Of a stretch of 64,000 nt of DNA, positions 1-64,000 are shown piece by piece. A model generated the notes under the pieces. That model saw only the letters and a list, made by a program, of their open reading frames with translations, made no database searches and was not told the DNA's origin. A program made the position numbers and the translations under genes. Location of the stretch: positions 372,001 to 436,000 of the forward strand of contig NZ_CP094289.1 of NCBI RefSeq assembly GCF_022759505.1, read 5' to 3'. Source of the DNA: Georgenia sp. TF02-10. GTDB taxonomy: Bacteria; Actinomycetota; Actinomycetes; Actinomycetales; Actinomycetaceae. How positions within the stretch are numbered: position 1 is the stretch's first letter; each line of letters begins with the position of its first letter.

Positions 1-201
1 AAGGTCACGCTGGACCGGATGCGCGCCCGCCGCGCCGAGCTCGAGGCGGACGGGATGGACCTGGAGCCGCTCTACCGGGACCGGTACCTGCCGGTGGCCC
101 GGCTGTACCAGCAGCAGGTGGACCCGGCCGCCCGGGCGGACGTCCTGGTCGACATGCACGACGCCGACCAGCCGGTGGTGGTCCGCTGGGGCGGGCTCTG
201 A
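1..201 (+). CDS. C-terminal fragment of a uridine-kinase-like P-loop phosphotransferase
   Basis: The reading frame is open from the first base to the TGA at 199-201, so only the last 66 residues are in the window. The end (RYLPVARLYQQQVDPAARAD, then VLVDMHDADQPVVVRW) resembles the C-terminus of actinobacterial uridine kinase-like NTPases, where an RY..G/A-RLY segment precedes ADVVVDN-D/N. These enzymes phosphorylate a nucleoside or similar small molecule in the cytoplasm. The Walker A region would lie outside the window, so the assignment rests on the tail alone. Confidence 0.5.
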   Translation, partial: KVTLDRMRARRAELEADGMDLEPLYRDRYLPVARLYQQQVDPAARADVLVDMHDADQPVVVRWGGL

Positions 202-391
202 CCCGTCCGGTGCAGCGATCGGCCCGGAGCGACCCGGCCGGGCGGAGCTCCTGCCCGCCGTCGACGGCGGGTCGTGACACCGGCCACGCGCGGACCTTTG
301 TCCTCCTGGCCGGGGCGGCGCCGCCCTAGCCTGGACGCAGGCCGGGACCCCGGCACGACCCGCGCGCCCCGCGCGCTACAGAGGAGCAGGC

Positions 392-1222
392 ATGAAGGTT
401 GCGCAGAAGGTCTTCGTCGTCACCGGCGGCGGGAACGGGATCGGGCGGGCGCTCGTCCTCGCCCTGCTCGCCCGCGGCGCGCGGGTCGCCGCGGTCGACG
501 TCGGGGAGCAGGCGCTCGCGGACACCGCCCTGCTGGTGCCCACCGGCGCGGACCGGCTCAGCACCCACGTGGTCGACGTCACCGACCGGGCCGCCGTCGA
601 GGCGCTGCCGGCGGCCGTGCTCGCCGCGCACGGCCAGGTCGACGGCGTCGTCAGCGTCGCCGGCATCATCCAGAAGTTCGTCCCCGTCGCGGACCTGACG
701 TACGCCGAGATCGAGAAGATCATGGCGGTGAACTTCTGGGGCGTGGTGCACATGTCCAAGACGTTCCTGCCGCACCTGACCGGACGGCCGGAGGCATGCC
801 TGGTCAACGTCTCCAGCATGGGCGCCCTGGCCCCGGTGCCCGGGCAGTCCGCGTACGGGGCGAGCAAGGCGGCGGTGAAGCTGTTCACCGAGGGCCTCTA
901 CGCCGAGCTGCGGGACACCCCGGTCGCGGTGACGGCGGTCTTCCCCGGCGGGGTGGCCACCGACATCTCCGCGAACTCCGGCGTGACGGTCGCCGGGGCG
1001 GACGGCGGCGACTCCTCGGGCATGGTGCAGACGACGGCGCCGGACGCCGCCGCGCAGATCGTCGCGGGGATCGAGAAGGGGGCGTTCCGCGTCGTCATCG
1101 GCAAGGACGCCCGGATGACCGACCGGATGGCCCGGCTCGCGCCCCGGAGGGCCGTCAACCTCATCGCCGACCGGATGAAGTCGCTGCTCGCCCCGGCGGG
1201 GCGGGAGAAGGTCGGCGCGTAG
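392..1222 (+). CDS. SDR family NAD(P)-dependent oxidoreductase
   Basis: A 276-residue classical short-chain dehydrogenase with a Rossmann fold. The cofactor motif TGGGNGIG lies at residues 11-18, N114 sits in the conserved helix, the catalytic serine is S141 or S142, and Y155-x3-K159 (YGASK) completes the active site. D36 after the second strand (AAVDV) suggests a preference for NAD+ over NADP+. It probably oxidises or reduces a hydroxyl/keto group on a small cytoplasmic substrate that cannot be named from sequence. The ATG follows a GAGGAGCAGG ribosome site. It is a single gene that ends about 50 bp before the convergent SprT-like gene. Confidence 0.9.
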   Translation: MKVAQKVFVVTGGGNGIGRALVLALLARGARVAAVDVGEQALADTALLVPTGADRLSTHVVDVTDRAAVEALPAAVLAAHGQVDGVVSVAGIIQKFVPVADLTYAEIEKIMAVNFWGVVHMSKTFLPHLTGRPEACLVNVSSMGALAPVPGQSAYGASKAAVKLFTEGLYAELRDTPVAVTAVFPGGVATDISANSGVTVAGADGGDSSGMVQTTAPDAAAQIVAGIEKGAFRVVIGKDARMTDRMARLAPRRAVNLIADRMKSLLAPAGREKVGA

Positions 1223-1270
1223 CAGCCGCCTGCCGGGGCCGGGCCGGCCATGACCTAGGGCCTGGCCGGC

Positions 1271-2185
1271 TCAGCCCAGCTCCACCACCGCAGGGAACGG
1301 GACGGTGAGCACCCGCCCGTCGTCGGTGCGCACGTGGTAGCGGGTCCGGGCAGTCTTGAAGACCGTCGCCGCCAAGCCGCGGTACTTGTCGGCGGTGACC
1401 AGGCGCACCCGGGTGCCCGGCCGCAGCCCGCCGACGGCGGCCCGGGCCCACGACGGCGCCGGCTGCTGCCGCCGCCCCACCCGGGCCGCCGCAGCTGCTC
1501 GTTCCCGCTCCCACCACGGCCCGTCCTGGTCCCAGGTGCCGTCCGCCTCGTCCCAGCCGGGGTCCTCCTCGTCGTCCTCCTCGTCCCAGCCCGGGCGCTC
1601 CTCGTCCCAGCCGCGGTCCTCCTCGTCCCAGCCGGTGTCCTCCTCGCGCGCGGGGCCGAGCAGCAGGTCGACGAGCTCGCGCTGGTTGGCCTGCAGCGCG
1701 GCGAGCTCGCGCGCGTACCGCTCGCCCATCCGGGCCGGGCGGCCGTGGTAGGTCCAGGTCAGCAGGTGCGCGATGTTGAAGGACGGGTCGCAGCGGGAGC
1801 AGCTGGCCGGCCGGACGGGCCGGCGGTGCCGGTCGGTGACGTGCCCGCGCGGGCAGGTGCCGCGCCAGGGTGCCGGGACCTGTGGGGCGTAGGCGGCGAC
1901 GGTCCGCGAGGCGGTGCTGCCGATGGCACGTGCCTTGGCCCGCCAGACGGCGTCGTGGCCGTGCTCGGGCCCGACGAGCGCGTGCGCGATCTCGTGCAGC
2001 AGCGTCTCCCGCACCTGCGCGTCGTCGTACAGCGCCATCAGGTGCCGGGAGAGGGTGATGGTGCGCTCGGCGTAGCGGCACGAGCCGGCCCGCACCCGGG
2101 CGCCGTCCAGCGCCACCCGCCAGCCGGCCAGGCCGTGCTCGGCCAGCAGCGCGGTACCCATCCGCCGGACCTCAGCGAGCTCCAT
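1271..2185 (-). CDS. SprT-like zinc metalloprotease-fold protein with GWDEE repeats
   Basis: 304 residues. The HEIAH motif at 64-68 plus a downstream histidine (H75 or H77) gives the zinc site of the SprT/Spartan fold. C111 with C129/C132 looks like the SprT zinc ribbon. Residues about 181-221 are an acidic low-complexity segment built from five GWDE/GTWD units, and the last 60 residues (GTRVRLV...YHVRT) look like a small beta domain. Family members include DNA-protein-crosslink proteases, but bacterial SprT proteins are poorly characterised, so the role here is inferred. The ATG follows an unusually strong GAGGAGAGGAG ribosome site. The repeat linker is absent from typical SprT proteins. Confidence 0.75.
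   Translation of the reverse strand: MELAEVRRMGTALLAEHGLAGWRVALDGARVRAGSCRYAERTITLSRHLMALYDDAQVRETLLHEIAHALVGPEHGHDAVWRAKARAIGSTASRTVAAYAPQVPAPWRGTCPRGHVTDRHRRPVRPASCSRCDPSFNIAHLLTWTYHGRPARMGERYARELAALQANQRELVDLLLGPAREEDTGWDEEDRGWDEERPGWDEEDDEEDPGWDEADGTWDQDGPWWERERAAAAARVGRRQQPAPSWARAAVGGLRPGTRVRLVTADKYRGLAATVFKTARTRYHVRTDDGRVLTVPFPAVVELG
1546..1645 (-). repeat. Degenerate tandem repeat coding for GWDEE units
   Basis: The 13-base core CCTCGTCCCAGCC recurs four times between 1546 and 1633 at uneven spacing, all within the SprT-like gene. In frame it gives GWDEED, GWDEER, GWDEED and GWDEAD. Unit number is likely to vary between strains through slippage. Confidence 0.8.
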
Positions 2186-2304
2186 GCCCGTCTCCTCTCC
2201 TCGCTCGCCCGAGGCTACGGCGGCCCACCGACGTCCCGCCGCGGGGCACGCCTGGGTGTGGGCGGGGCGCCCCCGGCACGAGAGGTGGGGACGGGCCGGC
2301 AGCG

Positions 2305-2385
2305 GGACCCCGCTCAGCCGGACCCCGGCTCAGCCGGACCCCGGTTCAGCGGGACCCGGCTCAGCCGCCGCCCCCGGCTCAGGTG
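2305..2385 (-). repeat. Tandem repeat of the ABC ATPase gene's stop-codon region
   Basis: A unit of about 16 bp (GGTCCGGCTGAGCCGG-like on the minus strand) occurs five times. The first copy holds the real TGA of the ATPase gene (2379-2381), and TGA recurs at 2361-2363, 2346-2348, 2330-2332 and 2314-2316. This looks like slippage-driven duplication of the gene end. Similar duplications lie after four other genes in the window. Confidence 0.75.
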
Positions 2386-3185
2386 AGTAGTCCGTCCCGG
2401 AGCTCGACCACCCGGTCGGCCACGTCGAGGAGCACCGGGTCGTGCGTGGCGACGACGGCGGTCATGCCCTCCTCCCGGACCAGGACGCGGATGAGGGTCA
2501 TGATCTCCCGGGCGGTGTGGGAGTCGAGCTGGCCGGTGGGCTCGTCGGCCAGCAGCAGCGCCGGGGCGGGCGCGAGCGCCCGGGCCAGCGCGACCCGCTG
2601 CTGCTGCCCGCCGGAGAGCTCGCCAGGGAGCTGGTGGTGGTGGTCGGCCAGGCCCACCTGGGCGAGCAGGTGGGTCACCCGGGCCTCGCGGGCGGCCGGG
2701 TCGGCCCGCTGCAGCCGCAGCGGCACCCCGACGTTCTCCGCGGCGGTCAGCACCGGCAGCAGCCCGAAGGACTGGAACACGTAGGCCACGGTGCCGCGGC
2801 GCAGCGCCAGCAGCTCGGCCTCGGGCAGCGCGGTGACCTCCCGGTCGGCCAGGACGACCCGGCCGCCGTCGGGCCGGTCCAGCCCGCCCAGGCAGTTGAG
2901 CAGGGTGGTCTTGCCGGACCCGGACCGGCCGGCGACGGCGAGCAGCTCCCCGGCCCGGACCCGCACCGACACCCCGCGCAGCGCGGCGACGGCGGCCGGC
3001 CCGTGGCCGTAGGTGCGCCGCAGGTCCGTCCCGACCAGGTAGTCCTCGCCCGCGTGGTGCTCGCCCGCGTGGTCCGCGTGCACGCCGTCCGCGCGCACCA
3101 CGTTCTCCCGCGCGCCGTCCGCGCCCACCTGGTGCTCGTCCACGTGGTCCGCGCGCACGCCGTCCTCCCCGCCGTCCGCGCTCAC
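2379..3185 (-). CDS. ABC transporter ATP-binding protein (MacB/LolD type)
   Basis: About 268 residues, starting at a GTG that overlaps the previous gene's TGA (GTGA), the same coupling used throughout this operon. Walker A (GRSGSGKTT), the signature LSGGQQQR, Walker B with LLLADEPTG, and the ATHD switch histidine are all intact. It would energise one or both FtsX-type permeases encoded upstream at the cytoplasmic face. The first 50 residues are unusual: a His/Asp/Glu-rich low-complexity stretch (RADGVHADHAGEHHAGED) that comes before the normal domain start (LVGTDLRRTYG). If that stretch is not translated, an internal GTG would be the start. Confidence 0.88.
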   Translation of the reverse strand: MSADGGEDGVRADHVDEHQVGADGARENVVRADGVHADHAGEHHAGEDYLVGTDLRRTYGHGPAAVAALRGVSVRVRAGELLAVAGRSGSGKTTLLNCLGGLDRPDGGRVVLADREVTALPEAELLALRRGTVAYVFQSFGLLPVLTAAENVGVPLRLQRADPAAREARVTHLLAQVGLADHHHQLPGELSGGQQQRVALARALAPAPALLLADEPTGQLDSHTAREIMTLIRVLVREEGMTAVVATHDPVLLDVADRVVELRDGLLT

Positions 3186-4177
3186 GCGTCCTCCCGGTCC
3201 GTGCCGCCGTCGCCGCCGCCGCGGCGACGCCCCGCCCCGGGCGGCCCACCGGCCGGCGCGCCCCGCCGGGCCGGGCCGGTGCCGGCCGGCCAGACCCCGA
3301 TGTGGTCGGTCTGCAGGTCCAGCCGCACCCGGTCCCGCAGGTCCAGCGCCAGGGTGAACTCCCGCGGCAGCTGCAGCCGCCCGGCCCGGTCCAGGACCGC
3401 GTACTCCTCGGCGGCCAGGTCCGGGCCGCCGTCGCCGGCTTCGCGGCGCAGCACCTCCGAGCTGGTCCGCCCGTCCCGGATCCCCACGGTGCGGCGCACC
3501 TGGGTGGCGACGGCCGCGTCGTGCGTGACGACCAGGACCGTCACCCCCAGCTCGGCGTTGACCGTGCGCAGCGCGGCGAAGACCTGCTCGGCGGCGGCGG
3601 AGTCGAGCTCGCCGGTGGGCTCGTCGGCCAGCAGCACCTGGGGCCGGTTGGCCAGCGCCACCCCGAGCGCGGCCCGCTGCTGCTGCCCGCCGGAGAGCTC
3701 GGCCAGGCGCCGGCCCCGGCATCCGGCCAGGTCCAGCAGCTCGAGGAGCTCGGCGGTGCGCCGCTCCCGGTCGGCCCGGCCGGTCCCGGCGAGCAGCATC
3801 GGCACCGCGACGTTCTCCGCGACGTCGAGGTAGGGCAGCAGGTTGTCGGTGGCCTGCTGGTAGAGGAACCCCACCACCTCCCGCCGGTAGGCCAGCCGCT
3901 GCCGGGCGGTCATCTGCAGCAGGTCCTGCCCGGCCACCCGGGCCAGCCCCGCTGTCGGCCGGTCCAGCCCGGAGAGGATGTGCAGCAGGGTGGACTTCCC
4001 GCTGCCGGAGGCGCCGATGATCGCCACCAGCTCCCCGGAGTCGACGAGCAGGTCCAGGCCCTGCAGCGCGACCACCTCCACCCCCTCGGTGCGGTAGACG
4101 CGCAGCAGGTTGTCGCACACGATCTGGGCGTGCGCGCCGTAGGTGGCGGTCCTGGCGGTCCTGGCGGTCTCGGTCAT
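3182..4177 (-). CDS. ABC transporter ATP-binding protein with a C-terminal AbrB-like tail
   Basis: 331 residues. Walker A GASGSGKST is at 55-63, LSGGQQQR at 161-168, LLADEPTGE at 182-190 and H219 in VVTHD, so it should hydrolyse ATP. Residues about 258-298 (YAVLDRAGRLQLPREF, then RDRVRLDLQTDHIGVWP) resemble a swapped-hairpin AbrB/MazE unit. That reading comes from the pattern and is not certain. A Pro/Gly/Arg-rich tail ends the protein. It belongs to the LolD/MacB group that works with FtsX-type permeases. Its ATG overlaps the stop of the permease gene before it (ATGA), and its own stop overlaps the next ATPase. Confidence 0.9.
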   Translation of the reverse strand: MTETARTARTATYGAHAQIVCDNLLRVYRTEGVEVVALQGLDLLVDSGELVAIIGASGSGKSTLLHILSGLDRPTAGLARVAGQDLLQMTARQRLAYRREVVGFLYQQATDNLLPYLDVAENVAVPMLLAGTGRADRERRTAELLELLDLAGCRGRRLAELSGGQQQRAALGVALANRPQVLLADEPTGELDSAAAEQVFAALRTVNAELGVTVLVVTHDAAVATQVRRTVGIRDGRTSSEVLRREAGDGGPDLAAEEYAVLDRAGRLQLPREFTLALDLRDRVRLDLQTDHIGVWPAGTGPARRGAPAGGPPGAGRRRGGGDGGTDREDA

Positions 4178-7017
4178 CGCGCTCCCCTCCGCAGGTCGGT
4201 CGGTGCGTGCGTGCGGGCGTCCCGGGCGGCGTCGAGGAGCACCGCCACGGCGACGACGGCGGCGACGGCGACGCCGAGCAGCGCCGCGGTCCCGCCGGCC
4301 GGGACGAGCGGCGGGTCGGCCGGCCCGCCGGTGAAGGGCGCCAGGTCCAGCGCCGGGCCGACCACCGCGGGCAGGGCCAGGCCGACCGCCAGCCCGGGCA
4401 GCAGCGCGGCGAGAGCCGGCGGGCCGGCCTCCACCGCGACCAGGGCCCGGACCTGGCCGGGGCGCAGGCCCATGGCCCGCAGCCGGGCCACCGCCGCCTT
4501 CCGGTCGGCGGCGCCGAGGGCCAGCAGCAGCACGACGGCGACCAGGGAGTAGCCCGCCGCGGCCACCCCGGTGGCCGCAAAGGCCACGGTGAGGAAGGCG
4601 GGCAGCGGGGCGTCGGCGACGGCGCCGCGCACCTGCGCCCGCCCGTGCACCTCCCAGCCGGGCCCGGCGACGGCCTCGACCGCCGGCGCGTCACCGCCGC
4701 GGAGCAGGGCGGTGGTGGGGGCCAGCTCGGCGGTGGCGGCGGCGAGGGCGTCGTAGGGCAGCAGCAGGACCGGCTCGTCCGCGCCGGCGCCGCGGGCCAG
4801 CGCCGGCTCCACCGCCACCACGTCGGCGGTCAGCGACCGGCCGGCGGTGCGCAGCGGTACCGGCCCGCCGTCCGGGGCGAGGTCGGGGGTGGAGACGACG
4901 GCGGGCAGCGCCCCGCCGGGGCGGGGGGTCAGGTCGGGCAGGTCGGCGGCGAGCGGCGTGCCGGCCAGCAGCGCGGTCAGCGCCGCCGGGTCCGCGGCCA
5001 GCACGGTCACCCGGTCGGCGTCCCGGGCGGTGCCGACCGTGGCGTCGTCCTGCCGGTAGGCCGGGACCACGGCGTCCACCCCGGGCAGCGCCCGCAGCGC
5101 CGCGAGGTCGGCCGCCGCCAGCGCCGGGGCGTCCACCCGCACGTCGGCGCCCACCGCCCGCCAGGCCGCGGCGTCCTGCTCGGTGGTGATGGTGGCCCGC
5201 ACCGTCCCGGTCAGCGTGCTGACCGCGACCGCGAGGAGCAGCACGACCACCGGCACCGCGGCCGCCGGCCGGGCCCGGGCGGCGCGGGCCAGCCCGAGGA
5301 AGCCGACGGCGCCGCGGCCCCGGCCCACCAGCCGGGACGCGGCCCGCACCACCGGGGGGTAGGCCCGCAGCACCACCACCGCCGTCGCGAGGACCACCAG
5401 GGTGGGCACCAGCGCGGCGTAGGGGTCGACCGCGCCGCGGGCGGCGACGTCGTCGACCAGGCCGCGCCGCCGCAGCGTGGCCGTGCCCGCGGCGGCGAGG
5501 AGCACCAGCGTCGCCTCGGCGGTGAGGCGGCCCCACCGGCGGCGGCGGGGGCGGCGCTGACCGGCGGCCGGCGCGGTCACCGCCCGCGCCGCGAGGGGCA
5601 CCGGGGCGAGCGCGACGAGCACGACGCCGACCGCCAGGGCGGCCGCGGCCAGGCCCGCGGCCGGCCCGGGCCGGGGCACCGCGGCGACGGCCGCCACCGC
5701 GCCGAGGACCGCCGCCGGGACGGCCCAGACCAGCACCGGCCCGCCGGCCAGGGCGGTGAGCTGGGCGAGGGAGGCGCCGCGGGCGCGCAGCAGCCGCAGG
5801 TCCGCGGCCCGCCGGTCCACCGCCGCCCAGGTGGTCAGCACGACGGCGAGGACGCCCATGGTCAGCGCGGCGGCGAGGCACAACGACACGAGGGCGGACG
5901 TCACCGCCACCGCCCGGGCGTGCTCGGCGAGCAGGTCCGGCAGCCCGGTGACGGTCCGCACCGGGAACGGGGCGAGCGCGCCGGCGGTGCGCAGCCGGCC
6001 GACCGCCTCCGCCAGCACCGGGGTGTCGGCGCCGGTCAGGTCCGGGGTGTCGAGGGTGAGGCGCCAGCTGTGCTCGAGCTGCGGGGGGACGACGAGCGGC
6101 AGCTCGTCGGGGGCGTCGGCCTGGTACTCACCCTCCTCGCTGGTGACGGCCTGGTCCCCTGTGGCCGCGTCCCCGCCGGCCCGGTTCCCGCCGGGCCCGG
6201 TGCCCGGGCCCGCGGCGGCGCCGGCGGCGAACGCCTCGGTCAGCGCCGGCAGGGCGTCCTCGCCGAGCAGCGCGGTGACCAGCCACTTCTGCCCGCCCTC
6301 CGCGGTCGGCCCCCGGGTCGGCTCGAGCACCAGCGGGTCGGCGGCCCAGAAGTCGGCAGCCGGGTCCGCCGGGGCGACGATGCCCACGACCGTGACGGCG
6401 AGGGGCACCGGCACCCCGGTGCTCAGCACCGGGTCGAGGAGGAAGGTGGCGCCGACGTCGGCGTCCAGGGCGGCGGCCGCGGGAGGGGTCAGCGCCACCT
6501 CGAGCACCGGCACGGTCGGCTGGTGCGCGAGCGCGGGGTCGACGGCGGCCGGTGCCCAGCCCGGCGCCGGCAGCCGGCCGGCGGTGACGGTGACCCGCTC
6601 GGTCCACCCCGCCTCGGCGCGCAGCCCCACCTCGGCCAGCTCCCCGCCGGGGTCCGCCCCGGCGGGCAGGGTGCGAGCGCGAGCCGGGCCGACGGACACG
6701 GCGAAGGAGACGTCCGCGACCAGGTCCGCGCCGGCGCCGAGCCGGTCCAGGACGGCGGCCTCGACGTCGCCGGCGACGCCGGGCTCGAAGGGCACCGGGT
6801 AGTTGCCCTGGGTCCCGCCGGTCACGGTCACGTCCCGCTGGACCTGCAGGGCGTGGGCGAGGCGGTGGCGCAGCGCGGCGTCCTGGGCCTCGGTGGCGGC
6901 CCGCGGGGCGGCGACGGCGACGGCCGTGGTGAGCAGGACGAGGAGCGCCAGCACGGCGTGCACCCCGGCCCCGGCCAGCAGCTGGTGGCGCAGCAGGCTG
7001 CGCCCCGCCCGGCTCAC
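4174..7017 (-). CDS. Large FtsX-like ABC transporter permease
   Basis: About 947 residues, starting at a GTG coupled to the previous permease's TGA. An N-terminal membrane helix (GVHAVLALLVLLTTAVAVAA) is followed by a long extracytoplasmic domain, then a bundle of helices around residues 420-640, a second soluble region with MacB-like strand patterns, and three C-terminal helices in the FtsX pattern (GVAAAGYSLVAVVLLLALGA; RAMGLRPGQVRALVAVE). It is about twice the length of a simple MacB permease because the FtsX module is duplicated. It likely moves a lipid, lipoprotein or peptide across the membrane, powered by the two ATPases downstream. The substrate cannot be told from sequence. Confidence 0.85.
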   Translation of the reverse strand: MSRAGRSLLRHQLLAGAGVHAVLALLVLLTTAVAVAAPRAATEAQDAALRHRLAHALQVQRDVTVTGGTQGNYPVPFEPGVAGDVEAAVLDRLGAGADLVADVSFAVSVGPARARTLPAGADPGGELAEVGLRAEAGWTERVTVTAGRLPAPGWAPAAVDPALAHQPTVPVLEVALTPPAAAALDADVGATFLLDPVLSTGVPVPLAVTVVGIVAPADPAADFWAADPLVLEPTRGPTAEGGQKWLVTALLGEDALPALTEAFAAGAAAGPGTGPGGNRAGGDAATGDQAVTSEEGEYQADAPDELPLVVPPQLEHSWRLTLDTPDLTGADTPVLAEAVGRLRTAGALAPFPVRTVTGLPDLLAEHARAVAVTSALVSLCLAAALTMGVLAVVLTTWAAVDRRAADLRLLRARGASLAQLTALAGGPVLVWAVPAAVLGAVAAVAAVPRPGPAAGLAAAALAVGVVLVALAPVPLAARAVTAPAAGQRRPRRRRWGRLTAEATLVLLAAAGTATLRRRGLVDDVAARGAVDPYAALVPTLVVLATAVVVLRAYPPVVRAASRLVGRGRGAVGFLGLARAARARPAAAVPVVVLLLAVAVSTLTGTVRATITTEQDAAAWRAVGADVRVDAPALAAADLAALRALPGVDAVVPAYRQDDATVGTARDADRVTVLAADPAALTALLAGTPLAADLPDLTPRPGGALPAVVSTPDLAPDGGPVPLRTAGRSLTADVVAVEPALARGAGADEPVLLLPYDALAAATAELAPTTALLRGGDAPAVEAVAGPGWEVHGRAQVRGAVADAPLPAFLTVAFAATGVAAAGYSLVAVVLLLALGAADRKAAVARLRAMGLRPGQVRALVAVEAGPPALAALLPGLAVGLALPAVVGPALDLAPFTGGPADPPLVPAGGTAALLGVAVAAVVAVAVLLDAARDARTHAPTDLRRGAR

Positions 7018-9833
7018 CCCACCCTCCGCAGCACCGCGGGCACCGCTGCCGGGCCGAGCGGTCGGACCAGGGCGGCGCCGAGCGCCGCCAGGGCGAGGGC
7101 GAGGGCGGCGCCCAGGGCGAGGAGCTGGGCCCAGGGCACCACCGCCGCCGCCGGCAGCACCGCCTGCCCGGCGGCGGCGAGCAGCGGGGGGACGACGGCG
7201 GCCGCCGTCGCCACGCCGACCACCAGGCCGAGGCCGACGGCGAGCACCACGACCGCCGCCTGCTCGGCGCGCTGGGCCCGGCGGACGGCGCGCGGCGGCG
7301 CGCCCAGGGCGTGCAGGACGGCCAGCTCGCCCCGGCCGCGGCGGGCGTCCGCGGTCGCGGCGACCGCGTAGCCGAGGGTCGCGAGCACCGCGGCGGTCCC
7401 GGCGAGCAGCACCAGGGCCGCGTCGGTGCCGGCGCGCACCGGGCGCGCGGCCAGCTCCCGGGTCAGCGCGGCGCGGTCCAGGACGGTGGTGCCCGGCGGC
7501 AGGTCGGCCTCGGCGGGCGGCGGGCCGGGGAGCCACCACTCCAGGATCGGCTCGGTGCCGGTGTCTGCGGTGCCGGTGGTGCCGGTGGCGCCCGTGTCCG
7601 GGCCGGCAGCTGACCCGTCGCCGCCGTGAGCGGGCTCGTCCCCGCCGTCGACAACGGCGGACAGGCCGGCCAGGTCCAGCAGGATGCCGTCCTGCCCGGC
7701 CGGGACCGAGGGCAGGGTCGGGGTGGTGGCGACCGCCGCCACGGCGAGCCCGCCGCCGCGCCAGGGCAGCTCCACGACGTCCCCCTCTGCGGCGCCGGCG
7801 GCGGTCAGTACCCCGGGGGTGACGACGGCCGGCAGCGGCTCGCCCGGACCGGCCGGGCCGCCCAGCTCGCGGAGGAGCGGGGCCAGGTCCGGGCCGGCGG
7901 GGTTGCGCAGGACGCCCGGCGCCCGGTCGGCGTCGACCGCGAGGACGGTCACCTCCGGCTCGTCGGCGACCGGGACGGTGCGGCGCAGGACCGGCAGGGC
8001 CGCCGGGCCGAGCACCCGGCGGAGGTCGGCGTCGGGCGGCGGGGCCGGCGGGAGGAGGACCCGGGACTCCGCGCCGACGGTGTGCGTGGCGGCGTCGGCG
8101 TCGGCCTGGGCGGCGGAGGCGCGGTGGACCAGGGCGAGCGAGCCCGCGGCCGCGGCCAGGACGAGGAGCACCACCAGCCCCGCCCGGCGCGGCAGGTGCC
8201 GGGCCACCTGCCAGCCGGTCCAGGCCACCGGCAGGCCCCGGGCGCGGCCGGTCACCGCCTGCCCGGCGCGGGTGGCCAGCGGCAGCAGCCGCAGCGCGAG
8301 CAGGCTCCCGGCCAGCACCACCAGCGCCGGGGCCAGCACCACGAGCGGGTCCGCCGTGGCCTGGCCCGCGGCGGCGGCCCGGCGCAGCTGGAGGTACCCC
8401 ACCGCGCCGAGACCGAGCAGGGCGACGTCGATCCCGGCCCGGCCGGCCACGGCCAGCCGGCCGCCGCGCCCGGCCGGCGGCGCGAGCGCGGTACGGGCGG
8501 AGGTGACCAGGAGCAGCGCCCCGGCGGCGGCCGCGGCCCCGACCGCCGTCGGCCACCCCCCGACCCCTCCTGGCCCGGCCGCCGTCGGCAGTCCCCCGGT
8601 CCCGCTCGGCGGTGCCCCGCTCGGCAGCGCCGCGGCCAGCGCCGGGCCGGCCAGCGCGGCCACGACCGCCGTGCCGGCGGCCAGGGCGCCGGCCTCGACC
8701 GCCGCCAGGGCGAGGAGCTGGCCGCGGGCGGCGCCCCGGGCGCGGAGCAGCAGGTCCGCCGGGGCCCGCAGCGTCCCCAGCACCGTGCCGCCAACGGCGA
8801 TCGCGGTGCCGGCGAGCAGGGCGAGCAGCGCTGTGGGGGCCCGGAGCGCGTCCCGGGTGCCGGCCAGGGTCGCGGCCGCGTCGGCGAGCAGGTCGGGCAG
8901 CGTCGAGGTGACCTCCGCGCCGGCCAGCGCCGGCTCGGCGGCGAGGTCGTCGAGGAGGTCGGCGACCGCCGCCCGCAGCGCCGGGACGTCGGCGGCGGTG
9001 AGCCCGGCGGTGTCCGGGTAGACCCGCCAGGTGGCCGAGGCGCCCGGGGCGAGCCCGGCGGCGAACTCCGCCGCCGGGACCACCAGCGGGCCGTAGGTGG
9101 TGAACTCCCCGTGCTCGACGCCGGTGTTGGCGAAGGCGTCGCCGAGCCAGAACGGGTCGGCCGGGTCGGTGGCCCGGTAGACGCCCGCCACCGTCACGGT
9201 CAGCGCGGCGGGCACGGTCGGCAGCCGCCCGCTGAGGACAACCTCCTGGCCCACCGACCAGCCCAGCGCCTGGGCCACCGGCTCGGGCACCGCCGCGGCC
9301 ACCGTCCCCGCCCGGCCGCCGGGATCGAGGTCGCCGTCGCCGTCACCGGTACCGCCGCGGCCGGTATCTCCGCGGCCGTCGTCCGGGCTGCCGGCGTCGC
9401 CGGTACCGCCGTCGAGCGCCGCGCCGACGCCGGCCGGCCAGGTTCCGGCGACGAGGTCGGCGTGCTCGGCGATGCCCTCGAGGTGGGCGAGCCGGGCGAG
9501 GTCGGTCGGGCCGGCCGGCGCCGGCAGGCCGAAGGAGACCGACCGGGTGGCCAGGTGCACCGTCGTGGGCCGGCCCAGCACGGCCGCGTGCCGACGCACC
9601 GCCTCGTCCTGCGCCGCCAGGTCGCCGTCGCCCAGCCCGCCGGTGACGACGACGGCCCGCCGATCCGGCGCGGCGTCTGTCACCGCCCCGGCCACCGCGC
9701 CGCGGGCCAGCGTGCCGCCGAGGACGTCCAGGGCGGTGAGCACGACGACGGCGACCACGGTCGTGGCGGCCACCGCCGCCGCGACGGCGGGGTGGTCGGC
9801 CAGGCGGCGGCGGACCAGCCGCAGCACCGTCAC
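7014..9833 (-). CDS. Large FtsX-like ABC transporter permease, first gene of the operon
   Basis: About 939 residues, with the same plan as its neighbour: an N-terminal helix (VAAAVAATTVVAVVVLTALD), a large extracytoplasmic domain, a central helix cluster, a second soluble domain and three terminal helices (AVVVLAVGLGLVVGVATAAA and following). Two Gly/Asp/Thr-rich linkers (GTGDGDGDLDPGG; TGATGTTGTADTGTEP) are low-complexity insertions. The GTG start is chosen because it overlaps the stop of a tiny upstream reading frame and begins just before the first helix. The four genes 9833-2379 form one coupled operon with two ATPases and two permeases. No regulator or substrate gene lies beside it. Confidence 0.83.
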   Translation of the reverse strand: MTVLRLVRRRLADHPAVAAAVAATTVVAVVVLTALDVLGGTLARGAVAGAVTDAAPDRRAVVVTGGLGDGDLAAQDEAVRRHAAVLGRPTTVHLATRSVSFGLPAPAGPTDLARLAHLEGIAEHADLVAGTWPAGVGAALDGGTGDAGSPDDGRGDTGRGGTGDGDGDLDPGGRAGTVAAAVPEPVAQALGWSVGQEVVLSGRLPTVPAALTVTVAGVYRATDPADPFWLGDAFANTGVEHGEFTTYGPLVVPAAEFAAGLAPGASATWRVYPDTAGLTAADVPALRAAVADLLDDLAAEPALAGAEVTSTLPDLLADAAATLAGTRDALRAPTALLALLAGTAIAVGGTVLGTLRAPADLLLRARGAARGQLLALAAVEAGALAAGTAVVAALAGPALAAALPSGAPPSGTGGLPTAAGPGGVGGWPTAVGAAAAAGALLLVTSARTALAPPAGRGGRLAVAGRAGIDVALLGLGAVGYLQLRRAAAAGQATADPLVVLAPALVVLAGSLLALRLLPLATRAGQAVTGRARGLPVAWTGWQVARHLPRRAGLVVLLVLAAAAGSLALVHRASAAQADADAATHTVGAESRVLLPPAPPPDADLRRVLGPAALPVLRRTVPVADEPEVTVLAVDADRAPGVLRNPAGPDLAPLLRELGGPAGPGEPLPAVVTPGVLTAAGAAEGDVVELPWRGGGLAVAAVATTPTLPSVPAGQDGILLDLAGLSAVVDGGDEPAHGGDGSAAGPDTGATGTTGTADTGTEPILEWWLPGPPPAEADLPPGTTVLDRAALTRELAARPVRAGTDAALVLLAGTAAVLATLGYAVAATADARRGRGELAVLHALGAPPRAVRRAQRAEQAAVVVLAVGLGLVVGVATAAAVVPPLLAAAGQAVLPAAAVVPWAQLLALGAALALALAALGAALVRPLGPAAVPAVLRRVG

Positions 9834-9877
9834 CTCGGCACCCGCACCAGTGCAGGTGCGCCCGGGACAGCGCTCAT
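9830..9877 (-). CDS. Possible 15-residue leader peptide coupled to the permease operon
   Basis: ATG at 9877 opens MSAVPGAPALVRVPR and ends at a TGA that overlaps the permease GTG (GTGA). A TACGCT box lies eight bases before this ATG, so transcription may start almost at the ATG (leaderless). It could serve only to deliver ribosomes to the GTG start, which lacks a clear Shine-Dalgarno site. This is inference from spacing, and chance is possible. Confidence 0.35.
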   Translation of the reverse strand: MSAVPGAPALVRVPR

Positions 9878-10059
9878 GGGCTTGCAGCGTAGCCCGGGGC
9901 TTCGCCCGGTGGTGGCGGGTTGGGGAGCGCTCCCACGGTCCGCGACAGAGGGCGCTCATCGGCCACCGACGCCGGCGAGGCGGACCGCCTGGGGCCCGGC
10001 TCGCCACGCACGGCGCCGGTACGCTGGCCGGGCCGCCGTCGTCGACGAAGGGGCCCGGG

Positions 10060-10815
10060 GTGAGCGAGCACGTGCTGGTCGAGCGGGACGGCGGGGTGCT
10101 GACCCTGACGCTGAACCGGCCGGAGAAGAAGAACGCCCTCACCACGGAGATGTATGCGGCCCTCGGCGCGGCGCTGGAGGCGGCCGGGCGGGACGACGCG
10201 GTGCGCTGTGTGCTGGTCCGGGCCGCCGGGGACAGCTTCTGCGCCGGGAACGACCTGACCGAGTTCGTCGCCGTCGGCGGCCGGCCGGACGCGGCATGGG
10301 AGGGCAACCCGTTCCTCTCGGCGCTCGCGGCCGCGCGGAAGCCGCTGGTGGCCGCCGTCCAGGGGCGCGCCGTCGGCGTCGGGCTCACGCTGCTGCTGCA
10401 CTGCGACCTCGTCTACCTCGGTGACGACGCCCTGCTCTCCGCCCCGTTCGTGGACCTCGGCCTCGTCCCCGAGGCCGCCTCCACCCTGACCCTGCCCGCC
10501 CGGGTGGGCCACGTCCGGGCCTTCTCCCTGTTCGTCCTGGGCGAGGTGCTCCCCGCCGGGGAGGCGGTGGCGTGGGGCCTGGCCAACGCCGTGCTGCCGG
10601 TGGCCGAGCTCGACGCGCACGCCCGGGCCGCCGCGGCCGAGGTGGCGCGGCGGACGCCGGCGGCGGTTACGACCACCAAGTCGCTGATGCGCGAGCCGGA
10701 GGTGCTGGCGGAGCGGATCGCGGTCGAGGGGGAGCAGTTCGTGGCGCGGCTCCGTTCACCGGAGGCCGCGGAGGCGTTCGCGCGGCTGCTCCGGCGGCCG
10801 GGCCCGGGCAGCTAG
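10060..10815 (+). CDS. Enoyl-CoA hydratase/isomerase family protein
   Basis: 251 residues of the crotonase fold. The N-terminal NRPEKKNAL motif, the oxyanion-hole segment SFCAGNDLTEF and the second oxyanion strand AVQGRAVGVGLTLLLHCDLVY are all clear. In this family the CoA thioester is polarised and then hydrated, isomerised or cleaved. The aspartate and alanine pattern here (FVDLGLVPEA) is closest to enoyl-CoA hydratase/isomerase proteins, but the exact substrate is unknown. The GTG start is preceded by GAAGGGG. A TACGCT box at 10019-10024 is a plausible -10. The TAG stop falls inside a CTAG that may be the target site of the element at 10816. Confidence 0.88.
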   Translation: MSEHVLVERDGGVLTLTLNRPEKKNALTTEMYAALGAALEAAGRDDAVRCVLVRAAGDSFCAGNDLTEFVAVGGRPDAAWEGNPFLSALAAARKPLVAAVQGRAVGVGLTLLLHCDLVYLGDDALLSAPFVDLGLVPEAASTLTLPARVGHVRAFSLFVLGEVLPAGEAVAWGLANAVLPVAELDAHARAAAAEVARRTPAAVTTTKSLMREPEVLAERIAVEGEQFVARLRSPEAAEAFARLLRRPGPGS

Positions 10816-10870
10816 GGCTCGTTGCTAAACGGCGTCTGAGCCGGCTGCACTCGCGTGGCATGCTGGCGGC

Positions 10871-11266
10871 ATGGGCGACTTCCGCACACCCCAGATCGTT
10901 CTGTTCACGCGCGACATCGACCGCGCCGTAGCGTTCTACCGCGACATCGGCTTCAATGAGGTGTTCCGCACGCCTCCCGCTGGAACACCGATTCACGTGG
11001 ACCTCGACCTCGATGGCTATCGCCTTGGTCTCACCACCGAAGCGAGCACCCGGGAAGATCATGGCCTAAGTCCTGTGACCAATGGTCAACGCGCGGCCGT
11101 CATCCTATGGACCGACGACACGCCGGCCGGATATGCGCGGTTGCTCCAACTCGGAGCCACGCCCGTGAAGTCGCCTGAGCCTTGGTTGGATCGCCTGCTC
11201 ATCGCGTGGGCGGAAGATCCGGATGGTCATCTGATCCAGGTCGTGCAGAACGTTCCCCACTCCTAG
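10871..11266 (+). CDS. VOC (glyoxalase/bleomycin-resistance fold) family protein
   Basis: 131 residues with the betaalphabetabetabeta repeats of the vicinal-oxygen-chelate fold: an opening strand TPQIVLFTRD, then DRAVAFYRDIGF, and a closing EDPDGHLIQVVQ. In the family, a histidine near the start and glutamate/histidine residues later bind a metal. Here the first-strand position is a glutamine (PQIVLF), so metal binding is uncertain. Substrates could be a small electrophile, a dioxygenase substrate or a drug. Its GC content and codon use are visibly lower than those of its neighbours, and it sits inside the suspected IS, so recent transfer is likely. Confidence 0.85.
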   Translation: MGDFRTPQIVLFTRDIDRAVAFYRDIGFNEVFRTPPAGTPIHVDLDLDGYRLGLTTEASTREDHGLSPVTNGQRAAVILWTDDTPAGYARLLQLGATPVKSPEPWLDRLLIAWAEDPDGHLIQVVQNVPHS

Positions 11267-11284
11267 AGTCCTCTGCGCGCCCGT

Positions 11285-11746
11285 TGGAGGTCGCGGCGAG
11301 GCAGAGCGCGGCGTGTAATTTCGGGCGGTATTGTCTGAGCGCATCGCGATGCCGCCACTGTTTGAGTTGGTTGAAGCGGCGTTCGACGACGTTGCGGCCC
11401 TTGTAGCGTTCCTTCTGCTCGTCGCCGAATTCGATCGTCCGTCCGGACTTGTGCTCGGCGGCGACCGTGCCCCCCGGCCAGCACTGCGGCGTCGGTGGCC
11501 GATCTGGTCGTCCCGTTCCGGAATGGTCGTGGCTTGCTCGGACCACCGGTTGAATTTCTCGTAGATCGTGTTCCAGTTCCCGAACCGCTCCGGTACATCT
11601 CGCCACGGGGCACCGGTCCGGTAACGCCACGCGGCCGCCTCGACCACTGCACGCCGCGCCAGCAGGGGACGATCCGCCGCGTTCGCGAGCGGGAACAGCG
11701 GGCCCATCACGGCCAGACCCTCGTCGGAGATCTCGTTGCGCGACAC
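11285..11746 (-). pseudogene. IS5-family transposase remnant
   Basis: The first 70 residues carry the IS5-type N-terminal domain (AAWRYRTGAPWRDVPERFG, then NWNTIYEKFNRWS). The frame then jumps directly to the late segment TIPERDDQIGHRRR, so the middle with the first catalytic aspartates is deleted. A frameshift in the Gly-rich linker near 11470 moves the rest (YKGRNVVERRFNQLKQWRHRD, with a few residues either side) to another frame. The end stops after LCLAAT. It cannot encode an active enzyme. Confidence 0.85.
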
Positions 11747-11892
11747 ACCTCAAGCGTCGCCCGCGCAGCGCAGAACAGCCTTTATCAACACACCCTAGGC
11801 GGGGGCGGGGCGCCCGACGTCGACGGTGGGTCGGGCCCCAGTGGTCGCCAGCCGGTGCTCGGGCTCGCCGGCGGTATCCGGCAGGACCGGCG

Positions 11893-12318
11893 TCAGCCGC
11901 GGGTGCCGCGCGTCGGCCCCAGGTGCACCCGGCGCCACTCGGAGACGTCCTGGAGCTGGTCGATCCCTCTCTCGATGAGGGCAGCAGCGGTCGCCGCGTC
12001 GGCCCTCATCCGGTCCCGCACGACTGCCAGGTCCACGCTGATCGTGGCCCACAGGACCTCGGGGTCGATGGCGAGGTCGTTGTGCGCGAGACGGTTGCGC
12101 ATGCCGCGCAGGTAGCGCAGCGCGTCGGGACCGAAGTATGCCCGCTGCTGTGCGGGGGTGATGGCTTCCGCGGCCTGGAAGATACGCTCGATCACGCGTT
12201 CGGCGGCGTACCGCGTCCGCCAGTCGTCGCGGAGTCCCGCCTCGCTGTCGAGCAGCTCGAGCGCCGTCGAGACCTCCCGCTCGAGGGCCAGCACGGCCTC
12301 CGCCTGGCGCCGGTTCAC
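11893..12318 (-). CDS. HepT-like ribonuclease toxin (DUF86)
   Basis: 141 residues, all-helical, with the DUF86/HepT signature: a leading helix, ERVIERIFQAAEAI, then RNRLAHND near residue 90. In MNT/HepT systems HepT is a HEPN-type RNase, and R-x4-6-H forms its active site. Here the usual H-x-Y reads H-N-D, so the tyrosine that MNT modifies with AMP in the studied systems is missing. The GTG start overlaps the TGA of the nucleotidyltransferase gene, so the antitoxin-like gene comes first and the two are translated together. Confidence 0.8.
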   Translation of the reverse strand: MNRRQAEAVLALEREVSTALELLDSEAGLRDDWRTRYAAERVIERIFQAAEAITPAQQRAYFGPDALRYLRGMRNRLAHNDLAIDPEVLWATISVDLAVVRDRMRADAATAAALIERGIDQLQDVSEWRRVHLGPTRGTRG

Positions 12319-12626
12319 AGCGGCACCGTCTCGTGCAGGATCGATGTACCGATGCCCGTCGCCGCCGCGCGAGCGAACACGGCCTCGTGGTCGACCACGT
12401 CGACGTGCAGCCCGGTCAGCGTGCTCAGCGCGTCCGCGAGCCGCACGAGGTCCCGGGTGCGGCCGGGCTCGAACTCGACGATCAGGTCGAGGTCCGATCC
12501 GGCGCGGTCCTCCCCGCGGGCGGTCGACCCGAAGACGCCGGCTGCGGACACGCCGAAGTCGGCCAGCGTCGCGCGGATCTCGTCACGGAGCTCCGCGAGC
12601 ACCGCGCTCGGGATCTGCTCACTCAT
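12315..12626 (-). CDS. MNT-like nucleotidyltransferase antitoxin
   Basis: 103 residues of the minimal nucleotidyltransferase fold. The motif GSTARGEDRAGSDLDLIVEF gives the GSx10DxD active site, and a later VDVVDHE may supply the third acidic residue. In this family the enzyme transfers AMP to the partner HepT and blocks its RNase activity. The ATG at 12626 is chosen over upstream options because GGAGG lies eight bases before it. It is coupled to the HepT gene by a GTGA overlap. The pair sits beside an IS remnant and HrpA, a typical accessory setting. Confidence 0.85.
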   Translation of the reverse strand: MSEQIPSAVLAELRDEIRATLADFGVSAAGVFGSTARGEDRAGSDLDLIVEFEPGRTRDLVRLADALSTLTGLHVDVVDHEAVFARAAATGIGTSILHETVPL

Positions 12627-12696
12627 CGGATCGCCTCCCGGAGTGGCTCCGAGGATACCGGGACGGCGCGACGGCACGGCGGGTCGACGGCGGCCG

Positions 12697-15600
12697 CTAG
12701 ACCTCGGCCAGCGCCTTGCGGACACGCTTCTCGGAGACCTTCACCGGGGTGCCGAGCTGCTGGGCGAAGAAGCTGACCCGGAGCTCCTCGAGCATCCACC
12801 GCACGTCCTCCAGGCGGGCGTCGCGGGCGGGGTCGGGCGCGGAGCGGGCCGCGGCGTCGACGGCGGCCTGGTAGGTGTCCTCGAGCTCGCCGACCACCCA
12901 CGCCAGGTGCTCGTCCTGGTGCACGTTGACCTGGGCCCGCTCGATCCGGCGCTGGGCGGCGCGCAGGTAGCGCGGCAGGTGCACCAGCCGGTCCGGCGGG
13001 GTGGCCGAGACGAAGCCCGGGTAGACGAGCCGGGCCACCTGGTCCCGCACGTCGGTGAGGGTGTTGAGCAGGAACATCGACGTGGCGCCCTTGATCGTGG
13101 CGTCGAGCTCGCGCCGGGCGTCCAGGACCGCGACGACCAGGCCGATCACCTGGTGCACCCGCTCCTCGAGGGTGGCCCGCACGTGCGCGACCAGCGCGGC
13201 GTACCGGTCGGCCTCGCGGACCTGCGGGCCGGCGCCGGTCCACTCCGCCACCAGCGCCCCCACCGCGGCGAGCTGGACGTCCGCCACCAGGGCCTCGGTG
13301 CTCGGGTAGGGGCTGGCCGCCAGCGTCAGGGCCTCCCGCCCGGTCCACCGGGTGGTCACCCGCTGGGTGCTCAGCGCGGTCTCGGTCAGCACCAGCCGGC
13401 GCAGCCCGAACTTGTGGGCGCGCTCCTGCTCGGCCGCGTCGGCCAGCACCCGGAGCGCGACGGACGGGCCGGTCTTGGCGCCGCGGGCCGCGGGCACCTC
13501 CACCAGCGCGGGGTAGCCGCGGACCACCAGCCCGTGCGGGCCGGTGGACTCCACCTGGCGGGGGATGACCCCGCCGGGCAGGTCGGGCCAGGTGGTCAGG
13601 TTCTCCTGCTCGGGCAGCATCGTCTGGGTCGCGCCCCGGTCGGCTCCCACGGCGCTGGCGCCGCGCCCCGCCGGGCCCGCCCCGCCGTCGCCGTGGCCCA
13701 CCGCGTCGCCGTCGCCCACCGCACCGCCCGCCACCGCGGCCGGCGACCGGCCGGCCCGGGCCGCGGCCTCCTCCATCGCGATGCGCACGGCCCCGCGGAC
13801 CGCGGAGCTGACCGCCCGCTGGGTCTGCGGGGCGAGCTCGCGCTGCAGCGCCACCAGGTCCTTGCCCTCGGCGAGGACGGCGCCGCGCTCGGAGAGCACC
13901 CGGAAGGTCATCCGCAGGTGGTCGGGCAGCTTGTCCTCGTCCCAGGCGTCCTCCGGGATCTCCACCCCGCGCAGGGTGCGCACCGCCGCCGCGAAGGCGT
14001 CGTGGTACGACGGCGCCCCCGGCGGCGCCGGCGCGACCTCGGCCCACGGCGGGAGGAGCTCGACCACCTGCCGGGCCACGTCCGGCGCCGGGACGAGCTG
14101 CACCCGGGTCTGCTTGGGCAGGGACCGGATGGTCGCCGTCGCCAGCTCGTGGGCGAGCCCGGGCACCATCCAGTCGAACCCGGCCGGGCGCAGCCGGCCG
14201 AGCACCGCCACCGGGACGTGGACGGTGACGCCGTCGGCGTGCGTGCCAGGCTCGAACTGGTAGGTCAGCGGCAGGGTCAGGTCGCCCTGGTGCCAGGTGT
14301 CCGGGAAGTCCGTGGCGGAGACCCCGGCGGCCTCCGGCACCAGCAGGTCCATCGTGAAGGTCAGCAGGTCCGGGTCGGTGCGCCGGGCCTGCTTCCACCA
14401 GGAGTCGAAGTGCCGGGCGGAGACCACGTGGTCCGGGATGCGCTCGTCGTAGAAGTCGAACCGGCCGTCCTCGTCCAGCACCAGGCCCCGGTGGCGGGCC
14501 CGGTGCTCGTACTGCGCCGCCTCGGCCAGCAGCTCGGCGTTGCGGGCGTAGAACTGGTGGTGGGTGCGCCACTCCCCGCCGACCAGGGCGTGCCGGATGA
14601 ACATCTCCCGGGCCAGCTCGCGGGCGGTGACGTCGCCGATCCGGGTCTCGCCGAGCCGGCCGAGGAGGACCGGCCGGTCCGCGACCAGGGTCAGCCCGTA
14701 CAGCAGCACCTTCTCCTTCACCATGGCCGCGCCCTGCCGGGTGGACCAGTACGGCTCGGAGTAGGTGCGCCGGACCAGGTGCCCGGCCAGCGGCTCGACC
14801 CACTCGGGCTGGATCCGGGCGACCGTGCGGGCGAACAGCCGGGAGGTCTCCACCAGCTCGGCCGCCATCACCCACGCCGGGGTCCTGCGGGCCAGGCCGG
14901 AGCCGGGCCAGATGGTGAACCGGGTGCCGCGGGTGCCGGCGTACTCCCGCCGCCGCTCGTCCCAGGAGCCCAGGTTGGACAGCAGGCCCACCAGCAGGGC
15001 GCGGTGCACGGCGTCGGCGCTCGCGGCGTCGGCGGACCGGGCGACGGCGGCCACCGCCCGGGCCGGGTCCGGCCGGCCGTCCGCGGTGTGCTCGGCGGTC
15101 GCCGCGATCTCCCGGTCCCCGGGCAGGGCCAGCGGGCGCAGGGTCAGCCCGAGCGGCTTGGCGAGCTGGCGGAGCTGGGCGACGACGTCCTGCCACTCCC
15201 GCACCCGCAGGTAGTTGAGGTACTCGGCGCGGCACATCCGCCGGAACGCCGAGCCGGACAGGTCCCGCTGCTGGGTGCGCAGGTACCGCCACAGGTTGAG
15301 GTAGGCGAGGAAGTCGGAGGTGGGGTCGGTGAAGCGGCGGTGCCGCTCGTCGGCGGCCTGCTGGTGCTCGGCGGGCCGCTCGCGCACGTCCTGCACGGAC
15401 AGCGCCGCGACGATGACCATCACCTCGGCGGCGCAGCCGTTCTCCTGCCCGGCCAGCAGCATCCGGCCCAGCCGGGGGTCGATCGGGAGCTGGGCGAGCT
15501 GGCGGCCGACGTCGGTGAGCCGCCGGCGCGGGTCGGTGGCGGCCGGGTCCAGGGCGCCGATCTCGTGCAGGAGCTGGACGCCGTCGCGCACCGCCCGGGT

Positions 15601-17280
15601 GTCGGGCGGGTCGACGAACGGGAACCGGGCGACGTCGCCCAGGCCCAGGGCGGCCATCTGCAGGATGACGGCGGCCAGGGAGGTGCGCAGGATCTCCGGC
15701 TCGGTGAACTCCGGCCGGGCGCGGAAGTCGGCCTCGGAGTACAGCCGGATCGCGACGCCGTCGGCGACCCGCCCGCAGCGGCCGGAGCGCTGGTTGGCGC
15801 TGGCCCGGGAGATCGGCTCGATGGGCAGGCGCTGGACCTTGGTGCGGCTGGAGTAGCGGGAGATCCGGGCGGTGCCGGGGTCGATGACGTACCGGATGCC
15901 CGGGACGGTCAGGGAGGTCTCGGCGACGTTGGTGGCCAGCACGACCCGCCGGGTGGTGTGCGGCTCGAAGACCCGGTGCTGCTCGGCGGCGGACAGCCGG
16001 GCGTACAGCGGCACCACCTCCACCGCGCCGGGCACGGCGGACCGGGCGGTGCCGGGCGGGACGTACCGGGTGCCGAGGTGCTCGGCGAGGGCGACGTGAG
16101 TGTCGCGGATCTCCCGCTCCCCGGAGAGGAAGACGAGGACGTCGCCCGGGCCCTCGGCCATCAGCTCGTCGGCGGCCTGGAGGATCCCGGTGACCTGGTC
16201 GATCGGCTCGGGGCGGGCGGCCGCGGCGCCGTCGGTCGCGCGGTCCGCACGGTCGCCGTCGTCGGTGGTCTCGTCCTCAGCCGTGTCCGGGACCAGCGGG
16301 CGGTACCGGATCTCCACCGGGTAGGTGCGCCCGGAGACCTCCACCACCGGCGCGGGCGCGAGCAGCCGGCCGTCGGGCCGGTCGCCCTCGTGGCTGCCGA
16401 AGTGCGCGGCGAACCGCTCGGCGTCGATGGTGGCGGAGGTGATGACGACCTTCAGGTCCGGCCGGCGGGGGAGGAGGTTGGCCAGGTAGCCGAGGATGAA
16501 GTCGATGTTCAGGCTGCGCTCGTGCGCCTCGTCGATGATGAGGGTGTCGTAGCGGCGCAGCTCGGGGTCGCGCTGGACCTCGGCCAGCAGGATCCCGTCG
16601 GTCATCAGCTTGACCAGCGTGGTGGAGGAGACCTGGTCGGTGAACCGCACCTGGTAGCCGACGGCGCCGCCCAACTCCACGCCGAGCTCCTCGGCGATGC
16701 GCTCCGCCACGGTGCGGGCGGCGATCCGGCGGGGCTGGGTATGGCCGATCGTGCCGGTGATGCCGCGGCCGAGCTCGAGGCAGATCTTGGGGATCTGGGT
16801 GGTCTTCCCCGAACCGGTCTCGCCGGCCACGATCACCACCTGGTGGTCGCGGATGGCGTCGGCGATCTCCGCCCGGCGCGCGGAGACGGGCAGCTGCTCG
16901 GGGTAGGTGATGCGGGGCAGGGCGGCCCGGCGGGCGGCGAGCTGGTCGGGGGAGTAGGGCCGGAAGCCGCCGCGGTCGCGGGAGCCGTTGCCGGGCCGGC
17001 GCCGGCTGCTGCGGTCGTCGGGCTTGCCGGCCTCGCCCGGCCCGCCGGCGTCGCCCGGCCCGCGCCGCCCGCGGCGACGGCGGGGCGCACCGTCCGGGTG
17101 GCTGCGGGGAGCGTCGGGCCGGTTGCGGGGTGCGTCCGGGTGGTTGCGGGGTGCGTCCGCATGGTCGCTGCGTCGGCCGTCCGGCTGGTTCGCGCGGGGA
17201 CTTTCCGGCTGGCCCGGGTGGCGGGTGGGTGCCGACGGCGACGCCGTCTCCTGCTGCACCCGGTCCGCATCCACGATCAT
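12697..17280 (-). CDS. hrpA: ATP-dependent RNA helicase HrpA
   Basis: 1,527 residues, somewhat longer than the usual 1,300. Motif I GETGSGKTTQ is at 153-162, the DEAH box at 250-253, and motif VI QRSGRCGRV further on. The HA2/OB-fold region and a long C-terminal DUF3418-type half, typical of HrpA, follow. DEAH helicases of this group unwind or remodel RNA with ATP; in bacteria HrpA has been linked to mRNA processing and resolving stalled ribosomes. The first 110 residues are Arg/Pro/Asp-rich and include a sevenfold-spaced DAPRNHP-type repeat. It is a single gene with no coupled neighbour. Confidence 0.95.
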   Translation of the reverse strand: MIVDADRVQQETASPSAPTRHPGQPESPRANQPDGRRSDHADAPRNHPDAPRNRPDAPRSHPDGAPRRRRGRRGPGDAGGPGEAGKPDDRSSRRRPGNGSRDRGGFRPYSPDQLAARRAALPRITYPEQLPVSARRAEIADAIRDHQVVIVAGETGSGKTTQIPKICLELGRGITGTIGHTQPRRIAARTVAERIAEELGVELGGAVGYQVRFTDQVSSTTLVKLMTDGILLAEVQRDPELRRYDTLIIDEAHERSLNIDFILGYLANLLPRRPDLKVVITSATIDAERFAAHFGSHEGDRPDGRLLAPAPVVEVSGRTYPVEIRYRPLVPDTAEDETTDDGDRADRATDGAAAARPEPIDQVTGILQAADELMAEGPGDVLVFLSGEREIRDTHVALAEHLGTRYVPPGTARSAVPGAVEVVPLYARLSAAEQHRVFEPHTTRRVVLATNVAETSLTVPGIRYVIDPGTARISRYSSRTKVQRLPIEPISRASANQRSGRCGRVADGVAIRLYSEADFRARPEFTEPEILRTSLAAVILQMAALGLGDVARFPFVDPPDTRAVRDGVQLLHEIGALDPAATDPRRRLTDVGRQLAQLPIDPRLGRMLLAGQENGCAAEVMVIVAALSVQDVRERPAEHQQAADERHRRFTDPTSDFLAYLNLWRYLRTQQRDLSGSAFRRMCRAEYLNYLRVREWQDVVAQLRQLAKPLGLTLRPLALPGDREIAATAEHTADGRPDPARAVAAVARSADAASADAVHRALLVGLLSNLGSWDERRREYAGTRGTRFTIWPGSGLARRTPAWVMAAELVETSRLFARTVARIQPEWVEPLAGHLVRRTYSEPYWSTRQGAAMVKEKVLLYGLTLVADRPVLLGRLGETRIGDVTARELAREMFIRHALVGGEWRTHHQFYARNAELLAEAAQYEHRARHRGLVLDEDGRFDFYDERIPDHVVSARHFDSWWKQARRTDPDLLTFTMDLLVPEAAGVSATDFPDTWHQGDLTLPLTYQFEPGTHADGVTVHVPVAVLGRLRPAGFDWMVPGLAHELATATIRSLPKQTRVQLVPAPDVARQVVELLPPWAEVAPAPPGAPSYHDAFAAAVRTLRGVEIPEDAWDEDKLPDHLRMTFRVLSERGAVLAEGKDLVALQRELAPQTQRAVSSAVRGAVRIAMEEAAARAGRSPAAVAGGAVGDGDAVGHGDGGAGPAGRGASAVGADRGATQTMLPEQENLTTWPDLPGGVIPRQVESTGPHGLVVRGYPALVEVPAARGAKTGPSVALRVLADAAEQERAHKFGLRRLVLTETALSTQRVTTRWTGREALTLAASPYPSTEALVADVQLAAVGALVAEWTGAGPQVREADRYAALVAHVRATLEERVHQVIGLVVAVLDARRELDATIKGATSMFLLNTLTDVRDQVARLVYPGFVSATPPDRLVHLPRYLRAAQRRIERAQVNVHQDEHLAWVVGELEDTYQAAVDAAARSAPDPARDARLEDVRWMLEELRVSFFAQQLGTPVKVSEKRVRKALAEV
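17092..17166 (-). repeat. hrpA: 21-bp tandem repeat in the hrpA N-terminus
   Basis: A 21-bp unit starts at 17092, 17113, 17134 and 17155. In frame it gives DAPRNHP, DAPRNRP and DAPRSHP. Because the unit is a multiple of three, copy number can change without breaking the gene. Confidence 0.8.
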
Positions 17281-17453
17281 CCATTGTCGCCGATCGGCCC
17301 CGCGGGCGTCCCTGGTGATCGCTGAGGGTGGACGCAGACCGGCCCGGGTCGCCGTCAGACCTGCGATCGGTGAGGCGAGGGCGAGACCGGTCGACGTCAG
17401 CGGCTCACCGGCGCTTCCTCCGCCCCGCCCCGCTGCGGGGGCTTCTTACGAGA

Positions 17454-17774
17454 TCAGGCCGAGCGGCTGTTACTGATCCGGTCGAGAGTATGCAGGGCAT
17501 CGGTGAGGGTGCGGCGCACATCGGTCAGGTCCGGCTGGTGAGCCCGCTCAGCGTCGAGGCGTTCGAGGACCCAGCGGCGCATCAGCGCCGAGGGCTGCTC
17601 GCCGGATTCCTCAGCCATGTTCCGGAGCTCGGCTAGTCGATCCACGGGCATCCGGACCGTATAAACATGGTTGGTATTGCCAGTCCTGCGCGCACGGTGC
17701 ATACGCCCGGGCGGCTCATCCTGCCGCGCTTCGGCCTCGGCCGCCTCCGCGGCCAGCGTGTCCTTGATGTTCAC
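17454..17774 (-). CDS. Ribbon-helix-helix antitoxin-like DNA-binding protein
   Basis: 106 residues. The segment VYTVRMPVDRLAELRNMAEE, continuing SGEQPSALMRRWVLERL, is a ribbon-helix-helix: one basic strand and two helices, as in Arc/CopG/BrnA antitoxins. It would dimerise and bind the palindrome upstream of the pair. The GTG start overlaps the ancestral stop of the gene before it (TGA at 17771-17773), which points to a two-gene operon in which this is the antitoxin and autorepressor. The C-terminal half is helical and charged, as expected for toxin binding. Confidence 0.72.
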   Translation of the reverse strand: MNIKDTLAAEAAEAEARQDEPPGRMHRARRTGNTNHVYTVRMPVDRLAELRNMAEESGEQPSALMRRWVLERLDAERAHQPDLTDVRRTLTDALHTLDRISNSRSA

Positions 17775-18156
17775 TGCTCCTCCTCGTAGCGTCGCGGTCG
17801 GCCTCGTTGGCTTCCATCGCGGTGGCGGCCCACCAACGTTCGGTCGGTGGATGGTCCTTCGGTGCGACGATCACTTTCAACAACCGCCCTCGCCGGCCTG
17901 CCTCGCGCGAGGGCGCACTGGATGACCAGCCCAGCACCTTGACGGTCAACCCGGAGCGGCTGCTGGCCGAGCCCACGATCCGCTGTCGATCGGCAAGCGC
18001 CTCGGTGGCCCATTCCGGCTGCACGTCGAACTCGCCGGGTCGGGAGAGCCGCCCACTGCGGTTGCGCACGTGCTCGACGGTCTCGGACCAGTCCACCTCC
18101 TCGAAAACCAGTTCGACATAGGGCACACCGTCGTAGTCGTCGTCTCCGGCGTGCAC
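17716..18156 (-). CDS. BrnT-like toxin candidate with a 3' frameshift
   Basis: 146 residues as read. The pattern VDWSETVEHVRNRSGR, then RPGEFDVQPEWATEALAD, RLLKVIV and AATAMEANEADR, followed by RRYEEEQ in the next frame, resembles small BrnT-type RNase toxins, which end in a (K/R)RRxYEE motif. Two extra bases (CG) near 17797 shift the frame, so the last eight expected residues are lost and about 25 unrelated ones replace them. The ancestral stop at 17771-17773 would have overlapped the antitoxin start. The GTG at 18156 is favoured because a TACAGT -10 box lies six bases upstream (leaderless). The toxin assignment is inference. Confidence 0.55.
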   Translation of the reverse strand: MHAGDDDYDGVPYVELVFEEVDWSETVEHVRNRSGRLSRPGEFDVQPEWATEALADRQRIVGSASSRSGLTVKVLGWSSSAPSREAGRRGRLLKVIVAPKDHPPTERWWAATAMEANEADRDATRRSSEHQGHAGRGGGRGRSAAG

Positions 18157-18157
18157 C

Positions 18158-18191
18158 TTGACACTGTAACACGTGCGTGATACAGTTAGGC
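18158..18191. promoter_or_regulatory. Palindromic operator with opposed promoters, BrnT-like operon
   Basis: The 24 bp at 18163-18186 form a palindrome with 20 of 24 positions matching; its outer arms are ACTGTA and TACAGT. Leftward, the arm reads TACAGT as a -10 exactly six bases before the toxin-like GTG. Rightward, TTGACA (18158-18163) and TACAGT (18181-18186) are separated by 17 bp, a near-ideal sigma-70 promoter. A ribbon-helix-helix dimer bound here would cover both -10 boxes. Confidence 0.7.
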
Positions 18192-18294
18192 AGTTTGCGC
18201 GGTGCCCGCTCCCCGCCCGACGCCATCGCTCCAGCAGGACCAACGCGGAGGGGGCGCGCACGAGCACAGGGATCGGGAGGGGGTGCGATCGAGG

Positions 18295-19122
18295 TCAGCG
18301 GGCGCTGCGGCGGCTGAACAGGACCGAGGCGGCGCCCCCTCCAACCACGGCGATGCCGCCGAACCAGGCGATGGCGAGGATCGCGCTGGAGCCGATCGGC
18401 GTGCCCATGAGCAACCCGCGAAGAGACTCGATCATCGGCGTCATCGGCTGGTTCTCGGCGAACCCGTGCAGCCACGACGGCAACGACTCCACCGGCAGGA
18501 AGCCGCTGCTGACGTACGGCAGGAACAGCAGGAAGAAGGAGAACGTGCTGGCGCTCTCCGGCGAACCGACCAGGATCCCGAAGGCCGTGGACACCGTCGA
18601 CATGGCGAGGATGAACAGCGCGACCAGGCCAGCCGCGGCAAGCCACTCCACCGGCGTCGCGTTCGGGCTCCAGCCCAGCAGCAGGGCCACCAGCACGACG
18701 ATGACCGCCGAGAAGAGGTTGCGGATGAGGCTGCCGATGACGTGCCCGACGAGGACCGAGGAGCTGGCGATCGGCATCGACCGGAACCTGTCGATCACGC
18801 CGTTGGTCATGTCCATGGCGACCGACGACGCGACGACGGCCGCGTTGTAGCCGGTGCACAGCAGGAGGACGCCCGGAACGGCGTAGTCGACGTAGTTCTC
18901 CAGGCCGGTCTGCAATCCCCCGCCCAGGACGTGGACGAACATCACCATGATCATCACCGGCAGGATGACCGCGAGCAGGAGACCCTCGGCGTCCCGGACG
19001 ACGTGCCGGACGCTGCGGCCGACCATGGTCGCGCAGTCGCTGATCGCCCAGCGCAGCGAGGAGCCGGGCGATGCCACGGCGGGGGACGGGTGGGGGCGTG
19101 CGGGAGACGCGACGGTGCTCAT
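18295..19122 (-). CDS. ABC-2 type transporter permease (DrrB-like)
   Basis: 275 residues with about six membrane helices (AEGLLLAVILPVMIMVMFVH; AVPGVLLLCTGYNAAVVASS; and four more). The cytoplasmic loop DRFRSMPIASSSVLVGHV is the typical ABC-2/DrrB coupling segment. With the ATPase encoded before it (ATGA overlap), it should form an exporter for a hydrophobic drug, antibiotic or lipid. The two genes diverge from a TetR regulator gene, the common plan for inducible drug exporters. Confidence 0.9.
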   Translation of the reverse strand: MSTVASPARPHPSPAVASPGSSLRWAISDCATMVGRSVRHVVRDAEGLLLAVILPVMIMVMFVHVLGGGLQTGLENYVDYAVPGVLLLCTGYNAAVVASSVAMDMTNGVIDRFRSMPIASSSVLVGHVIGSLIRNLFSAVIVVLVALLLGWSPNATPVEWLAAAGLVALFILAMSTVSTAFGILVGSPESASTFSFFLLFLPYVSSGFLPVESLPSWLHGFAENQPMTPMIESLRGLLMGTPIGSSAILAIAWFGGIAVVGGGAASVLFSRRSAR

Positions 19123-20126
19123 GCTCGGAGCTCCTCAGGCTGTGAGACGTGGGTGTGGGTGGGGCGACGGTCGGTCGGGTCGTCGCCGGTCAGGCGGAGG
19201 AAGACCTCGTCGAGCGACGGCGTGACCAGGCCGACGCGCGAGACCGGGACGCCCCGGGCGGCGAGGTGGTCGAGGACGGCGCGCACGTGGTCGGCCGAGC
19301 CGTCGGTGCCGACGCCGATCACCGTGGTGTCGCGGTCGGGCTGCACCGCGTGCGCGCCGAGCCCGGCCCATCCACCCAGCTCGTGCACCGCACGGTCGAA
19401 GGCGCCGTCGTCGGGGAGGACGAGCTCGAGCCGCTCCTGGTCCAGCCGTCCCTTGAGGACGGCGGCGGTGCCCTCGGCGATGATCCCGCCCCGGTGCAGG
19501 ACGCTGATCCGGTCGGCCAGCTCGTCAGCCTCCTCGAGGTACTGCGTGGTGAGCAGGACAGTGGTCCCGTCGGCCACCAGCCCGCGGATGACCTCCCACA
19601 TCGTGCGGCGGCTGCGCGGGTCCAGCCCGGTGGTGGGCTCGTCGAGGAAGACCACCGACGGGTGACCGAGCAGGCTGACGGCGATGTCCAGCCGGCGTCG
19701 CATGCCGCCGGAGTACGTCTTCACCGGCCGGTCCTTCGCGTCGACCAGCTCGAACCTCTCGAGGAGGTCGGCGGAGCGGCGGCGGCCCTCGGCGCGGCCG
19801 AGGTGGTGGAGCCGGGCCATCATCCGCAGGTTCTCCTCACCGGTGAGGAGCTCGTCGACGGCGGCGTACTGCCCGGTCAGGCTGATCGTGCGACGGACGC
19901 CCCGGGGGTCCTCGACGACGCTGTGCCCGTCGACGACAGCGGTGCCCGCGTCGGGCCTGATGAGGGTGGACAGGATCCGGACCATCGTCGTCTTGCCCGC
20001 GCCGTTCGGGCCGAGCAGGGCGTGGATGGTGTTCCTGGCCACGGACAGGTCCACGCCGTCGAGGACGACGACGTCGCCGTAGGCCTTCCTCAGGCCGGAC
20101 AACTGGATGATCGGGTCAGAGCTCAC
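19119..20126 (-). CDS. ABC transporter ATP-binding protein (DrrA-like)
   Basis: 335 residues. Walker A GPNGAGKTT, the signature YSGGMRRRLDIA, Walker B VVFLDEPTTGLD and the C-terminal DrrA-type extension (MRRRLD group; THTHVSQPEEL tail) are present. It powers the ABC-2 permease in the same operon. The GTG at 20126 is chosen because GGGAG lies five bases before it and the fold begins at once (IIQLSGLRKAYG). A longer reading frame up to 20222 would run through the operator. It is likely repressed by the divergent TetR protein. Confidence 0.92.
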   Translation of the reverse strand: MSSDPIIQLSGLRKAYGDVVVLDGVDLSVARNTIHALLGPNGAGKTTMVRILSTLIRPDAGTAVVDGHSVVEDPRGVRRTISLTGQYAAVDELLTGEENLRMMARLHHLGRAEGRRRSADLLERFELVDAKDRPVKTYSGGMRRRLDIAVSLLGHPSVVFLDEPTTGLDPRSRRTMWEVIRGLVADGTTVLLTTQYLEEADELADRISVLHRGGIIAEGTAAVLKGRLDQERLELVLPDDGAFDRAVHELGGWAGLGAHAVQPDRDTTVIGVGTDGSADHVRAVLDHLAARGVPVSRVGLVTPSLDEVFLRLTGDDPTDRRPTHTHVSQPEELRA

Positions 20127-20170
20127 GGGGACTCCCAGCACGAGGCGGTACTGCGTGTGACGCACGTTAG

Positions 20171-20203
20171 GTGTATGACGTACGTTCAGTGTAGAGCATA
20201 CAC
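20171..20203. promoter_or_regulatory. TetR operator region between exporter and regulator
   Basis: A perfect inverted repeat GTGTA-GAGCA-TACAC spans 20189-20203, nested in a wider GTGTATG/CATACAC pair (20171-20177 and 20197-20203). About 19-bp direct repeats (ACGTTAGGTGTA and ACGTTCAGTGTA) overlap it. It lies 45 bp from both starts, so a bound TetR dimer could block both promoters. For the regulator itself, TACGCT at 20236-20241 lies six bases before its GTG, a leaderless arrangement. Confidence 0.65.
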
Positions 20204-20247
20204 AACGGAGCGTACGGCGCAAGCAGTACCGGCGCTACGCTGGGCTG

Positions 20248-20988
20248 GTGGCGGCAGATGACGTCGATCTCGGCGACGCGGAGATCCCCCCGCGCCTCCG
20301 GCGGTTGTGGGGACTGGACGTGCCCGCCCGCAAGGGGCCGCGCCCGGGGCTGTCCCGGGAGGAGATCGCCAGGGCGGCCATCGAGATCGCCGACGCCGAG
20401 GGGCTCGCCGCGGTGTCGATGAGCCGGGTCGCGAAGGCCCTGGGCTACACGACGATGTCGCTCTACCGCTATGTCGAGAGCAAGGACGAGCTCGTCGCCC
20501 TGATGTGGGACAACGGCCTCGACGCGCCCCCGGAGTTCGACTTCAGCGGCGGATGGCGAGCCTCGCTCGAGCGCTGGGCCTTCCTGCAGCTGCGCAGCCT
20601 GCGGGCGCACCCCTGGTCGCTGGACATCCCGATCAGCGCGCCGCCGCTGTCGCCGCGCCAGATCGACTGGATGGAGATCGGTCTCAAGACGCTCGCGGAC
20701 ACGCCCCTGCGCTCCGACGAGAAGCTCGGCGTGATCCTCGCCGTCAACGTCGCCGTGCTGGCGGAGGCCCGGCTGACCCGCGAGCTGGCGGAGGGTGACG
20801 AGGTGTCCTCGCAGGCCTACGGCGAGCTGATCAGCCGCCTCGTCGACCGTGAGACGCACCCCCACCTGCGGGCGGCCGTCGACGAGGGCGTCTTCGCATT
20901 CGGCACCGAGGACCCCGACGTGGACTTCGCGTTCAGCCTCGGACTGACGCTGGACGGCATCGAGCGGATGATCGAGTCGCGGTCGTAG
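20248..20988 (+). CDS. TetR family transcriptional regulator
   Basis: 246 residues. The N-terminal helix-turn-helix spans residues about 38-84 (REEIARAAIEIADAEG, then SMSRVAKALGYTTMSLYRYV), the classical TetR motif. The C-terminal part (HPWSLDIPISAPPLSPRQID) matches the TetR_C type that often pairs with DrrAB exporters and senses the drug. It probably represses the divergent exporter operon and itself through the inverted repeat at 20189-20203. The GTG start has a TACGCT box six bases upstream. Confidence 0.92.
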   Translation: MAADDVDLGDAEIPPRLRRLWGLDVPARKGPRPGLSREEIARAAIEIADAEGLAAVSMSRVAKALGYTTMSLYRYVESKDELVALMWDNGLDAPPEFDFSGGWRASLERWAFLQLRSLRAHPWSLDIPISAPPLSPRQIDWMEIGLKTLADTPLRSDEKLGVILAVNVAVLAEARLTRELAEGDEVSSQAYGELISRLVDRETHPHLRAAVDEGVFAFGTEDPDVDFAFSLGLTLDGIERMIESRS

Positions 20989-21080
20989 GCCGGCCGGTCG
21001 GCCGCTCGGCCCCGCCCGACCATGCCGGCAGGCGTGAGAGCACGACGGCCGGCGCCTCGGCGTCCGGGACCCGCAGCCCG

Positions 21081-21119
21081 ACTCGCGCACCGGTCTCGCC
21101 GAACTCGCGCACCGGTCTC
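21081..21119 (+). repeat. 17-bp direct repeat, two copies
   Basis: ACTCGCGCACCGGTCTC occurs identically at 21081-21097 and 21103-21119, with a 22-bp period, in the gap before the phosphatase/nuclease gene. It may be a binding site for an unknown regulator or a slippage product. Confidence 0.5.
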
Positions 21120-21155
21120 ACGCCCAGCGTCGCACCGCGCTGGAAGGATGGCCCG

Positions 21156-22193
21156 ATGCGCGTCATCGGCTGGCTCGTCGTCCTGCTCCTCGCGGTGGCC
21201 GCCGTCCTCACCCTCAACCCCGAGTGGCTCGGCCGGGTCAACCCGGACTGGGCCGGCCTGACCACCACCGCCGTGCTGGCCCCGGTGTACGGGGTCCGCC
21301 CCCTCCTGGCCGTCCTCTTCGCCGTCGTCGCGGTCATCGCCCTGATCCTCGGCCTCGTCCGCCGGGTCGGGTTCGGCGGCGGCGGCCGGACCCTGTTCCT
21401 CGGCCTGGTCCTGGCCGCGGTCGCCGTCGGGCACGGCTGGATGGTGTGGGACCGCGGCCCGGACAACCCGCCCGCCCTCACCGCAGACGACGGGCTGAGC
21501 CCGGCGGGGCCGGGCTCCGGCGCGCTGACCGTCCTGGCCTGGAACACCCAGGGCGGGCGGACCGGCGCCGCGGACGTGGCCGCCGTCGCCGAGGAGAACG
21601 GCGCCGACGTCCTCGTGCTCAGCGAGACCGACGACGCCCTCGCCGGGGAGGTGGTCGGCGCCCTGGCGGGCAGCGGGGCCACGTTCCAGACCTTTTTCGC
21701 CGACGCCGGGGATCGGGGCCACGTCGCGCTGCTCGTCTCGAACGCGCTGGGGGAGTACGTGCCGACCGAGGCCCCGGCGACGTCGGCCGGGGCGGTCCGC
21801 GCCGAGCCCGCCAACGGCGTCGGGCCGGTGCTCGTCGGGGTGCACACCGCCCGGCCGGTGGGGGAGGACCACGACGCCTGGCTGGCCGACCTCGACGCCG
21901 TGCTGCCGCTGTGCACGGACGGCGGCGCCGACCGGCTCGTCCTCGCCGGGGACCTGAACGCGACCCTGGACCACGCGCCCCTGCAGGACCTCGGCGCCTG
22001 CCGCGACGGCGCCGTCGGCGCCGGGGTGGGCGGGGTGGCGACCTGGCCGACCCAGGCGCCCGAGCTCCTCGGGGCCACCATCGACCACGTCCTGCACGAC
22101 GCCGACGCCTTCCGCGCCACCGAGGCCGTCGTGGTGGAGCGGGGGCGCAGCGACCACCGGGCGGTCGTGGTCCGGCTGGTGCCGGCGGGCTGA
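21156..22193 (+). CDS. Membrane-anchored endonuclease/exonuclease/phosphatase family protein
   Basis: 345 residues. Three N-terminal membrane helices (residues about 4-20, 48-67, 79-94) are followed by an exo-endo-phosphatase domain: LAWNTQGG, LVLSETD, LVLAGDLNATLDH and GRSDHRAVVV supply the expected Asn, Glu, Asp/Asn and Asp-His catalytic residues. The domain should face outside the cell and cleave phosphodiester or phosphate bonds of nucleic acid, sphingolipid or inositol-type substrates. Which one cannot be told. The ATG follows GGAAGGATGG. The stop region is tandemly duplicated. Confidence 0.88.
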   Translation: MRVIGWLVVLLLAVAAVLTLNPEWLGRVNPDWAGLTTTAVLAPVYGVRPLLAVLFAVVAVIALILGLVRRVGFGGGGRTLFLGLVLAAVAVGHGWMVWDRGPDNPPALTADDGLSPAGPGSGALTVLAWNTQGGRTGAADVAAVAEENGADVLVLSETDDALAGEVVGALAGSGATFQTFFADAGDRGHVALLVSNALGEYVPTEAPATSAGAVRAEPANGVGPVLVGVHTARPVGEDHDAWLADLDAVLPLCTDGGADRLVLAGDLNATLDHAPLQDLGACRDGAVGAGVGGVATWPTQAPELLGATIDHVLHDADAFRATEAVVVERGRSDHRAVVVRLVPAG

Positions 22194-22258
22194 GCTGGCC
22201 CGGCGGGTGCCGGCGGGCTGAGCCGGTCCGGCGGGTGCCGGCGGGCTGAGCCGGCCGC
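22179..22258 (+). repeat. 28-bp tandem repeat spanning the stop codon
   Basis: GTGCCGGCGGGCTGAGC begins at 22179, 22207 and 22235, with a period of 28 bp and near identity. The first copy contains the real TGA (22191-22193); each later copy carries a further TGA. Confidence 0.85.
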
Positions 22259-22397
22259 TTGGTCCCCCGGCCTGAACCCGCGGTCGGTGCGCGCTGGATC
22301 GGGCGCGGGCACCTGGACGGCCCGGCGCGGAACGACGACGCTGCCACCGGTAGAAAATCCCTCGCCGTCGCCGCGGCTGCCCTGCCACGCTCGCGGC

Positions 22398-23558
22398 ATG
22401 CTCACCGCCCTGATCACCGCCGTCCCGGTCCCCGGCGCACCCGCCGATGGCGCCCCGGCCGACGGCGCCCTCGGCACCGCTCTGGGCGGCCCGGCACCCG
22501 CCGTCGTCCCGGAGGCGGCCCTCGAGGGGTGGCACGAGGTGGAGACCGAGACGAACCTGGCCACCCTGGGGCACGACGACTTCGTCGACCCGACGGCCAC
22601 GCTCGTCGCCTCCTACGCCCACCAGGCCTACGCCAGCAAGGTGCTGCTGGTGGCCAGCGAGCGCGAGGTCACCGCGGCGGCGGACGTGCTCGGCGGGTGC
22701 TGGCTGGTCCTGCCGCGCACCGACAACACCCATCTGGCTCACGGTGACCTCGTGGTGCGCCCCGGGGCGCGCGGCCGGGGCGTCGGCACGGCGCTGTGGC
22801 GCGCCGTGGAGGACCTGGTCCGGGGCGCCGGCCGCACCACCGTCACGACCTGGACCAGCCACACCACCGAGCCGCCCGCGGACGCGCCGGACGCACTGAC
22901 CGCACCGACCGGCGTCGGCCGGCTCTCCACCGCCGACCCGGCGGTCCGGTTCGCCCTGGCCCACTCCTTCGTGCTGGAGCAGACCGAGCGGCAGTCCACC
23001 CTGGACCTCCCGGTCCCCGCGGCGGCGCTGGTCCGGTGGCGCGCCGGTGCGCAGGCGGCCGCCGGCCCGGACTACCGGGTGGTGCAGTGGCAGGACCGCA
23101 CGCCGGACCGGTGGCTGGACGCCGTCGCCGACCTCCAGCAGCACATGAGCGTGGACGCCCCCTCCGCGGGTGTGGACTTCCAGCAGGAGGTGTGGGACGC
23201 GGCCCGGGTGCGTGACCGGGACGAGCAGACGGCCCGCGTGGGCCGGCGGTACGTGCTCACCGCCGCCGAGCACGTGCCCACCGGAGAGCTCGTCGCCTTC
23301 ACGCAGATGGTGCTGCCCCAGGCCCGGCCGGAGGTGGCCTACCAGGAGGACACCCTCGTCCGCGCCGACCACCGCGGCCACCGCCTCGGGCTCCTGGTCA
23401 AGGCGGCGAACCTGCAGCTCCTCGCCGAGGTCCAGCCCGCCGCCCGGCGCGTGCACACCTGGAACGCCGGGGAGAACGCCCACATGCTCGCCATCAACAC
23501 CGAGCTCGGTTTCCGCCCGGCGAGCATCGAGGGCGCCTGGCAGCGGCGGCTGGTCTGA
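22398..23558 (+). CDS. Double-domain GNAT family N-acetyltransferase
   Basis: 386 residues with two GNAT halves. The first has the acetyl-CoA pyrophosphate loop RPGARGRGVGTALW. The second (LVRADHRGHRLGLLVKAANL, then NAGENAHMLAINTELGF) keeps the same loop as RADHRGHRLG. Actinobacterial proteins of this plan acetylate small molecules or peptides, but no substrate is apparent. The ATG at 22398 is selected because it begins the folded part and upstream codons are biased by GC content only. It converges on the hydrolase gene. Confidence 0.85.
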   Translation: MLTALITAVPVPGAPADGAPADGALGTALGGPAPAVVPEAALEGWHEVETETNLATLGHDDFVDPTATLVASYAHQAYASKVLLVASEREVTAAADVLGGCWLVLPRTDNTHLAHGDLVVRPGARGRGVGTALWRAVEDLVRGAGRTTVTTWTSHTTEPPADAPDALTAPTGVGRLSTADPAVRFALAHSFVLEQTERQSTLDLPVPAAALVRWRAGAQAAAGPDYRVVQWQDRTPDRWLDAVADLQQHMSVDAPSAGVDFQQEVWDAARVRDRDEQTARVGRRYVLTAAEHVPTGELVAFTQMVLPQARPEVAYQEDTLVRADHRGHRLGLLVKAANLQLLAEVQPAARRVHTWNAGENAHMLAINTELGFRPASIEGAWQRRLV

Positions 23559-23598
23559 CGGCGGGTACGGCCGCTCGCCCGGGCCCGGGCGGGCCGGC

Positions 23599-24360
23599 TC
23601 AGGCGGGCAGGTGCGCGGCCAGCCAGGCCAGCGCCAGCTCGGCGACGGCGTCGACCCGGTCCTGCCCCGGCCGGTCCGCCGCCTCCAGGACCTCCAGCCG
23701 GGACCCGGCGGGCAGCAGGGGCAGCCCCTCCCGGCTGAGGTCCACCAGCTCGGTGGCGCCGTCGTCGCCGTAGCTGTGCACCACCAGCACCGGCACCCGC
23801 AGCCCGCCGAGGAGCTCCGCCTGGTCGATCAGGGAGTAGTCCGCCAGGGTCGTCTTGGAGATCACGGTGTACTCCCGGGCGCCGTCGTTGTCGTCCGGGA
23901 TCCGGGTGAACCCGTGGGTGTCAAGCTCCTCGAGCTGGCCCGGCGCGAAGATCTCCTCCCACGGGTAGTGCATCGGGCCGGTGACCGGGTCGGTGAGGAC
24001 CATCGTGACGACGGCGGGCGGCTGGGCCCGCAGCGCCGCCAGCGCGCCGAAGGCGTGGGCGTGCAGGGCCTGCACCGGGTAGCCCTGCTCGGTGAGCCAG
24101 TCCGAGGCCGAGCGCAGGTCCTCCACCTCCCCGGCGACGGTGATGACGTCGTCCTCGCTGGCCCCGCAGCCGGAGAGGTCGAGCTGGAGGGTGGCGTACC
24201 CGGCCTCGCGATACCTCTCGGCGAGGACGTCGAAGACGCCGGCGGAGCGGCGGTCGGCGAGGAACCCGTGCACGAACAGCACCGCGGCGCTGCCCGGGCC
24301 GGGCTCGAAGGTGCCGGCCAGCGTCACGCCGCGCGGGGTGCTGATCCTGACCTCCACCAT
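23599..24360 (-). CDS. Alpha/beta hydrolase family protein
   Basis: 253 residues. AVLFVHGF is the oxyanion strand and loop. LDLSGCGASED and the helical cap follow, and VLVVHSYGDDGATELVD marks the acid-residue strand. The nucleophile elbow usually reads G-x-S-x-G; here the matching position reads HAHAFGALAAL, with histidine in place of serine (ALHAHAFGA), so catalysis may be altered or absent. An esterase or peptidase role is possible but not shown. The ATG at 24360 lies next to GGGGAG. The gene diverges from the manganese catalase operon. Confidence 0.8.
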   Translation of the reverse strand: MVEVRISTPRGVTLAGTFEPGPGSAAVLFVHGFLADRRSAGVFDVLAERYREAGYATLQLDLSGCGASEDDVITVAGEVEDLRSASDWLTEQGYPVQALHAHAFGALAALRAQPPAVVTMVLTDPVTGPMHYPWEEIFAPGQLEELDTHGFTRIPDDNDGAREYTVISKTTLADYSLIDQAELLGGLRVPVLVVHSYGDDGATELVDLSREGLPLLPAGSRLEVLEAADRPGQDRVDAVAELALAWLAAHLPA

Positions 24361-24689
24361 GCTCCCCACGGTAAAGGACTGGTATGGGGAAGGTCGCCGG
24401 TTGGGTCGCCGGGTCTCGGCGCGTGGACGCCGACGGCGGTCGGGCGGGCTCGGTGCCGGGTCCCCGGATCCCGCCGCCCGGGCCCGCCCGGCGCCCCCGC
24501 CCCGGCCGCCGTGCCGAGATGCGGGCCCCATCGGCCGGGCAGATGATGGCCGTCCGCGCGGGTAGCAGGCCCGGGCGCACGTCGGCGCCGGCAGGCGCCA
24601 CGACCACCGGCGGCGGGGACGCCGTCGGCGCCCGTCCCCCAGCCCAGCCACCAGGCGCCGCACCTCCCGGCGGCGCGCAAGGAGTGCAG
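24361..24689. other. Divergent intergenic region, hydrolase / Mn-catalase
   Basis: 329 bp. The catalase reading frame stays open through most of it because of GC content, but the encoded Arg/Pro/Gly-rich stretch is unlike any catalase N-terminus. AAGGAG at 24679-24684 is the catalase ribosome site. No convincing inverted repeat or stress-sigma promoter was found. Confidence 0.6.
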
Positions 24690-25571
24690 ATGTTCTTCCA
24701 CAAGCAGGAGCTGCAGTTCGCCAGCAAGCCCGACAAGCCGGACGCCGTCTACGCCCGCAAGCTCCAGGAGGTGCTCGGCGGCCAGTACGGCGAGATCACC
24801 GTCGCCATGCAGTACGGCTTCCAGTCCTGGAACATCCACCTGCCCGGCAAGTACCGCGACCTGCTGTTCGGCATCGGCGCCGAGGAGTTCGGGCACGTGG
24901 AGATGCTCGCGACCATGATCGCCCAGCTGCTCGAGGACGCCCCGATCGGGATCACCGGCGACGCCGTGCAGGACGACCCGACGGTGGCCGCCGTCGTCGG
25001 CGGCACGGACGTGCAGCACGCCATCGTCTCCGGGGCCGGCGCCCGGCCGGTGGACTCCAACGGCAACCCGTGGACGGCCGGGTACGTGACGGCCAGCGGG
25101 AACCTGATGGCGGACTTCACCTCCAACGCGAACGCGGAGATGCAGGGCCGGCTGCAGGTGGCGCGGCTGTACCACATGACCGACGACTCCGGCGTGCGCG
25201 ACCTGCTGTCCTTCCTCCTCGCCCGGGACACCATGCACCAGAACCAGTGGCTCGCCGCCATCGAGCAGCTCAAGGAAGACGGCCTGGAGCAGCTGCCGGT
25301 GCCGAGCAACTTCCCCCAGCGCAAGGAGCACACGCCGGTCTCCTACCAGTACCTCAACTTCTCCGACGGCGACACCGCAGACCAGGGCCGCTGGGCCAGC
25401 GGGCCCAGCCTGGACGGCAACGGCGAGTTCAGCTACCACGAGGGGACGACCACGAGCGCGCCCCGGCCCGCGCCCACCCGGCCCGACGCCCGCCTCTATG
25501 GCACCACCGACGTGCCCAACACGGTCGAGAAGGTCGCCGGGAGCGTGCAGGACAAGCTGCACCGGGAATGA
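24690..25571 (+). CDS. Manganese catalase
   Basis: 293 residues. The dimanganese ligands line up with the Lactobacillus enzyme: E35, E66, H69, E150 and H183, in GEITVAMQY, EEFGHVEM, NANAEMQG and DTMHQNQW. It splits hydrogen peroxide into water and oxygen without haem and acts as a cytoplasmic hexamer in known members. The ATG at 24690 has AAGGAG six bases before it. It heads a coupled three-gene operon with a membrane protein and an alcohol dehydrogenase, a grouping that suggests general stress or desiccation defence. Confidence 0.95.
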   Translation: MFFHKQELQFASKPDKPDAVYARKLQEVLGGQYGEITVAMQYGFQSWNIHLPGKYRDLLFGIGAEEFGHVEMLATMIAQLLEDAPIGITGDAVQDDPTVAAVVGGTDVQHAIVSGAGARPVDSNGNPWTAGYVTASGNLMADFTSNANAEMQGRLQVARLYHMTDDSGVRDLLSFLLARDTMHQNQWLAAIEQLKEDGLEQLPVPSNFPQRKEHTPVSYQYLNFSDGDTADQGRWASGPSLDGNGEFSYHEGTTTSAPRPAPTRPDARLYGTTDVPNTVEKVAGSVQDKLHRE

Positions 25572-26050
25572 GGACCGCCGTGCGCACCCGGAGCAGCCGC
25601 CCGCGCGGCCGGCGGGCCCGCCTGCCGCGGCTGGCGCCGGTGGCGCTCGCCGGCGGCGCGGCCGCCGCCGTGGCCTGGTGGCGGCAGCGCCGGCCAAACC
25701 GTGACGCGGTCGGCGCCCACGGCGGCGGGCTGGTGCTCACCGTCGACCGGCCGGCGGCAGAGCTGGACCCGCTCCCGGCGCCGCTGGCCGACCTCGGCGA
25801 CCGGGTCGACGTCGAGCTGCGGCCCGCGCCGGGCGGGCGGGGCACCGAGCTGGCCGCCACGCCCCGGCCGGGGGCGTCCGGCGTCGACCGGGACACGCTA
25901 CGGACGGCGCTGCGCGAGGCCAAGCAGATCGCCGAGACCGGCGAGGTGCTCCGCCTGGGGGACCCGCCGCACGGGCGGCGCAGCCGGACCCCGGCCGGGG
26001 CGGTGCTGGACGCGGTGGGCGCCCGGGCCCGAGAGAAGGGGATGCTCTGA
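25568..26050 (+). CDS. Small membrane protein with a cyclase-like C-terminal segment
   Basis: 160 residues. A basic N-terminus precedes one helix (APVALAGGAAAAVAWW), then a short beta/alpha part. The end (DTLRTALREAKQIAETGEVL) resembles the last helix of membrane-linked SRPBCC/cyclase-type proteins (RRFKQLMETGEV), but the rest of that fold is not evident. The ATG overlaps the catalase stop (ATGA) and the stop overlaps the dehydrogenase start, so it belongs functionally to this operon. Its role is unknown. Confidence 0.7.
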   Translation: MRTAVRTRSSRPRGRRARLPRLAPVALAGGAAAAVAWWRQRRPNRDAVGAHGGGLVLTVDRPAAELDPLPAPLADLGDRVDVELRPAPGGRGTELAATPRPGASGVDRDTLRTALREAKQIAETGEVLRLGDPPHGRRSRTPAGAVLDAVGARAREKGML

Positions 26051-27237
26051 TGCAGGCGCTGTGCTGGCGCGGGGTCAACGAGCTCGCGGTGGAGGACGTC
26101 CCCGACCCGACGATCGTCAACAGCGACGACGTCATCGTCGAGGTCGGGCTGTCCACCACCTGCGGGTCCGACCTCCACCTCATCGGCGGGTACATCCCGG
26201 CCATGCGGGCCGGGGACGTGCTCGGCCACGAGTTCATGGGCACGGTGGTCGAGGTCGGGCCGGGGGTGCGCAACCACAAGGTCGGGGACCGGGTGGTGGT
26301 CAGCTCCTTCGTCAGCTGCGGCCGCTGCTGGTACTGCCGCCAGGGCCTGTTCTCCCTCTGCGACAACGGCAACCCCAAGCCCGCGGTGACCGAGGCGCTG
26401 TGGGGCTTCGCCCCCGGCGGCTGCCTCGGCTACTCCCACGCCATGGGCGGCTACGCCGGCGCGCACGCCCAGTACGTCCGGGTGCCCTACGCCGACCACG
26501 GCGCCTTCACCATCCCGGCCGGCGTGGACGACGTCTCCGCCCTGTTCGCCTCCGACGCCGCCCCGACCGGGTGGACCGGCGTGGACCAGATCGGCGTCGC
26601 GCCCGGCGAGGTGGTGGCCGTCTGGGGCGCCGGCGCCGTCGGGCAGCTGACCGCCCGGGCCGCGATGCTGCGCGGCGCCGCGCGGGTGATCGTCATCGAC
26701 CGGCTGCCGGAGCGGCTGGAGCAGGTCCGCCGGTTCGTCGGCGCCGAGACCCTGCACCTGGAGCACGACGACGTCCCGGGCGAGCTGCGCGAGCGGACCG
26801 GCGGCCGCGGCCCGGACGTGTGCATCGACGCCGTCGGCATGGAGGCCCACCCCGGCGGGGTGCTCGGCCCGGTGGACATGGTCAAGCAGCAGCTGCGGGT
26901 GCAGACCGGCCGCCCCGGGGTGCTGCGGGAGGTCATGCACGCCTGCCGCAAGGGCGGGCGGGTCTTCGTCCTGGGCGTCTACGCCGGGTTCGTCGACACC
27001 TTCCCGCTCGGCGCGCTGATGAACAAGGGCCTGACCGTCAAGGGCGCGCAGATGCACGGCCAGCGGTACATCCCGGAGATCCTGCGGGCGCTGGAGGACG
27101 GCTCGCTGAGCACCCGGCACCTGGCCACGCACCCGATGCCGCTGGCCGAGGGCCCGCGCGGGTACGAGATGTTCAAGGGCAAGGAGGACGGCTGCGTCCG
27201 GGCGGTGTTCGAGGTCGGGGCGACGGCGGCCCGGTAG
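26050..27237 (+). CDS. Zinc-dependent alcohol dehydrogenase (formaldehyde-dehydrogenase-like MDR)
   Basis: 395 residues. The catalytic-zinc segment TTCGSDLHLIGG and GHEFMGTVVEVG, the structural-zinc cysteines (SCGRCWYCRQGLFSLC), and the NAD motif VWGAGAVGQL define a medium-chain zinc dehydrogenase close to glutathione-independent formaldehyde dehydrogenases. It would oxidise an alcohol or aldehyde hydrate with NAD+ in the cytoplasm. The ATG shares one base with the previous stop (TGATG). Pairing with a manganese catalase suggests removal of reactive aldehydes during oxidative stress, which is an inference. Confidence 0.9.
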   Translation: MQALCWRGVNELAVEDVPDPTIVNSDDVIVEVGLSTTCGSDLHLIGGYIPAMRAGDVLGHEFMGTVVEVGPGVRNHKVGDRVVVSSFVSCGRCWYCRQGLFSLCDNGNPKPAVTEALWGFAPGGCLGYSHAMGGYAGAHAQYVRVPYADHGAFTIPAGVDDVSALFASDAAPTGWTGVDQIGVAPGEVVAVWGAGAVGQLTARAAMLRGAARVIVIDRLPERLEQVRRFVGAETLHLEHDDVPGELRERTGGRGPDVCIDAVGMEAHPGGVLGPVDMVKQQLRVQTGRPGVLREVMHACRKGGRVFVLGVYAGFVDTFPLGALMNKGLTVKGAQMHGQRYIPEILRALEDGSLSTRHLATHPMPLAEGPRGYEMFKGKEDGCVRAVFEVGATAAR

Positions 27238-27766
27238 CTCGCGCGATCCGGTCCGGGTGCTCCTCCGGTCGCTCGGGACCCGCTCGGGGCGCCCCGGCGT
27301 AGGACCCGGCTGCCGGGCCGGCCTCGGACCGGCTGCCCGACCGTAGTGATCGGCTGCCCTGCTGGCGCTGCGGTCGCGCCGCGCCGCCGGACACTGCCGA
27401 GTTCGCCAGTCCGAGCCGAGCTCGCCAGTCCGAGCCGAGTCCGCCAGTCCGAGCCGAGTTCGCTAGTCGCACCTAGCGAACTCGGCGCACAACCTCGAAC
27501 TCGGCATGAACCTGCGAACTCGCGGCTCGGCCGACGTCGTCCGGGAGCCCCGAGCGGCAGGTGCTGCCCGCCCGTCGCCGCAGGCGCCGGAGCGTGAGAC
27601 CGGCCCGTGCCGCGTCTCACTGCCCGGGACCACCCGGGGGCCAGGCGCAGGCACCGGACCAGGGCCGACAGAATCACGGGCGTCCCTCGGCGGCTCCCGG
27701 CCGCCCGCCCGCCAGCACCGTGGGCCAGTCCGTCACCGACCGCGCCCCGGCGCCTGGAGCCTGACC
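27238..27766. other. 529-bp intergenic region with structured repeats
   Basis: No protein gene is supported here. It contains the 19-bp tandem repeat and long hairpin at 27397-27485, extra CGAACTCG elements up to about 27535, and a smaller hairpin (GTGAGAC 27594-27600 with GTCTCAC 27614-27620, 13-nt loop) upstream of metF. No SAM or cobalamin riboswitch core was recognised. Confidence 0.7.
27397..27485. repeat. 19-bp tandem repeat ending in a perfect 13-bp hairpin
   Basis: CCGAGTTCGCCAGTCCGAG-type units start at 27397, 27416, 27435 and 27454, with single-base differences. The last unit turns into a perfect inverted repeat: CCGAGTTCGCTAG (27454-27466), loop TCGCAC, CTAGCGAACTCGG (27473-27485). 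The stem would be very stable in RNA or single-stranded DNA. It may act as a bidirectional terminator or be a REP-like dispersed repeat. Confidence 0.8.
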
Positions 27767-28930
27767 ATGTCGACCTCTAGCCTCGTGGCTGTGCCGACCA
27801 CCCACCCGACCGTCTCCTTCGAGCTCTACCCGCCGCGGCGGCCCGAGCTCGACGAGGTGGTGTGGCAGCGTGTGCTCCGGATGGCGGCGGCCGGCCCGGA
27901 CTTCTTCTCCGTCACCTACGGCGCCTCCGGCACCTCCCGCGCGGCGTCGGCCGAACTGGTCCGCCGCATCCTCACCACCACCGGCGTGCCGCCCATCGCG
28001 CACCTGACCTGCGTCGGTGCCACGCGGGCCGAGCTGGCCGCGCTCGTCGGGCGCCTGCTCGACGCCGGGGTCCGGGACTTCCTCGCCCTGCGCGGGGACC
28101 CGCCCGCCGGACAGACCGCGTGGCAGGCACCGGCCGGCGGGCTCGGCCGGGCGAGCGAGCTGGTCGCCCTGATCCGGGAGGTGGAGGAGGAGCGGCTCGG
28201 TCCCACCCGGCCCGACGGCGGCCGGGCCACCCGCCCGGAGCCGCCCTCCGCCGTCGCCACCGACCTCGGCGTGACCCCGGCCGACGTCGTCTCCGTCGCG
28301 GTGGCGACCTACCCCACCGGGTCCAGCCACAGCCGCACCGCCGAGCTGGCCGCCCTGAAGGAGAAGCAGGACGCCGGCGCCGACTTCGCCATCACCCAGG
28401 TCTTCTACGACGCCGCGGCCTACGCCTCCCTGGTCGCCGACGCCCGGGCCGCGGGCGTGCACATCCCGATCCTGCCCGGCGTGATCCCGCTGACCGACCC
28501 CGGCCGGCTGCACCGCCTGGCCGGGCTGACCGGCGTGCCGGTGCCGCCATCCCTGGACGCGCTGCTCGCCACGCCCGACGAGGCGGACCGCGTCCGCCGC
28601 GGCATCGACGCCACCCTCGAGCTCATCGACCGGGTCCTGGCCGCCGGCGCCCCGGGCATCCACCTCTACACCTTCAACCACGACCGGCCCGCGCTGGACG
28701 TCCTGGCGCACCTGCGGGCCCGCGGCGTGCGCAACCCCGCCATCGCCGCGGCCACCCGCCCCGCGACGCACGCCGCGAGCTATGCCCGGGTCGCCGGCAC
28801 GGGCGTGGCCGCCGCCGGTACCGGCGAGGGCGCAGGCACCACCGTGCCCACCGCCCCGTCCCCGCCCACCGCCACCACCGCACCTACCGCCGCACCCCAC
28901 GCCGCCGCGGGCGTCGTCCGCACCCGATGA
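27767..28930 (+). CDS. metF: 5,10-methylenetetrahydrofolate reductase
   Basis: 387 residues. The opening strand [11 protein letters not shown] holds the conserved catalytic glutamate. [33 protein letters not shown] and FAITQVFYD are the standard MTHFR blocks of the FAD-binding TIM barrel. The enzyme makes 5-methyl-tetrahydrofolate, the methyl donor for the methionine synthase encoded next. The last 45 residues are an Ala/Thr/Pro-rich tail. Start: ATG at 27767 with GGAG eight bases upstream. Its stop overlaps an in-frame ATG of metE, so the pair forms one methionine operon. Confidence 0.95.
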
Positions 28931-28941
28931 GGAAGGACCTC

Positions 28942-31320
28942 ATGACCACCGACCGCACCGCCCCCTGGTTCCCCGACGCCACCGTCCTCGGCTTCCCCCG
29001 CATCGGCCCCGGCCGGGAGCTGAAGACCGCGGTGGAGTCCTACTGGTCCGGGCGGAGCGAGCTCGACGACCTGCAGGCAGACCTGGCGAACCTGCGCCGG
29101 GCCACCCGGGACCGGCTCGGCCGGCTCGGCCTGCCCACCGACAGCGGCGCCATCCCGTCCGACTTCTCCGCCTACGACCACGTGCTCGACGCGGCCACGA
29201 CCATCGGGGCGGTGCCGGCGCGGTTCGCCGACCTGGTGGGCCCGGACGGGGCGGTGGACCTGCCCGGGTACTTCGCCATCGCGCGCGGCGAGGCGGACCG
29301 GGTGCCGCTGGAGATGACCAAGTGGTTCGACTCCAACTACCACTACCTCGTGCCCGAGATCGGCCCGGACACCCCGATCCGCTACGCCGACGACCGGGTG
29401 GTCCGGGAGTTCCTCGAGGCCGCCGCCGACGGCGCCACCACCCGGCCCGTCGTCGTCGGCCCGGTCACGCTGCTGCTGCTGAGCAAGGCGGCCGATGACG
29501 GCACCGCCGACGCCCGGGCCACCGACGGCACCGCGACCCCGTTCCGCCCGCTGGACCGGCTCGAGGACGTGCTCGCCGCCTACGCGGACCTGCTCCGCGC
29601 CCTGGCCGCGGCGGGCGCGCCGTGGGTCCAGCTCGACGAGCCGGCGCTGGTCGCCGACGGCTGGGACGTCCCCCGGGAGGAGGTCCTGGCCGCCACCGAG
29701 CGGGCCTACGCCGCCCTGGCTGGGGACCTGGGCCGGCCCGAGCGTCCGGCGATCCTGCTCACCGCCCCCTACGGCGACCTCGGCGACGCCCTGCCCGTGG
29801 TCGCCGCCGCGCCGGTGGAGGCCGTCGCGCTGGACCTGGTCCGCGGGCCGGTGCCGACCGCGGCGGACCTCGCCGCGCTGGCCGGGAAGGTCGTCGTCGC
29901 CGGCGTGGTGGACGGCCGCAACGTCTGGCGCACCGACCTCGACCGCGCCCTGGAGGTCCTGCAGGAGGTGCGCGCCGGGCTGGGCGAGGACGCGCGGGTG
30001 GCGGTGTCGACGTCGTCGTCCCTGCTCCACGTGCCGCTGGACGTCGACCGCGAGCAGCACCTGAGCAAGGAGCTGCGCTCCTGGCTGGCCTTCGCCGACC
30101 AGAAGGTCGGGGAGGTGATCACGCTGGCCACCGGCCTGGCGCACGGGCGCGAGGCGATCGCCGACACGCTCGCCGACGCCGCCGAGGCCCGCCGGTCCCG
30201 CCTCGCCCACCCGGGGGTGCGCCGGGCGGCGGTCCGGGAGCGGCTGGCCGCGCTGACCGACGCCGACCTCGCCCGGGAGCCGTACGACCGGCGCGCGGCG
30301 GCGCAGGCCGAGGTGCTCGACCTGCCGGTGCTGCCGACGACGACGATCGGGTCCTTCCCGCAGACCTCCCGGATCCGGCGGGCCCGGACCGCGCTGCGCA
30401 CCGGCGAGCTGGACCAGGAGGGGTACCGCTCGGCGATGCGGGCCGAGATCGAGGAGGTGGTACGGCTCCAGGAGAGGCTGGGCCTGGACGTCCTCGTGCA
30501 CGGCGAGCCCGAGCGCAACGACATGGTGCAGTACTTCGCCGAGCTGCTCGACGGGTTCGCGGTCACCCGGCAGGGCTGGGTGCAGTCCTACGGCTCGCGT
30601 TGCACCCGGCCGTCGATCCTGTGGGGCGACGTCGCCCGGCCCGGGCCGATGACGGTGGAGTGGTCCACCTACACCGCCTCGCTCACCGACCGACCGGTCA
30701 AGGGCATGCTCACCGGGCCGGTGACGATCCTGGCCTGGAGCTTCGTCCGGGACGACCAGCCGCTCGGCGACACCGCCGCCCAGGTGGCGCTGGCCCTGCG
30801 GGAGGAGCTCGCCGACCTGGAGGCCGCCGGGATCGGCATCATCCAGGTCGACGAGCCCGCGCTGCGCGAGCTCCTGCCGCTGCGCCGGGCCGGGCAGGCG
30901 GAGTATCTGGAGTGGTCGGTGCGGGCCTTCCGGCTCGCCACCTCCGGGGTGCGCGCCCAGACGCAGGTGCACACCCACCTGTGCTACTCCGAGTTCGGGG
31001 AGGTCATCGACGCCATCGACGGCCTGGACGCCGACGTCACCTCGGTCGAGGCCGCCCGGTCCCGGATGGAGATCCTGCCGGCCCTGCGCAGCCACGGCTT
31101 CGAGCGGCAGATCGGCCCGGGGGTGTACGACATCCACTCCCCCCGGGTGCCCTCGCAGGCGGAGATCGTCGAGCTGCTCACCGCGGCCGTGACGGCGGTG
31201 CCCGCCCGCCAGCTGTGGGTCAACCCGGACTGCGGCCTGAAGACCCGGCGCTACGCGGAGACGGAGGCGGCGCTGACCAACCTGGTCGCCGCGGCGCAGG
31301 AGGTCCGGGCGGGGCTGTAA
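28942..31320 (+). CDS. metE: Cobalamin-independent methionine synthase
   Basis: 792 residues, the usual MetE length, with two barrel halves. Zinc ligands match E. coli by spacing: H679 and C681 (HTHLCYSEF), E703 ([10 protein letters not shown]) and C764 (NPDCGLKTR). It transfers the methyl group of 5-methyltetrahydropteroyl-polyglutamate to homocysteine. The ATG at 28942 is preferred because GGAAGG precedes it; an earlier in-frame ATG at 28927 overlaps the metF stop and would add five residues. Confidence 0.96.
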
Positions 31321-31353
31321 GGGCCGGGGAGGATTCGGCGTTGCTGGCCCGAC

Positions 31354-31486
31354 GGCGGGTGTGCTCCCGCTACCGTCCGACGGCGAGCGGACCGTCCGTT
31401 CCCGTCCGACGGCGGGTGGCCGGCCGGATACTGCCCGGCAGCGAGCGCCTGCACGCCTACCGCCCGGCAGTGAGCGCCTGCAGAAC
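31354..31486 (-). repeat. Stop-region duplication and short repeats at the exonuclease 3' end
   Basis: A 29-bp unit occurs at 31458-31486 and again at 31429-31457, about 24 of 29 bases alike; the stop codon of the exonuclease (31457-31459) lies at the junction. Further downstream CGCCGTCGG(A/G)C recurs three times between about 31350 and 31415. The gap between metE and this gene is otherwise empty. Confidence 0.7.
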
Positions 31487-32479
31487 CCGCCCCACGGGGC
31501 CGGTGAGGTTCCACCGCTGCGCCAGCGCCTCCAGGGCGGCCGGGTCTGCGGGCGCCGTCGGCAGGGTGTCGTCCCCGTCGGCGACCGGGGCGTCGCGCGC
31601 CACCCGCACCACGGCGGGCGCGACGGCGAGGTAGTCCCGGGCCGCCCGGATCCGGGTCCGCTGGGCCGGGGTCAGCGAGGTGCCCACCCCGTCGGCCGCG
31701 GCGAGGAGCGCGTCGAGGTCCCCGTGCCGGGCTAGCAGCGCTGCCGCGGTCTTCTCCCCGATGCCGGGGACGCCGGGCAGCCCGTCGCTCGGGTCGCCGC
31801 GCAGGATCGCCAGGTCGGCGTAGGCGGCGCCGGAGGGGATGCCGTACCGGGCCCGCAACCACGCCTGGTCGACCCGCTCCAGGAGCGTGCGACCACGCCC
31901 GGCCGTGTACAGCGCGCTCACCCCGGCCGCGTCGTCGACGAGCTGGAACAGGTCCCGGTCCCCGGTGACCACTTCGACCGGTGCCCCGGCCCCGCCGTCG
32001 GCATCCTGTCCGGCCGCCGCCGCGCCGTCGGCCCGGCCCCCGGCGCCGGCCGAGCCCGTTCCGCCGGCACCGGGCCGGCCGGCCACCTCCCGCTCGACCA
32101 GCGTGCCGATGACGTCGTCCGCCTCGAACCCGGGCGCGCCGCGGCGGGCGATGCCCAGGGCGGCGAGCACGTCGACGATCACCGGCACCTGGGGGACCAG
32201 TCCGGCGGGCACCTCCTCCCCGCCGTCGGCCGCCACCCGGTGCGCCTTGTAGGACGGGATCGCCGCCACCCGGAACGCCGGCCGCCAGTCCTCGTCCCAG
32301 CACGCCACCATCCGGGCCGGCCGCCGCTCGGTGACCAGCCGGGCGATCGTGTCCAGGAAGCCGCGCACGGCGTTGACCGGGGTGCCGTCGGGGGCGGTGA
32401 CGGACTCCGGCACGCCGTGGAACGCCCGGAAGTACAGCGAGGCGGAGTCGAGCAAGAGCAACCTGCCGGGCTTCTGCAT
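31457..32479 (-). CDS. Stand-alone 5'-3' exonuclease (DNA polymerase I N-domain type)
   Basis: 340 residues. LLLLDSASLYFRAFHG, GFEADDVIGTL, VVTGDRDLFQLV and GDPSDGLPGVPGIGEKTA are the metal-binding and helix-hairpin-helix blocks of flap endonucleases related to the Pol I N-terminus. It should remove RNA primers or flaps in replication and repair. A Gly/Ala-rich insertion of about 35 residues (near 125-160) separates two conserved blocks. The ATG at 32479 begins the fold directly; an upstream in-frame TTG is less likely. Confidence 0.92.
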   Translation of the reverse strand: MQKPGRLLLLDSASLYFRAFHGVPESVTAPDGTPVNAVRGFLDTIARLVTERRPARMVACWDEDWRPAFRVAAIPSYKAHRVAADGGEEVPAGLVPQVPVIVDVLAALGIARRGAPGFEADDVIGTLVEREVAGRPGAGGTGSAGAGGRADGAAAAGQDADGGAGAPVEVVTGDRDLFQLVDDAAGVSALYTAGRGRTLLERVDQAWLRARYGIPSGAAYADLAILRGDPSDGLPGVPGIGEKTAAALLARHGDLDALLAAADGVGTSLTPAQRTRIRAARDYLAVAPAVVRVARDAPVADGDDTLPTAPADPAALEALAQRWNLTGPVGRVLQALTAGR

Positions 32480-32537
32480 GGCGCCAAGTGTTCCAGGCCC
32501 GCCCCGTCTGCGGCGCTGAGCGTGCAAGAAGGCGGGG

Positions 32538-33317
32538 TCACCGTCTCGCGATCGCCGAGACGTCCTCGTCGGTGATGTCCATCATGCCCAGGTTGGCCTC
32601 GGGCAGGTAGACCTCTACCACGGTGCCGTCCGCCTGGTGCACCGGGACGACGGGCGTGACCACCAGGAAGTCCGCCGATTCCTGCGGCGCGAAGCTGGCC
32701 CTCAACGTAACCTCCTCGTCCGGGCCGACCTCCACCAGCCCATCGCCCATGGGGGCACCGTCGACGAGTACCGCCCGGGGCTGAAGTATGTCTCCGAAAT
32801 CCGGCGTGCCCAGCGCCACGGTGCTGTCGCTGGTGTTGGTCAGCTCGGCCTCGAAGTGGTCGGTGCTCGGGTACCCGGCGATGTAGCGGTCTACGGCGTC
32901 GACCAGCGGATCCGTCTGCTCGCGCTCGACGAACTGCCACCTGCCGATGCGGTGCGTCTGGACGGTGTCGCCGTAGCGCAGCTCGACCTGCTGCACGACC
33001 GCGTCGCGTCCTGGCTCGACGTCGACCATGAGATTCCCCAGCCGGCCGCTGTCGGTGCGGTCGCCCGCGACGACCTCGAAACCGGTGACCTCCACACCGC
33101 CGTCGAGCGAGACCGCCCCCAGTTCGTCCCACACGGGCGAGCCCGCGTCGTCGAGGAACAGCAGGTTCATCGAGTACGTCTGGTCGCCGGTGAGGCGCAC
33201 CCGAGCCTCGGTGAGCGCGAAGTGCGCGCTGTTGTCCATCCGCGGCTCGGGCGTGCACGATGCCACGGCGGCCGCCAGCGCAGCCGTCAGGGACAGGCTC
33301 ACCGCTCGCCGTGGCAT
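32538..33317 (-). CDS. Predicted lipoprotein of unknown function
   Basis: 259 residues. MPRRAVSLSLTAALAAAVAS then C21 forms a basic region, hydrophobic core and lipobox-like cysteine, so export and lipid attachment are likely. The rest is beta-rich, with two similar halves (VRLTGDQTYSMNLLFLDDAG; FEAELTNTSDSTVALGTPDF) resembling Ig-like or DUF4352-type folds found in actinobacterial surface lipoproteins. No enzymatic motif is visible. The start has AGAGGGG nine bases upstream. Confidence 0.75.
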   Translation of the reverse strand: MPRRAVSLSLTAALAAAVASCTPEPRMDNSAHFALTEARVRLTGDQTYSMNLLFLDDAGSPVWDELGAVSLDGGVEVTGFEVVAGDRTDSGRLGNLMVDVEPGRDAVVQQVELRYGDTVQTHRIGRWQFVEREQTDPLVDAVDRYIAGYPSTDHFEAELTNTSDSTVALGTPDFGDILQPRAVLVDGAPMGDGLVEVGPDEEVTLRASFAPQESADFLVVTPVVPVHQADGTVVEVYLPEANLGMMDITDEDVSAIARR

Positions 33318-33391
33318 CTGTGCAGTCCCCTCTGGTCGGCCCGGACCAGTGCCGAGCATGGCACGAGGACGTGGTGGTCCAGGGCCGAACG

Positions 33392-34495
33392 CTAGGCAGG
33401 AACGGAGAACCCAAGCCCGAGCTGTCCCGCCAGCGTGGTCGTGGCTGCTAGGACGCAGTCCCGGGCCCGGTCTGGCGCCGTCCCGGGCTCGGTGAAGAGG
33501 CGGTCGACGACGAGCGCGTCCGCGTCCCTGTGCGCGTCGACCCGGGCGGTGAGCGTGGTTCCGTCCAGCAACGCCAGGACGTAGTGCCCGTAGCGGCGCT
33601 TGGCCGCCGGCTTGTACGCCTCGAAGACGTAGTCGAAGCCGAACAGCCGGCGGGTCCGGTCGCGGTCCCGGATCAAGGTGTCGAGCGGGCCGATGAGCCG
33701 CGGGTCGTCCGCCCGCGGGTGCCCGGGGCCCGGCGCCGGGCTGACCCAGGCAGGATCGGTCCAGCCGTTCACCCGAGCGCGGGCGTACCCGGCCCGGGCG
33801 AGCGCGGCCGCGACCGCCTCGGGACCCAGATGGTGGTAGGCGGCCACGTCCTCGGCCGTCGCGACCCCGAGCGCGCCGAGCGCGCGCTCGACCAGGCCCG
33901 CGAGGCACTCGGCGTCGCTCGGGTGCTGGGCGAGCAGGTGGGCGGGGATCCGCCGTTCGGCGAGGTCGAGCACGCGCTCTCCGCGCCGGCGGTCGGTGCA
34001 CGCGAGCTCGCCCCGCCAGACAAGGTGCTCGGCCGCCCGACGGGTCTGGGACCATCCCCACGAGGCGGCCGGGGACTCGCCCTGCTGCAACTCGCGGACG
34101 GTGAGCCCCGCCTCGCTGGCGGCGATCGTCTCCAGGACCCGCCGGGCCAGCGCTGCCGGGGGCGCGTCGGGGCGGGCTCGGGCGCGGCGCCGGTGGATCT
34201 CGAAGAGCGGCCAGTCCTCGATGGGCAGGATGCAGGCGGCGTGGGTGTAGGTCTCGAAGGTGCGCGCCTCCCGGCCCCAGAGCTCGGCGGCGACGGCGCC
34301 GACGGACGCCTCTGCGGGCAGCCGGGCGGCGCACGTCAGCAGGTGCGCCTTCGCCACGCGGGTCAGCGGGTCCATCTGCATCAGGGCGGTCCGCCGCAGT
34401 GCTGCCGTCGGTGATGCGCACCCGCCGGGCACCCCCTGGGCGCTGACAGCCATCGCGCGGGCCTGGTCCGCGCTGAGCCGGACGTCATCCGACAC
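33392..34495 (-). CDS. Winged-helix DNA-binding protein, YcaQ/AlkX-like glycosylase family
   Basis: 367 residues of the HTH_42/YcaQ fold. The N-terminal block ends in LMQMDPLTRVAKAHLLTCAAR, in which Q40-M-D42 corresponds to the QxD catalytic motif of YcaQ-type glycosylases (AlkZ has QxQ). The C-terminal part (LFGFDYVFEAYKPAAKRRYG, then GHYVLALLDG) is the second conserved block. Characterised relatives unhook DNA interstrand crosslinks by base excision. Activity here is predicted from the motif. Confidence 0.8.
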   Translation of the reverse strand: MSDDVRLSADQARAMAVSAQGVPGGCASPTAALRRTALMQMDPLTRVAKAHLLTCAARLPAEASVGAVAAELWGREARTFETYTHAACILPIEDWPLFEIHRRRARARPDAPPAALARRVLETIAASEAGLTVRELQQGESPAASWGWSQTRRAAEHLVWRGELACTDRRRGERVLDLAERRIPAHLLAQHPSDAECLAGLVERALGALGVATAEDVAAYHHLGPEAVAAALARAGYARARVNGWTDPAWVSPAPGPGHPRADDPRLIGPLDTLIRDRDRTRRLFGFDYVFEAYKPAAKRRYGHYVLALLDGTTLTARVDAHRDADALVVDRLFTEPGTAPDRARDCVLAATTTLAGQLGLGFSVPA

Positions 34496-34534
34496 GGGCG
34501 TCCGTCCGTCCGACGGCGATCCCTGCCACCGGTG

Positions 34535-35107
34535 TCAGGCCGGCGGCTCGACCGGCTCGGCCCCCCGGGCGATCCGCACGCCGGTGAAGTCCACGTCGAC
34601 CGGCTCGGCGAACCGCCGGCCGTTGATCTCGTCGTGGCGCATGAACGTCGGCGGGTCGATGTGCACGCGCAGGGTGTACTCCCCGTCCTCCGGCAGGGTC
34701 CAGTTGCGGGCGTAGTGGTAGAGCATCGGGTGCCACACCAGCTCCTGCACGTGCGGGCCGAGCTCCTGCCCGGAGGGCGTCACCATCGTTGCCGTCACGT
34801 GCAGCCCGGGCACGAAGCGCCCGTCCGCGGCGTCCCGCACCGCGACCTCGACGTGCGCGTTCTCCCCCTCCGGGTTGTGCCAGACGAGCGCACCGTCCTC
34901 CAGGTGGTACATGCCCTCGGCGTCCTCCACGGCGTACCCCACCAGGTACTGGCCGGCGGGCTGCTCGCCGCCGTCGTGGGCGACGTTCTGCGCCATATGG
35001 TGCAGGGCGTTGCCGTACGCCTCGCCCTGGGCGACGGCGAGGTCGAGCTGGGTGCGGTCGGCCTCGGAGCTGCTCGGGTCCATCGGTGCCGCGCCGACGT
35101 CGGTCAT
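34535..35107 (-). CDS. Cytoplasmic-looking P19/Tp34-type iron-transport domain protein
   Basis: 190 residues. The block YLVGYAVEDAEGMYHLEDGA, then LVWHPMLYHYARNWTLPEDG and EYTLRVHIDPPTF, resembles the iron-binding P19/Tp34 (Iron_transport) family, whose histidines and acidic residues bind copper and iron. Typical members are exported; this one has no signal peptide or lipobox, so it may be cytoplasmic or exported differently. Start: ATG at 35107 after GAGGAGGAG. It is divergent from the protease gene. Confidence 0.6.
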   Translation of the reverse strand: MTDVGAAPMDPSSSEADRTQLDLAVAQGEAYGNALHHMAQNVAHDGGEQPAGQYLVGYAVEDAEGMYHLEDGALVWHNPEGENAHVEVAVRDAADGRFVPGLHVTATMVTPSGQELGPHVQELVWHPMLYHYARNWTLPEDGEYTLRVHIDPPTFMRHDEINGRRFAEPVDVDFTGVRIARGAEPVEPPA

Positions 35108-35356
35108 GGCTCCTCCTCTCGGTTCGCGGGCTCCCAGCATGGCCCGTCCGGCACCCGTGCGCCCGCCGGTGCCGGCGCCCGCAGCGGACACCGCCACGCC
35201 GTCGCCGGAACCCCGACCTGGCCGGAACCGGCCATGGCCGAAAGTCCCTTGCCGGCTCCGGCACGGCGGTCCTTGACGGATCGGTCCGGAAGCGGTCGGA
35301 TGCGCAGTACCGCTTTGCCCGCACTTTGCCGGGCCCTGTAGGCAGGAGATGCATCG

Positions 35357-38300
35357 ATGAGAAGTTCCCTCTGGGCCGGGCTGCGCCGGCGTGGCCTGGC
35401 CGCCGTCGCGGCAGCCGGGCTCGCCGCCGCGACGCTGCCCGCCGCCACCTCGGCGAGCGCCGCGCCCACCGAGCCGGCCGAGCCGGGCACCGGTGTCACC
35501 GCGCCGGCCGAGCCGGTCACCCCGCCGGACACCACCGACTTCGAGGACGGCCGGTTCGTCGTCCTCATGCGCGACGAGCCCGTCGCCGGCTACGACGGCG
35601 GGGTGAAGGGCTTCGCCGCCACCAAGCCGGCCGAGGGGGAGAAGTTCGACCCGGAGACGGCCCGGTCCCGCAACTACCGCGCCCACCTGGAGCAGCGGCA
35701 GGACCAGGCGCTGCGCGCCGCCGGCGCCCGCGCCACCCACCGCTACACGGAGACCGTCAGCGGGTTCGCCGCCGACCTCACCGCCGCGCAGGCCGCCGAG
35801 CTCGCCCGCGACCCCAAGGTCCTGTCCATCACCCCGGACGAGATCCTGCAGATGGACACCTACGTCTCGCCCGACGTCCTCGGCCTGACCGGCCGCGGCG
35901 GGGTCTGGGCCCAGCTGGGCGGGGTCAGCCGGGTCCGCAACGGCCCCGGTGCGGGCGTCGTCGTCGGCGTGATCGACAGCGGCATCCGGCCCGAGTCCGC
36001 CTCCTTCGCCGACCGCGGGCTGCGCGCCCCCACCGACTGGAGCGGGGAGTGCGTGCCCGGCGCCCCCGGGTACGAGGACGACTTCGGCCCCGAGGACTGC
36101 TCGAACAAGCTCGTTGGCGGCCGGTACTTCGTCGAGGGCTTCGGCACCGCCCGCCTCGCCGAGTACGAGAGCATCTCCGCCCTCGACGTCGACGGCCACG
36201 GCACCCACACCGCCTCCACCGCCGCCGGCAACCACGACGTGCCGGCCAGCGTGGACGGCCGGTACTACGGGGACATCTCCGGCATGGCGCCGAGCGCGCA
36301 CGTCGCGGCCTACAAGGTGTGCTGGGACGCCAGCGACGGCGACGGCGGGTGCGCGACCTCGGACTCCGTCGCCGCGATCGACCAGGCCGTCGCCGACGGC
36401 GTCGACGTCATCAACTACTCCATCTCCGGCACGTCGCAGGACTACCTGAACCCGGTGGAGTTGGCGTTCATGTACGCCGCCGACGCCGGCGTCTTCGTCG
36501 CGACGTCCTCCGGCAACAGCGGGCCGGCGGAGTCCACCACCAACCACCCCTCGCCGTGGCTGACCACGGTGGCCGCCTCCACCCACCACATCCAGGAGAA
36601 CACCCTGGTCACCGGCGACGGCGCCCGGTACATCGGCTCCTCCGTCACCGCCGGCATCGGGGACACCCCGCTCGTCCTGGCCGACGCCATCGCCGCCCCC
36701 GGCGCCGACCCGGCCCAGGCGGCGCTGTGCAAGCCCGGCACCCTGGACCCGGCGGGCGCCGCCGGGAAGATGGTCGTCTGCGACCGCGGCGACAACCCGC
36801 GGGTGGAGAAGGGCCAGGTCGTCAAGGCGGCCGGCGGCGTCGCCATGGTGCTCGTCAACACCGCCGAGTCCTCCCTCGACCTCGACGCCCACGTCCTGCC
36901 CGCGGTCCACCTGCCGCACACCGACCGCCCGGCGCTGCGCGCCTACGCCGCCCAGCCCGGCGCGACCGGCCGGATCGAGGAGACCAACGAGGGCTCCACC
37001 ACCCAGGTGCCCGAGGTCGCCGGGTTCTCCTCGCGCGGGCCGTCCCTGGGCGCCGGCGGGGACATCCTCAAGCCGGACATCTCCGCCCCCGGCGTCGGCG
37101 TCCTCGCCGCCTACAGCCCGCGGGCGATGGGCCGGGACTTCGACTTCTCCTCCGGGACCTCGATGTCCTCCCCGCACATGGCCGGCCTGGGCGCCCTGAT
37201 GAAGGACGCCCACCCGGACTGGTCGCCGATGGCCATCAAGTCTGCCTTCATGACGACGGCGAACGACCACGCCAGCGCCGCGTCCTCGCACCCGTTCGCC
37301 ACCGGCGCCGGGTTCGTCGACCCGCGCGAGGCGCTCAACCCCGGCCTCGTCTACGACGCCGACCAGGACGACTGGTGGGACTTCCTCGCCGGCCAGGGGG
37401 TCACCTACACCGACGGCACCCCCGTCTCGGACAACCCGATCGACGCCTCGGACCTGAACCAGGCCTCCATCGCGATCGGCTCCCTCGTCGGGACGCAGAC
37501 CGTCACCCGCACCGTCACCAACGTGGCGACCGGCGGCGGCCGGGGCATCTACGACGTCCGGGTCGACGGGCTGGAGGGCATCGACGTGACGGTCAGCCCC
37601 CAGCAGCTCCGGCTCGGCGCCGGCGAGAGCGCCGAGGTCAAGATCACCTTCACCCGCACGACGGCGGAGCTCGGCTCATACGCCACCGGTCACCTGACCT
37701 GGACTGGCCGGAACGGCACGTCCGCGCGCAGCCCGATCGTCGTCAAGCCGGTCGCGCTCAGCGCCCCGGCCGCCGTCAGCGTCCCGGTGGACGCTGACAC
37801 CGTGGAGATCCCGGTGACGCCCGGCTACACCGGCCAGCTCACGGCCGCCGTCGACGGCCTCGCCGCCGGCGACGTGCGGCAGGGCACCGCCCCGAACACC
37901 AACGGTGCGGACTACCAGACGGTCATCGGCACCGACCGGGTGTACATGCAGGACCTGACGGTGACCGGGTCGCCGCTGCTCCGGGTGGAGCTGCAGTCGG
38001 CGAATCCCGACGCGGACGACCTGGACCTCTTCCTCACCCGCAAGGGCAGCACCCAGGTGGTGGCCGCGGCGTCGACCAGCGCGGCGGACGAGGTCCTGAC
38101 GATCGACAACGTCCCCGCCGGGGAGTACACCCTGCACGTGCAGGCGTGGGCGGTGGCCAACGCCGCGCCGGAGACCACGTTCGGCATCCGGGTGTTCCAG
38201 GTGCCCGACGCCGACGCGGGCAACCTGGTCTTCGACCCGGCGACCGTCCCGGTCCAGACCGGCGTGCCGGTGACGCTGACCGGCACGCTGGCCACCGACG

Positions 38301-38380
38301 GGACCACCCCGTACTTCGGGCGGGTGCGGTTCTCCGACGGCACATCCGAGGTGGGTTCCACCCTGGTCTCCGTCGGCTGA
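35357..38380 (+). CDS. Secreted S8 family serine peptidase (subtilase)
   Basis: 1,007 residues. A twin-Arg-free signal peptide (cleavage near ASA-A36) is followed by an I9-type propeptide (about 66-168). The catalytic triad is D207 (GVIDSGI), H281 (DGHGTHTAS) and S602 (SGTSMSSPH), with oxyanion N387. A PA domain is inserted (about 430-540), a Fn3-like domain follows, and a pre-peptidase C-terminal (PPC-like) domain lies near 870-960. It should degrade extracellular protein after self-activation. Start: AGGAG eight bases before ATG. The stop region is duplicated. Confidence 0.95.
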   Translation: MRSSLWAGLRRRGLAAVAAAGLAAATLPAATSASAAPTEPAEPGTGVTAPAEPVTPPDTTDFEDGRFVVLMRDEPVAGYDGGVKGFAATKPAEGEKFDPETARSRNYRAHLEQRQDQALRAAGARATHRYTETVSGFAADLTAAQAAELARDPKVLSITPDEILQMDTYVSPDVLGLTGRGGVWAQLGGVSRVRNGPGAGVVVGVIDSGIRPESASFADRGLRAPTDWSGECVPGAPGYEDDFGPEDCSNKLVGGRYFVEGFGTARLAEYESISALDVDGHGTHTASTAAGNHDVPASVDGRYYGDISGMAPSAHVAAYKVCWDASDGDGGCATSDSVAAIDQAVADGVDVINYSISGTSQDYLNPVELAFMYAADAGVFVATSSGNSGPAESTTNHPSPWLTTVAASTHHIQENTLVTGDGARYIGSSVTAGIGDTPLVLADAIAAPGADPAQAALCKPGTLDPAGAAGKMVVCDRGDNPRVEKGQVVKAAGGVAMVLVNTAESSLDLDAHVLPAVHLPHTDRPALRAYAAQPGATGRIEETNEGSTTQVPEVAGFSSRGPSLGAGGDILKPDISAPGVGVLAAYSPRAMGRDFDFSSGTSMSSPHMAGLGALMKDAHPDWSPMAIKSAFMTTANDHASAASSHPFATGAGFVDPREALNPGLVYDADQDDWWDFLAGQGVTYTDGTPVSDNPIDASDLNQASIAIGSLVGTQTVTRTVTNVATGGGRGIYDVRVDGLEGIDVTVSPQQLRLGAGESAEVKITFTRTTAELGSYATGHLTWTGRNGTSARSPIVVKPVALSAPAAVSVPVDADTVEIPVTPGYTGQLTAAVDGLAAGDVRQGTAPNTNGADYQTVIGTDRVYMQDLTVTGSPLLRVELQSANPDADDLDLFLTRKGSTQVVAAASTSAADEVLTIDNVPAGEYTLHVQAWAVANAAPETTFGIRVFQVPDADAGNLVFDPATVPVQTGVPVTLTGTLATDGTTPYFGRVRFSDGTSEVGSTLVSVG

Positions 38381-38408
38381 CGACGCTGGTCCCCGTCGGC
38401 TGACGACC
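38363..38408 (+). repeat. 23-bp tandem duplication across the protease stop codon
   Basis: CTGGTCTCCGTCGGCTGACG at 38363 recurs at 38386 as CTGGTCCCCGTCGGCTGACG, a 23-bp period. The first copy contains the real TGA (38378-38380); the second repeats it. Confidence 0.85.
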
Positions 38409-38603
38409 GGGAGGGGCGGGCCGGGCCGGTTGGCTCGGTCCGCCCCTTCGTCGCGCCCGGGCGCCTGCCGGTCGCTCCCGGCGGACCGTCCGGTCCGGGC
38501 GCTCGGTACCGTCCGCGAGCTCCGGCGGGTCGTCCGCGCTCCGTCGAGCACCCTTCCGTCGCCGGCCCTAGGCTCATGAACCACCAACTCTCGGAGGTTT
38601 CAC

Positions 38604-38927
38604 ATGGGCAAGATGTCCTTCCTCGTCGGCGCCGGCGTCGGCTACGTCCTCGGGGCCCGCGCGGGCCGGGCTCAGTACGAGCGCATCAAGAGCTACGGCG
38701 CCTCCATCTGGTCCAACCCCAAGGTCCAGGAGAACGTCCAGAAGGTGGAGACGAAGGTGACGGACACCGCCAAGGAGCGGGGTGCCGCCGTGACCGACAA
38801 GGTCGGCGCCGTCGTCAAGGACAAGATCTCCCGCGGCCGCAACGACGGGAGCGACGTCCCCGCCGGCAACACCGGCCGGGGCACCTCCGGGCCGATGGAG
38901 CCCACCCCGCCGCAGCCGGAGATCTGA
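38604..38927 (+). CDS. Small YtxH-like membrane-associated protein
   Basis: 107 residues. FLVGAGVGYVLGARAGRAQYE is a glycine-rich membrane helix typical of YtxH-type proteins, followed by a charged amphipathic helix with KVETKVTDTAKERGAAVTDK repeats and a disordered Pro-rich tail. The function is unknown; relatives are often stress-induced. The ATG follows CGGAGG. Confidence 0.75.
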   Translation: MGKMSFLVGAGVGYVLGARAGRAQYERIKSYGASIWSNPKVQENVQKVETKVTDTAKERGAAVTDKVGAVVKDKISRGRNDGSDVPAGNTGRGTSGPMEPTPPQPEI

Positions 38928-39139
38928 CCGCCAGCGTCGGGCCACCGGAGGCCCGGCCGACCCGGGGCCCGGCCGCCTGCAGTGCGGCCGGGCGCCGCCC
39001 ACTCGGCCGGCGCTCGGTCGTGGTGCCGTTCGGTGCCGCTTCAGGCGCCCCGGCAAGCTACGTTCGGGTCGGCGAACAGTGGCTGATCGCACCCAGGCAG
39101 GTCTTCGATGGGCCATCCGCGCCTGAGACGATCTCAGTC

Positions 39140-40276
39140 GTGCCCGAGCCGACCGCCCCCGAGCCCCGCCCGGACCAGTCCATCTCCCAGCAGGACCAGG
39201 CCACCGAGCGGCAGGACCAGCCCACGCCCCAGCAGGTCCGCCGGTGGCGCCGCTACCTCGCCGACGAGCGCGCCGAGGGCGCGGTCTACCGGCACCTGGC
39301 CGCCCGCCGGGAGGGCGCCGAGCGGGAGATCCTCCTCGGCCTGGCCGACGCTGAGCGCCGCCACGAGCAGCACTGGCTCGACCTGCTCGGCGCCGCGGCC
39401 GCCAAGCCGGCCCGCGCCGCCGTCCGAAGCCGCGTCCTGGGCTGGCTCGCCCGCACCTTCGGCGGGGTCTTCGTCCTCGCCCTCGCCCAGAGCGCCGAGC
39501 AGCGCTCGGCCTACGCCAGCGAGGAGGACGCGACGACGGCGATGGCCGCGGACGAGCGGGTCCACGGCGAGGTGGTGCGGGCCCTGGCGAGCCGGGGCCG
39601 CTCCCGCATGTCCGGTACTTTCCGGGCCGCCGTCTTCGGCGTCAACGACGGCCTGGTGTCCAACCTCGCCCTCGTCCTCGGCATCGGCGCCACCGGCACC
39701 GGTGCCGGCACCGTGCTGTTCACCGGCCTGGCCGGGCTGCTCGCCGGCGCGCTGTCCATGGGGGCGGGGGAGTACGTCTCGGTGCGGTCCCAGCGCGAGC
39801 TGCTCGAGTCCTCCCGGCCCGACCCGGCCGCCGGCGCAGCGCTGCCCGACCTGGACGTCGACGTCAACGAGCTCGCCCTGGTCTACCGCGCCCGTGGCAT
39901 GAGCGCGACGGAGGCCGAGGGGCACGCCGCCGCCGTCCTGGCCCGCGTCCGCGCCGGGCACGACGCGCCCGAGCCCGCCGAGTCGGCCTACGAGGAGATC
40001 GGCACCGGCTGGTCGGCGGCGCTGTCCAGCTTCGGCTTCTTCGCCGTCGGCGCCCTGCTGCCGATCCTGCCCTACCTGTTCGGCCTGACCGGCTCGTCCG
40101 CGCTGCTGCTCGCCGCCGGGCTGGTCGGCCTGGCGCTGCTCGGCACCGGCGCCGTCGTCGGCGTCCTCTCCGGCGGCCCGCCGCTGCGCCGCGCCCTGCG
40201 CCAGCTCGGCATCGGGTACGGCGCCGCGGCCGTCACCTACCTCCTCGGGCTGGCCTTCGGCACCACGGTGGCGTAG
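39140..40276 (+). CDS. VIT1/CCC1-type transporter with a ferritin-like N-domain
   Basis: 378 residues. Residues about 30-150 form a rubrerythrin-like helical domain with many Glu and His residues (ERREHEQHW pattern: ERRHEQHWLDLLG). From about 155, FGVNDGLVSNLALVLGIGA and GALSMGAGEYVSVRSQRE are the VIT1 signature, followed by three more helices. Family members export Fe2+ or Mn2+ or store it; the ferritin-like domain may deliver iron. The GTG start is chosen for position only; the ribosome site is weak. The TAG stop shares its G with the next gene's GTG. Confidence 0.85.
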   Translation: MPEPTAPEPRPDQSISQQDQATERQDQPTPQQVRRWRRYLADERAEGAVYRHLAARREGAEREILLGLADAERRHEQHWLDLLGAAAAKPARAAVRSRVLGWLARTFGGVFVLALAQSAEQRSAYASEEDATTAMAADERVHGEVVRALASRGRSRMSGTFRAAVFGVNDGLVSNLALVLGIGATGTGAGTVLFTGLAGLLAGALSMGAGEYVSVRSQRELLESSRPDPAAGAALPDLDVDVNELALVYRARGMSATEAEGHAAAVLARVRAGHDAPEPAESAYEEIGTGWSAALSSFGFFAVGALLPILPYLFGLTGSSALLLAAGLVGLALLGTGAVVGVLSGGPPLRRALRQLGIGYGAAAVTYLLGLAFGTTVA

Positions 40277-41040
40277 TGGTCGCGGACGTGGCTGCCCGGC
40301 TCGGGGACCTGATGCCGGACGTGTTCCGGGCGATCGACCTCACCGGCGTCTTCCTCAACGGCGTGCTGGGCGGCCTCATCGGCCGGCGCCGCGGGTTCGA
40401 CATCGTCGGCTTCGCGATCCTCGCCATCGTCTCCGCCCTCGGCGGCGGGATGCTGCGGGACACCCTGCTCCAGGCCGGCCCGCCGGTCGCCCTGACCGAC
40501 CCCGCCTACCTCGGCACCGCGCTGGCCGGGGCGCTCGTCGCGTTCCTGCTGCACCTGCGCGGCCGGTGGTGGAACCGGGTGGTGCTGGTCGCCGACGCCC
40601 TCGTCCTCGGCGCCTGGGCCGCCACCGGCGCGTCCAAGGCGCTCACCGCCGGGCTCGGCGTCATGCCGGCGATCATGCTCGGGGTCACGACGGCGGTCGG
40701 CGGCGGGATCATCCGGGACGTCGCCGTCGGCGAGGTGCCGGCCGTCTTCGGCGGCAACACCCTGTACGCGACGTCGGCGATCTTCGCCTCCGGCGCGCTG
40801 ATCGTCCTGCACAGCCAGGGGCACGAGACGCTCGGCATGGTGGCCGCGATCGTCGTCGGCGCCGGGCTGAGCATCCTGGCCCGGTGGCGGCGGTGGATCC
40901 TGCCCGACGCCGAAACGGTCCGCACCGCGGCGCCGCGCCTGGGGCTGCGGCGCCGGGACGAGGTGCGGGCGCTGCGGCCCCGACGGCGGTCCGGCCGGGA
41001 CGGGCGACGGCGACGGCGGCTGCCGGGCGAGCCGGGCTGA
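40276..41040 (+). CDS. Trimeric intracellular cation channel (TRIC, UPF0126) family protein
   Basis: 254 residues with seven hydrophobic helices in two similar halves, each with a GGG-x-x-RD motif (ALGGGMLRDTLL and AVGGGIIRDVAVG), the TRIC hallmark. Prokaryotic TRIC proteins form potassium-permeable channels. A basic Arg-rich tail of 35 residues ends the protein. The GTG overlaps the preceding stop, so it is translated with the VIT1-type transporter, which suggests paired metal/cation balance. Confidence 0.88.
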   Translation: MVADVAARLGDLMPDVFRAIDLTGVFLNGVLGGLIGRRRGFDIVGFAILAIVSALGGGMLRDTLLQAGPPVALTDPAYLGTALAGALVAFLLHLRGRWWNRVVLVADALVLGAWAATGASKALTAGLGVMPAIMLGVTTAVGGGIIRDVAVGEVPAVFGGNTLYATSAIFASGALIVLHSQGHETLGMVAAIVVGAGLSILARWRRWILPDAETVRTAAPRLGLRRRDEVRALRPRRRSGRDGRRRRRLPGEPG

Positions 41041-41099
41041 GCCGGCCGCGCTGAGGGAGCGCGAGGGGATGCGGAGCTGATCACGCCGGTGCGGCGGTC

Positions 41100-41135
41100 T
41101 TCCGTATAGCGGGAAACGCTACCGCTATGCGGGAA
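41100..41135. promoter_or_regulatory. Two IclR-type operator boxes
   Basis: TTCCGTATAGCGGGAA (41100-41115) and TACCGCTATGCGGGAA (41120-41135) both fit the IclR-family pattern TTCCG-N5-CGGAA with an AT-containing centre. They are 20 bp apart, so dimers would bind the same helix face. They lie 250 bp before the MFS gene; the IclR gene at 42761-43516 is the obvious candidate regulator. Confidence 0.65.
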
Positions 41136-41387
41136 GCAGGGCCATACTCGTGCCGGGTTGCCGCGGGCTAACCGCAGCGGCCCCGCGAGACCCCGAACCA
41201 GCAGAACAGCTCCATCCCGGGCAGGCGCCACCCAGCACCGGCCCGGGCAGCGGCCCCGGTCGGTCCAGCGCACGGGCGCACACCCGTGGCACCGGCGCGG
41301 GCCGCACCAGGACCCCTTGACCCGGGCGGCGGCGCTGCCACGCTCGGTCCCTTGCCACCGGTGAGACTCCAACGACGGAAGGCCATC

Positions 41388-42755
41388 ATGAACACCGACG
41401 CCACCGAGACGAACGCCTCGCGGGTGACCGGCGCAGACCTGCGGCGGGCCGCCTGGGCCAGCTCGCTGGGCAGCGCCATGGAGTACTACGACTTCGCCCT
41501 GTACAGCCTGGCGTCCGCGCTGATCTTCAGCGAGCTGTTCTTCACCGACGCCGACCCCGCCGTCGGGCGGATCCTGTCCTTCGGCACCTACTTCCTCGGC
41601 TTCGCCGTCCGGCCGCTCGGCGGGCTGTTCTTTGGCTCCCTGGGGGACCGGATCGGCCGCAAGCAGGTCCTGCTCATCACCGTCCTGCTCATGGGCGGGG
41701 CGAGCACCCTGATCGGGTTCCTGCCCACATATCAGTCGGTCGGCATCTGGGCGCCGGTCCTGCTCATCGTGCTGCGCCTGGTGCAGGGCTTCGGCGCCGG
41801 CGCCGAGCAGGCCGGGGCGGCGGTGCTGATGACCGAGTACGCCCCCCGCAACCGCCGCGGGTTCTTCGCGGCGCTGCCCTTCCTGGGCATCCAGCTGGGC
41901 ACCGTGCTCGCCGCCCTGGTCTTCTTCCTGCTCCTGCTGCCCAGCGAGGACATCGTCCACGGCTGGCTGTGGCGGGTGCCGTTCCTGGCCTCCGTCGTCA
42001 TGCTCGGGGTGGCCATCTGGATCCGGCTGGCGCTGAAGGAGTCCCCGGAGTTCGCCAAGCTCAAGGCCCGCGAGCAGGTCGAGGAGCGCCCGCTGCGCTC
42101 CCTGATGCGGACCTCCGCCAAGAGCGTGCTGCTCGGCTTCGGGCTGCGGCTGGCGGAGAACGGCGGCTCCTCGATGTACCAGACCCTGGCGGTCAGCTAC
42201 GTGGTCACGGTCGCGCTGGCCTCGGTGGAGCAGCCCGGACCGATCGGTGCCATCTCCCTGGTGTGCGCCGCCGTCGTCGGCGCCATCACGGTGCCCATCG
42301 CGGGCCTGCTGAGCGACCGCTTCGGCCGGGTGCGCACCTACCGCGGCTTCGCCATCCTCCAGCTCGTGCTGGTCTTCCCCACCTGGTGGGTGATGTCCAC
42401 CGGCAACGTCCCGGCCACCATCGCGATGATCTCGGTGGCGCTCGGGGTGGGCGCGTGGGGGATGTTCGGCGCCCAGGGCGCCCTGCTGCCCGAGCTGTTC
42501 GGCGCCAACCACCGCTACGCCGGGGTGTCGGTCGCCCGGGAGTTCTCCGCCGTGCTGGCCGGCGGCATCGCCCCGCTCGTCGGCGCGGTCCTGCTGCGCA
42601 CCTTCAGCGACTCCTGGCTGCCGCTGGCCTGCTACCTGGCGGTGCTCACCCTGCTGACGATCGTCACGACGTTCCTCACCCCGGAGACCCGGGGCCGGGA
42701 CCTGGACGTCAACGTCGACGCCCTCGCGGAGGCGCGGGTCGCCCCCGCCCGGTGA
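41388..42755 (+). CDS. MFS transporter, metabolite:H+ symporter (ShiA/ProP) type
   Basis: 455 residues and 12 predicted helices. The opening block SSLGSAMEYYDFALY, the loop GSLGDRIGRKQVLL, the motif RLVQGFGAGAEQAGAAVLMTEY and ESPEFAKLKA mark the metabolite:H+ symporter group, which imports organic acids, shikimate, proline/betaine or similar compounds. ATG after GGAAGG. It is the only gene between two IclR boxes and the convergent IclR gene, whose stop lies six bases from its own, so the operon is probably induced by the imported compound. Confidence 0.92.
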   Translation: MNTDATETNASRVTGADLRRAAWASSLGSAMEYYDFALYSLASALIFSELFFTDADPAVGRILSFGTYFLGFAVRPLGGLFFGSLGDRIGRKQVLLITVLLMGGASTLIGFLPTYQSVGIWAPVLLIVLRLVQGFGAGAEQAGAAVLMTEYAPRNRRGFFAALPFLGIQLGTVLAALVFFLLLLPSEDIVHGWLWRVPFLASVVMLGVAIWIRLALKESPEFAKLKAREQVEERPLRSLMRTSAKSVLLGFGLRLAENGGSSMYQTLAVSYVVTVALASVEQPGPIGAISLVCAAVVGAITVPIAGLLSDRFGRVRTYRGFAILQLVLVFPTWWVMSTGNVPATIAMISVALGVGAWGMFGAQGALLPELFGANHRYAGVSVAREFSAVLAGGIAPLVGAVLLRTFSDSWLPLACYLAVLTLLTIVTTFLTPETRGRDLDVNVDALAEARVAPAR

Positions 42756-42760
42756 CGCCG

Positions 42761-43516
42761 TCAGCGCTGCGGCAGCAGCACGGCCAGCTCGGCGGCGGCC
42801 TCGCGCAGCGCCGGGAGGAAGCCGAGCAGGTCCCGGACCTGCAGCCGGTAGGCCGGCGCCGGCACCGACAGCGACGCCAGCGCGGTGCCGTCGGCGCCGA
42901 GGACCGGCACGCCGATGGTCCGGACGCCCTGCTCGTGCTCCTCGTCGACGACGGCGAAGCCGGCCTTGCGCACGGCGGCGATCTCGGCGCGGAACCGGGC
43001 GCGGTCGGTGATGGTCCGGTCGGTGAACCGGGTCAGCTCGAGGTGCTCGACCAGGTGGGCGCGGGTCTCGCGGTCGGCGAAGGCCACCAGGCACTTGCCC
43101 ATGGCGGTGCAGTGCAGCGGGCCCAGCGTGCCGGTCTCCCCCTTCACCCCGACCCCGTGGCTGCCCTCGATGTGGTGGACGTAGAGCTGGTGCTCCCCGT
43201 CCAGGACCGACATCAGGCTCGCCTCGCCGGTGCGGCGGGAGAGCGTGCGCAGCAAGGGCAGCGCCACCCCGCCCAGGCCGCGCCGGGCCGAGACCGTCGC
43301 GCCGAGCTGGTAGAGCCGCAGGCCCAGGCTGTACCGCTTGGTCTGCGGGTCGAGCCGGACGAAGTCCTCCTGCAGCAGGGTGGCGAGCAGGCGGTGCGCA
43401 GTGGAGGTGGGGAAGCCGCTGCGGCGGGAGAGCTCGGACAGGGTCGCCCCGTCCGGGTCCTCGCCCAGCAGGGTAAGCAGCTCCAGCGCCTTGCCCACCA
43501 TGTCTCGGCCCGTCAC
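42761..43516 (-). CDS. IclR family transcriptional regulator
   Basis: 251 residues. The winged helix (GATLSELSRRSGFPTSTAHR, then LLATLLQEDFVRLD) occupies residues about 20-60, and the effector-binding domain follows (VKGETGTLGPLHCTAMGKCL; DEEHEQGVRTIGVPV). Regulators of this family sense carboxylates or aromatic compounds and act as repressors or activators. Likely targets are the two boxes at 41100-41135. No box is apparent before its own gene. Confidence 0.92.
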   Translation of the reverse strand: MTGRDMVGKALELLTLLGEDPDGATLSELSRRSGFPTSTAHRLLATLLQEDFVRLDPQTKRYSLGLRLYQLGATVSARRGLGGVALPLLRTLSRRTGEASLMSVLDGEHQLYVHHIEGSHGVGVKGETGTLGPLHCTAMGKCLVAFADRETRAHLVEHLELTRFTDRTITDRARFRAEIAAVRKAGFAVVDEEHEQGVRTIGVPVLGADGTALASLSVPAPAYRLQVRDLLGFLPALREAAAELAVLLPQR

Positions 43517-43572
43517 GGCCCGAGCGTAGCCGTCGCGGGGCGGGCCAGGTGACGGGGGCTGGGGTCGCCCGT

Positions 43573-43647
43573 CGACGGCGCCCGGTCCCGCCGCTCACGA
43601 CGGCGCCCGGTCCGGCCGCTCACGACGGCGCGCGGTCCCGTCGTCCT
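43573..43647. repeat. 25-bp imperfect tandem repeat
   Basis: CGACGGCGCCCGGTCCCGCC starts at 43573, and similar copies start at 43598 and 43623, with a period of 25 bp, in the gap between the divergent IclR and dehydrogenase genes. Related CGACGGCGCC pieces continue to about 43710. No promoter could be resolved within it. Confidence 0.7.
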
Positions 43648-43764
43648 GACGCCGCCCGGTCTCCGATCGCCTCCGGTCCGCCTCCGGTCCCCACGACGGC
43701 GCCTGGGCCGTCCGCCGTCGTCCGGCCCCTCCCTCTACCCTGAACCGACCGACGAAAGGCGACC

Positions 43765-44706
43765 ATGAAGCTCCTGCTGCCCGACTCCCTCCCGCTCGAC
43801 CCCACCCTGCCGGCCGGCGTCACGGCCGTGACCTACGACGCCGGCGCACCCGTCCCGGCCGAGCACCGGGACGCCGAGGCGCTCGTCGTGTGGGGCAGCG
43901 CTCGGGCCGACCTCGCCGCCGTCGCCGGCGAGATGCCGAACCTGCGGTGGGTGCAGACCCTCTCCGCCGGCCCGGACAGCGTGCTGGCCGCCGGGTTCCC
44001 CGACGACGTCGTGATCACCGCCGGCGCCGGGCTGCACAGCCGCACCGTCACCGAGCACGCCCTCGCGCTCGTGCTGGCGCTGGTGCGCCGCCTGCCCGCC
44101 GCGGCCCGCGCCCAGGGCGAGCACCGCTGGGCGACCGAGCTCGGCGGCGTGCAGCCGCTGCACCCCGCCGGAGCGGTCACCACCCTCATCGACGCCCGGG
44201 TGCTGGTATGGGGCTTCGGCCACATCGGCCAGACCCTCGCCCCGCTGCTGCGAGACCTCGGCGCGACCGTCCGGGGCGTGGCCCGCAGCGCCGGGCAGCG
44301 GGCCGGGTTCGACGTCGTCGCGGAGACGTCGATCATGGACGAGCTGCCCGACACCGACGTGCTGGTCATGATCCTGCCGGCCACCGCCGAGACGGCGCAC
44401 GTGCTGGACGCCGAGCGTCTGGCCGCGCTGCCGGACCATGCCTACGTCGTCAACGTCGGCCGCGGCGCCACGGTGGACGAGGACGCCCTCGTCCGGGCGC
44501 TGACCGAGGGCAGGATCGCCGGTGCCGCCCTGGACGTGACCGCCGTCGAGCCTCTGCCGGCAGAGTCCCCGTTGTGGGACGCCCCGAACCTGATCCTCAC
44601 CCCGCATGCCGCGGGCGGGCGCCCGGTAGGCGCCGACGAGCTCATCTCCCACAACGTTGCGGCGCTGCTCAACGGCAGCCCGTTGCGCGGCGTCGTGGAG
44701 CGCTGA
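43765..44706 (+). CDS. D-2-hydroxyacid dehydrogenase, NAD-binding
   Basis: 313 residues. The NAD motif GFGHIG is at 150-155, the catalytic residues are R233 (VNVGRGA), E262 (VEPLP) and H281 (TPHAAG). The enzyme reduces a 2-keto acid to a D-2-hydroxy acid, or the reverse; the substrate is not determined by these motifs. The lid and tip residues resemble the glyoxylate/hydroxypyruvate group. ATG after GAAAGGCGACC. Location beside an IclR regulator and a carboxylate-type transporter suggests shared carbon metabolism, an inference. Confidence 0.92.
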   Translation: MKLLLPDSLPLDPTLPAGVTAVTYDAGAPVPAEHRDAEALVVWGSARADLAAVAGEMPNLRWVQTLSAGPDSVLAAGFPDDVVITAGAGLHSRTVTEHALALVLALVRRLPAAARAQGEHRWATELGGVQPLHPAGAVTTLIDARVLVWGFGHIGQTLAPLLRDLGATVRGVARSAGQRAGFDVVAETSIMDELPDTDVLVMILPATAETAHVLDAERLAALPDHAYVVNVGRGATVDEDALVRALTEGRIAGAALDVTAVEPLPAESPLWDAPNLILTPHAAGGRPVGADELISHNVAALLNGSPLRGVVER

Positions 44707-44992
44707 GGCGTATTTCGTGCGACCGGTGACGACCCGCTGTGCGCCGGAGCGCCGAGCCGAAACTCGTGGTCACGGGGATTCGCGCTCGTCCTGCGGCCGG
44801 TGCGCACTGAACTTGGGTACCACGGGTGCCACGGGTGCCATCAGCGCTGCCCGGCCGCCGCTCTCCGCGGTGAGGCAAGGGTTGTCGCGGCCCGGGACAG
44901 GAGCGGTTTAGGAGTGAGTCGCCGACTTGAGCGTCGGCGCGGTCTGCGGGCGAAACGGTCGGTTGCTCCCCGCTACTGAGCGGAGGTACGCA
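44707..44992. other. Non-coding gap upstream of the HNH gene end
   Basis: 286 bp. It holds only a minor repeat (CCACGGGTG about 44819-44840) and no supported gene, tRNA or terminator. Confidence 0.5.
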
Positions 44993-45312
44993 TCAGTAGG
45001 GCGGGTCCTCGGGTATGTGGCCGTTGGCGTCGGGGTACATCTCGCGGGGCGGTGGCGGGCTGCCGCCGGAGCCGCCGGAGCCATCGCCGCCGGAGCCGCC
45101 GGGGCCGCTTCCGGGTGGGGGGAGGCCGGGGGGTCGGTGGGCCGGGCGGGTGTAGCGGTGGCCGGTGGGGGCGATCTAGGTGGTGGCGCCGGTGGCGGGG
45201 TCGCGGATGACGTCCCAGAGCTTGGTGGTCTTCAGCCCGTGGTGGGTGCGGCAGCCGGGCCCGAGCTTCTCCGGGGAGGTCTGCACCAGGTCGGTGCGGG
45301 TGTGGTCGAACT
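44993..45312 (-). pseudogene. 3' exon of the DUF222/HNH gene, with an internal TAG
   Basis: Read from 45312 in the phase set by exon 1, it gives EFDHTRTDLVQTSPEKLGPG, then CRTHHGLKTTKLWDVIRDP, the second half of the HNH motif with its HH pair. A TAG at 45176-45178 stands where relatives usually have tryptophan (TTW-IAPTGHRY), cutting the protein there. In the same frame the sequence continues as IAPTGHRYTRPAHRPP and a Gly/Pro-rich tail to a TGA at 44993-44995, showing that the stop is recent. Confidence 0.8.
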
Positions 45313-45375
45313 GTTGAGTCGGCCTGGGGCGCGGTGCCCGGATTGCGCCGGGTCCGTTTCCCCAGGCCGCTCGCC

Positions 45376-45409
45376 GAACCGGACGTGCGGCTCTCACCGC
45401 ATCCGGCTC
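45376..45409 (-). ncRNA. Group II intron domain V
   Basis: Minus-strand reading begins GAGCCGGATGCGGTGAGAGC and ends ACGTCCGGTTC: a 34-nt stem-loop with a GAGA tetraloop-type cap and a two-base bulge, the catalytic core of group II introns (compare the consensus GAGCCGTATGCG...CGTACGGTTC). It lies 15 bases after the reverse transcriptase stop. Confidence 0.92.
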
Positions 45410-45424
45410 TCCACGGTGTCCTGC

Positions 45425-46927
45425 TCAGGCGGTCGGTCCAGCAAGGGCCCAGGGAGTGGGGATCGCACCCCGGTAGCGGTACCGGGTGACCGGTACCGCG
45501 GCGGGGTCGAACATCTCGATCCCGTCCGCGTGGATGGGTCGCCACCGCCCGGTGGGGGTGGTGAGCCATCGGCGGACGTCCGCCCACTTCCAGCGGTGGA
45601 GTTGCCGCTGCCAGCGCACGAGCCGTGACCACAGGTACTGGCTGAGGCGGTGGAAGGTGAGTTTGGCTGCGGCGTGCTGGAAGTAGTTGGTCCAGCCACG
45701 CAGGATCTGGTTGAGCCGGATCAGCGTGGCTCCGAGGCCTTGCTGTGATGTCCTGTTGGTAAGGGTACGGACCTTCGTCTTGACCGACCGCAGGGGTCGG
45801 TCTGCGATGAAGGTGTAGACGTACCACTTGTTGGTGCCTCGCTTCCGGCGCCGCTGGATGCGGAACCCGAGGAAGTCGAAGCCGTCGTGGATGTTCACCA
45901 CCTGGGTCTTGGCCTCGGAGAGCACCAGGCCCATGGGCGCGATCACCTCCGCGACGTGCTCGCGCAGGGCGAGGGCGTCCTCGCGGGTGCCGTTGACCAT
46001 GACCACGAAGTCGTCCGCGTAGCGGATGATCCGGTGGTTGGCCTGGCCCCGCTTGATCCGCCCCTGGCGTTTGCCACGGGTGTCCATCCGTCCGCCGGGC
46101 TGCCAGTCTGCGTGCAGGGCCTCGTCGAGGACCGACAGCGCGATGTTGGCGAGCAACGGCGAGAGGATGCCCCCTTGCGGGGTCCCCGTCGCGGTGTCCT
46201 CGTACTGGCCGAGTTCGGTGAGGAGCCCGGCCTTGAGGAACGCCCGGACGAGTGCGACGACGCGTTTGTCCTTGACCCGGCCACGGACCCGCCCGAGCAG
46301 GGCGGTGTGGTCGATCCGGTCAAAGCACGCCTCGATGTCCGCGTCCAGCACCCACCAGTACCGCTTGGTGCCGAACAGGTGGATCTCGGCGATCGCGTCC
46401 TGCGCCCGCCTACGGGGCCGGAACCCGTAGGAGACCGGCTGGAAGTCGGCCTCGAAGATGGGTTCCAGCACCAGCTTCAACGCGGCCTGGACGACCCGGT
46501 CCGCCACGGTGGGGATCCCCAGCCGGCGGACCTTGCCGCCGGTCTTGGGGATCCGCCGTTCGCGGACCGGCTCCGGGCGGAACGTGCCCGTCCGGACCTG
46601 CTGGCGCAGGTCCTCCAGGAACACCGGCACACCGATCCCGGTCTCGATCCGGGCGACCGTCAGGCCGTCCGAACCAGCCGTTCGCGCCCCGGTGTTGCCC
46701 GCGACCCGGTCCCACGCCACTTCCAGCGTGGCCGGGTCGTGCACGAGGTTGAACAGGTCATCGAACCGGCGGCCGGGGTCGGCCACCGCCCAAGAGTGCA
46801 GCCTGGTCTGAATCTGCGATACCCACCGGTGCGGATCGCTCCGCGACGGTGGTGCGCCGGTGTTCACCGGTGCGTCTTTCACTGTGACAACTCCTTGCTG
46901 CTCGATACCGCTGCCGCCCTTCGCCAT
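45425..46927 (-). CDS. ltrA: Group II intron reverse transcriptase/maturase
   Basis: 500 residues. RT blocks run from GIPTVADRVVQAALKLVLEP through SYGFRPRRRAQDAI, DADIEACFDRIDH, TPQGGILSPLLANI and the catalytic RYADDFVV. The maturase X domain follows (LRGWTNYFQHAAAKLTFHRL, then SQYLWSRL). No HNH endonuclease domain is present, as in several bacterial classes that invade DNA at replication forks. The protein helps the intron fold and splice and then copies it into new sites. Start: ATG at 46927, with a weak ribosome site. Confidence 0.95.
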   Translation of the reverse strand: MAKGGSGIEQQGVVTVKDAPVNTGAPPSRSDPHRWVSQIQTRLHSWAVADPGRRFDDLFNLVHDPATLEVAWDRVAGNTGARTAGSDGLTVARIETGIGVPVFLEDLRQQVRTGTFRPEPVRERRIPKTGGKVRRLGIPTVADRVVQAALKLVLEPIFEADFQPVSYGFRPRRRAQDAIAEIHLFGTKRYWWVLDADIEACFDRIDHTALLGRVRGRVKDKRVVALVRAFLKAGLLTELGQYEDTATGTPQGGILSPLLANIALSVLDEALHADWQPGGRMDTRGKRQGRIKRGQANHRIIRYADDFVVMVNGTREDALALREHVAEVIAPMGLVLSEAKTQVVNIHDGFDFLGFRIQRRRKRGTNKWYVYTFIADRPLRSVKTKVRTLTNRTSQQGLGATLIRLNQILRGWTNYFQHAAAKLTFHRLSQYLWSRLVRWQRQLHRWKWADVRRWLTTPTGRWRPIHADGIEMFDPAAVPVTRYRYRGAIPTPWALAGPTA

Positions 46928-47473
46928 GTGACCGGCTTTCCCGGACTCGGACTACTACGGCGGCTCCGTCCCGTCCCGGACCGATCGGCCGACGGTGGGC
47001 CCAGCCCGCTGTCCGCGCTGGCTGCGCGACCAGGGGGCGGGACCGGGACGGTTCCCGTGTTCACTTGTTGATCGCTCGACGGAGGAGGCACCCGACTATG
47101 ACCCTGCGACATCGCCACGGCTACGCCGCAGACCTTCACCATGGCCTTCCTTTTCGCTCGAAGACACGTCCGGGAAGTTCCCCACCCCGTGAGGTGTGGG
47201 TGCGCGTCGCATCCGGCCCAGATCCGCCAGGTTCGGGCCGGTTGACCATCGAGGGCCGTAAAGACGCCGGTTTCTTGCGTATACCTTTCCGTCACGCTCG
47301 CCCCACCCGCGCCGTCTGGCAGTACCGGCCCGTCAGGGCTTTGTCAGGGCCGCTTGCCACCCGATCCCGGCACCTCCCGGGTCAGGCTGCCCTCAGCTTC
47401 ACCGTCCTGCTGCGACAGGCCGGCGGCGCAGGTCTCTCACCTCCGCTCGATCAACAGGCGCCTCACGGCGCAC

Positions 47474-48926
47474 CGTCGATGTGGTCCAGGTCGCACAGCC
47501 AGGCCGGCTGCCGGCAGCCGTGGAAGGTGCATTCGGGGTTCTGGGCGATGACGGTGCGGCCGATGACCGCGCCGGGCTTGTAGGCCCGGGTGCCGACCGC
47601 GGTGACGTGCCCGCCGGGGTCGGTGTACACCGCCCGCCAGGTCGCGTCCTTCGCGATGGTCCGGGCGAGGTCGGCGGAGATCGGGCCGTACCCGGCCAGG
47701 TGCGCGGGGGCCTCGTCCAGGCCGTGCAGGGTGGTGGCGGCGACGGTGACCATCAGGTGCGGGTGGTACGGGCCCCGCTTGGGCAGCGGGAGCCCGCCTG
47801 GGGTGGTGCCCTGGTCCAGGAGGGTGGTGAAGACGTCGGCGAAGGCGTCGGCGCGGCGCTGGTCCAGGGTGCGGGGGTCTCCGGGGGTGCGGGCCGCGGC
47901 CGCGAGGGCGTCGACGGCGACCCGGGTGGCCTCGGCGGCGTCGGCGCGCAGGTACGCCGAGACCCACGCCATCTGGTCATCCGCCGGCGTGACCTCGACC
48001 CGCCGGTCGGCGTAGGCCCGCTTGCGGCGCTTGGCGCCGATGTCCGGGTCGGTGCCGAGGGCGGCCTGGCGGACCTGCTGGCGGAGCTGGGAGGCGGAGA
48101 GGTCTTTCGCCTGCTCGATCAATCCTGGGAGGAGGCGGCGTCGGTCGTCGTCGGGCAGGCAGGGCTCGGCGAAGAGCAGGACGTCGGCTTTCTTCGGGTC
48201 CACCGCCCCGGTCTGAAGGGCGTCGGCGACCACGGGGTGGGTGTCCAGGCCGGCGGCGAGGGCGACCTTGGCCTCGGCGGCGTACTGGGTGGTGGCCAGG
48301 CGGGCCTGGAGCTCATACGTCGCCGAGCTCAGCTTGCCCACCATCCCCAGCGTCCGGCGGTCGTGCAGGCGGCGGTTGACCAGCTCGGAGACCGCCCTGG
48401 CCTGGCGGTGGGTGGCCCAGGCGATGATCCGTTCCCACCCGGCGACCGCCTCGACCAGCACGCCGGGGTCGACGTCGGCCAGCGGCAGGTCGAGCAGATC
48501 CGCCGCCAGGGCGAGGCCCGGCGCCCGGGCCTCCAGCTCGGCGGCCGGGGTGCCGGGCGGGGCGAAGTAGGCCTCCCCGGGCGCCTCGTAGACCACCCGC
48601 TGGTTCGCGCCCGCGGGAGCGGGGTAGAGCTCGACGCCGTCGAGGACCTGGACCAGCTGACCCAGACCATCCCGCCGCCAGGACCCCCACCACGACGCCT
48701 CACCGCTGGCCGGGCCGGCCGGGCCGGTCTCGCGCGGGAGGCCTGCGCCCGCACGGTGGGCGTCCTCGGCGACGTCACCGGGGGCGGTGGTCACCGGTGC
48801 CACCGAAGCTAGCTGCAGGGACCGGGCCAGGGCCCGCTCCACCCCGCTGCCGCCACGCACCGGCCCGGCGGCGAGGCCGGCCGCGACCGCCCCTGCCCGG
48901 GCCCCGCGGGGAACGCCTGCGTCCAT
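47474..48926 (-). CDS. 5' exon of a DUF222/13E12-family HNH endonuclease gene
   Basis: 484 codons plus one base. It shows the DUF222 region (ERIIAWATHRQARAVSELVN; GLDTHPVVADALQTGAVDPK) and the first half of the HNH motif (CTFHGCRQPAWLCDLDHID). The final G joins the AG of exon 2. Unspliced, the frame ends five bases into the intron at a TGA. Members of this multicopy actinobacterial family are putative nucleases; the Mycobacterium 13E12 repeats are phage attachment sites. The ATG at 48926 is favoured because TACGTT lies six bases upstream (leaderless). Confidence 0.85.
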
Positions 48927-49252
48927 GCCCCGAACGTAGCCGCGGCCACTGACATCGCTGCCTCCGCTGCCCACACCCTCGAGAGGGCGCCTCGCACACC
49001 GGCGCGGCGGGAGGCATCGTGGGCCGGGCGGAGCACCTTCGTCGGTGCCCGGCGGGGAACGTCTGCGTCCATGCCCCGAACGTAGCCGCCGCCACCGACA
49101 TCGCCGCCGCGGCTACCCACAAGCTCGACGCGGCGACCGGTCTCGGGGTCGCGAGCGGCACCGCACGCCGGGCGTAAGGCCTCGGTCGCTGCACCGCGGG
49201 GAACGTCGTCGTCCATGTCCCGAACGTAGCCGCCACCACTGACATCCCTGCC
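48906..49252 (-). repeat. Three 57-bp repeats of a promoter plus start codon
   Basis: Blocks at 48906-48962, 49052-49108 and 49196-49252 each read, on the minus strand, GATGTC(A/G)GTGG...GCTACGTTCGGG(G/A)CATGGACG. All keep TACGTT six bases before an ATG (48926, 49072, 49216), spaced 146 and 144 bp. The sequence between the blocks is also related. The ORFs begin MDAGVPR, MDADVPR and MDDDVPR. They look like tandem duplications of the 5' end of the HNH gene. Confidence 0.8.
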
Positions 49253-49404
49253 TGCCAGCTCGCAGCAGCGCTACGTCGACGCTGGCAGCACCCCGGACGA
49301 TCGATGCGAGCCGGGGCGGCACTCTTGCGGCCAGCCGCCGGGGTCGCCGCCGTCCTCGCGACAAGCCGACGGTTAGGTTCACAGCGGATCCCGCTCGGGC
49401 AGGC

Positions 49405-50373
49405 TCACCGCAACCGGCGCTTGCCCATGGGGGGGCCGCTGGTGATCGCCGCCTGGATCTTGGTGGCAGCGGCCGCCGCGTCGTCGACTTCGAGGGAGAC
49501 GGCACTGACCTGCCGCTCGCGCCTCCCGGTCAGGCTGCGCCAGGTCACCGAACCGGTGAGCTCGATATCGAGGTTGGTGCCGCCACCCGGTCCGCCGAGC
49601 ATCAGCCGACCGTCGGCTCCCTGGCCGCGGCGCCGGGGCGCAACGAGGGCGACCCGGGCGAGCGGCACGCGCAGGGCGACGATGACGCCGTTGCGCAGGA
49701 CCAGCGCGTCGGCGGTGAGCAGGTGCGGGTGGGTGCGCTGGGCGGCCCACCAGGCCAGCACCCATCCCGCCGCGTAGGCGGACAGGGCCAACGCGAGCCA
49801 CCGCAACCAGGACCACTCCCCGAACCGGTGCCACGGCACCATGAGGTGGACGGCGAGGAGCTCGATCAGGCACACCGCCACCACCATGAGGTAGATCGCG
49901 CCGCGCCCGGCGGCGTACGGGATCGGTACGTCCGCCGGCCCCTCGGCCGCGGTGCGGCCCCGGAGGAGGAGCCACAGCGCCCGCAGCTGACCGACCTCGA
50001 GGAGCACGACGGCGGCCACCGGCGCCGGCAGGACGGCGCGCACCGCCGCCCCCAGACGGTCGCCGTCGTGATCGCGCGCGGCACGCCACCCCACCGTCAG
50101 GACGACGGCGGCCAGGGTCAGCTCCACCGCGACGAGGACCGCGACCGCCGCGCCGAGGTCGACCCGGCCGGCCACGAGCAGCACCGCCTCAACCGCGACC
50201 ACCGCTACCGTCGCCCACCGGGCGAACCGGGCGACCCTGGTAGGCCGGGCAACGCCGCCGGGCCCGGTAACGCCGTCGGGCCGGGCGGGTCCGCCGAGCC
50301 GCCCGTCCGCCCCGTCACCGAGCCGCCCGTGCGCCCCGTGGGGCGCCTGGTCCTGGCTCTCCGTCCTCGTCAC
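49405..50373 (-). CDS. Multi-pass membrane protein paired with a MerR regulator
   Basis: 322 residues. Four or five helices (VAVVAVEAVLLVAGR; AAVAVLVAVELTLAAVVLTV; GAIYLMVVAVCLIELLAVHL; ALALSAYAAGWVLAWWA) are followed by a cytoplasmic beta-rich domain. The C-terminus has an APRRRGQGADGRLMLGGPGG loop. No family with a known function is recognised; a MerR regulator gene directly upstream shares a GTGA overlap, so it is likely regulated by it. Confidence 0.7.
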   Translation of the reverse strand: MTRTESQDQAPHGAHGRLGDGADGRLGGPARPDGVTGPGGVARPTRVARFARWATVAVVAVEAVLLVAGRVDLGAAVAVLVAVELTLAAVVLTVGWRAARDHDGDRLGAAVRAVLPAPVAAVVLLEVGQLRALWLLLRGRTAAEGPADVPIPYAAGRGAIYLMVVAVCLIELLAVHLMVPWHRFGEWSWLRWLALALSAYAAGWVLAWWAAQRTHPHLLTADALVLRNGVIVALRVPLARVALVAPRRRGQGADGRLMLGGPGGGTNLDIELTGSVTWRSLTGRRERQVSAVSLEVDDAAAAATKIQAAITSGPPMGKRRLR

Positions 50374-51173
50374 GTCGGCCTCCGGGAGATCACGTCCCGG
50401 AGGACTGCCTGGTGCGCGGGATCGGGGAAGAGCGCGGCCAGCCACAGCCCGCCGTCGCCGTCGCCGTCGCCGTCGGCCAGCCCGGCGGGTTCCAGCGAGC
50501 GGAGGAACCCGTCGACGTCGACCTCGGTCAGCACCGCCTCGAGCACCGCGGCGGTCGCGCGGATCTCCTCCGCCGCAGCCGCCGGGTCCACGCCGGCGAG
50601 GGCCTGGAAGCGCCGGTCGAGGTCCTGCACCGCAGCAGCGAGCCGGGGATCGGCGTTCATGCGCTGGTAGGCGGCGGTCAGCGACTCCTGCGCCTCCGCG
50701 CCGGCCACGCCGCGGTGCACCATGAGGTCGACGGCGGTGCGCTCGGTGCTGACGACGCTCCCCGGTCCGGGCGCGACGGCGTCGGCGAGGGCGTCCAGCG
50801 CGCGGCGGACCTCCTGCTTGACGGCCGAGGGGCGCTGCGTCGACCGCACCTGGTCGAGCAGCTCGCGCAGCACCCGCTCCTGCCGGTCCAGCCGCTCCCG
50901 CTCGGCGGTCACCCGGCCCAGCGCCCCGACCAGCTCCGCCGCCAGGTCCAGCCCCGCGGCGCCGTCGTCCTGCAGCACGGCCGCAACCTCCCGCAGCGAC
51001 AGGCCGGCCGCTAGCAGCCACCGGATCCGCATCACCCGGACCAGGTCCTCGACGTCGTAGCGCCGGTAACCGTTGGCGCTCCGTGCCGGCTCCGGCAGCA
51101 CCCCGGCCCGGTGGTAGTGCCGCACCGCCCGCGCGGTCGTGCCCGCCATCCGGGCGAGCTCACCGATCCGCAT
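50370..51173 (-). CDS. MerR family transcriptional regulator
   Basis: 267 residues. The N-terminal winged helix (MRIGELARMAGTTARAVRHY, then HRAGVLPEPARSANGYRRY) is complete. A coiled-coil helix follows (ELVGALGRVTAERERLDRQE), and a larger helical effector domain with LLW-rich pockets (FLRSLEPAGLADGDGDGDGG) ends the protein. The ATG at 51173 is preferred over the one at 51191 because that earlier ATG lies within the operator. It should control its own promoter and the coupled membrane protein. Confidence 0.85.
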   Translation of the reverse strand: MRIGELARMAGTTARAVRHYHRAGVLPEPARSANGYRRYDVEDLVRVMRIRWLLAAGLSLREVAAVLQDDGAAGLDLAAELVGALGRVTAERERLDRQERVLRELLDQVRSTQRPSAVKQEVRRALDALADAVAPGPGSVVSTERTAVDLMVHRGVAGAEAQESLTAAYQRMNADPRLAAAVQDLDRRFQALAGVDPAAAAEEIRATAAVLEAVLTEVDVDGFLRSLEPAGLADGDGDGDGGLWLAALFPDPAHQAVLRDVISRRPT

Positions 51174-51179
51174 CGCCCC

Positions 51180-51210
51180 AGCATCAACCATGACGCCGCG
51201 ACAAGGTCAA
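51180..51210 (-). promoter_or_regulatory. MerR-type promoter with 19-bp spacer and dyad operator
   Basis: TTGACC (-35, 51210-51205) and GATGCT (-10, 51185-51180) are separated by 19 bp, the over-long spacing typical of MerR-activated promoters. The dyad ACCTTG-N9-CATGGT (51187-51207) lies in that spacer. Six bases separate the -10 from ATG 51173, so the transcript is probably leaderless. Confidence 0.72.
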
Positions 51211-51404
51211 CCTCGCCGGGCAACCGGCTCGGGCCGGGCGTGGGCGGCCAGTCCGGGCCGGAGGTGGGCTCCCGATTCCGATGCCGGGCGCAGCCAGTTC
51301 GACGTCGGCAGGCGACCGGCTCGGGCGAGAACCGGTGACGGCCCACCGCCGGCCACTTACAGTGGAGGGGGTGGGCGCCGGCCCACCAGGTGGAGGTGCC
51401 CGAG

Positions 51405-52007
51405 ATGACCCCCGTGCCCGCCGACGTCACCGTGGCCGACATCGGTGACGCCGTCGCCCAGCTCCTGCTCGTCGGCGGCGTGATGCTGGTCGTCCTCACC
51501 GCCGCGCTCGCCGGGACCACCTGGCTGGTGGTGCGCCGGGTCCGCCGGTCCCGGCGGCTGCGCCGCGGGATGGACCGCGGCCGGCTGGTGGTGGGCACGG
51601 TGATGGGCGACGACGCCGGGCGCCGGCTGGCCCGGATGCGGCTGGAGGTGCAGCGCTCCCTCGACGCCGTCGAGCGCAGCCTCGGCGCGGCCCGCGCGCA
51701 GCAGCGCCCGATGGGTGACCTGCCCTCGGTCGCCGCCCACCTGCAGCGCGCCGGGGAGCAGCTGGACGCCGAGCTGCGCCTGGCCGAGCGGGAGCCGGAC
51801 CGCGAGCTGAAGACCGCCTGGGCCTCCTGGCTCGCCGACCAGGTCCGCGACCACACCCGCCTGGCCGCGGACCTGCGCCGCACGCTGCACCGCACCGGCC
51901 TCGCCGCCGACAACCACCACCTCCAGCGGGCCGGGGACCACCTGGCGCTGGAGGTCCAGGCGCTGCGGGTGTGGGACTCCTCCTACCGCCGCGGCCGCAC
52001 GGTCTGA
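51405..52007 (+). CDS. Single-pass membrane protein preceding a PspA-like gene
   Basis: 200 residues. One helix (LLLVGGVMLVVLTAALAGTT) near the N-terminus is followed by a long charged helical region (RLARMRLEVQRSLDAVERSL and beyond). ATG at 51405 has GGAGG eight bases upstream. The stop overlaps the next start (TGATG). Its role is unknown, but coupling to a PspA-like protein suggests it anchors it to the membrane. Confidence 0.72.
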   Translation: MTPVPADVTVADIGDAVAQLLLVGGVMLVVLTAALAGTTWLVVRRVRRSRRLRRGMDRGRLVVGTVMGDDAGRRLARMRLEVQRSLDAVERSLGAARAQQRPMGDLPSVAAHLQRAGEQLDAELRLAEREPDRELKTAWASWLADQVRDHTRLAADLRRTLHRTGLAADNHHLQRAGDHLALEVQALRVWDSSYRRGRTV

Positions 52008-52675
52008 TGTCCTTGCGACGGCGGCTGACCCGGGTGGTCCGCGCCGAGCGGGCCGCGCGGCAGCCGGCGGCCGACCCCATCGCCACGCTCGAGGCCGCGT
52101 ACCAGCGCCGGCTTGAGTACATCGACCAGGCCCGCCGGTCGGTCGCCGACCTCGCGGTGCACCGCCGGCGCACCGAGCTGCTCGCCGAGCAGGCCCGGCA
52201 GGAGGCGGCCGGGCTGGACCGTCGGGCCGCCGCGGCCGTCGCCGTCGGGGACGACGACGGCGCCCGGGACCTGCTGCGCCGCGGCATCCAGGCCCGGGAG
52301 CAGGCCGACCGGCTGACCGCGCAGCACGCGGCGCTCGACGCGCGGGTGCGCGCGCTCGCGCGGACGGTGGGCGCGCTGGAGGACCGCGTGGAGCAGGACC
52401 GCCTGCGCCTGCTGGCCCTGCGCGCCGACCACGACGCCGCCCGGGCCGCGCTGGCCGCGCAGGCGCCGTGGGCGGCGGGTGAGGACACGGACGCGCTGGC
52501 CGCGGCCGAGCGGGAGGTCCGCGAGCTCCAGGCCCGCGCCGCCGCGCACGAGGAGCTGGCGTGGACCGACCCGGACTCGCCCCGGGTGCGGGAGGCGCTG
52601 GACCGGCTGGGCGCCGAGGGCGCCGTCGAGCGCGAGCTCGGCCGGCTCAGGCGCCAGGTCGAGGGCCGGCGCTGA
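52007..52675 (+). CDS. PspA/IM30-like coiled-coil protein
   Basis: 222 residues, nearly all charged helix with heptad patterns (YQRRLEYIDQARRSVADLAV; TAQHAALDARVRALARTVGA). The arrangement resembles PspA/Vipp1 proteins, which bind stressed membranes and form rings or rods. The canonical N-terminal amphipathic helix is short here (MSLRRRLTRVVRAERAA). Identification is by overall pattern only. Confidence 0.65.
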   Translation: MSLRRRLTRVVRAERAARQPAADPIATLEAAYQRRLEYIDQARRSVADLAVHRRRTELLAEQARQEAAGLDRRAAAAVAVGDDDGARDLLRRGIQAREQADRLTAQHAALDARVRALARTVGALEDRVEQDRLRLLALRADHDAARAALAAQAPWAAGEDTDALAAAEREVRELQARAAAHEELAWTDPDSPRVREALDRLGAEGAVERELGRLRRQVEGRR

Positions 52676-52783
52676 CGCCACCCCCGTCGCCCGCCGGCGG
52701 ACGCCCCCGCCGCCCTCCGGCGCGGCGAGGTGGTCCGGCTCAGGGGTCCGGCGGCCCGCCCGTCGGCGCCACCCCAGGCACGA

Positions 52784-53050
52784 TCAGGGCGCGACCTCCG
52801 GCCGGCAGTCGCGCGCCGGGACGCCGCAGTCCATGCACCACTCCTCGCCGGCGTTGGCGTCGAGCTCGTGCAGGTGCGGGCTCCCCGGCAGGACCTGCTG
52901 GGCACCGGGCGGCGTCAGGTCCCGGTAGATCGCGAACGCCGCCTCGCGGCTGAGGTCGCCGTCGCGGCTGAGGTCCATCAGACGGTCGAAGACGTCGTAG
53001 CGCTCACGGCGGATCCGTTCCGCCCGGGCGCGGGCCGACTCCGTTGGCAT
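52784..53050 (-). CDS. Small protein with a C-terminal zinc-binding motif
   Basis: 88 residues. The N-terminal 45 residues form two charged helices, and the end carries CMDCGVPARDC, a CxxC-x5-C pattern suited to zinc. GGGAGG stands six bases before the ATG. No family is recognised. It is a small stand-alone gene between the PspA-like operon and the acetyltransferase. Confidence 0.6.
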   Translation of the reverse strand: MPTESARARAERIRRERYDVFDRLMDLSRDGDLSREAAFAIYRDLTPPGAQQVLPGSPHLHELDANAGEEWCMDCGVPARDCRPEVAP

Positions 53051-53163
53051 CGCGTCCTCCCTGGATCGGGACCGTCGCCGACCCTCCTATTGTGCCTGCT
53101 CCCGGACCTGCGTGTGGCATGCGCCACGCTCGTCGGGCCGCGGGGGCGGCCGCATCCCCGGGC

Positions 53164-53790
53164 CTACCGGTGCTCCCACTCGCGGGCGAGCACCCCCATG
53201 AGGACCTCGTCGTGGAAGCGCCCGTCGTGGAAGGCCGCCTCCCGACGACGGCCCTCGACGACGAACCCGCACCGCTCGTACGCCCGGATCGCATCGGTGT
53301 TGAACGCCCACACGCGGAGCTCGACCCGGTTCAGGCCCATCTCGCGAAAGGCGTAGCCGAGCATGACGTCGACGGCGTCCGGACCCAGGCCCCGGCCGGT
53401 GAACGGCGGGCCGAGGATGACGGCGAGCGTGCCCGCCCGCGCCGGCAGCCCGGCGCCGAAGACCACGATGTGCCCGGCCAGCTGGCCCTCGGCCAGCGTC
53501 TCCACGCAGAACCCCACCGAGCCCGGCCCGGCGTTGCCGCTCCAGGATCGGAACTGCTCCCCGGCGGGTCCGGCCGGGCGGGGCAGCACGCTCCCCTGCT
53601 GCAGCACCTGCCACTGGGGGTCCTGCCACCACCGGTCGAGCACGGGCAGGTCGGCGTCGGCGAGCGGCCGGAGCCGCACGTGCCTGCCGACGAGCAGGTC
53701 CCGCCCGTAGGCGCGGGCGGCGTCGCTGGTGGTCAGGGCGGGCGGGGCGGCGTCGGTCATGCCAGGGGCTCCATGGTCGGTGTCGGTCAT
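53164..53790 (-). CDS. GNAT family N-acetyltransferase (RimJ/RimL-like)
   Basis: 208 residues. HVRLRPLADADLPVLDRWWQ opens the fold, LAVILGPPFTGRGLGPDAVD holds the acetyl-CoA loop, and NRVELRVWAFNTDAIRAYER, then CGFVVEGRRR, matches ribosomal-protein or N-terminal acetyltransferases. The target is unknown. The ATG at 53790 is preceded by GGAGACC; another ATG at 53760 is equally possible. Confidence 0.85.
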   Translation of the reverse strand: MTDTDHGAPGMTDAAPPALTTSDAARAYGRDLLVGRHVRLRPLADADLPVLDRWWQDPQWQVLQQGSVLPRPAGPAGEQFRSWSGNAGPGSVGFCVETLAEGQLAGHIVVFGAGLPARAGTLAVILGPPFTGRGLGPDAVDVMLGYAFREMGLNRVELRVWAFNTDAIRAYERCGFVVEGRRREAAFHDGRFHDEVLMGVLAREWEHR

Positions 53791-54002
53791 CCAGGTCTCC
53801 AGGATCGGCGTCGGGCACCCCGCGCCAGGGTCACCGTCGGCGGGCCCGATCTGTGGTCGGTGGCAACTATGCCGTCCCCGTCCGGTATGCACACGCGCCC
53901 CGACGGCGGCAGCGACGGTGCCCGACGGCGCCCCGACGGCGCCGCGACGGCGGCTCGGCGGGGACGACCCCGCCGCGACCGCCGCGGTGCAACCATGACG
54001 GC

Positions 54003-54716
54003 ATGGCGCCAGACCCCCGGAGCGCCGAGACGACGTCGCCGGCCGGCCACGGCCCCCGAGAGCTGACGGCCACCCGGCGGCTGCTCACCTGCGGCGTCGT
54101 CGCCGGCCCGGTCCTCCTCGCCGTCCTGCTCGGGCAGGCCCTGTGGCGGCCCGGCTTCGAGCTCGGCGTGCACGCCCTCTCGCTGCTCAGCCGCGGCGAG
54201 CACGGCTGGACCCAGATCGCCGCGTTCGTGCTGACCGGGCTGCTCGTCGGCGCCGCCGGCGCCGGGGTGCGCCGGGCCGCGCCGGGCACCAGCGGCGCCC
54301 TCGCCGGCTGGCTGGTGACGGCCATGGGCGCCGGGCTTGTGCTCGCCGGCGCCTTCGTGGTGGACCCCGGGACCGGGTTCCCGCCCGGCGGCCCGCCGCC
54401 GGCCCTCGAGCTGTCGTGGCACGGCGCGCTGCACGACGTCGGCACCGCCCTGGCGCTGAACGCCGGGGTGGCGGCGGCGCTGGTGCTGGCCTGGTACGCC
54501 GCCCGCGCCGGCGCCCGGGCCGCGTCGGCGGGCTCCCTGCTCGCCGCCGTCGCCGTGGCGGCGCTCGCCTGGTGGGGCGGGCCCGGCGTCCCGCTGCGGG
54601 TGACCGTGGCGGTGACCGTGCTCGCCGCCTGGCTCACCGCCGCCTGCCTGGTGCTCCGCCGCCGCCTGTGCACAGAAGGAGCGGGCCGCGGCGGGCCTGT
54701 CGGTGGGTCGGCATAG
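54003..54716 (+). CDS. DUF998-like multi-pass membrane protein
   Basis: 237 residues with six helices (CGVVAGPVLLAVLLGQALW; AAFVLTGLLVGAAGAGV; AGWLVTAMGAGLVLAGAFVV; and three more). The region DPGTGFPPGG, then LHDVGTAL, is typical of DUF998 proteins, whose function is unknown. ATG at 54003 starts the likely N-terminal tail. It ends 29 bp before recC. Confidence 0.75.
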   Translation: MAPDPRSAETTSPAGHGPRELTATRRLLTCGVVAGPVLLAVLLGQALWRPGFELGVHALSLLSRGEHGWTQIAAFVLTGLLVGAAGAGVRRAAPGTSGALAGWLVTAMGAGLVLAGAFVVDPGTGFPPGGPPPALELSWHGALHDVGTALALNAGVAAALVLAWYAARAGARAASAGSLLAAVAVAALAWWGGPGVPLRVTVAVTVLAAWLTAACLVLRRRLCTEGAGRGGPVGGSA

Positions 54717-54745
54717 GCTGCTCGGGACCAGGAAGGGGTGAGCCG

Positions 54746-57700
54746 GTGCTCCACCTGCACCGTTCCGAGCGGGCGGACGCCCTCGTCCGGCCGCTGGCGG
54801 ACCTGCTCGCCGAGCCGCCCGCGGACCCGTTCGCCGCGGACGTCGTCGCGGTGCCCACCCGCGGGGTGGAGCGGTGGCTTGCCCAGCGGCTCTCCCACCA
54901 CCTCGGCACCGGGCCCGACGGCGAGCCCGGGGTGTGCGCCAACGTCACCTTCGGCTCCCCGGCCCGGCTCGTGGCCGAGGTGCTCACCGCAGCGGTCGAC
55001 CGCGGCGACGCCGACCCGTGGGACCGCGAGCGGCTCACCTGGCCGCTGCTGGCGGTGGTCGACGAGACCGCCGGGGAGCCGTGGGCCGCGCCACTAGACC
55101 GCTACCTCGGCACCGGCCGGGAGGACGACACCCGCCGCGGCCGCCGGCTCGGCCTGGCCCGGCACCTGGCCCGGCTCTTCGCCGGCTACGCCACCCAGCG
55201 GCCGGACATGGTCCTCGCCTGGGCGCAGGGCCGGGACGAGGACGGCGCCGGCCAGCCGGTGCCCGCGGACGTCGCCTGGCAGCCGCGGCTGTGGCGCCGC
55301 CTGCGCGCGCAGGTCGGCGTCACCAGCCCGGCCGAGCACCTCGCCGACGCCCTGCAGACCCTCCGCGCCCGGCCGGCCGTCGTCGACCTGCCCGACCGGC
55401 TGTCGGTGTTCGGGCCCACCCGGCTGCCCGAGGACCAGCTCCGGGTCCTTACCGCGCTCGGCCTGCACCGCGACGTCCACCTCTGGCTCCCGCACCCCTC
55501 CCCGGCACTGTGGGACCGGGTCGCCGCCGCGGGCGGCACCACCTCCCGGCGCCGGCGCGACCAGCCCGCCGTCGCCGAGCACCCGCTGCTGGCCTCGATG
55601 GCCCGCGACGCCACCGAGCTGCAGCTGCGGCTGCGCGCGGTCACGGGTCCCGGGCCGGCCGCCGTCGGCCCCGGCATCTCCACCGCCCCCGACCCCGCCG
55701 CCGTCGTCACCCACCACCCGGCCCCGCCCCCGCCGCCCACCCTGCTCGGCGCCCTGCAGCGGCGGCTCCGCGCGGACGACCCCGACGCCGCCCCGCACCC
55801 GCTCGACCCGGCCGACCGCAGCGTCCAGGTGCACGCCTGCCACGGCCCCAGCCGGCAGGTGGAGGTGCTGCGCGAGGTGCTCGCCGGCCTCTTCGCCGAC
55901 GACCCCACCCTCGAGCCGCGCGACGTCATCGTCATGGCGCCGGACGTGGAGGCCGTCGCCCCGCTCGTCGCCGCCACCTTCGGCCTGGTCGCCGAGGACG
56001 ACGGCGTCCCGCCCGGCGCCGTCCACCCCGGCCAGACCCTGCGCGTGCGCCTGGCGGACCGCTCGCCCGGCGCCGCCAACCCCGTGCTCACCGTCCTGTC
56101 CGCCCTGCTCCGGCTCGCCGACGGCCGGGTCACCGCCTCGGAGGTGCTCGACCTGGCGGCCACCGAGCCGGTCCGCCGCCGGTTCCGGCTGACCGAGGAG
56201 GACCTGGACCGCGTCCGCGGCTGGTCGGTCGAGGCCGGCGTGCACTGGGGGGAGGACCTCGCCCGCCGCGCCCGGTTCGGGCTGCCCGAGCTGCGCCAGG
56301 GCACCTGGGACCTCGCCCTGGACCGCATCCTGCTCGGGGCCGCGATGGCCGAGGAGGACTACCGGTTCGTCGGCCCCGCCCTGCCCATGGACGACGTCGA
56401 CAGCACCGACATCGACCTCGCCGGCCGCCTCGCCGAGCTCCTCGCCCGGCTGACCGACGTGCTCGCCGCCCTCGACGGCGCCCACCCGCTCGGCCACTGG
56501 CTGGACACCCTGGACCGCGCCCTGGCGCTGCTCACCGACACCGGCCCCGCCGAGGCCTGGCAGCAGGTCCAGGCCCGCCGCGTGCTGGCCGACGTGCGCA
56601 CCACCAGCGCCGAGCACGCCGACCTGCCGCTGCGCCTGCCCGACGTCCGGGCCCTCCTCGCCGACCGCCTCCAGGGCCGGCCCACCCGCGCGGGCTTCCG
56701 CACCGGCGCGCTGACCGTCTGCTCGATGGAGCCGATGCGCGCGGTGCCGCACCGGGTCGTCTGCCTCCTCGGCGTCGACGACGGCGCCTTCCCCCGCACC
56801 GCGGCCGCCGACGGCGACGACCTGCTCCTGCGCGACCCGTGCCTGGGCGAGCGGGACCGCCGCAGCGAGGACCGCCAGCTCTTCCTCGATGCCGTCACCG
56901 CCGCCACCGAGCACCTCGTGGTCCTCTACAGCGGCGCCGACGAGCGCACCGGCGCCACCCGCCCGCCCGCGGTGCCGGTCGGGGAGCTGCTCGACGCGCT
57001 CGACGCCGCCGCCACCGCCCCGGACGGCCGCCGGGTCGCCGAGCACGTCCTGCTCCGCCACCCCCTCCAGGTGGTCGACGAGCGGAACTTCACCGCCGGC
57101 GCCCTCGGCCGGCCCGGGCCGTTCAGCTTCGACGCCGTCGCCCACCGTGGGGCGCTGGCCGGCCGTGCCGGCCGCGCCGACGGTGCCGGCGTCGGTGCTG
57201 TCGGTGCCGCAGGTCCCGCCGGTGCCGCAGGTCCCGCCGGCACGGCCCGCTCGGCCGGCCGTGCCGTGCCGGCCGCGTTCCTCCCCGCCCCGCTGCCGCC
57301 GCAGGAGCCCACCCTCGGGATCGACCTCGACGACCTGCTCGCCATGCTCGAGCACCCGGTCAGGTGGTTCCTGCGCCGCCGGCTCCAGCTCTCCCTCGCC
57401 GGGGAGGCCCCCGACGTCGCGGACCGGCTCCCGCTGACCCTGGACGGCCTGCAGACCTGGCAGATCGGGGACCGGCTGCTGGCCGCCCGGCTCGCCGGGG
57501 TCGACCCGCACCGGGCGGTCGCGGCGGAGTGGCGCCGCGGCCAGGTCCCGCCCAAGGAGCTCGGCCGGGCCACCCTCCTCGACGTCGGCACCCGGGTCCT
57601 GCCGGTGGGCGACGCCGCCCAGCGCTACGCCGTCGGCCCCGCGACCGCCGTCGACCTCACCGCCCCGCTGCCGGCCGCCACCCCCGCCGGGACCACCCTG

Positions 57701-58255
57701 ACCGGCACCGTCCCCGGCGTCCACGGCGAGACCGTCCTGCGCGCCGTCTACTCCCGGCTCGCGCCCAAGCACCGGCTGCGCGCCTGGGCCCAGGTCCTCG
57801 CCCTCGCCGCCGCCCACCCGGGCCGCCGCTGGCAGGCGGTGACCATCGGCCGGCCGCGGCACAACCGGCCCGGCGCCGTCGTCTCCCGGCTCACCGCCCC
57901 CTCCCAGGCCGAGGCCCGCCAGCACCTCGGAGCGCTCGTCGAGCTGCGCGCTGCGGCCCTGCGCGAGCCGCTGCCGCTGCCCCCCGGCGCCGCCTGCGCC
58001 TACGCCAACAGCCGCCACGGCGGGGACTCCCCGGCCATGGCGCTGGAGAATGCGGCCCGGGAGTGGGCCGCCGGCTTCGAGCGCACCGACGCCTACCACG
58101 TCCTGTGCTGGGGCCCGGCGGCGCTGGTCGACCTCGCCGGCACCCCCACCCCCGACGAGCAGGCCTGGTGGCCGGAGGAGCCCACCCGGCTCGGCGTCCT
58201 CGCCCGCCGGGTCTGGGAGCCGCTGCTCGGCCACGAGGAGACCGAGCTCCCATGA
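54746..58255 (+). CDS. recC: Exodeoxyribonuclease V subunit gamma RecC
   Basis: 1,169 residues. The N-terminal block (VVAVPTRGVERWLAQRLSHH) and the characteristic LSVFGPTRLPEDQLRVLTAL match RecC. The C-terminal third (DDLLAMLEHPVRWFLRRRLQ) matches the RecC nuclease-like fold, which is inactive. RecC recognises Chi-type sites and splits the two strands for RecB and RecD. The GTG at 54746 is preceded by GGAAGGGGTG and begins the homologous region. Its TGA overlaps the recB ATG. Confidence 0.93.
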   Translation: MLHLHRSERADALVRPLADLLAEPPADPFAADVVAVPTRGVERWLAQRLSHHLGTGPDGEPGVCANVTFGSPARLVAEVLTAAVDRGDADPWDRERLTWPLLAVVDETAGEPWAAPLDRYLGTGREDDTRRGRRLGLARHLARLFAGYATQRPDMVLAWAQGRDEDGAGQPVPADVAWQPRLWRRLRAQVGVTSPAEHLADALQTLRARPAVVDLPDRLSVFGPTRLPEDQLRVLTALGLHRDVHLWLPHPSPALWDRVAAAGGTTSRRRRDQPAVAEHPLLASMARDATELQLRLRAVTGPGPAAVGPGISTAPDPAAVVTHHPAPPPPPTLLGALQRRLRADDPDAAPHPLDPADRSVQVHACHGPSRQVEVLREVLAGLFADDPTLEPRDVIVMAPDVEAVAPLVAATFGLVAEDDGVPPGAVHPGQTLRVRLADRSPGAANPVLTVLSALLRLADGRVTASEVLDLAATEPVRRRFRLTEEDLDRVRGWSVEAGVHWGEDLARRARFGLPELRQGTWDLALDRILLGAAMAEEDYRFVGPALPMDDVDSTDIDLAGRLAELLARLTDVLAALDGAHPLGHWLDTLDRALALLTDTGPAEAWQQVQARRVLADVRTTSAEHADLPLRLPDVRALLADRLQGRPTRAGFRTGALTVCSMEPMRAVPHRVVCLLGVDDGAFPRTAAADGDDLLLRDPCLGERDRRSEDRQLFLDAVTAATEHLVVLYSGADERTGATRPPAVPVGELLDALDAAATAPDGRRVAEHVLLRHPLQVVDERNFTAGALGRPGPFSFDAVAHRGALAGRAGRADGAGVGAVGAAGPAGAAGPAGTARSAGRAVPAAFLPAPLPPQEPTLGIDLDDLLAMLEHPVRWFLRRRLQLSLAGEAPDVADRLPLTLDGLQTWQIGDRLLAARLAGVDPHRAVAAEWRRGQVPPKELGRATLLDVGTRVLPVGDAAQRYAVGPATAVDLTAPLPAATPAGTTLTGTVPGVHGETVLRAVYSRLAPKHRLRAWAQVLALAAAHPGRRWQAVTIGRPRHNRPGAVVSRLTAPSQAEARQHLGALVELRAAALREPLPLPPGAACAYANSRHGGDSPAMALENAAREWAAGFERTDAYHVLCWGPAALVDLAGTPTPDEQAWWPEEPTRLGVLARRVWEPLLGHEETELP

Positions 58256-61200
58256 GCCTGACGACGACCGACACCCGCGTCTTCGACGTCTGCGGGGACC
58301 TGCCCACCGGCACCACCGTGCTCGAGGCCAGCGCCGGCACCGGGAAGACCTTCACCATCGCCGCGCTGGCCACCCGGTACGTCGCCGAGGGGGTCGCGGA
58401 GCTCACCGAGCTGATGATCGTCACGTTCGGCCGGGCCGCCACCTCCGAGCTGCGCGACCGGGTCCGGGACCGGCTGCTGACCACCGAGCGGGCGCTGCGC
58501 AGCCCGTCCGCCCGGACCAGCGAGGACGCCCTCGTCGCCCACCTCGCCGCCGTCGACGACGCCGAGCTGGCCGCCCGCCGCCGCCGGCTGACCCGGGCGC
58601 TGGCCCAGTTCGACGCCGCCACCATCACCACCACCCACGGCTTCTGCCAGCAGATGCTCACCTCCCTCGGCGTCGCCGGCGACGTCGACGCCGACGCCAC
58701 CTTCGTCCCGGACATCGCCGACCTGGTCGCGGAGGTGGTCGACGACCTCTACCTGCGCCGGTACGCCGGCGAACGCGCACCGGTCCTCACCCCGGCCGAC
58801 GCGACCGCCGTCGCCCGGGCCGCCGTCAGCGACCACCAGGCCGCCCTCGAGCCCACCGACGCCCCGCCCACCTCCCTCGCCGGGCACCGGTACGCCTTCG
58901 CCCGGGACGCCCGCGCGGAGGTGCTGCGCCGCAAGCGGGCCCGCCGGCTGCTGGACTACGACGACCTCCTCGTCCTGCTCCGCGACGCCCTGACCGACCC
59001 CGACCACGGCCCGGCCGCCGCCGGCCGGGTCCGCTCCCGCTACCGGGTGGTCCTGGTCGACGAGTTCCAGGACACCGACCCGGTCCAGTGGGAGATCCTG
59101 CGCGCCGCGTTCCACGGCCACCGCACCCTCGTCCTGATCGGCGACCCCAAGCAGGCCATCTACGCCTTCCGCGGCGGGGACGTGGTCACCTACCTCGCCG
59201 CCCGCCAGGACGCCACCGCCACCGCCACCCTCGGCCGGAACTGGCGCAGCGACGCCCCGCTGCTGCGCGGCCTGCACACCGTCCTCGGCGGCGCCGCCCT
59301 GGGCACCGAGGAGATCCTCGTCCGCCCGGTCGACGCCCAGCACCCCGGCCGCCGGCTGGACGGCGGCCCGCCCCTGCGGCTGCGGCAGGTCACCCGCGAG
59401 CCGTTCCGGCTCCGCGGCACCAAGACCCCCAAGGTCGGCCAGGTCCGCGAGCTCATCGCGGCCGACGTCGCCGCGGACGTGGTCCGCCAGCTCACCACCA
59501 CCCGGCTGCTCGGCGACGGCGGCCGGTGGCGGGGGCTGCAGCCCGGGGACGTCGCGGTGCTCACCCGCCGCAACGCCGACGCCGCCGCCGTCCGGGAGGC
59601 GCTCGCCGGCGCCGGGGTCCCCGCCGTCGTCTCCGCCCAGGTCAGCGTGTTCGCCGCCCCCGCCGCCGAGCACTGGCTCACCCTGCTCACCGCCCTGGAG
59701 CAGCCCGGCCACGCCGGCCGCACCGCGGCGCTGGCGCTGACCCCGTTCGTCGGGTGGGACGCCACCCACCTGGCCGGCGCGAGCGACGCCGAGCGGGAGG
59801 AGCTCGCCGACCAGGTGCGCCGCTGGGCCCGGCTGCTCGCCGAGCGCGGCGTCGCGGCGCTGCTCGAGGCGGTCAACGCCGCCGGCGTGGCCGAGCGGCT
59901 GATGCGCCGGGGCGCCGGCGAGCGGGACCTGACCGACCTGCGCCACGTCGGCCAGGCGCTGCACCTGGCGGCCGTGCAGGACCGGCTCGGCGTGGCCGCG
60001 CTGACCGACTGGCTGCGCCGGCGGGTGGCCGAGGCCGAGGAGGACTACACCGAGGAGCGCAGCCGCCGGCTGGAGACCGACGCCGCCGCCGTGCAGGTGG
60101 TCACCACGCACGCCAGCAAGGGCCTGGAGTTCCCGGTCGTCTACGTCCCGTTCGGGTGGGACCGGTACGAGAGCCGCACCCCGCCGGTGCTGCGGTTCCA
60201 CGACGACGCCGGGCGCCGGCTGCTGCACGTCGGCGGCACCGCCGACAAGGGCTACGACGCCGCCCGGGACCGGCACCTCGCCGAGGAGCGCGGGGAGGAC
60301 CTGCGCCTGCTCTACGTCGCCCTGACCCGGGCGGCCAGCCAGGTGGTGGCCTGGTGGGCGCCGTCGACGAACTCCGCCGGCGGGCCGCTCAGCCGGCTGC
60401 TGCTCGGCGGCCCGGCCCCCGGGCAGCTGCCGCCGGACCGGGTAGCGGTGGCCGCGGACGAGCAGGTCGCCGCCGCGCTCGCGGACCTGGCCGCCCGGTC
60501 CGGCGGGACCATCGCGGTGGAGCAGGTGACCGACCGGCCGGCCCCGGCCCGGTGGACCCCGCCGGCGCCCGCCCCGCCCCCGCTCGCCGTCGCCCGGCTG
60601 GGCCGCACCCTGGACCGCGCCTGGCGGCGCACCTCCTACACCGGGCTCACCGCCGCCGCGCACGCCGCGGGCGTGGGCAGCGAGCCGGAGACCACCGGCG
60701 TGCAGGACGAGGCCGACGTGGTCGTGCACGGGCCGGGGGGCGCGGGCGCGGGTGCGACGGGCGCCGGCGCCGCGGACCCGGCCCGCCTCGCCTCCCCGAT
60801 GGCCGACCTGCCCGCCGGCGCCGCGTTCGGCACCCTCGTCCACGGCGTCCTCGAGCAGGTCGACACCGGCGCCCCGGACCTCGGCGCCGAGCTGCTCGCC
60901 CGCTGCCGGGAGGCGATGACCGCCCGGGTGCCCGGCGTCGACCCCCAGGTGCTGGCCGCCGCGCTCGCGCACGTGATGGCCACCCCGCTGGGCCCGCTCG
61001 CCGGCGGCACCACCCTCGCCGCCGTCCCGCCGGCCGACCGGCTCGCCGAGCTCGAGTTCGAGCTGCCGCTCGCCGGCGGGGACGCCCCGGCCGGGCCGGC
61101 GGCCACCCTGCCCGACGTCGCCGACCTGCTGCGCCGGCACCTGCCCGCCGACGACGTCTTCGCGCCCTACGCCGACCACCTCGCCGCGCTCGGCGAGGCG

Positions 61201-61604
61201 CAGCTGCGCGGCTACCTCACCGGCAGCATCGACGCCGTGCTGCGGCTGCGGCCGGGCGGGCCCCGCTATCTGGTGGTGGACTACAAGACCAACCGGCTCG
61301 GGCCGCCGGAGGAGCCGCTGACCGCCTGGCACTACCGGCCCGCGGCGCTGGCCGAGGCGATGATGCAGGCGCACTACCCGCTCCAGCTCCTGCTCTACCT
61401 CGCCGCGCTGCACCGATACCTGCGCTGGCGCCAGCGCGGCTACGACCCCGAGCGGCACCTGGCCGGCGGGCTGTACCTGTTCGTCCGCGGCATGTGCGGA
61501 CCCGGCACGCCCGCGGCCGACGGCACGCCGTACGGCGTCATGGCGTGGCGCCCGCCCGCCGCGCTCGTGGTCGAGCTCTCCACGCTGCTCCAGGGGCGGC
61601 GGCC

Positions 61605-61608
<4 letters not shown>
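58252..61608 (+). CDS. recB: Exodeoxyribonuclease V subunit beta RecB
   Basis: 1,118 residues. Walker A EASAGTGKTF is at residues 25-34, followed by VLVDEFQDTDPVQW, GDPKQAIYAFRGGD, ATLGRNWRS and VVTTHASKGLEFPVVYVPF, the superfamily-1A helicase set. The C-terminal nuclease domain holds GSIDAVLRL and VVDYKTNRL, giving the D and D-x-K metal and catalytic residues. RecB moves 3' to 5' and digests DNA. It starts at an ATG coupled to recC and ends coupled to recD. Confidence 0.95.
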
Positions 61609-63764
<2,156 letters not shown>

Positions 63765-63827
63765 GGGTCATCGTCTCGCCGTGACCCCTGCCGTACCGAT
63801 GTGACGGGACGGTGCGGCGGTACTGGG

Positions 63828-63879
63828 CTATCCAGGGGCGCGGACCGCCGCGACTATCCCGGCGCGCGGACCGCCGCGG
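63828..63879 (-). repeat. 26-bp tandem duplication across the vsr-like stop codon
   Basis: CTATCC-N-GG-N-GCGCGGACC (continuing GCCGCG) occurs at 63828-63853 and 63854-63879 with 23 of 26 bases alike. The TAG of the coding copy is at 63854-63856; the second copy holds the out-of-gene version. Confidence 0.8.
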
Positions 63880-64000
63880 TGATCCGGGTGGCGGCCTGGG
63901 CCATGTCCTCGTGCTCCCAGAACCGCAGCACGGTCCATCCCTGGGCGACCAGCAGGGCGGTGGTGTCGGCGTCCCGGTCCCGGTTCGCGGTCAGCTTCGC
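63854..64000 (-). CDS. C-terminal part of a very-short-patch (Vsr-like) repair endonuclease
   Basis: Only the last 48 residues are in the window; the frame runs off the right edge. AKLTANRDRDADTTALLVAQ, then GWTVLRFWEHEDMAQAA, is typical of Vsr-fold endonucleases (KxxxNxxRD...L..GW.VLRxWEHE). Vsr enzymes nick DNA at T:G mismatches arising from 5-methylcytosine deamination. A cytosine methyltransferase gene would be expected nearby but lies outside the window. Confidence 0.75.
   Translation of the reverse strand, partial: AKLTANRDRDADTTALLVAQGWTVLRFWEHEDMAQAATRITAAVRAPG

What the first reader, a model, noticed from the sequence alone, without database searches (positions are those of the whole stretch)
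48906..49252. Three about 145-bp tandem copies of a leaderless promoter and start codon
Each block holds the same TACGTT box, six-base gap and ATG followed by MD-x-x-VPR. The copy spacing is 146 and 144 bp, and the outermost ATG reads in frame into the middle one. This could give several start sites for the HNH gene, or be the scar of serial duplication of its 5' end, perhaps tied to 13E12-type recombination.
Basis: seen in the sequence. Interest (0 to 1): 0.6.

Follow-up and report, generated by a model that had tools for sequence, protein, structure and literature searches.

The report
Triplicated DNA-damage promoter before DUF222 gene
Three copies in a row of a DNA-damage-switched promoter, each fused directly to a start codon, stand before a nuclease-type gene in an actinobacterium; sister genes carry independently built arrays of the same promoter, which suggests that repeated copying of this switch is a recurring way of strengthening the damage response.

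Summary
In detail: three same-strand copies (spacing 146 and 144 bp), each with TACGTT, six bases and ATG. Every copy is ATGTCRGTG-N8-TACGTT-N6-ATG, which matches the RecA-NDp/PafBC DNA-damage promoter (tTGTCRgtg-N8-TAnnnT, PMC5656591) set for leaderless translation. The genome has 28 such motifs (0 for the reversed control, about 0.25 by base composition); 24 have a start codon 6-7 nt downstream. Eighteen lie at DUF222 genes, the others include SbcD, UvrD and nuclease genes; pafB and pafC are present. A paralogous array keeps its two outer cores at 94% identity while spacers fell to 67% (P = 7.5e-8), with no codon bias: the outer promoters look selected, their short ORFs do not. Two further DUF222 genes here, and DUF222 genes in three other genomes, carry arrays with other periods; most relatives have one copy. 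In this window only the innermost ATG is in frame with the gene. Verdict: a tandem PafBC promoter array, new in arrangement, known in parts; expression untested. Side finding: IS110 elements sit in PafBC promoters in several species.

The parts
49223..49244 (-). outer PafBC/RecA-NDp motif TGTCAGTG-GTGGCGGC-TACGTT
   Evidence: exact motif match, (C1:421223-421244); core 94% identical to the same-position copy at the paralog
49214..49216 (-). outer leaderless ATG, 6 nt after the -10 box; opens a 135-codon ORF to 48809, out of frame with DUF222
49079..49100 (-). middle PafBC/RecA-NDp motif TGTCGGTG-GCGGCGGC-TACGTT
   Evidence: C1:421079-421100; core 94% identical to the paralog copy
49070..49072 (-). 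middle leaderless ATG; in frame with the outer ATG, 87 codons to 48809, out of frame with DUF222
48933..48954 (-). inner PafBC/RecA-NDp motif TGTCAGTG-GCCGCGGC-TACGTT
   Evidence: C1:420933-420954
48924..48926 (-). inner leaderless ATG, proposed start of the DUF222 protein
   Evidence: the only one of the three ATGs in frame with the DUF222 ORF
47474..48926 (-). exon 1 of the DUF222 (13E12-type) HNH gene
   Evidence: PF02720 E = 1.4e-29; reading frame runs into the intron at 47473
45313..47473 (-). group II intron inside the HNH motif codons (RT/maturase ORF 45425-46927)
   Evidence: Rfam Intron_gpII 45313-45411, RVT_1 and GIIM domains; boundaries read by eye, GTGCG...CAAC
45180..45312 (-). 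exon 2: rest of the HNH motif, ending at a TAG where paralogous DUF222 proteins continue
   Evidence: sequence; alignment of DUF222 proteins; joined reading H-I-D-E-F-D-H-T by eye

Best explanation
The three blocks are a tandem array of PafBC-dependent (RecA-NDp) DNA-damage promoters, each with a leaderless start codon, made by serial duplication of the 5' end of a DUF222-HNH gene and kept by selection on the promoter cores. Proposed working: DNA damage exposes single-stranded DNA, which activates PafBC; PafBC redirects sigma-A RNA polymerase to TGTCRGTG-N8-TANNNT; transcription starts at or next to the ATG 6-7 nt further on, and the ribosome starts on the leaderless 5' ATG. The innermost promoter makes the DUF222 protein. 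The two outer promoters add damage-induced transcription across the gene, or fire into short out-of-frame ORFs and so tune its output. Shown: motif, spacing, genome-wide enrichment at leaderless starts of DNA-repair and DUF222 genes, presence of pafBC, selective conservation of the cores. Inferred: actual PafBC control, start points, and the contribution of the outer promoters.
For: Consensus from the literature: tTGTCRgtg-8 nt-TannnT (PMC5656591), TGTCRG-N10-TA-N3-T (PMC8151990), recognised by PafBC (PMC6789036), with PafBC triggered by ssDNA (PMC11804915). Genome scan: 28 hits, 0 for the reversed pattern, about 0.25 expected from base composition. 24 of 28 have ATG/GTG exactly 6-7 nt after the -10 box; ATG alone 23 against 0.3 expected. 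Targets include SbcD, a PD-(D/E)XK nuclease, a DEDD/GIY-YIG exonuclease, UvrD and a C5-methylase. pafB and pafC are adjacent (WYL, WCX, HTH_PafC). Core against spacer between the two paralogous arrays: 6/100 against 62/190 changes, P = 7.5e-8. DUF222 relatives in Georgenia and Cellulomonas carry one such leaderless promoter each. Other tandem arrays at DUF222 genes: two in this genome (4 and 3 units), plus G138, G139 and G351 (DUF222 domain confirmed for G138 and G351).
Against: No expression or binding data. The first consensus letter is A, not T, in most copies of this genome. Most relatives have a single promoter, so an array is not required. About 18 nt after the ATG are conserved too (2 changes in 36), which a promoter alone does not explain. 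The comparison of cores rests on two loci of one genome.
Confidence: 0.82

Rival explanations
1. Only the innermost promoter works; the two outer copies are neutral relics of serial duplication.
For: Most DUF222 relatives have a single promoter; outer reading frames are out of frame with the gene; the array is rare.
Against: Outer and middle cores are 94% identical to the same-position cores at the paralogous locus while flanking spacers have fallen to 65-70%. Outside the cores, neighbouring units within the window have diverged to 0.17-0.70 identity, so general homogenisation of whole units does not explain it.
Confidence: 0.25
2. Nested alternative start codons that give DUF222 proteins with zero, one or two N-terminal repeat extensions.
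For: In the two other arrays of this genome all spacings are multiples of three (78, 87, 84 and 81, 84) and the outer starts read into the gene.
Against: In this window the middle-to-inner spacing is 146, so the outer frames end at 48809 out of frame; changes against the paralog are spread evenly over codon positions.
Confidence: 0.07
3. The repeat is a target or product of recombination or transposition (13E12 or IS110) rather than a promoter array.
For: An IS110-type element sits in the paralogous array exactly at GAT|GTCAG, and a second copy sits at the same point before another DUF222 gene.
Against: The element targets the PafBC motif itself; homologues sit in the same kind of half site before RmuC, C5-methylase, ligase-like and helicase genes that have no array. 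The window array holds no element.
Confidence: 0.05

Closest known systems
RecA-NDp (P1) promoters activated by PafBC in mycobacteria
   Same: TGTCRGTG-N8-TANNNT at the required spacing, directed at the gene; regulon of DNA-repair genes; pafBC present in the genome
   Different: Three copies in tandem before one gene, each fused 6 nt from an ATG; no description of tandem PafBC promoters found in the open library
Leaderless genes of Actinobacteria (TANNNT about 10-12 bp before the start; PMC3160421, PMC3898074)
   Same: -10 box TACGTT whose last T is 6 nt before the ATG
   Different: Three successive leaderless starts in one upstream region
13E12/REP13E12 (DUF222-HNH) genes of Mycobacterium tuberculosis, reported as damage-regulated (PMC4181829)
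   Same: DUF222 plus HNH protein, multigene family, DNA-damage link
   Different: Control there is described through LexA; here the PafBC motif; HNH codons here are split by a group II intron

Membership tests
PafBC/RecA-NDp promoter | TGTCRGTG, 8 nt, TANNNT on one strand, oriented to the gene | tested here: met
   all three copies match exactly
PafBC/RecA-NDp promoter | genome encodes PafB and PafC | tested here: met
   PF19187 129.9 bits; adjacent WYL/WCX proteins
PafBC/RecA-NDp promoter | motif shared with DNA-repair genes of the same genome | tested here: met
   SbcD, PD-(D/E)XK nuclease, DEDD exonuclease, UvrD downstream of the motif
PafBC/RecA-NDp promoter | PafBC-dependent induction by DNA damage | not testable with these tools
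   needs RNA data and a pafBC mutant
Leaderless start | TANNNT placed so that transcription starts at the start codon | tested here: met
   6 nt from last T to ATG in all three copies; 24 of 28 genome-wide at 6-7 nt
Leaderless start | mapped transcript 5' end at the ATG | not testable with these tools
   no RNA data held
13E12/DUF222 family | DUF222 domain over the Pfam cut-off | tested here: met
   PF02720 103.9 bits
13E12/DUF222 family | C-terminal HNH motif | tested here: inconclusive
   motif present only if the group II intron is joined out (read by eye); splicing not tested

The most novel reading that the evidence does not exclude
The 5' ends of DUF222-HNH genes are a recurrent site of promoter amplification: PafBC promoter plus leaderless start is copied in tandem, independently and with different periods, in several actinobacteria to raise or grade the damage response, and the same promoter element is the programmed landing site of a group of IS110 transposons whose candidate bridge RNA carries the motif (CACTGAC).
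Probability: 0.35. Interest if true: 0.7.

Novelty: new variant of a known kind. Interest (0 to 1): 0.52.

Why it matters
It ties a large, functionally obscure gene family (DUF222/13E12) to the PafBC damage response outside mycobacteria, and shows natural promoter multiplication with apparent selection on each copy. It gives a simple test: does the number of PafBC promoters set the strength of induction, and what do DUF222-HNH proteins do during repair? The side observation, IS110 elements placed at PafBC promoters, would join a transposon's target choice to the host's damage regulon.

Tried and rejected
Protein-coding repeat in this window: rejected by frame and even codon-position changes. 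Sigma-70 consensus promoter or terminator scan: nothing. Related DUF222 loci in the genome collection: only four, all with single promoters or near matches. Tandem hits in G035 are in a coding TPR-like repeat, and those in family f28 (G253, G366, G386) show no DUF222 gene in the stretches read; neither was counted as support. The family of G351 shows arrays in 1 of 301 genomes, so arrays are rare. The literature search for 13E12 with mitomycin found no paper.

Full report
What is there. On the minus strand at 48854-49252 lie three tandem copies of one unit, spaced 146 and 144 bp. Each copy reads ATGTC(A/G)GTG-N8-TACGTT-CGGG(A/G)C-ATGGACG; the part from TACGTT on is matched by one pattern with no mismatch in all three copies. 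The upstream box TGTCRGTG, 8 nt before it, is equally constant and gives the element its identity.

Identity. The published PafBC (RecA-NDp, P1) consensus is tTGTCRgtg-8 nt-TannnT (PMC5656591) or TGTCRG-N10-TA-N3-T (PMC8151990). PafBC uses this motif (PMC6789036) and is activated by single-stranded DNA (PMC11804915). Searching the whole genome for TGTCRGTG-N8-TANNNT gives 28 hits against 0 for the reversed pattern and about 0.25 expected from base composition. In 24 of 28 the next start codon is exactly 6 or 7 nt after the -10 box; for ATG alone 23 were seen against 0.3 expected (hits in one array are not independent). This is the geometry of leaderless actinobacterial genes (PMC3160421, PMC3898074). 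Non-DUF222 targets include SbcD, a PD-(D/E)XK nuclease, a DEDD/GIY-YIG exonuclease, UvrD, a patatin and a C5-methylase. pafB and pafC are present side by side. I therefore call the units PafBC-type promoters; PafBC control itself is inferred.

DUF222 link. By position, 18 of the 28 motifs lie at DUF222 genes. DUF222 relatives from two Georgenia and one Cellulomonas genome each have one leaderless copy before the gene. In M. tuberculosis, 13E12-family HNH genes have been reported among damage-regulated genes, through LexA (PMC4181829).

Selection on the copies. A paralogous DUF222 locus (C1:1222704) has the same three-unit array, with an IS110-type element between the second and third units. 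With the element's flanks joined, the outer and middle cores (motif, gap, ATG and 18 nt) differ at 6 of 100 sites, the spacers at 62 of 190 (P = 7.5e-8). Changes in the outer reading frame are spread evenly over codon positions, 20, 24 and 22 of 90 each. So the cores are held while the spacers drift as non-coding DNA. Outside the cores, units within the window share only 0.17 to 0.70 identity, which argues against whole-unit homogenisation. The gene bodies and introns are 99% identical over 3090 bp, so the bodies were exchanged or copied more recently than the arrays diverged.

Reading frames. Outer and middle ATGs are 144 nt apart and in frame; the middle and inner ATGs are 146 nt apart, so ORFs from the outer ATGs end at 48809 out of frame with DUF222. 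In this window the outer starts cannot make longer forms of the HNH protein. In two other arrays of the genome (4 units, spacing 78/87/84, at C1:1395843; 3 units, 81/84, at C1:2408435) all spacings are multiples of three and the outer starts read into the gene; nested products are possible there.

How common. With exact tandem patterns: short spacing, 1 of 213 genomes of the family, the own one; long spacing, 4 of 213, of which G035 is a TPR-like coding repeat and G138 and G139 have pairs before DUF222-type ORFs (domain confirmed for G138). Of 395 genomes of the class, 5 match; G351 has three units at 133/134 bp and, at another locus, two units (132 bp); DUF222 was confirmed by Pfam for the two-unit locus. 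In G351's family 1 of 301 genomes matches. Arrays are thus rare, sporadic and of several periods, which points to repeated independent origin; exact patterns will miss diverged arrays.

Mechanism proposed. Damage, ssDNA, PafBC, sigma-A polymerase at TGTCRGTG/TANNNT, leaderless translation. The innermost unit makes the DUF222 protein; the outer two add damage-induced transcription or tune it through short out-of-frame ORFs. The role of the outer units is inferred from conservation only.

IS110 side finding. The element has DEDD_Tnp_IS110 and Transposase_20 domains. Its two full copies in this genome lie at the same point of a PafBC-type motif, GAT|GTCAG, before two DUF222 genes. Homologues (about 55% identity) sit just upstream of GTCRGTG-type half sites before a DUF222-HNH gene (L124), RmuC (L125) and a C5-methylase (L127); further copies in G984 abut GTCCGTG and GTCGGTA before a ligase-like and a DEAD-box helicase gene. 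Several of these lack a good -10 box. The element's 5' noncoding stretch contains GGCACTGACTG, like the target GGCACTGAC, folds strongly (z -4.1), and in L130 both guide and target read GGTACTGAC. This fits an IS110 bridge RNA whose target guide is the PafBC element; it is a hypothesis. No paper joining IS110 and PafBC was found.

Verdict. New variant of a known kind: known promoter, known gene family, unusual tandem arrangement under apparent selection.

Noticed in passing
L041:3091-4537 (C1:1224084-1225544); second copy C1:3031086-3032542; L124, L125, L127, L152, L153: IS110-family elements inserted at GAT|GTCAG-type half sites of PafBC-like promoters (DUF222, RmuC, C5-methylase, ligase-like and helicase genes) in at least four genomes; the 5' noncoding region carries a matching candidate bridge-RNA guide CACTGAC.
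   Followed up: partly
45313-47473: Group II intron with RT/maturase splits the HNH motif codons of the DUF222 gene (D-H-I-D|E-F-D-H after joining, by eye); the paralog at C1:1222704 carries the same intron in a 99% identical 3090-bp stretch.
   Followed up: partly
about 45180: Exon 2 of the DUF222 gene ends at a TAG where paralogous DUF222 proteins read tryptophan and continue, so the C-terminus is shortened after the HNH motif.
   Followed up: no
L048:1501-3022 (C1:436351, 351 bases beyond the window end): The same TGTCAGTG-N8-TACGTT motif with a leaderless ATG drives a C5-cytosine methylase gene.
   Followed up: partly
54698-54719: A PafBC-motif match on the plus strand without a nearby start codon (C1:426698); possibly chance.
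   Followed up: no
L056 (C1:1397308-1397578) and L060 (C1:2407575-2407761): Tandem PafBC promoter arrays of 4 and 3 units with all spacings multiples of three, reading in frame into DUF222 genes; nested N-termini possible.
   Followed up: partly
L049:1529-2632: A patatin-like phospholipase gene has a leaderless PafBC-type promoter; could be a damage-linked defence effector.
   Followed up: no
L097, L098, L103, L106 (family f28 genomes): Tandem TTGTCGGTG-N8-TANNNT repeats followed by GC-rich inverted sequence, no DUF222 gene in the stretches read; nature unknown.
   Followed up: no
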